From NCBI GenBank assembly GCA_030622125.1, contig JAUXGM010000026.1, forward strand, positions 1 to 19,060: 19,060 nucleotides of DNA, read 5' to 3'. Positions within the stretch are counted from its first letter, which is position 1. Each line of letters begins with the position of its first letter. Position numbers and translations under genes: made by a program. This document shows positions 1 to 19,060 of this stretch, one piece after another. The stretch is from a bacterium. Its GTDB lineage: Bacteria > AUK180. Below the pieces are notes generated by a model. That model ran no database searches and was not told the DNA's origin. It saw only the letters and a list, made by a program, of their open reading frames with translations.

Positions 1-50
1 ACGTTGCTTGCATCGTGTGTCCCAAGACTGTGTCCCGGACTCTGTTTAGT

Positions 51-148
51 GTAGAAGATTGAAATTCTCATCTTCTACCTTTTAATTCATTTACTTTTTT
101 AAAGATGAAATTATATTTCATCTTTAACCTCAATTTTTCTGATTGAGG
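51..148. other. Run of three hairpins upstream of ABC exporter
   Basis: Three inverted repeats lie nearly end to end. 51-59 pairs with 70-78 (9 bp, GTAGAAGAT/ATCTTCTAC). 99-111 pairs with 115-127 (13 bp, 3-nt loop). 128-134 pairs with 142-148 (7 bp, CCTCAAT/ATTGAGG). All three stems are perfect and have unrelated sequences, and the second and third touch, so they could stack. A weaker 6-bp hairpin follows at 149-163. I do not recognise an RNA family, and no stem is followed directly by a clean T-run, so they do not look like ordinary terminators. The pairing is seen in the sequence; whether it acts as RNA or as DNA is unknown. Confidence 0.6.
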
Positions 149-193
149 AATAAAAAATTTATTTAAAACAGAAAAATATTTGAGATTAATCTT

Positions 194-322
194 TAAATTT
201 TCAGTTATGTAATGAAATTTCGTTATTCTAAATCTTTTTAATGATTAGAAAATTAATTTTCTACTTTAAAAAAAAGATTTAATGAAAAGTGATTTAGTAA
301 AATCACTTAAACTGAAAATTTA
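194..322. other. Predicted four-way-junction fold (possible structured RNA)
   Basis: An outer stem pairs 194-206 with 310-322 (13 bp). It encloses three arms with very short linkers: 210-225 (near-palindrome with one G-T pair); 229-239 with 271-281 (11 bp), itself holding an 18-nt perfect palindrome at 246-263; and 287-295 with 300-308 (9 bp, 4-nt loop). Linkers are 3, 3, 5 and 1 nt. Together this is a cloverleaf-like junction covering almost every base. AT-richness makes chance stems commoner, but a nested set this complete is unusual. It is not a tRNA (no T-loop or anticodon arm). It ends about 80 nt before the exporter promoter. Confidence 0.55.
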
Positions 323-335
323 GATGTCTTAAAAA

Positions 336-390
336 TCCGTGTAATCCGTCAAATCCGTGGTTAAAAAAATCTTATTTCGCAAAAAACTAC
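336..390 (+). repeat. Dispersed repeat, copy 1
   Basis: The segment carries CCGTG/CCGTC-type repeats and then a part (348-390) that recurs at 13200-13242 with 38 of 43 bases the same. It ends 11 nt before the -35 box of the exporter promoter. Its core TATTTCGCAAAAA (373-385) is also shared with 3915-3927. A related CGTGTAATTTG-type sequence is at 15550-15595, again just upstream of a promoter. Confidence 0.7.
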
Positions 391-401
391 TTTTTCCTCT
401 A

Positions 402-431
402 TTGGAATAATAAGTGATTTTTTCGTATAAT
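402..431 (+). promoter_or_regulatory. Promoter of the ABC exporter operon
   Basis: TTGGAA (402-407), an 18-nt spacer and a perfect TATAAT (426-431). Transcription should start around 438-439, which coincides with ATG 439, so the mRNA is probably leaderless. No SD site is visible before either possible ATG. Confidence 0.7.
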
Positions 432-438
432 GTATTAT

Positions 439-2178
439 ATGAAAAGCAAGGCAATATTTAAAAATTGGTATTCTTATTTAAAACCGCACATATTAGAGTT
501 CAGTGGCGGGATCGTTATAATTCTTTTTATTTCCGGTCTCTCCGCCTTTGCCCCAATGCTTATTAGAACCGTGATTGATTACGGCATATTGGGAAAAGAT
601 ATTCATATTCTTCTTTCTTCAACCCTCTCCTATCTTCTCATTTATTTCCTTTACTTTTGGCTAAATTTTCGGGTCACTGTTCAAATGGAAAAGCTCGGAC
701 AGGATATTTTAATAGATATAAAATCCGATACATATAAGGCATTATTGAAAAAAAAGATGGGATTTTTTTCCGAGTATTCGGAGGGAACACTTATTTCAAG
801 GGTAGAAAGTGATGGTGAGTCGGTAAGACAATTCTTTACATCAAATACGATCAGATTATTTTCCGATCTTATTATTTTAATAGGAATGATGATAATTATG
901 TCGGTTATCAATGTTACCCTATTCTTTTATTTAATGGTAACGATTGTTCCGATCCTAATATTTGTTGTCTATCTCTATTCAACAATGGCAAGACCAAGAT
1001 ATTTAAAGTATAGAAAAGTAATCGCTTCTCTTTCTTCTTTCATTGTAGAGTATTTTAAAGGAATGGAACTTGTTAAGATATTCGATAGGAGAAATTTTAT
1101 AAAAAAGTTTCTCAAAAAATTGGATGCCGATTATTACAAGACAGGTTTCAAGGCAGAATATCTCAATATTATCTTTTTTAATTTTATAACCTTTGTCCAG
1201 ATTGTTGGATTTGCAATTGTTCTCTGGTTCGGTGGGAAGATGATGTTAAAAGGAACTACAACGATAGGAACCCTTGTCCTTTTTATTACCTATATCAGAC
1301 AATTTTTTGAACCGATAAGAAGTCTTTCCTTTCAGATAAGTGCTATTGAAAAAGCAAAAGCATCAAGTGAGCGGATTTTTGAGATACAAAAAGAAGAAGA
1401 TAATATTGAATATCAAGGGGAAATAAGTCCGACCTATAATAATTTAATTGAATTTAAAAATATTGATTTTTCCTATGATAAGAATAAAAAAGTCCTAAAA
1501 AATGTATCACTTGCTATAAAAAAAGGTAAAAGAATAGCTTTGATCGGAAGAACCGGCGGCGGTAAAACAACTATAATTAAACTGCTTCTAAAATTAATAG
1601 CACCTAATAACGGAGAAATAATAGTAGACGGCAAAAAATTATCGAATCTAAAAACCAATGCTTGGCGAGAACAAATCGGTTATATTTCACAATCTATTTT
1701 TCTTTTTTCAGGTACACTTATGGATAATTTGAAGATGTTTGATAACTCAATTGAAGAAGAAGAGGTTTTTGACGCTGCAAAAAAGGTAGGTGTTTACGAC
1801 TATATTAGATCATTACCAAAGGAATTCAATACCGAGGTGTTGGAAGGTGGAAGCAATTTTTCAAAAGGGCAGCAGCAACTTTTCAATATCGTTCGTGCGA
1901 TTGTTAAAAAACCGAATATTCTTATTATGGATGAGGCAACCTCTACTATTGACGCAAAATATGAAAGAGCGATCGTCAAAGCATTGAGAAGGATCGCAAA
2001 AGATACGACTATGATAGCAGTTGCCCACAGAATATCTACAATAAGTGATTCAGATAAAATATTTATTATTGATGATGGCAGAATTATCCAAAGCGGAACA
2101 CACCAGGACTTAATTAAAGAAAGTAATATCTATAAGCGATATAATTCCATTCTAAGCGGAGAGATAGATGAAAAATAG
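439..2178 (+). CDS. ABC exporter half-transporter, catalytically competent subunit
   Basis: An inner-membrane half-transporter: six-helix membrane domain (about residues 1-320) fused to an ATPase domain. It resembles the heterodimeric multidrug or lipid exporters (BmrCD, TM287/288, LmrCD). Visible motifs, numbered from ATG 439: Walker A GRTGGGKTT 370-378, signature FSKGQ 474-478, Walker B ending in D498 with catalytic E499, and switch H530. The catalytic Glu and His are present, but the signature deviates from LSGGQ. An in-frame ATG at 430 lies inside the -10 box, so 439 is the better start and gives a leaderless mRNA of 579 codons. It overlaps the next gene by 11 nt, so the two are surely co-translated and form one exporter. 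The substrate cannot be told from the sequence. Confidence 0.93.
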   Translation: MKSKAIFKNWYSYLKPHILEFSGGIVIILFISGLSAFAPMLIRTVIDYGILGKDIHILLSSTLSYLLIYFLYFWLNFRVTVQMEKLGQDILIDIKSDTYKALLKKKMGFFSEYSEGTLISRVESDGESVRQFFTSNTIRLFSDLIILIGMMIIMSVINVTLFFYLMVTIVPILIFVVYLYSTMARPRYLKYRKVIASLSSFIVEYFKGMELVKIFDRRNFIKKFLKKLDADYYKTGFKAEYLNIIFFNFITFVQIVGFAIVLWFGGKMMLKGTTTIGTLVLFITYIRQFFEPIRSLSFQISAIEKAKASSERIFEIQKEEDNIEYQGEISPTYNNLIEFKNIDFSYDKNKKVLKNVSLAIKKGKRIALIGRTGGGKTTIIKLLLKLIAPNNGEIIVDGKKLSNLKTNAWREQIGYISQSIFLFSGTLMDNLKMFDNSIEEEEVFDAAKKVGVYDYIRSLPKEFNTEVLEGGSNFSKGQQQLFNIVRAIVKKPNILIMDEATSTIDAKYERAIVKALRRIAKDTTMIAVAHRISTISDSDKIFIIDDGRIIQSGTHQDLIKESNIYKRYNSILSGEIDEK

Positions 2179-3892
2179 TGATTCAATAAAATTCGTATTA
2201 GAAAGATGGAAATATTATCCCGGAAAGGCAATACTTATTGTTCTCTTTACCATACTAAATACAGGCGTTGTCCTCCTCTATCCCTACATACTTGGGCAAA
2301 TAGTCGACGGGCTTGGACAAGGTGTATCCATCAGGAATATTGCAAGATATATCCTTATTCTTATTGGTTCCGGTCTTGGAATTGTTGTTTTTTACACGAT
2401 ACTTCAAAGCTTACGGTTAAGTATGAATCTTATCCTTGCAAATAGGATAAGAGAAGAGATCTATTTTAAATTCACAGGTTATAAGGCTTCATTTTTCAAA
2501 AAATTTAAGTCGGGAGATGTTGTTGCACGACTCATAGATGATATGGAACGATTAACATGGTTTATGAGTTCGGGAATATTTCGCGGCCTTGAAGGATTAT
2601 TTCTTTTGGTCTTTGGTCTGGTCATTCTTTTAAGAATAAATGTTCTATTAACATTGATCTCTATTGTTCCGCTTTTTGGCATTATCACGATACTCCTTTT
2701 TGCAACAGAAGAATTAATGGAGAAAAAATATAAATTGGTTCAAACATACATTTCAAAGGTAAATGATTTTTTAAACACCTCCTTTGGCGGCATCGTTTTC
2801 ATTAAAGTGAGAAGCAAAAATTCGCTTTTCAATGATCTATTTAAAAGATTATTATTGGAGAGAAAGGTAAAAGAGATAGATGCTATTCAATTTGAAAATT
2901 TTGCAAATTTTTGTTATGGACTTGGTATAATGACGGCAATTGCCGTTTTTTTATTTTTTGGCGGAAAAACGGCAATAGCAGGAAAAATCACTCTTGGTAA
3001 CTTTGTGGCATTTTCACAATATCTTATCGTTTTAATTGAACCGATGTTCTCATTGAGTTTTTTTATACTGGCGCATGCAAGGTCAAAAGCATATATCGGA
3101 CGATTAAGACAGCTTTTGAATGATGCAAATAAAGAGGATGCAACAAGGAATAAGGATATAAGCGAATTTAAAAGGAAAATTTTATTTAAAGATGCTTCAC
3201 TTGGTTATGATGACAAAATTATCCTTCATGATCTGAATTTTTCAATAAAAAAAGGTGAAAAGATCGGCATTATCGGTGATGTCGGTGCAGGAAAAACGAC
3301 CTTATTAAAGGGAATACTTGGGATAATTCCACCGGATAAAGGAACCATAGCTATTGACGATATTTCGGTTTCAAGTATTACATATCATTCAATATCAAAG
3401 ATATTCGGCTATACCCCACAGGAAAACATTCTATTTACAACGAGTATAAAAGATAATATAACTTTTTCAGAAAATTCTATCCGTGAAAAAAAAATCATAA
3501 GATCTCTAAACATTGCGGAATTTGAAAAAGACCTGTCGGAATTTAAAAATGGTATTGACGAACAACTTGGAACTTCCGGTAAAACATTATCCGGGGGACA
3601 GAGGCAGCGGATAGCTATTGCAAGAGCGATCGTTTCTTCACATAGTATATACATATTTGATGATATAACATCATTTCTTGATCCTGAAACGGAATACCAA
3701 CTCATTCACAAATTGGGAAGTGAGATAAAGGATAAAAATGTATTCGTTGTTTCCTATCGCCCCTATACGCTATCCAATATGGACAGGATCATTTTGCTAA
3801 AAAACGGCAAGATAGATAAAATTGATACGCATAAAAATTTATTAAAAAGAAGTGTTTACTACAGGGATCTTCTCTTATTTGAAGGGCGGTAA
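2168..3892 (+). CDS. ABC exporter half-transporter, degenerate-site subunit
   Basis: Second half of the heterodimeric exporter: membrane domain (about 1-320) followed by an ATPase domain. Walker A GDVGAGKTT 370-378 and a canonical signature LSGGQ 474-478 are present. Walker B ends D498 but is followed by D499 where the catalytic Glu belongs, and the switch His is Y530 (motif VSYRP). Heterodimeric exporters typically keep one weak ATP site made of the Walker and His residues of one chain plus the off-consensus signature of the other. Here that is this chain plus FSKGQ of the upstream chain. Exactly the same numbering of all motifs in both genes shows they are close paralogues. GGAGAG lies just before the ATG inside the upstream gene. 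Confidence 0.93.
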   Translation: MKNSDSIKFVLERWKYYPGKAILIVLFTILNTGVVLLYPYILGQIVDGLGQGVSIRNIARYILILIGSGLGIVVFYTILQSLRLSMNLILANRIREEIYFKFTGYKASFFKKFKSGDVVARLIDDMERLTWFMSSGIFRGLEGLFLLVFGLVILLRINVLLTLISIVPLFGIITILLFATEELMEKKYKLVQTYISKVNDFLNTSFGGIVFIKVRSKNSLFNDLFKRLLLERKVKEIDAIQFENFANFCYGLGIMTAIAVFLFFGGKTAIAGKITLGNFVAFSQYLIVLIEPMFSLSFFILAHARSKAYIGRLRQLLNDANKEDATRNKDISEFKRKILFKDASLGYDDKIILHDLNFSIKKGEKIGIIGDVGAGKTTLLKGILGIIPPDKGTIAIDDISVSSITYHSISKIFGYTPQENILFTTSIKDNITFSENSIREKKIIRSLNIAEFEKDLSEFKNGIDEQLGTSGKTLSGGQRQRIAIARAIVSSHSIYIFDDITSFLDPETEYQLIHKLGSEIKDKNVFVVSYRPYTLSNMDRIILLKNGKIDKIDTHKNLLKRSVYYRDLLLFEGR

Positions 3893-3914
3893 TTCAGACA
3901 AATAAATAATTTTC

Positions 3915-3974
3915 TATTTCGTAAAAAGTTGTCGTCCAAAAATATTTGCCAAAAAACGTAAATTGTGTTAAAAT
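3915..3974 (+). promoter_or_regulatory. Promoter of the purine operon with upstream element
   Basis: TTGCCA (3946-3951), a 17-nt spacer and TAAAAT (3969-3974). The predicted transcription start falls on ATG 3981. A copy of the element TATTTYGYAAAAA lies at 3915-3927, 66 nt before that ATG, the same distance as for the exporter gene. Confidence 0.65.
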
Positions 3975-3980
3975 AATACT

Positions 3981-4013
3981 ATGAACAAAAAAGGTATTCG
4001 GGAGTTACTATGA
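3981..4013 (+). CDS. Ten-codon leader mini-ORF
   Basis: Reads MNKKGIRELL then stop. Its ATG lies where transcription should begin, and its TGA overlaps the ATG of the 2Fe-2S subunit gene (ATGA, 4010-4013). The codons CGG GAG also supply the GGGAG SD site of that gene. Ribosomes loading on a leaderless mRNA could translate it and reinitiate at 4010. It could equally be an untranslated 5' leader with a chance ATG. The shared spacing of the upstream element to three such ATGs favours real use. Confidence 0.4.
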   Translation: MNKKGIRELL

Positions 4014-4474
4014 AAATAGATATTAAATTGAACGGGCAAAGAAAAAGTTTTGAGGTAGATCCTTCTGAAAAAGTGCTCGATTTCTTAAGAAGAATCGGTC
4101 TTAAAGGTGTAAAAAAGGGATGTTCAACCGGAGATTGCGGTAGTTGTGCCATTATTTTAGATGGGAAGATCGTCAATTCCTGTATGTTATTCGTTGGTCA
4201 GATAGATGGGCATACAATTGAAACAATTGAGGGACTGGGAACCATTGAAGAACCACATCCTATACAAAAGGCATTTGTTGAAGAGGGAGCTGTGCAATGC
4301 GGATTTTGTATACCCGGAATGATACTTGCCGCAAAAGCACTTTTGGATAAAAAACCGACACCTTCAATTACCGATATAAGAACTGCACTTTCAGGTAATC
4401 TATGTAGATGCACGGGATATGTCAAGATAGAAAAAGCGGTGCTGAAAGCAGCAAAAATGATGAGGAAAAAATGA
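4010..4474 (+). CDS. 2Fe-2S subunit of molybdenum hydroxylase (XdhC/CoxS type)
   Basis: Small electron-transfer subunit of a xanthine dehydrogenase-family enzyme, 154 residues, the usual length. Plant-type 2Fe-2S ligands C38, C43, C46 and C58 (motif CSTGDCGSC) are in the N-terminal ferredoxin domain. The second cluster is bound by C97, C100, C132 and C134 (QCGFC and LCRCTGY) in the helical domain. All eight cysteines are present. The start has GGGAG 6 nt upstream. It overlaps the molybdopterin subunit gene by ATGA, so 1:1 production is likely. It would pass electrons from the Mo site onward; the normal receiver, an FAD subunit, is not encoded in this window. Confidence 0.93.
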   Translation: MKIDIKLNGQRKSFEVDPSEKVLDFLRRIGLKGVKKGCSTGDCGSCAIILDGKIVNSCMLFVGQIDGHTIETIEGLGTIEEPHPIQKAFVEEGAVQCGFCIPGMILAAKALLDKKPTPSITDIRTALSGNLCRCTGYVKIEKAVLKAAKMMRKK

Positions 4475-6768
4475 AATTCAAAGAAGTAAATAAAAATGTA
4501 AATAAGGTTGACGGACTTTCTCTTGCAACGGGGAGAGCGAAATTTGTTGACGATGTGGATTTCAAAGATCTACTTATTATAAAATTTTTAAAAAGTCCGA
4601 TAGCACATGGCATTATAAGATCAATAGATACATCAAAAGCAGAGAAAATAAAAGGGGTTCATTTAATTTTACATCATAATAACTGTCCGTACATATCACA
4701 TACAACAGCTGGACAGGGGTATCCCGAGCCTTCCCCTTATGATACTTATATGTTTGACAAAAAGGTCAGATATGTCGGGGATTATGTTGCTCTTGTGGCA
4801 GCCGAAACAGCTGATATCGCTGAAAAAGCATTGAAAAAGATCAAGGTTGAATATGAAGAACTCCCCTCCATATTGGATCCGCATTATGCAATGAAAAAAA
4901 ATGCTCCTATAATACATGATGAGAGATCATCCACCGGGATATATAATAAGAAAAAGAATATTGCAGGTCATGTCAAAGTTCAGGTTGGGAATGTTGAAAG
5001 GGCATTAAAGGATTCGGATGTTGTATCCGAATTCGAAGTAGAAACACATTATAGTCAGCATACACCTATTGAGCCGCATATTACAATTACCTATCTTGAT
5101 GAAAAAGGAAGATTGATAATACGGACATCTACACAGGTACCATATCATGTGAGAAGGATATGTGCTCATGTTCTTGATATACCTGAGAAAAAGATCAGGG
5201 TAATAAAACCGCGCATAGGCGGTGCCTTCGGAACAAAACAAGAGGTCTATCTTGAATATTATGCGGGTAGAGTAACGCTTCTTACGGGATTACCGGCTAA
5301 GATTGAACTTACGAGAGAGGAGGAATTTTTATCAAGAACACGCCATCCGATGATCGTTAAAATAAAACTTGGAGCAAGTAAAAAAGGAATATTAAATGTT
5401 ATTGATATGGATGTTATTTCGAATACAGGAGCTTACGGTTCTCATGCTCTTACCGTTATGTTCAATGCCGGAAGCAAGTGTCTTCCTCTTTACAAGGCGG
5501 AAAATGTTCGGTTCGTTGGAACGACCGTCTATACAAATCTGCCGGTTGCAGGGGCATATAGAGGCTACGGTGCAACACAAGGTTATGCCGCATTAGAACA
5601 AGCAATGGATGTCCTTGCCGAAAAATTAAATATGGATCCTGTAAAACTACGACTGCTGAATCATATTAAAAAAGGCGAAACTTCACCTATATTTGCCGCT
5701 TTGGGAGAAGGGAAAAAGGGTGTTCCTCAATATATTAAATCCATTCGATTAGATGATATAATTGAATGGGGATCAAAAAAAATCCAATGGGAAAAGAGAA
5801 AACCATACACTAAAAAAACAGGAAGATACAGAAAGGGTAAAGGTATGGGTATCTTTATGCAGGGATCCGGCATTCCTCTTGTTGATATGGCATCTGCTTC
5901 GATCAAGATCAATGATGACGGTTCGTTTAATCTTTTAGTCGGGGCAACGGATCTTGGAACCGGTTCCGACACTGTTCTTTCCCAGATAGCAGCAGAGGCG
6001 TTAAAAACGACCACCGATAATATTGTTATCTATTCATCCGATACCGATATGACGCCATTTGATGTCGGTGCCTATGCCTCATCTACAACTTATATATCCG
6101 GTGGTGCGGTTAAGGTAACGGGAGAAAAAGTCTTGACCCAAATCAAAAAAGTTGCAGCAGAGATGCTAAAATGTGATATAAAGGATATTGAATGTGAAAA
6201 TAGAATTGCAAAGAACAAGAAAAATAATAAGAAAAAAACTTATGGAGATATAGCGAAATACGGACTCTATGAAAAAAATCAATTTCAGATCGGGTATATC
6301 GGATCTCATATCTCACCGGTTTCTCCTCCACCTTTTATGGCTGTCTTTGCAGAGATCGAAGTTGATATATGGACGGGTAAAATAAAGGTTTTAAAATATG
6401 TATGCGGTGTTGACTGCGGCACGGCGATCCATCCCAAACTTGCAGAAGGACAGGTTGAGGGTGCTGCTGTAAACGGACTTTCTTATGCATTGACAGAGGG
6501 TTATATATTTGATAAAAAAGGAAGAATGCTCAATAATAATTTTCAAGATTACAAAATATTTAATATAGAAGACATCCCAAAACTTGAAATAAAATTATTT
6601 CCGAGTTATGAACCGAGTGGACCTTATGGGGCAAAGAGTGTTTCCGAGATTGGAATAAACGGACCGGTACCGGTTCTTTCAAATGCCCTTTACAATGCTG
6701 TGGGTGTCCGACCTACGCGGTATCCGCTAAGTTCAGAATATGTATTGAAATTACTTGAAGAAAAATGA
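4471..6768 (+). CDS. Molybdopterin-binding subunit, xanthine dehydrogenase family
   Basis: Catalytic large subunit of a molybdenum hydroxylase, 765 residues, normal for the stand-alone XdhA-type chain. Visible landmarks: GGAFGTKQE 250-258, AYRGYG 362-367 (the RGF/RGY loop near the Mo site), GATDLGTG 491-498, and the segment AKSVSEIG in which E726 is the expected base-catalyst Glu. The reading frame is open 21 codons further upstream, but ATG 4471 has GAGG ahead of it and makes an ATGA overlap with the 2Fe-2S gene, so the longer form is rejected. The following 8-oxoguanine deaminase makes a purine (hypoxanthine, xanthine or urate) the likeliest substrate. Sequence alone does not exclude aldehydes or N-heterocycles. 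Cofactor-insertion (XdhC chaperone) and FAD-subunit genes are absent here. Confidence 0.9.
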   Translation: MKFKEVNKNVNKVDGLSLATGRAKFVDDVDFKDLLIIKFLKSPIAHGIIRSIDTSKAEKIKGVHLILHHNNCPYISHTTAGQGYPEPSPYDTYMFDKKVRYVGDYVALVAAETADIAEKALKKIKVEYEELPSILDPHYAMKKNAPIIHDERSSTGIYNKKKNIAGHVKVQVGNVERALKDSDVVSEFEVETHYSQHTPIEPHITITYLDEKGRLIIRTSTQVPYHVRRICAHVLDIPEKKIRVIKPRIGGAFGTKQEVYLEYYAGRVTLLTGLPAKIELTREEEFLSRTRHPMIVKIKLGASKKGILNVIDMDVISNTGAYGSHALTVMFNAGSKCLPLYKAENVRFVGTTVYTNLPVAGAYRGYGATQGYAALEQAMDVLAEKLNMDPVKLRLLNHIKKGETSPIFAALGEGKKGVPQYIKSIRLDDIIEWGSKKIQWEKRKPYTKKTGRYRKGKGMGIFMQGSGIPLVDMASASIKINDDGSFNLLVGATDLGTGSDTVLSQIAAEALKTTTDNIVIYSSDTDMTPFDVGAYASSTTYISGGAVKVTGEKVLTQIKKVAAEMLKCDIKDIECENRIAKNKKNNKKKTYGDIAKYGLYEKNQFQIGYIGSHISPVSPPPFMAVFAEIEVDIWTGKIKVLKYVCGVDCGTAIHPKLAEGQVEGAAVNGLSYALTEGYIFDKKGRMLNNNFQDYKIFNIEDIPKLEIKLFPSYEPSGPYGAKSVSEIGINGPVPVLSNALYNAVGVRPTRYPLSSEYVLKLLEEK

Positions 6769-8129
6769 AGATCCTAATTAAAAATATTGACACATTGGAA
6801 ACGGTAACAAAGGGAAGATTCAATAATTACGACATTTTGATCAAGGACAAAATAATAAAAAAAGTAGCAAAAAATATTTGTGAAACTGTTGATAGAACAA
6901 TAGATGCAAGTTCATTGGTTGCATTACCCGGTTTTATTAATACACATCATCATTTTTATCAAACATTTACAAGAAATCTTCCAAAATCGCAGGATGTCTC
7001 ACTTTTTGATTGGCTCAAGTTCCATTATAAAGTATGGGAAAAATTAAATCCCGAAGACATCTATTTGAGCGGACTTACCGCAATGGCTGAAATGATGCTT
7101 ACCGGAGTAACGACCACAACGGATCATTTGTATCTTTATAAAAACAATCAATTTGATAACTGGATAGAGAATGAGATTCAAGCTGCAAAAGAGATCGGCA
7201 TGAGATTTTATCCGGGAAGAGGTTCAATGTCTCTATCGCAAAAGGACGGGGGGCTTCCACCTGATAGTGTTGTACAGGATGAAGCAAGGATAATGGCACA
7301 TTGTGAAGATATTGTCAATAAATATCATGATCGGGAACGATTATCGATGCTCCGAATCTCTCTTGGTCCTTGTTCTCCCTTTTCAGTGACACCGGAACTC
7401 TTAAAGGTTAGTGCCGAATATGCAAAAAAGGAAGAGCTCCTTCTACACACACATCTTGCGGAAACAAAAGATGAAGAAAAGTTTTGCATCGGAAAATTTG
7501 GACATAGACCCTACGATTATATGAAGGATCTTGGATGGGATAATGATAGAGTCTGGTATGCCCATGCTGTTCATCTGAATAACAAAGAGATTGCCGATAT
7601 GGCAAAAAACGGCATCGGCATCTCTCATTGTCCGTCATCAAATATGCGACTCGGCTCCGGTGCCGCTAAGATCCCGGAGATGTTAAAAAAAAGAATAAAT
7701 GTTTCACTTGGAGTTGACGGTTCCGCATCAAACGATACATCTGATTTTCTTGCCGAAATGAGGCAAATGCTTTTGCTTGGCAGGGTAGCCTGGGGTGCCG
7801 GTGCGATAAAAACAATGGATGTAATTAAAACAGCAACGATCGGTGGTGCAAATGTTCTGCACTGGAATGATACCATCGGTTCTATTGAAGAAGGGAAGGC
7901 AGCAGACATAACTCTCTGGGATTTGAATGATGTCTCTTATATCGGAGCACAGAGCGACCCTATTGCTGCTTTGATCTTCTCGGGTCGTTGTCATCAGGCA
8001 AGGTATGTATTTGTAAATGGCGGGATCACCGTTGAGGACGGTCATCTTAAAAATATTGATGAGCAGATGCTTATAAAAAGGGGAAAAACAGCCAGTTCAA
8101 GATTATGGAAACGAGCAGGGATCATTTAA
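6765..8129 (+). CDS. 8-oxoguanine deaminase (amidohydrolase superfamily)
   Basis: A 454-residue metal-dependent deaminase of the AtzA/TrzN branch. Predicted reaction: 8-oxoguanine + water to urate + ammonia. Metal and active-site residues seen: H61 and H63 (THHHF), H228 and H230 (LHTHLAET), H267 and H270, H288 (SHCPSSN) and D318 (GVDGSASND). The stretches around HHHFYQTFTRNLP and TTTTDHLYLY match what I remember of characterised 8-oxoguanine deaminases, and separate it from guanine deaminase and chlorohydrolases. The ATGA overlap with the molybdopterin subunit means the two are co-translated. Urate from this enzyme could be reduced to xanthine by the neighbouring enzyme in an anaerobe, or the pair could scavenge oxidised purines. 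Family is certain, substrate is likely. Confidence 0.85.
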   Translation: MKILIKNIDTLETVTKGRFNNYDILIKDKIIKKVAKNICETVDRTIDASSLVALPGFINTHHHFYQTFTRNLPKSQDVSLFDWLKFHYKVWEKLNPEDIYLSGLTAMAEMMLTGVTTTTDHLYLYKNNQFDNWIENEIQAAKEIGMRFYPGRGSMSLSQKDGGLPPDSVVQDEARIMAHCEDIVNKYHDRERLSMLRISLGPCSPFSVTPELLKVSAEYAKKEELLLHTHLAETKDEEKFCIGKFGHRPYDYMKDLGWDNDRVWYAHAVHLNNKEIADMAKNGIGISHCPSSNMRLGSGAAKIPEMLKKRINVSLGVDGSASNDTSDFLAEMRQMLLLGRVAWGAGAIKTMDVIKTATIGGANVLHWNDTIGSIEEGKAADITLWDLNDVSYIGAQSDPIAALIFSGRCHQARYVFVNGGITVEDGHLKNIDEQMLIKRGKTASSRLWKRAGII

Positions 8130-8130
8130 A

Positions 8131-9354
8131 ATGAAAAAAGGACTCTTTATAAAATTAATGGAATGTTTCCCATTGGAATCTATAAAAGAAGATTTTAATA
8201 AATTGATATACAACCGAACTTATTTAAAAGCAATGGAGTATCGTTTTATTGTTGGAGATAATTTCGGATTAGCCGGATCTATGGGAACCGGTAAAACCTC
8301 CATCTTGAATTATTTAGAAGAAAAGATCCGTGCTAAAAATATGGGAGTTTGTATTAGAATAAACAGTTCCCTTTGTAATGAAGATATATTTTTTCGACTC
8401 CTCCTTTTTGAGCTTTTAAAGAATAATATCGTTAAAAAGATCTTTAATAAAGATATAAAGGAGTACAAAAAATATATTTACTCAACTCAATCATTAGAAG
8501 ATTTTCTTAGATCGTTGATCTATTTTGAGCCAAGAAAAGAACTTGATCATGCTCGGGTCATTACATTATACAAAGAATATTTAAAGGAGCAGTTTAGTTC
8601 CAATGCCGATGTTGATTTTATATTTAATACATATACATTAAAAAATATAATTGTTGAAATGCTTAGGAAAAGTCCGCGCCGCATATTCATTTTGGTAGAT
8701 GATTATGATAAATTTATGGTTGACCCTATGTCAAGAGAGGGAGGTGAAAATAGATTGGGACTTTTTCTGTCTTCCATAAAGGAATTTACCGAATTTTCAA
8801 AGACAACATGGGTTTTTGCATTGCCACGATCATACTACGAAAAATTCAAGATAGGAATGCCGTTTTCAAATCAACTGAATTTTCTTGGAATGTTTTCGGA
8901 GGTCTATATTACCCTTCCTTTTAATTTTACCGAATTAAGAAAATATATTACGCAAAGAATTGAAAAATTAGATTTATATCAACCGAATTTTATAGATGAA
9001 ACGGCATTAAAATTACTCTATGTTATGACCAAAGGAAATCCAAAAATGATAAATTATGTGATTAAAAGCGGACTTTACAATTGTAAGATAAGAAATGGTA
9101 AGAATTTAACGATTGATGATATGGTATCCGTTCTGTTGGTTAACGGGAAATACGATAAAAGAGATGGTGAAATAATCAAATATATATCTCAAAACAAACA
9201 AACATTCTCAAATGATAAATTACTTTTAGAGATATTGGGTGTAGATAATATCGCACTTATGATGAGACTTAACCGTCTTTTAAAAAAAGAACTTATTTCC
9301 TTTAAATTTTTTGAAGGCATTAAATATTTTCAATTAAACTATGAAGAAGAATGA
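8131..9354 (+). CDS. AAA ATPase, Orc1/Cdc6-like fold
   Basis: A 407-residue P-loop ATPase of uncertain role. Walker A GSMGTGKTS is at 49-57 and Walker B ILVDDYDKF around D190-D193. TKGNPKMIN near residue 310 looks like the sensor-2 GNP(R/K) motif. The last 80 or so residues look like a winged helix. This order is typical of AAA proteins of the Orc1/Cdc6 or MalT/ExeA type. ATG is 1 nt after the deaminase stop with no good SD site, so it probably depends on readthrough translation from that gene. It overlaps the small membrane protein gene by 14 nt. That pairing, ATPase plus GspC-like protein, hints at an ExeA/MshM-like envelope role rather than replication. Confidence 0.8.
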   Translation: MKKGLFIKLMECFPLESIKEDFNKLIYNRTYLKAMEYRFIVGDNFGLAGSMGTGKTSILNYLEEKIRAKNMGVCIRINSSLCNEDIFFRLLLFELLKNNIVKKIFNKDIKEYKKYIYSTQSLEDFLRSLIYFEPRKELDHARVITLYKEYLKEQFSSNADVDFIFNTYTLKNIIVEMLRKSPRRIFILVDDYDKFMVDPMSREGGENRLGLFLSSIKEFTEFSKTTWVFALPRSYYEKFKIGMPFSNQLNFLGMFSEVYITLPFNFTELRKYITQRIEKLDLYQPNFIDETALKLLYVMTKGNPKMINYVIKSGLYNCKIRNGKNLTIDDMVSVLLVNGKYDKRDGEIIKYISQNKQTFSNDKLLLEILGVDNIALMMRLNRLLKKELISFKFFEGIKYFQLNYEEE

Positions 9355-9637
9355 TAATATCGGGATATTATATCTTTTTATACTTTTAATCATTTTTAGC
9401 CTTCTTTTTCTTAATTTTTATACTATTACACCATTTAAGATCTCTGCAATAGCGGATAATTATATAATTCTTAAAAATAAGCAGAATGAGATTATTAGGG
9501 TTTATGTCAATGAAAAATTTCGTGGAATGAAAATAGATAAAATATTATTCAACTCAGTCGTAATAGAAAAAAAAGATTATGTCATAAACGATACTCTAAA
9601 TATTGGAAGGCATTTAAAAATTAGGGAACTCTTTTAG
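9341..9637 (+). CDS. Small membrane-anchored protein, GspC/PilP-like domain
   Basis: 98 residues: a short basic N-terminus, one membrane helix at about 7-27, and about 70 residues outside. The outer part (ISAIADNYIILKNKQ, then VYVNEKFRGMKIDKI, then SVVIEKK) follows the strand pattern of the GspC homology region and PilP: a value strand, a polar turn, a V.V...G.KI.KI segment and a final V.I.... It begins inside the ATPase gene (14-nt overlap) with no SD, so translation is coupled. Its last 17 nt overlap the end of the helicase gene on the other strand. The domain call is by pattern only. No type II secretion or pilus gene is nearby. Confidence 0.65.
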   Translation: MKKNDNIGILYLFILLIIFSLLFLNFYTITPFKISAIADNYIILKNKQNEIIRVYVNEKFRGMKIDKILFNSVVIEKKDYVINDTLNIGRHLKIRELF

Positions 9638-12110
9638 AGACGAGAAATTGCTTAATGTTCTCTATTGCGTCGTCTGTTTCAAGATATTTTATTTCAACAT
9701 TCGGATCAAGCTGAGAAAAAAATGTTTCCGCATGATTTTTTTGTTGTATCCTCTTATCAAGTATGAAGATACCACCCTTATCTGTTTTTGTTCTAATTAA
9801 CCGTCCTGTCGCTTGTTTAAAGGAAAGTTTTGCCGCTTGACGCATATAATTCGGAAAAACAGCGGATCTTTTCTTTACTACAATATCATTTGGCGGCAGA
9901 TAAGGCATCTTGAATATGACAAGGTATTTCAATATATCTCCGGGAAAATCGATTCCGTACCAATACGCTTTTACACCTAAGAGGACACTGTTCTTTTTAG
10001 TTCTGAATATTTCATTTATATATTCTCTATACCAGATACCGCTTTTTTGTTTTAACAGATTGATCTTATGAGAACTATCTTTTGATAAAGCATCATAGGT
10101 GTAATTCATATCGGCATAACTTGTAAAAAGGATCATTAAGCTTTCCTTGAAATGATCTATGAGTTTTTGAAGTGAATGGACAGCACTTTTTCTAAAACTT
10201 TCCTTATCCTGAAAAGAATAATAGGGGATATCATTCACTACATATACCTTCATTTGCCTTTTGAGGTTAAATAATTGTGGTATCTTCTTCCATTGAAAGT
10301 CCTCTAAACCTATCAGGTCACAAAAAAAATCCAAACTATTGTCAACCGATATTGTGGCAGATGTAAATATCAGGGTTTTTGTTTTTGGATAAAAATGTTT
10401 TTGCAGCAATCTTTTTGCAATTACGGGACGTATTGAAAGAGTCCATCCACCGTTCCAATCGCTTGAAAATAAGGATAGCCAATCCGTATCATCGGATACC
10501 TCTTCTTCTAATGTCCCTTTTAAAAGAGTGTCATATATTGACTCCAAATCCTCAATTGTATTTGAGATACGCATGTTAAGGTAGAGGTCTTTTTCAATTT
10601 CTTCCTTATATTCTTCATTCAACTCCGAAATAAAAAGTGAGAGCTGTCTTATATCTATTTTGATCTTACCGAGAAATTCAATGATCGGTTTCCAGTTATC
10701 ATTTTCAATTTCATCATAGATGTTTCCTTCAATCGGTTTTCGGGGATCAAAAAGATGGTTATTCCCAAGTTTAATCCGAATTTTACTTATTATTCTCTTG
10801 ATCCTTGCCATAGCAGATCGCTTTTTATTCATTGGAATAGCATTATTTTCCAATAAAAGTTCACCCAGTGTTTTGAAATGAGTTCTTTTTGAAGAAGAAA
10901 TTGCTTTTAAGACCTTAAAAATATAATAACTTGAGATTTCCTGTGTATAGGAAGAACAGGCGGCATCATCAAACTTATCCGCTTCATCAATAATACAATT
11001 AATCTCCTCAAAATTACCGTCTGCAACATAAGAGAGCATATTCCAGTGGTTGACAATTGCGATATTGGCATTTCGTACCTTTTTGATAGCGGTGAAATAT
11101 GGACATTCATTGAAAAATTTACATTTCCTACCGGGACAGTCATTCCTTCGTGCCATAATCTCATAAAAAATATTGGAATATTCGGTTTCATCTACTAATT
11201 TTTCCGGAAATATAAAAAGAGGCAATGAATCTTGTATCTGTGCATCAATAAATTGTGTAACCAATCCAAAAATAACAAGCGCTACTTTTTCATCTGCAAA
11301 GAGGTTTCCCGATTTTTTATTAAGAAGTTCTATCTTTATAAGACAGGGATAATTTTCTCTTCCAAATAAAATTGCAGTTCTCATCGGAGGTAGTAAGCTT
11401 TTAAGGAATTTTATCTCTTTTTTATATATTTGTATCTGCAATGATTTTGTATATGTGGAGATAAATATCGGTGTTTTTTTTAAGTAGGAATGTAAAATAG
11501 CAGGAATTAGATAGCCAAGTGTTTTTCCGGTTCCCGTCGGTGCTTCAATCGCCCAGAGCTCATTCTTGTTAAATGCTTGATTTACAAGATGTGCGAATTC
11601 ATTTTGAGGTTCTCTATCGGAAAAATTACTATATTTTTTTTGTATTGCCTTAAATATCTCATCAATCTTTTTATCATCAATAGGAGTATTCTTTTCTTCT
11701 CTTTCATTTTTTGTTTCATTGAATCTAAGAAAAGTTCTAAATAGTTCCTCTATCGAAACAGATCTTTCGCTTGGAAAACTATGGCTGCTGTAATATTTTG
11801 AACCTTCAATTAATATTAAAAGATCTCCAAATTTTTTATCATCGGTTGTTCTATGAAGAGTTCTTACGGATTGAACAACAAATTGTTGAAATAATAGCGG
11901 TTTCAAGAAGAATTTTTTGAGTAAGGTTTCAGTTGCTTTTTGCAATCTGTTTTTATCTTCTAAATCAATTTCAAGGTTCTGATAGATAACCTCAGGCGTA
12001 AATGCCATATCATTCGGTGAAAGAAAAAAAGCAATATCTTTTAATGAAAGACCTGTTATTTTATTGTCTTCGGATATTGTTACATTTAAATAGGCAATGA
12101 CCTTACTCAT
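9621..12110 (-). CDS. XPD/DinG-type ATP-dependent DNA helicase with Fe-S cluster
   Basis: Superfamily 2 helicase of 829 residues. Walker A APTGTGKT 190-197, DEAD box IIDEAD 373-378, and motif VI QATGRLIR near the C-terminus. Four cysteines between motifs Ia and II (C256, C325, C330, C336) match the XPD/DinG 4Fe-4S cluster. Expected role: 5' to 3' unwinding in repair or in clearing R-loops. The first 170 or so residues are not the DnaQ-like exonuclease found in some DinG proteins, and I do not recognise them. The start overlaps the end of mrp by 8 nt, so the two genes are one transcription unit. The functional link is plausible, since Mrp-family proteins carry Fe-S clusters and this helicase needs one. 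Confidence 0.9.
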   Translation of the reverse strand: MSKVIAYLNVTISEDNKITGLSLKDIAFFLSPNDMAFTPEVIYQNLEIDLEDKNRLQKATETLLKKFFLKPLLFQQFVVQSVRTLHRTTDDKKFGDLLILIEGSKYYSSHSFPSERSVSIEELFRTFLRFNETKNEREEKNTPIDDKKIDEIFKAIQKKYSNFSDREPQNEFAHLVNQAFNKNELWAIEAPTGTGKTLGYLIPAILHSYLKKTPIFISTYTKSLQIQIYKKEIKFLKSLLPPMRTAILFGRENYPCLIKIELLNKKSGNLFADEKVALVIFGLVTQFIDAQIQDSLPLFIFPEKLVDETEYSNIFYEIMARRNDCPGRKCKFFNECPYFTAIKKVRNANIAIVNHWNMLSYVADGNFEEINCIIDEADKFDDAACSSYTQEISSYYIFKVLKAISSSKRTHFKTLGELLLENNAIPMNKKRSAMARIKRIISKIRIKLGNNHLFDPRKPIEGNIYDEIENDNWKPIIEFLGKIKIDIRQLSLFISELNEEYKEEIEKDLYLNMRISNTIEDLESIYDTLLKGTLEEEVSDDTDWLSLFSSDWNGGWTLSIRPVIAKRLLQKHFYPKTKTLIFTSATISVDNSLDFFCDLIGLEDFQWKKIPQLFNLKRQMKVYVVNDIPYYSFQDKESFRKSAVHSLQKLIDHFKESLMILFTSYADMNYTYDALSKDSSHKINLLKQKSGIWYREYINEIFRTKKNSVLLGVKAYWYGIDFPGDILKYLVIFKMPYLPPNDIVVKKRSAVFPNYMRQAAKLSFKQATGRLIRTKTDKGGIFILDKRIQQKNHAETFFSQLDPNVEIKYLETDDAIENIKQFLVSKRVP

Positions 12111-13152
12111 TAAAATAACTGACTATCTTTTCAACGCTTTTAAAATAAGCCTGTGAAACACTGGAATCGGGAAAAACCTCTATTATCGGAGCACCTTCAT
12201 CTCCTTGTATTGTAACCTTCGGATCTATCGGTACCTTTCCCAATAATGGAACATTAAATTTTTCAGAAACCATACTTCCGCCACCTTCGCCGAAAATATA
12301 ATGCTTTTTGCGGGTATCGGGACATTCAAAGTAACTCATATTTTCAAGAAGCCCGATAACGGGTATATTTAGTTTTTGAAACATTACTATTCCCTTGATC
12401 GCATCAATATATGCTATTTTTTGAGGTGTTGTAACGATAATAACCCCATCTATTTTTGCACTCTGTGCAAGAGTTAACTGGACATCACCGGTTCCGGGTG
12501 GAAGGTCGATAAATAAGTAATCCAATTCAGGCCATTCAACCTCCGTCATAAATTGTTTCAGTGCACCGGTAACAAGCGGTCCTCGCCAGATAACAGGTGT
12601 ATTTTCTTCTAAAAAATAACCAATAGACATCATTTGAATTCCAAAATTTTCTATTGGCAATATCTTATTCTTTTCATTAGCGAAAGGCTTTTCCGATTCT
12701 GTTCCCATCATTGTCGGAACAGATGGTCCCCAGATGTCTGCATCCAAAAGTCCGACCTTATATCCCTTCTTTGCCATTGCAATTGCAAGACTAACGGTAA
12801 CGGTTGATTTTCCAACACCGCCTTTTCCCGACCCGACCGCAATAACATGTTTGATATTTCCCAATAACTTTTCATCGGATTTGATATTTACATTTTTGTT
12901 AAGGTTGACATCATTTACATCTTTTTTTAAAAGTTCCACACTAATATTTTTTTCAGGATATTTTGAGGACATTTTTTTAAGTATTTCTTTCTTAATTGAT
13001 TCATATTTTTTCATATTCGTAATATTTTGCAAGACAACGGATATCTCATTTTCAAGTATGAAATCCGCTGTTTTAACCATTCCAAAATCAACAATATCCC
13101 TATCCATTTCCGGGTATTTAATAGTTTTTAAGACATTTAAAAGTTTATCCAT
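12103..13152 (-). CDS. mrp: Mrp/NBP35-family Fe-S cluster carrier ATPase
   Basis: 349 residues. An N-terminal MIP18/DUF59-like domain (about 1-75) is followed by a deviant-Walker P-loop domain: GSGKGGVGKST 107-117, DADIWGPSVP from 137 and FIDLPPGTGD 214-223, all diagnostic of Mrp/ApbC. The usual CxxC near the C-terminus is reduced to C277-P-D-T, so the paired cysteines for a bridging cluster are incomplete. This variant is known in some bacterial Mrps. ATG 13152 has GGAG at 13159-13162. The 4-codon longer TTG start would bury that SD and is rejected. First gene of the minus-strand unit with the Fe-S helicase. Confidence 0.93.
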   Translation of the reverse strand: MDKLLNVLKTIKYPEMDRDIVDFGMVKTADFILENEISVVLQNITNMKKYESIKKEILKKMSSKYPEKNISVELLKKDVNDVNLNKNVNIKSDEKLLGNIKHVIAVGSGKGGVGKSTVTVSLAIAMAKKGYKVGLLDADIWGPSVPTMMGTESEKPFANEKNKILPIENFGIQMMSIGYFLEENTPVIWRGPLVTGALKQFMTEVEWPELDYLFIDLPPGTGDVQLTLAQSAKIDGVIIVTTPQKIAYIDAIKGIVMFQKLNIPVIGLLENMSYFECPDTRKKHYIFGEGGGSMVSEKFNVPLLGKVPIDPKVTIQGDEGAPIIEVFPDSSVSQAYFKSVEKIVSYFNE

Positions 13153-13175
13153 AATATACTCCAAAATTATTTAAC

Positions 13176-13204
13176 ATTTTATACTATAACACTTAAAAAG
13201 TCAA
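13176..13204 (-). promoter_or_regulatory. Promoter of mrp-helicase unit
   Basis: On the minus strand: TTGACT (13204-13199), a 17-nt spacer and TAAAAT (13181-13176). Transcription start is expected near 13169, which leaves a leader of about 17 nt holding the GGAG site. The -35 box overlaps the left edge of dispersed repeat copy 2. Confidence 0.7.
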
Positions 13205-13242
13205 ATCTGTGATTAAAAAAATCTTATTTTGCAAAAAGCTAA
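13200..13242 (+). repeat. Dispersed repeat, copy 2
   Basis: 38 of 43 bases match 348-390 in the same orientation. It lies between two divergent promoters: its left edge forms part of the mrp -35, and its right edge is 13 nt before the -35 of the plus-strand promoter. The core TATTTTGCAAAAA is at 13225-13237. Confidence 0.7.
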
Positions 13243-13255
13243 AACCATAAATAAT

Positions 13256-13284
13256 TTGATTTTTGGGATTAAAAAAGATATAAT
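13256..13284 (+). promoter_or_regulatory. Promoter leading to DUF1611 gene
   Basis: TTGATT (13256-13261), a 17-nt spacer and a perfect TATAAT (13279-13284). Expected start is about 13291-13292, on the ATG of a small ORF. It has the same layout as the exporter and purine-operon promoters. Confidence 0.65.
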
Positions 13285-13291
13285 CAAATAT

Positions 13292-13390
13292 ATGAAAAGA
13301 TATAAAATCAAAATAACAAAAAGGCAGATTGGTAAGATGGTGAGTCCATTAGATAGGATGAAAGAAGGAGATGATATTGGAAGATTATAA
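13292..13390 (+). CDS. Possible leaderless 32-codon ORF
   Basis: A basic peptide beginning MKRYKIKITKRQIGKM and ending at TAA 13388-13390. Its ATG falls at the predicted transcription start and 67 nt after the start of the shared upstream element. No relatives are recognised. It may be a remnant left when the downstream gene was acquired, or a leader peptide. Evidence is positional only. Confidence 0.35.
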   Translation: MKRYKIKITKRQIGKMVSPLDRMKEGDDIGRL

Positions 13391-13583
13391 CATCTATAAG
13401 GTGATATATACGAACATGGTTCAGATATATCCTTATTTTGGCAGTATATACGAACCTCTTTCATATATAAACAAGTTATATGCAATAAATTCAGAGCCCC
13501 TTATCAATAAATATATACCCCTCCAATTATTGTGTTCAATAATGGGTAATAAGAAATCAATCAATTTAGGTGATAACACATGA
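13377..13583 (+). CDS. Possible small protein coupled to DUF1611 gene
   Basis: About 68 codons, rich in Tyr, Ile and Leu, overlapping the preceding ORF. A strong AAGGAG (13365-13370) is 6 nt before a TTG at 13377. ATG 13371 would leave no spacing after that SD, so TTG is the better start. The TGA makes an ATGA overlap with the DUF1611 start, which is why I list it. Not recognised. It contains two copies of TATATACGAAC about 45 nt apart, so the stretch may instead be a regulatory region read by chance. Confidence 0.35.
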   Translation: MEDYNIYKVIYTNMVQIYPYFGSIYEPLSYINKLYAINSEPLINKYIPLQLLCSIMGNKKSINLGDNT

Positions 13584-14647
13584 ACGCGAAGGCAATAGTA
13601 TATTGTGACAATCAATTCGGGAAGATGGATGGAAAGATCACGAATGGACTTGTTAGGTACTCTAAAAAGTATGAGATTGTCGGTATTATTGACAGCTCAA
13701 AAGTTGGTATGGACGCTGGGGAATATCTCGATGGAATAAAAAACGGGATACCGATATTCCATGACCTCGATGACGCTATCGAAAGGTTAGAGGAGCGTCC
13801 AGAATATTTCATATATGGCATTGCACCCCTTAAGGCGTTTCTTACGAAGGAACAGCGGAAGCTAGTGTTCAAGGCCATAGAAAAGGGGATGGATATTGTA
13901 AACGGCCTCCAAGAGTTCTTTACCGACGATGAAGAGTTTATGCGAAAGGCAGAGGAATATGGCGTTAAATTATACGACATTAGAAAGCCTCCGGCGAAAA
14001 AAGATCTTCATCTCTTCTCCGGGCGCATTCTTAGAGTCAATATACCAATAGTGACCATACTTGGCACAGACAGCGCAGTTGGAAAGAGAACCACTTCTAT
14101 ACTACTTGCGGAAGCACTGAAAAAAGCAGGTTTGAACGTTGCATTTGTGGCAACTGGCCAGACAGGATTGATTCAAGGCGCAAAGTATGGCGTTGCATTA
14201 GATGCTATTATCGAGGAATTTATGACAGGGGAGATAGAAAACGCAGTTATGGAGGCATATGATACGGAATATCCAGACATAATCATAGTTGAAGGCCAGG
14301 GCGCATTGAGCCATCCAGCATACCTTAGTTCATGCGCCATTATACGGGGTGCGAGACCACGGGCAATCATAGTTCAGCACCCTCCAAAAAGAAAGAACAT
14401 CGGAGATTTCCCCTATATACCAATGCCAACCCTGGAAAGTGAGATAGAGCTATTAGAGGTTTTTTCAAGATCAAAGGTAATTGCCATCACACTCAACCAT
14501 GAAGATATGACGGGTGAGGAACTCAAAGAGACCATAATCGAGTATGAAAAGAAGTTCCAACTACCAACGACAGATGCTCTAAAGTATGGATGCGAAAAGC
14601 TTGTTAAAAGGATATTCAAAGTATTTCCAGAATTACTAAAAAAATAG
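13580..14647 (+). CDS. DUF1611 family P-loop protein (DgcN-like)
   Basis: 355 residues, the family's normal size. An N-terminal Rossmann-like part (about 1-145) contains YGIAPLKAFL. The C-terminal P-loop domain has GTDSAVGKRTT at 162-172 and IIIVEGQGALSHP further on. Known members include Thermotoga TM0796 and DgcN, an enzyme of D-glutamate use in marine bacteria, often next to a dipeptide epimerase. No epimerase is near here, so the substrate is open. AGGTGAT lies 5 nt before the ATG. Base use is unlike the neighbours: 60-nt lines I counted had 25 to 30 G+C, against 19 in an exporter line. That suggests transfer from another genome. Gene debris follows it directly. Confidence 0.82.
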   Translation: MNAKAIVYCDNQFGKMDGKITNGLVRYSKKYEIVGIIDSSKVGMDAGEYLDGIKNGIPIFHDLDDAIERLEERPEYFIYGIAPLKAFLTKEQRKLVFKAIEKGMDIVNGLQEFFTDDEEFMRKAEEYGVKLYDIRKPPAKKDLHLFSGRILRVNIPIVTILGTDSAVGKRTTSILLAEALKKAGLNVAFVATGQTGLIQGAKYGVALDAIIEEFMTGEIENAVMEAYDTEYPDIIIVEGQGALSHPAYLSSCAIIRGARPRAIIVQHPPKRKNIGDFPYIPMPTLESEIELLEVFSRSKVIAITLNHEDMTGEELKETIIEYEKKFQLPTTDALKYGCEKLVKRIFKVFPELLKK

Positions 14648-14659
14648 TGATTGATATGA

Positions 14660-14676
14660 CATCACCCTATGTGATG
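14660..14676 (+). terminator. Weak hairpin after DUF1611 gene
   Basis: CATCAC (14660-14665) pairs with GTGATG (14671-14676) over a 5-nt loop, 13 nt after the stop codon. It is followed by A-rich, not T-rich, sequence on the plus strand, so at best a weak terminator. Confidence 0.3.
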
Positions 14677-14796
14677 AAAAAATATGTGAACGACCTGTAG
14701 CCCCATTCCTTCAAACATCGTTTCAAGGCTTTTATTATCCATTGCTCTTTTCATGGATGCCTTGAATATTTCGAAAGGAAGCCAACCAGTAATACC
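14662..14796 (-). pseudogene. C-terminal fragment of an unidentified protein
   Basis: On the minus strand a 44-codon stretch reads like real protein (it includes WLPFEIFKASMKRAM, then FEGMGLQVVHIFFHH) and ends at TGA 14664-14662. It is cut off upstream by an in-frame stop at 14799-14797 and has no SD or proper start. I take it for the tail of a broken gene brought in or left behind with the DUF1611 segment. Not identified. It runs against the DUF1611 gene, tail to tail, 14 nt apart. Confidence 0.4.
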
Positions 14797-14799
14797 TCA

Positions 14800-14986
14800 T
14801 TTATACCCTATTTCCATGTTATTGTTAGCTAAAAAGGGTTATACCTTTTAACCAACCTGATTCGGGGTCGAAAACTAAAGCAAAATTGATTGATATATCT
14901 GGTTTTATGGATATACAAGAAGGGAGCTGGGCTTCAGATACCCGCCAGCCGTTAGCCGTAATAATTCAAAATGGAGGTTAAAAATA
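14800..14986. other. Non-coding spacer with two small hairpins
   Basis: No credible gene. AAAAGG/CCTTTT pairs at 14832-14837 and 14844-14849. GCTGGGC (14926-14932) pairs with GCCAGC (14944-14949) with one bulged G. Just after the latter, GTTAGCC at 14951 resembles one half of an integron attC core, without its partner. Confidence 0.4.
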
Positions 14987-15239
14987 ATGAATCAAGAAAA
15001 ATTTTTTAGAAAAGAAGACTTGAAAAAGCCGATAATATTAGTTTTTATTGCAGTTTATATTTTTAGGTTTACCTTTTCTGTTTTTGAAGTTCCGAAAAAA
15101 TTCACTGGCATCTATGGGTCTTACAAGCAAAGACTGGAAAAAAAATCTTTGGGTCGGTTTTATTGTTTTTCTGGCATTGGCTATTCCGAATGCTTTTTTT
15201 GTTAGTAATACAGGAGGCGAAATTCTAAATAGCCAATAA
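14987..15239 (+). pseudogene. Frameshifted, truncated CPBP-type membrane protease remnant
   Basis: A strong GGAGG precedes ATG 14987. The frame begins MNQEKFFRKEDLKKPIILV and then, at a T5 run near 15060, continuity of sense moves to the next frame: FLGLPFLFLKFRKNSLASMG, then LTSKDWKKNLWVGFIVF, ending at TAA 15237-15239. Joined, the two frames make the first 80 or so residues of what looks like a CPBP (CAAX-protease-like) intramembrane protein with two helices. The catalytic half is missing. Both the frameshift and the truncation point to a dead gene. A sequencing error could explain the shift but not the missing C-terminus. Confidence 0.6.
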
Positions 15240-15288
15240 TAACAGAACACCAATTACCAGGTCACCGGGGCACAAGTCAAGTGTAATT

Positions 15289-15302
15289 CAAAACCGGTTT
15301 TG
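15289..15302. repeat. 14-bp perfect palindrome
   Basis: CAAAACCGGTTTTG, right before the dispersed-repeat mosaic. Outer ACAAG and CTTGT extend the symmetry. It may be part of the same repeat or an operator-like site. Confidence 0.4.
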
Positions 15303-15306
15303 TCTT

Positions 15307-15360
15307 GTCATTCCTGCAAAGCCTGTCCTCGACTCCGATCGGGGAGCAGAAATCCATCTT
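15307..15360. repeat. Dispersed palindromic repeat, GTCATTCCTGC type
   Basis: Begins GTCATTCCTGC and ends GCAGAAATCC, with CTCGACTCCGATCGGGG between: the shape of a palindromic element seen scattered in many bacterial genomes. Higher in G+C than its surroundings. Confidence 0.6.
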
Positions 15361-15369
15361 TTATTTTTT

Positions 15370-15388
15370 ACTTCTTCACTTCTCACTT
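15370..15388 (-). repeat. GAAGT-type repeat, inverted copy of 18163-18181
   Basis: The 19 nt on the minus strand match 18163-18181 with one mismatch. It sits between two palindromic repeats. The two inverted copies bracket the lipoprotein and gluzincin-like genes. Confidence 0.55.
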
Positions 15389-15402
15389 GCAACGCAGTTG
15401 TC

Positions 15403-15432
15403 TGTCATTCTGAACGAATGTGAAGAATCTAT
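15403..15432. repeat. Dispersed palindromic repeat, GTCATTCTGA..GAAGAATCT type
   Basis: TGTCATTCTGAACGAA then GTGAAGAATCT: a degenerate member of the widespread GTCATTCTGAGCG..GAAGAATCT family. It lies between two other repeat types. Confidence 0.6.
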
Positions 15433-15440
15433 CTTTTTCC

Positions 15441-15476
15441 GTCATTGCGAGGGAATAAAATGACTGTAGCAATCTC
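15441..15476. repeat. Dispersed palindromic repeat, GTCATTGCGAG..GCAATCTC type
   Basis: Starts GTCATTGCGAGGGA and ends GTAGCAATCTC, the frame of another common palindromic family. The third distinct family within 170 nt. Confidence 0.6.
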
Positions 15477-15549
15477 GTTATTTGTAAATTAATGTCCTAC
15501 GACAAATTCAAAAGATTTGTAAACCACAGCTCCCCTTTTTACGCTTTTA

Positions 15550-15595
15550 TTCGTGTTATTTGTACTAATTCGTGTAATTTGCATTAAAAAAAAAC
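15550..15595 (+). repeat. CGTGTAATTTG-type repeat ahead of a promoter
   Basis: Two imperfect units (CGTGTTATTTG and CGTGTAATTTG) then an A-run leading straight into a -35 box. Similar in content to 336-360, which also precedes a promoter. Confidence 0.5.
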
Positions 15596-15623
15596 TTGAC
15601 TTTTAAATTTAAAATGATATAAT
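15596..15623 (+). promoter_or_regulatory. Promoter, probably for the lipoprotein unit
   Basis: TTGACT (15596-15601), a 16-nt spacer and TATAAT (15618-15623). If used for the gene at 16112 it gives a leader of about 480 nt holding the C10 tract and a strong hairpin. Confidence 0.6.
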
Positions 15624-15639
15624 GATGCAAATTTTGATA

Positions 15640-15861
15640 ATGAGAATAAAAAAGCAAAATCAACTTAATTGCCCGCAATTACTTCAAATTAAATCTATCA
15701 TTACCCCCCCCCCATTCGGTATAATTCTTGTTATACTCGTTTTAAACAGAAAATATAACCCAAAAATATTAAATTCGGTTGCTCTTTATATAAAGATCAT
15801 TTCTATTAGGAAAACTAAATTTACTCGGTTGTTCCCACACAAAATTGTGTGGGGGAAATGA
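15640..15861 (+). CDS. Doubtful small ORF interrupted by a C10 tract
   Basis: Open from ATG 15640 (another ATG at 15622 lies within the -10 box) to TGA 15859-15861: about 73 codons with a hydrophobic FGIILVILVL. There is no SD. A run of ten C at 15704-15713 would put it in or out of frame if the run changes length. Its last codons are the arms of the 15834-15853 hairpin, which argues for untranslated leader rather than protein. Confidence 0.2.
   Translation: MRIKKQNQLNCPQLLQIKSIITPPPFGIILVILVLNRKYNPKILNSVALYIKIISIRKTKFTRLFPHKIVWGK
15834..15853 (+). promoter_or_regulatory. Strong hairpin in the leader of the lipoprotein unit
   Basis: CCCACACAA and TTGTGTGGG form a perfect 9-bp stem over AA, extendable by two G-T pairs. 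Not followed by T's, so not a standard terminator. It lies about 260 nt before the lipoprotein start. Confidence 0.5.
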
Positions 15862-16060
15862 AACTGTTCTTTGAAAGTATTATGATTATGGTTTGATGAT
15901 AAAGAAAAAATCGAAATTTAGTTTTTTTAACAAGTTAGAAAACAGTCATTTAAAAGATTGTTATTTGCAAATCTCTTGTGTGAAATTACTAAGGCATAAT
16001 GGCAGATGGTCATTGTTCTTAGTTTCAAATAGAGACAAAGTACGAGTGCATTATTGGCTT

Positions 16061-16090
16061 TTGCACTTAAAAAATAAGCCGAGATATTTA
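16061..16090 (+). promoter_or_regulatory. Possible proximal promoter of lipoprotein gene
   Basis: TTGCAC (16061-16066), an 18-nt spacer and TATTTA (16085-16090), starting just before AAAGGAG. A moderate match in AT-rich DNA. Confidence 0.3.
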
Positions 16091-16111
16091 ATTAATTTAA
16101 AGGAGAAAATT

Positions 16112-16825
16112 ATGTTTAAAAATAAAAAACATATAGTTATTGCGATGGTAGCAATAATTGCTTTGGTTGGTTTAATTTATGCGGGTTGCTCAAAATCTGC
16201 GGATATGCAGACAACACCTGGTACAAATCAGGTAATGTCAACTATGGATGTTCAATCTACTGCTGTAGATTGTGAAAATTGGACATGGGAAGAATTGAAT
16301 GAATGGGCTGAACCTATTGCAAAGACCCTTGACTGTAAGGCGTTCAATGAGATGGTCAGGACAGATAAATGTTTTAAAATATGGTTTAATGAATGGTGTG
16401 AAAGAGAAAAAGAAGCAGGAAATGCTACGCTTATTGAAAGAAAAGAATTCCATGCAGATGAACATACGACCGGTCCAAATTGCGGTGTAGTAGATGAGGG
16501 AAATGATAATTGTTTCAACGGCGATTTTGAAAAGCTCGATGCATGGGTTCAAAAAATAATTGACAGAGGAAATGAAAAAGAAGTAATGAATAAAATGAAT
16601 CATAATCCCTGTGCAAGAAAATGGATGAGGGAGATGGGTTTGCTTACTGAGGCGACAGCAAATGGTTATGTAGAGGACTGGAAGTATACTTCAATTAATT
16701 ATCCAAAGTGTCCTCTTGCTGGCTGTGATGGAAGTTGCGAGGTTATAAACTATCAATATACTTTTTTAGATGATGATGGTTTTAGTTATTATGAGAGCGG
16801 TCGCCAAGTAAATTGCAACCAATAA
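16112..16825 (+). CDS. Cysteine-rich lipoprotein with internal duplication
   Basis: 237 residues. N-terminal KNKK, a hydrophobic helix (8-25) and YAGC at 23-26 fit a lipoprotein signal with C26 as the anchored residue (Y at -3 is unusual). The mature part has 11 more cysteines. Two halves align without gaps at an offset of 80: C54/C134, N56/N136, E60/E140, L62/L142, W65/W145, I69/I149, K76/K156, C87/C167, W91/W171, E94/E174. So it arose by duplication of an 80-residue unit, and the even cysteines suggest disulfides. AAAGGAG lies 6 nt before ATG 16112. The frame is open 73 codons upstream but without a start signal. Function unknown; I recognise no family. Confidence 0.85.
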   Translation: MFKNKKHIVIAMVAIIALVGLIYAGCSKSADMQTTPGTNQVMSTMDVQSTAVDCENWTWEELNEWAEPIAKTLDCKAFNEMVRTDKCFKIWFNEWCEREKEAGNATLIERKEFHADEHTTGPNCGVVDEGNDNCFNGDFEKLDAWVQKIIDRGNEKEVMNKMNHNPCARKWMREMGLLTEATANGYVEDWKYTSINYPKCPLAGCDGSCEVINYQYTFLDDDGFSYYESGRQVNCNQ

Positions 16826-16870
16826 ATAAATAGATATTTAGACTTAATTGTAGGTTAATAAGGAGAATGT

Positions 16871-17869
16871 ATGAAAAAGTTGATGGTTTTTCTATATGTT
16901 TTTATTGCTTTAAAGGTATTTTGCATAGATTATCAGATTATTTATAGTAAAGATGGAGGACAGATCTATATCTTTAATAGGAATATAAATGTTCAAATTT
17001 TAAGCTCTCAAGATACCAATTCAGATATTTATTTTTTATTGTTCTCAGAAAAAATTGTCAGAATGTTAAAAGAGGTTAGTGAATTTTTCCCGGAAAATTC
17101 TATATCTAAATGTCGATCAATTTTTTATTTTCCCACTGTATTGTATGAAAATAATAAAGAAATTTCTAAAAAGATCTATACAAAAGTAGGGGAAAACTCC
17201 TATTCTGTAAGAAAGAAAAACATTTTTTCATTTAATTTAAACCCCACTTCTTTTAATTTTTTTAGTTTTAGACTTAATTTACATGAGATATTGGAAAGTT
17301 TACTTCATGATGTATCTAATTTTAACAATGTTTCTGAAGAATCAAGGAAGACAAGATGGTTTTTTGATGGTATGGTAGAATTTTATTCAAGGTACTTTGT
17401 ATTAAAAATATCGGAAAATATGAATTACATTTTTGATTTTAAGTCATCATATAAAAAGGTAAAAAAGAACAAATTGCAAAACTTAAAAAATTTTATTTAT
17501 CCTACTCTTTATAAAAGTTCAAATGATTTAGGATCTCCATCTCCTAAGGAACGAGAAAAGTTAATAGAAAAAAAATTAGAAAAAGCTGTAAAAAAAAGAG
17601 CAAAAAGTGAACACGCTGATGAAATAAAAGCTTATCCCTGTTCTGAAATGATAATTTTATATATATCTTATAATGATCCGGAAAAATTTTTAAAGGAAAT
17701 AATAAAAAGATTGCAGGTGTATGGTAAACCTATAAATAATCTATATTTATTTAAAATAATTAAGGAAATTACAGGTTACAATGTTGAACCATGGTATAAT
17801 GATTACCCAAAATTTTGGAAGAAACACCGAAAAGAGATAAAAAGAATGATATACAAAAAGGAAAAATAA
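16871..17869 (+). CDS. Secreted protein resembling a degenerate gluzincin peptidase
   Basis: 332 residues with an N-terminal signal peptide (MKKL then VFLYVFIALKVFC). The middle has LHEILESLLHD at 137-147 and RWFFDGMVEF at 162-171. This is the layout of the peptidase MA (gluzincin) fold, HExxH followed some 25 to 30 residues later by W..(E/D)G..EY. The second metal His is E142 instead, so zinc binding and catalysis are doubtful. The tail ITGYNVEPWYNDYPKFWKK also matches the end of such domains. A lysine-rich segment (about 225-250) lies between. AGGAG is 5 nt before the ATG. It sits 45 nt after the lipoprotein gene and is probably co-transcribed. Family assignment by motif only. Confidence 0.8.
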   Translation: MKKLMVFLYVFIALKVFCIDYQIIYSKDGGQIYIFNRNINVQILSSQDTNSDIYFLLFSEKIVRMLKEVSEFFPENSISKCRSIFYFPTVLYENNKEISKKIYTKVGENSYSVRKKNIFSFNLNPTSFNFFSFRLNLHEILESLLHDVSNFNNVSEESRKTRWFFDGMVEFYSRYFVLKISENMNYIFDFKSSYKKVKKNKLQNLKNFIYPTLYKSSNDLGSPSPKEREKLIEKKLEKAVKKRAKSEHADEIKAYPCSEMIILYISYNDPEKFLKEIIKRLQVYGKPINNLYLFKIIKEITGYNVEPWYNDYPKFWKKHRKEIKRMIYKKEK

Positions 17870-18142
17870 TTTATATTCTCCAAAATTGTGAAATACCGGT
17901 AAACTGAAAAATATACTATCAAATATTGTTTTTTATAGTAGAAAAGGTTAAGATATACCGGGTATGTGTTAATATAGGAGATGCTAAATGTTTAAAAAAT
18001 GTTGATAGTTGTATTGCATTTATGGGGACGATGGTTGATTTTGTTGTTTTTTTTAACATAATTCCGAATAACACAGAACTTATAATAATATTAACAAAAA
18101 TCCACTTAAATTAAACATATTATTTATTGTATATTAAGGAAG
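17870..18142. other. Intergenic, no gene seen
   Basis: AT-rich spacer. Holds TACTAT/ATAGTA (6-bp stem) and two ACCGG-centred palindromes near 17893 and 17952. An open frame here lacks a start signal and protein-like sense. No terminator with a T-run was found after the gluzincin-like gene. Confidence 0.4.
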
Positions 18143-18157
18143 AATCCGGGACACACC
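18143..18157 (-). repeat. TGTGTCCCGG repeat, inverted copy of window start
   Basis: On the minus strand this reads GGTGTGTCCCGGATT. The window start (about 28-41) has the same sequence with two differences, and there TGTGTCCC occurs twice 13 nt apart. A dispersed repeat at both ends of the window. Confidence 0.45.
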
Positions 18158-18161
18158 AATA

Positions 18162-18197
18162 GAAGTAAGAAGTGAAGAAGTGGGAAGTGACGAAGTA
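18162..18197 (+). repeat. GAAGT-type imperfect repeat
   Basis: Five or so imperfect GAAGT units. The first 19 nt (18163-18181) are an inverted copy of 15370-15388. Confidence 0.55.
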
Positions 18198-18210
18198 GAA
18201 ACAAATCAAT

Positions 18211-18242
18211 AACTCGGAACTCGCAACTCGGGACTCGCAACT
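18211..18242 (+). repeat. Tandem 14-nt repeat
   Basis: AACTCGGAACTCGC, then AACTCGGGACTCGC, then AACT. Each unit is itself two 7-mers. Directly follows the GAAGT-type repeat. Confidence 0.7.
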
Positions 18243-18276
18243 ATTTGAGGTAATGTCCCTTTTTTAATAGGTTTTG

Positions 18277-18304
18277 GAGATTAATATTGTTTTTCTTTAA
18301 TCTC
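18277..18304. terminator. Hairpin after FtsX-type permease gene
   Basis: GAGATTAA (18277-18284) pairs perfectly with TTAATCTC (18297-18304). It begins 5 nt past the minus-strand stop codon. The U-run expected of an intrinsic terminator is absent on the minus strand, so termination is only suggested by position. Confidence 0.35.
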
Positions 18305-18309
18305 TATTC

Positions 18310-19060
18310 CTAAATCTTCCTCAATGCTTCCGCCGGTTCTAATTTCTGAGCATATCTTGCGGGGATCATCGATGAAAGTGCCGGGATTATTATGGAAAGA
18401 AATATTGTAATAATGAGCATTAGATAATTCGCTTTTGGTCTTATAATATATTCTATCGGCAGATCGATCCCCGACATGATTTCTTTAAAATTTATTCCTA
18501 CTTTTCCAACCCAGATCACTACGAGATAACCTACTATCGAGCCGAGAATTCCACCGCAACCGCCGATAATCCCGCCTTCATAAATAAAATTAAGATAAAT
18601 TTCTCTATCCGTCATTCCCAATGCTTTTAGAGTGCCGATCTCGGGTAATCGTTCAAATATTGATTTCATGATAGTATTTATAACGACAAACGATGCCAGA
18701 AATAATATCAATGCTTCAATGAAATAAAAAATATAGAATTCGACACGGATAGTTTCATAAAAAGCCCCCATTTGAGTTTTGAAATTCCGAGCCACTGTTC
18801 CCGGAGAAATTATTTTATTAATCGCCGCTTCCACCTTTTCTGTTATTTTTATCGTCTTTGTAAAAATATAAAGCTCCGTTGCACTATCTTTCATTTTTAA
18901 TAATTTCCTTGCATTAGCAAGATCGATAAAGAAAACATTCTCGTCAAACATAGTAATTCCAAATGAAATGATCCCCTTCACTTTTAACTTTATCCCATTT
19001 AATCCGCCCTCTGATGTTTTAGTGGCAAGAAGGAGTTTATCTCCCACTTTTGCACCTATC
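18310..19060 (-). CDS. FtsX/LolE-type ABC permease, C-terminal part (runs off window)
   Basis: About 250 codons of an integral membrane permease. The periplasmic part begins in mid-domain (IGAKVGDKLLLATK), followed by a helix at FYIFYFIEALILFLASFVV. Then comes the family motif LPEIGTLKALGMTDREI, a glycine-rich helix GGIIGGCGGILGSIVGY, a last helix, and the terminal PARYAQKLEPAEALRKI. That is the C-terminal FtsX domain of MacB, LolC/E and similar exporters that move lipoproteins, peptides or antibiotics out of the inner membrane, powered by a separate ATPase not seen here. The frame is open to the window edge. A GTG at 19047 has no credible start context, so the gene is partial. Confidence 0.9.
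   Translation of the reverse strand, partial: IGAKVGDKLLLATKTSEGGLNGIKLKVKGIISFGITMFDENVFFIDLANARKLLKMKDSATELYIFTKTIKITEKVEAAINKIISPGTVARNFKTQMGAFYETIRVEFYIFYFIEALILFLASFVVINTIMKSIFERLPEIGTLKALGMTDREIYLNFIYEGGIIGGCGGILGSIVGYLVVIWVGKVGINFKEIMSGIDLPIEYIIRPKANYLMLIITIFLSIIIPALSSMIPARYAQKLEPAEALRKI

Follow-up and report, generated by a model that had tools for sequence, protein, structure and literature searches.

The window, i.e., the whole stretch of 19,060 nucleotides analysed here, corresponds to contig C25 of the host genome (G000) and begins with a series of inverted repeats located upstream of an ABC-transporter gene, which starts at position 430. No open reading frame of at least 60 amino acids occurs before this position. 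The features distinguished in the window are the following:

1-44, no strand assigned: piece of another repeat family, REP-like, of the GGGACA...TGTCCC type, interrupting the left arm of the window copy
51-78, no strand assigned: hairpin module A, a 9-bp stem (arms 51-59/70-78)
99-127, no strand assigned: hairpin module B, a 13-bp stem (arms 99-111/115-127)
128-148, no strand assigned: hairpin module C, a 7-bp stem (arms 128-134/142-148)
195-321, no strand assigned: four-way core, a 12-bp outer inverted repeat (195-206/310-321) closing three arms
334-364, forward strand: right terminal repeat, AATCCGTGT AATCCGTCA AATCCGTGG TTAA, made of three 9-bp units, which in complete copies matches the left end in inverted orientation
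365-389, forward strand: conserved right flank of the AAAAAATCTTATTTCGCAAAAAACTA type, beyond which the copies diverge, usually with a gene start close downstream
13200-13241, forward strand: decayed right end standing alone with its flank in an intergenic position (90% identity to 348-389)

Another type of repeat, GGGACAC...ATGTCCC, surrounds 8-bp tandem repeats (AAGTGAAG..., AACTCGGAACTCGCA) at positions 18149-18260, and belongs to the same GGGACA type as the piece found at 1-44.

The three hairpins of 9, 13 and 7 bp announced in a preliminary description of this DNA are all present in the sequence and recovered by the fold prediction, and the outer stem closing three arms was confirmed as well. 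Calculated with RNA parameters, the minimum free energy of positions 40-330 amounts to -77.6 kcal/mol, compared to -42.8 +/- 4.3 in dinucleotide shuffles (z -8.1); with DNA parameters the corresponding values are -52.8 and -25.5 +/- 3.4 (z -8.1), and with either set none of the 200 shuffles reaches the native energy. The assertion that no known RNA family is involved also holds, no family of Rfam 15 being matched at its gathering score in the window, which contains no rRNA either. What the preliminary description had overlooked is that the entire region consists of a dispersed repeat, the element extending to about position 389.

A search of the host genome with positions 40-420 of the window returned 87 matches distributed over dozens of places, many of which are found at contig ends because repeats break assemblies. 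The host contains 61 termini of the three-unit type (0 for a control pattern) and 19 distinct places with the four-way core. In complete copies, the left end TTAACCACAGATTAGACRGATTNNACAGATT and its inverted partner, the right end AATCCGTNTAATCCGTNNAATCCGTGGTTAA, each consist of the 9-bp unit ACRGATTNN repeated three times, the general form of the terminus being TTAACCAC(A/G)GATTnnAC(A/G)GATTnnAC(A/G)GATT. Both ends are present in loci L022, L024, L026, L027, L038 and L039; compact paired copies measure 231-401 bp, and a copy with nested inserts on contig C160 reaches about 680 bp. The window copy displays the right end only, since its left terminal repeat falls outside the contig. The repeat found at 1-44 also occurs in C160 (L021) and C128 (L056), where it separates the hairpin array from the left end TTAACCACAGATT, and, because positions 1-89 of the window are identical to the last 89 bases of C128, this contig may continue into the window contig and thus hold the left end. 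It is almost certain that the region belongs to a dispersed repeat of mobile type.

Modules A, B and C recur in five host loci (L027, L030, L038, L041 and L043), and the composition of the copies varies. Every module is present in L027 (401 bp), the four-way core is missing from L038, with a junction at a TGAAAA repeat, and the hairpin array is missing from L022, L024, L026 and L039. Between the same outer arms, the 127-bp core occurs in the orientation of the window in L021-L026, L028 and L029, and in the flipped orientation in L027, L031, L039 and L040. The palindromes would be responsible for both kinds of change, slippage between short direct repeats leading to the loss of modules, and recombination at the inverted repeat of the core to its flipping. 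The element is dispersed, modular, palindromic and non-coding.

With respect to the neighbouring genes, right ends face a gene start in 23 cases versus 6 (p 0.002), and left ends show no bias (11 versus 12). Right ends followed by a AAATCTTATTT flank, e.g., in L022, L024, L027, L040 and L055, are followed by a gene that begins no more than about 130 bp away, and a TTGAC/TATAAT-like promoter is often present there. No clear target-site duplication was found in complete copies, whose flanks are themselves repetitive, and the same-family genomes offered no empty site for a copy of the window type, nor any shared synteny.

The preliminary description had proposed a structured RNA as one reading, and the strong predicted fold, together with the orientation of right ends toward gene starts (23 to 6), would suit a 5' UTR element or a small RNA with selection acting on the RNA fold. 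Conservation of the core was examined in nine host sequences and three sequences from G002, a genome of the same family belonging to another genus. Standard pairs occupy 95% of the pair cells, and six core pairs are changed on both sides, a number that no shuffle attains, slid versions giving 0-4; the palindromes therefore persist. Although these compensating changes exceed all shuffles, they were set aside as proof of an RNA because they also arise in DNA when one arm of a palindrome is corrected from the other. A search of relatives with a covariance model detected the core in only 2 of the 60 searched; among the genomes covered, it is confined to the host and one same-family genome (a further core match, in L089 from isolate AUK180, is identical to G002:C260 and evidently comes from the same genome). 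Moreover, the covariance model is matched by both strands, the core is seen in both orientations, modules are freely gained and lost, and DNA parameters yield the same z as RNA parameters. These observations weaken the RNA reading to the point that we regard it as very unlikely. As for the cruciform also envisaged in the preliminary description, such a structure may form, but no sign of a cruciform function was detected.

The REP-like repeats nested in the element, as well as the four Y1 transposase genes encoded by the host, point to another possibility, that of a REP-like element moved by host transposases of the RAYT type. The long three-unit inverted ends, however, do not correspond to the REP layout and no terminus of the element occurs within 1.5 kb of the four Y1 genes, which makes this route highly improbable.

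The three-unit terminus is not confined to the host. Exact scans identified it in Bacteroidota, Planctomycetota, Verrucomicrobiota, WOR-3, Latescibacterota, Treponema, Chloroflexota, Acidobacteriota, proteobacteria, methanogenic archaea and others, as well as in ten viral contigs; none was found in E. coli. Many of these cross-phylum termini form inverted pairs located 58-200 bp apart, with unrelated cores between them. Tandem copies of the terminus, closely spaced at about 44 bp, are numerous on contigs of Prevotellaceae and Bacteroidales (L109, L116). Among related phages, one orthologous gene junction harbours an element in L238 that is absent in L239-L242, the two junction genes abutting in L240, and a solo end present in phage L243 is absent in the related L244. 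Elements bounded in this way are thus gained or lost.

The variable presence of solo ends in these phages (L243 vs L244) and the nesting of elements in each other (L021 and L274, an AAAG-unit element lying within a GATT-unit element on G177:C78 in the latter) could also result from homing, gene conversion or stand-alone insertion of the ends, instead of transposition of whole elements. Nucleases of the PD-(D/E)XK fold, to which the GxxExxY proteins discussed below belong, include homing enzymes. Homing, however, requires flanking homology, yet the elements sit between unrelated genes in many phyla, and this explanation appears unlikely.

A gene family often accompanies such ends, that of the GxxExxY proteins (TIGR04256, PF13366), which are uncharacterised PD-(D/E)XK nucleases with RecB/Cas4-like motifs. 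The 15 proteins aligned all keep D63, E73, K75, Q87 and Y91, a nuclease-type set of residues, and a sequence search of the PDB for relatives of GxxExxY gave no significant match. In Solimonas marina (L156), ends of this kind enclose exactly one gene, GxxExxY, the element lying between what we take to be sufB and sufC, two genes separated by 9 bp in E. coli. A GxxExxY gene also lies between GATT-type unit ends in L281 and L289, the L281 element being flanked by genes that are presumably leuC and leuD, and an apparently broken GxxExxY-like reading frame lies inside such ends in L095. Elements located within operons, between co-directional genes, are exemplified by L178 (ABC export permease/ATPase), L156 and L281. 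On either side of the single GxxExxY gene of the host are units of a sister type, CCGCAGAGACGCAGAG, forming ends of the CCGCAGAG type, unlike the GATT-type ends of the window element, and no GxxExxY gene was found inside a copy of the window's own subtype.

Flanking inverted repeats, mostly of 8-9-bp period, occur at 25 of 30 GxxExxY loci, compared to 2/27 outer windows and 2/30 ParE toxin loci used as controls, the remaining 5 GxxExxY loci showing no clear inverted repeat. The GATT terminus was detected in 24 of 290 genomes, 23 of which encode GxxExxY versus 71/290 overall (p 8e-15), an association to which the abundance of such elements in certain lineages may contribute in part, since GxxExxY co-occurs across genomes with the four-helix IVP genes; among IVP-bearing genomes, the terminus is found in 16 of the 36 with GxxExxY and in none of the 36 without. 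No GxxExxY gene was confirmed in the viral contigs, though the ends are present there. Plasmids yielded seven diverged matches to GxxExxY along with a small number of termini.

The IVP genes offer a parallel. The host possesses three genes of the four-helix 23S rRNA IVP family:

C32:2989-3303, host IVP gene
C82:10197-10514, host IVP gene
C184:7447-7761, host IVP gene

Inverted repeats flank 24 of the 30 IVP loci (L208-L237), mostly as tandem units of 7-bp period, and they differ in unit period from the GxxExxY loci (p 8e-7). In a published intervening sequence of Coxiella, the S23p gene is preceded by three heptamers in tandem (PMC4990558), and the 7-bp units of the IVP loci match these heptamers.

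Taken as a whole, the element most probably represents a mobile non-coding, MITE-like member of this end class. The suggestion of a mobile-element end, made in the preliminary description, is supported as to the mobile element, but the region corresponds to nearly a whole element and not merely to an end. Short (less than about 600 bp), non-coding, provided with inverted ends and dispersed in many copies, the element possesses the descriptive features of a MITE. Its ends of tandem 8-9-bp units resemble those of the GxxExxY elements but enclose neither an ORF nor a GxxExxY gene, and it is therefore at most a non-autonomous relative of the GxxExxY-bearing elements. With regard to an autonomous partner, the ends are common to the GxxExxY elements, and GxxExxY is not a known transposase. 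The element could alternatively derive, as a MITE, from an ordinary insertion sequence of the DDE type that has lost its full-length copy or has it missing from the assembly, GxxExxY then being a passenger. MITEs of this kind are usually small and carry terminal inverted repeats, and the assembly breaks at many copies; in the cross-phylum loci that were read, however, GxxExxY was recognised between paired ends and a transposase was not, and an end consisting of three 9-bp units in tandem is not usual for insertion sequences. This second origin is accordingly considered doubtful, if less so than the homing route.

Within the preferred reading, that of a MITE-like member of the GxxExxY end class, GxxExxY may be the mobiliser of the element, a proposal we advance with some reserve. 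We infer that the element moves. The unit arrays would be recognised by GxxExxY proteins, which would nick the element or cut it out and assist its copying into intergenic DNA; short elements whose ends are compatible, such as the window copy, would thereby move in trans, and the palindromes would serve as cargo or else aid the extrusion and copying of the element. More tentatively, GxxExxY proteins may be the mobility enzymes of small cross-domain elements with inverted arrays of 8-9-bp units and IVP/S23p proteins those of a sister class with 7-bp units, the hairpin array then belonging to the first class as a non-autonomous element. The unusual ends, which often surround a nuclease gene, suggest a mode of DNA mobility that has not been described.

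The link of the 8-9-bp ends to GxxExxY and of the 7-bp ends to IVP gives two common but uncharacterised families a function that can be tested. The IVP/S23p reading, if true, would also account for the spread of the 23S rRNA intervening sequences, and a nuclease moving the element would represent a mobility mechanism operating without a recognised transposase. Repeats of the AACCACAGATT / ACCGCAGAGACGCAGAG type are found between genes in many phyla; in the open-licence literature, neither these repeats nor the elements described here were found to be reported.

Three known systems lend themselves to comparison. Like the REP/RAYT repeats (PMC3733652), the window element is palindromic and intergenic, and for both a mobiliser has been proposed that acts in trans, but it is larger, does not consist of a tagged palindrome of 20-40 bp, and has no Y1 gene near its ends. 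The 23S rRNA intervening sequences with S23p/IVP, e.g., in Coxiella (PMC4990558), are similarly small, with terminal inverted repeats, one small gene or none, and short tandem units next to the gene; they differ in their 7-bp units and four-helix IVP gene, whereas the window element is intergenic, lies outside rRNA, and has ends of a class associated with GxxExxY. Finally, the bacterial MITEs such as Correia/NEMIS, ERIC/RU-1 and CIR (PMC2229807) share with the window element a small size, a non-coding and intergenic character, multiple copies, inverted terminal repeats, and transcripts that would fold strongly. In contrast to these MITEs, the window element has no known transposase and no clear TA target duplication, its ends are made of three tandem 9-bp units, its interior is composed of separate palindromic modules and an invertible four-way core, and its end type is distributed across phyla and common to GxxExxY genes.

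Follow-up and report, generated by a model that had tools for sequence, protein, structure and literature searches.

The end of a lineage-confined dispersed repeat lies at a preferred distance upstream of many unrelated promoters

In a 19,060-nt stretch of an AUK180 bacterium (contig JAUXGM010000026.1 of assembly GCA_030622125.1; hereafter the window, which is one whole contig of a 2.08-Mb genome in 192 contigs), a 13-nt word, TATTTYGYAAAAA, stands ahead of three promoters. We find that this word is the core of TCTTATTTCGCAAAAAACTA (element E), which forms the right-hand, outward-facing end of a dispersed composite repeat, and that E faces promoters throughout the genome with a preferred spacing to the -10. 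On balance, we lean towards the view that E is the outward end of a MITE-like repeat confined to this lineage, and that it probably serves many unrelated promoters as an upstream element of UP-like or protein-bound type.

As a preliminary description of this DNA had reported, exact copies of TATTTYGYAAAAA lie at 373-385, 3915-3927, and 13225-13237; all three are on the forward strand, with no further exact match in the window. In 200 dinucleotide shuffles the mean count is 0.06 and none reaches three; at two mismatches the window holds 20 matches against 14 expected, which is unremarkable. The -35/-10 pairs placed behind the three copies by the same description are also there, at 402-431, 3946-3974, and 13256-13284, their -10 boxes ending 6-7 nt ahead of ATGs at 439, 3981, and 13292. 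The window has no excess of promoter-like matches by themselves (92 versus 83 expected), so the weight of the observation lies in the motif and its spacing.

The three sites, with all of their features on the forward strand, differ in what surrounds E. At site 1, E (TCTTATTTCGCAAAAAACTAC, 370-390; PWM score 31.5) follows a composite array of dispersed repeats at 1-369, made up of a hairpin-rich stretch and then a AATCCGTGTAATCCGTCAAATCCGTGGTTAA phrase at ~334-364; the contig starts inside this array, and near-identical sequence stands before E at many other loci. Promoter 1 (TTGGAA-18-TATAAT, 402-431; 53 nt from E to the -10) precedes ATG 439, which has no Shine-Dalgarno sequence and opens a leaderless-looking ABC exporter gene of 579 codons (439-2178; ABC_membrane and ABC_tran, Pfam PF00664/PF00005). 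At site 2, E (TTCTATTTCGTAAAAAGTTGT, 3912-3932) has no array ahead of it and sits 22 nt past the stop codon of the upstream open reading frame (ORF). Promoter 2 (TTGCCA-17-TAAAAT, 3946-3974; 54 nt from E to the -10) leads into a 10-codon ORF, MNKKGIRELL* (3981-4013), whose stop overlaps ATG 4010 of a gene for the 2Fe-2S subunit of a xanthine-dehydrogenase-type enzyme (4010-4474; Pfam Fer2_2/Fer2). GGGAG precedes this second start, and a message for the gene would carry a leader of ~29 nt. At site 3, a truncated copy of the repeat phrase (GTCAAATCTGTGATTAAAAAAA, 13200-13221) adjoins E (TCTTATTTTGCAAAAAGCTAA, 13222-13242), and sites 1 and 3 have ~41 nt of dispersed repeat in common (348-389 and 13200-13241), reaching beyond the 13 nt and missed in the preliminary description. 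Promoter 3 (TTGATT-17-TATAAT, 13256-13284; 54 nt from E to the -10) stands before a 32-codon ORF without a Pfam match (13292-13390), and a 70-codon ORF and a DUF1611 gene at 13580 lie farther downstream.

Genome-wide, TATTTYGYAAAAA has 42 copies and its reversed pattern 5; for the core ATTTCGCAAA the counts are 52 and 2. E itself is present in about 50 copies, a count in which variants are under-represented because sites were seeded with the 13-mer; the arm phrase AATCCGTGGTTAA is found 78 times at no more than one mismatch, compared with once in the reversed control. No such enrichment of E is seen in relatives (four genomes from the family, two from the class), there being no congener among the genomes searched. 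The exact 20-mer has one match in a genome collection from which the window's own or a near-identical genome was possibly excluded, in a Bacteroidetes MAG, and an 18-mer matches three contigs of the viral_contigs set; none of these four has an adjoining repeat or an evident promoter. A literature search for the repeat words gave no match, and the repeat arrays (13 sources) have no Rfam match at the gathering score.

Alignment of the copies gives a conserved core, TCTTATTTCGCAAAAAACTAA, within an E that combines A5-6, TTT, and a near-invariant CG core, with position-specific information of up to 2.1 bits. The phrases recurring upstream of the core, chiefly AATCCGTATAATCCGTTAAATCCGTGGTTAAGAAAATCT or else CTCTGTGTGCTCTGTGGTTATTATATTTCT, often belong to long, composite, hairpin-rich intergenic arrays; many contigs end in these arrays, and many arrays are cut by contig ends. 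The repeat stops sharply at E. Among 67 pairs of copies that match over the 40 nt upstream, identity is mostly 0.83-1.0 through E and then 0.30-0.47, the DNA beyond E consisting of unrelated promoters; the drop right past E marks it as the exact boundary of the copied sequence. In the opposite arm, words related to these recur in inverted form, and the arm terminates in TTTAGAATTTCGCAAATGCCTC (E2); at some loci E2 points at promoters and at others at the 3' ends of genes. Both arms contain AATCYGT...GTGGTTAA and ATTTCGCAAA, imperfectly matched and with their order inverted; complete elements were few.

Promoters are strongly linked to E. By a simple consensus score, 47 of 56 E sites (84%) face a sigma70-type promoter scoring at least 15. 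The same score is reached at 6.8% of random positions and, on the opposite flank of E, in 7.4% of cases. Most E sites lacking a promoter resemble chance matches, several of which fall within coding sequence. The -35 begins 15-38 nt after the start of E in 46 of the 47 promoter-facing sites (mode 31), an upstream position at constrained distance such as is expected of an UP element. In 19 of 46, E lies 53-55 nt from the -10 (mode 54; p ~4e-6 relative to a uniform spread, with correction for the choice of window). The preliminary description had instead proposed a near-constant spacing of ~66 nt to the ATG. Genome-wide, it is the distance to the -10 that is constant; the proposed upstream element keeps its near-fixed relation to the promoter, fitting an UP-like or activator-bound position at about -66 to -50, and loses its fixed relation to the start codon. 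An apparent helical (period-10) phasing was discarded: it is carried by the 54-nt class alone and is gone once that class is removed.

The genes behind E are unrelated and mostly housekeeping. They encode ribosomal protein S20, SmpB, an ornithine/aspartate carbamoyltransferase (OTCase), an AMP-binding enzyme, ABC ATPases, a purine nucleoside phosphorylase (PNP) family member, an aminotransferase, a type II/IV secretion ATPase (T2SSE), peptidases, and Fe-S proteins, and these mixed functions speak against a coherent regulon.

Several features of the repeat bear on its mobility. The presence of multiple short non-coding copies is what is expected of a MITE. Among elements with outward ends on both sides, flush direct repeats are found at L018 (TTTTCC), L096 (TAAA), and L099 (GTTT) and are missing at L122 and L039; being short and confined to some elements, they are suggestive of target duplications. 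The genomes searched, four of the same family without E and none of the same genus, offered no empty site for comparison. We sought a transposase among the four Y1_Tnp (RAYT-type) genes of the genome and found none with the repeat's ends; none is flanked by the repeat, which speaks against a RAYT-driven REP system.

A second repeat in the same genome shows a similar arrangement. Its end carries TTATTTGGTAAAAAAACT...RTCCAAWATGT, and the -35 begins exactly 30 nt past RTCC in seven of eight copies and 29 nt past it in the eighth. This sister repeat ends 5 nt ahead of the -35 in seven of the eight, and the copies are unrelated to one another in that gap and in all that follows it. Such fixed spacing speaks for repeat ends being positioned, or retained, at set distances from promoters in this genome.

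What, then, accounts for the association of E with promoters? The preliminary description read it as a single promoter module dedicated to leaderless transcripts, citing the three window sites with an ATG 6-7 nt past the -10. Genome-wide, 13 of 38 classified E promoters do look leaderless, but the other 25 have a Shine-Dalgarno leader, and promoters lacking E divide in the same ratio (23 leaderless-like and 44 Shine-Dalgarno in 417 kb of the same genome under a closely similar rule, or 8 and 20 at a stricter cut; Fisher p = 1.0 for 13:25 versus 23:44). Nor is the distance to the ATG fixed: in the 13 leaderless-like genes it runs from 49 to 69 nt, with just three at 66 nt. Within the window, only ATG 439, which looks leaderless, opens a long gene; those at 3981 and 13292 open the 10- and 32-codon ORFs. 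The 13-mer has no special link to leaderless messages, and we regard a dedicated module as very improbable. That the similarity arose by chance in an A+T-rich genome is scarcely credible: the two-mismatch count in the window would suit it, but the exact count there, the excess over reversed patterns genome-wide, and the promoter linkage (84% versus 7%) do not.

We favor a repeat end that bears a function. The main rival is promoter-guided placement: insertion of small mobile elements would favor sites a set distance ahead of the -35, and the end would play no part in transcription. The sister repeat argues for such placement, as its 5-nt gap despite unrelated downstream DNA is tighter than activation alone needs; the flush 4-6 bp duplications at three elements and the facing of promoters as well as gene 3' ends by E2 point the same way. 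However, the distance from E to the -35 varies over 15-38 nt, E sites without an array retain the spacing (54 nt at window position 3915), and no transposase was identified among the Y1_Tnp genes, and we consider placement without function unlikely, if a serious contender. In another reading E belongs to a lineage-specific regulon, as an ordinary UP element or activator site that is itself immobile and has merely gathered repeats upstream. The preferred spacing to the -10, the occurrence of E without an array (again at 3915), and the sharing of ATTTCGCAAA by the otherwise different ends E and E2, both promoter-linked, are all in keeping with it. Against it, array-matched copies are identical across E and divergent right after, showing that E was copied along with the repeat, and the downstream genes make no coherent regulon; we judge this reading improbable. 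We also entertain, tentatively, the idea that mobile repeats choose their insertion site by the promoter itself, the end coming to lie at a set distance upstream of the -35. This would be a bacterial counterpart of the promoter-guided integration of Ty elements, and many unrelated genes would thereby receive the same upstream control element.

Under the functional reading that we prefer, a short, hairpin-rich, non-autonomous (MITE-like) repeat family confined to this lineage, with E as its outward right end, probably spread through insertion or copying. Copies in intergenic DNA would be kept, or directed, where E points at a sigma70-type promoter, in most cases spanning about -66 to -50 relative to the start site. 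This region is the binding place of the C-terminal domains of the RNA polymerase alpha subunit or of class-I activators, and E would most likely be an UP-like or protein-bound upstream element for leadered and leaderless promoters alike. We note that the CG core of E departs from the pure A/T tracts of the Escherichia coli UP consensus, a point against UP-like function.

The repeat resembles several known systems in part. In mobile promoters, or promoter propagation, promoter-region DNA is duplicated genome-wide before unrelated genes. The E repeat likewise duplicates promoter-region DNA ahead of unrelated genes, but it copies just the DNA upstream of the -35 and -10 and not these boxes themselves. 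Correia elements, MITEs of Neisseria, are found close to gene starts and may contain promoters or IHF sites (PMC10969869, PMC2229807). The likeness to them is one of description: both are short, non-coding dispersed repeats with imperfect inverted arms, intergenic and mostly beside gene starts, with a possible effect on transcription nearby. Unlike in Correia elements, no part of the core promoter is copied here, and the end of the element stands at a preferred distance from it. UP elements, as PMC4390567 presents them (with the consensus of Estrem et al. as cited there), are A/T-rich stretches upstream of the -35 that are bound by the alpha subunit. By that account E is similar in lying upstream of the -35, containing an A-tract, and occurring on many unrelated promoters; it differs in being a CG-containing 20-mer that is near letter-for-letter constant, repeat-borne, and mostly upstream of the proximal subsite. 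With REP/REPIN sequences and their RAYTs (PMC3116915), the E repeat has in common that it is short, palindromic, and intergenic, in a genome with four Y1_Tnp genes; unlike those sequences, it does not stand beside such genes.

If repeat ends are indeed positioned or retained at a set distance from promoters, this genome would represent a natural, many-copy experiment on the spread of upstream promoter DNA. It would show to what extent transcription is rewired from upstream with the core promoter left intact, and it would suggest a way for intergenic repeats to bring benefit, or do no harm, in a genome that is small and gene-dense.

The second repeat family ends in TTATTTGGTAAAAAAACT...RTCCAAWATGT in eight copies (loci L093, L096, L098, L099, L105, L107, L122 and L217 of G000, the window's own genome), and in seven of these the -35 begins 5 nt past the repeat end; the DNA downstream is unrelated between the eight copies. 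A relative of the RTCCAAWATGT module, the operator-like dyad TTGGATT...AARTCCAA, lies directly 5′ of promoters in L156 (near 9290-9340) and L179 (near 905-960).

Dispersed phrases, TGTGTCCCGGACTCTTCCTTAGATAACGATA, AGGTTAGAGGTTGGAGG and CAGCACCTTCTTGGTGCTGTGG, fill the intergenic space of G000 and form composite arrays, for example in the intergenic regions L016, L035, L042 and L073. Within the window, at 15540-15625, another phrase-like repeat, ATTCGTGTTATTTGTACTAATTCGTGTAATTTGCATTAAAAAAAAAC, is followed immediately by TTGACT-16-TATAAT. The genome also carries four RAYT-like Y1_Tnp genes of 282-306 codons (L212-L215); GGGGACGGTGGTTGC, which is similar to phrases from other intergenic regions, immediately precedes the Y1_Tnp gene in C73.

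In the window, a leaderless-looking ORF of 10 codons (3981-4013) overlaps the start, at 4010, of the Fe-S subunit gene, and could encode a leader peptide. The DUF1611 gene (13580-14647) has both domains, and its G+C, judged by eye, seems higher than that of neighbouring genes; it may be a recent acquisition.
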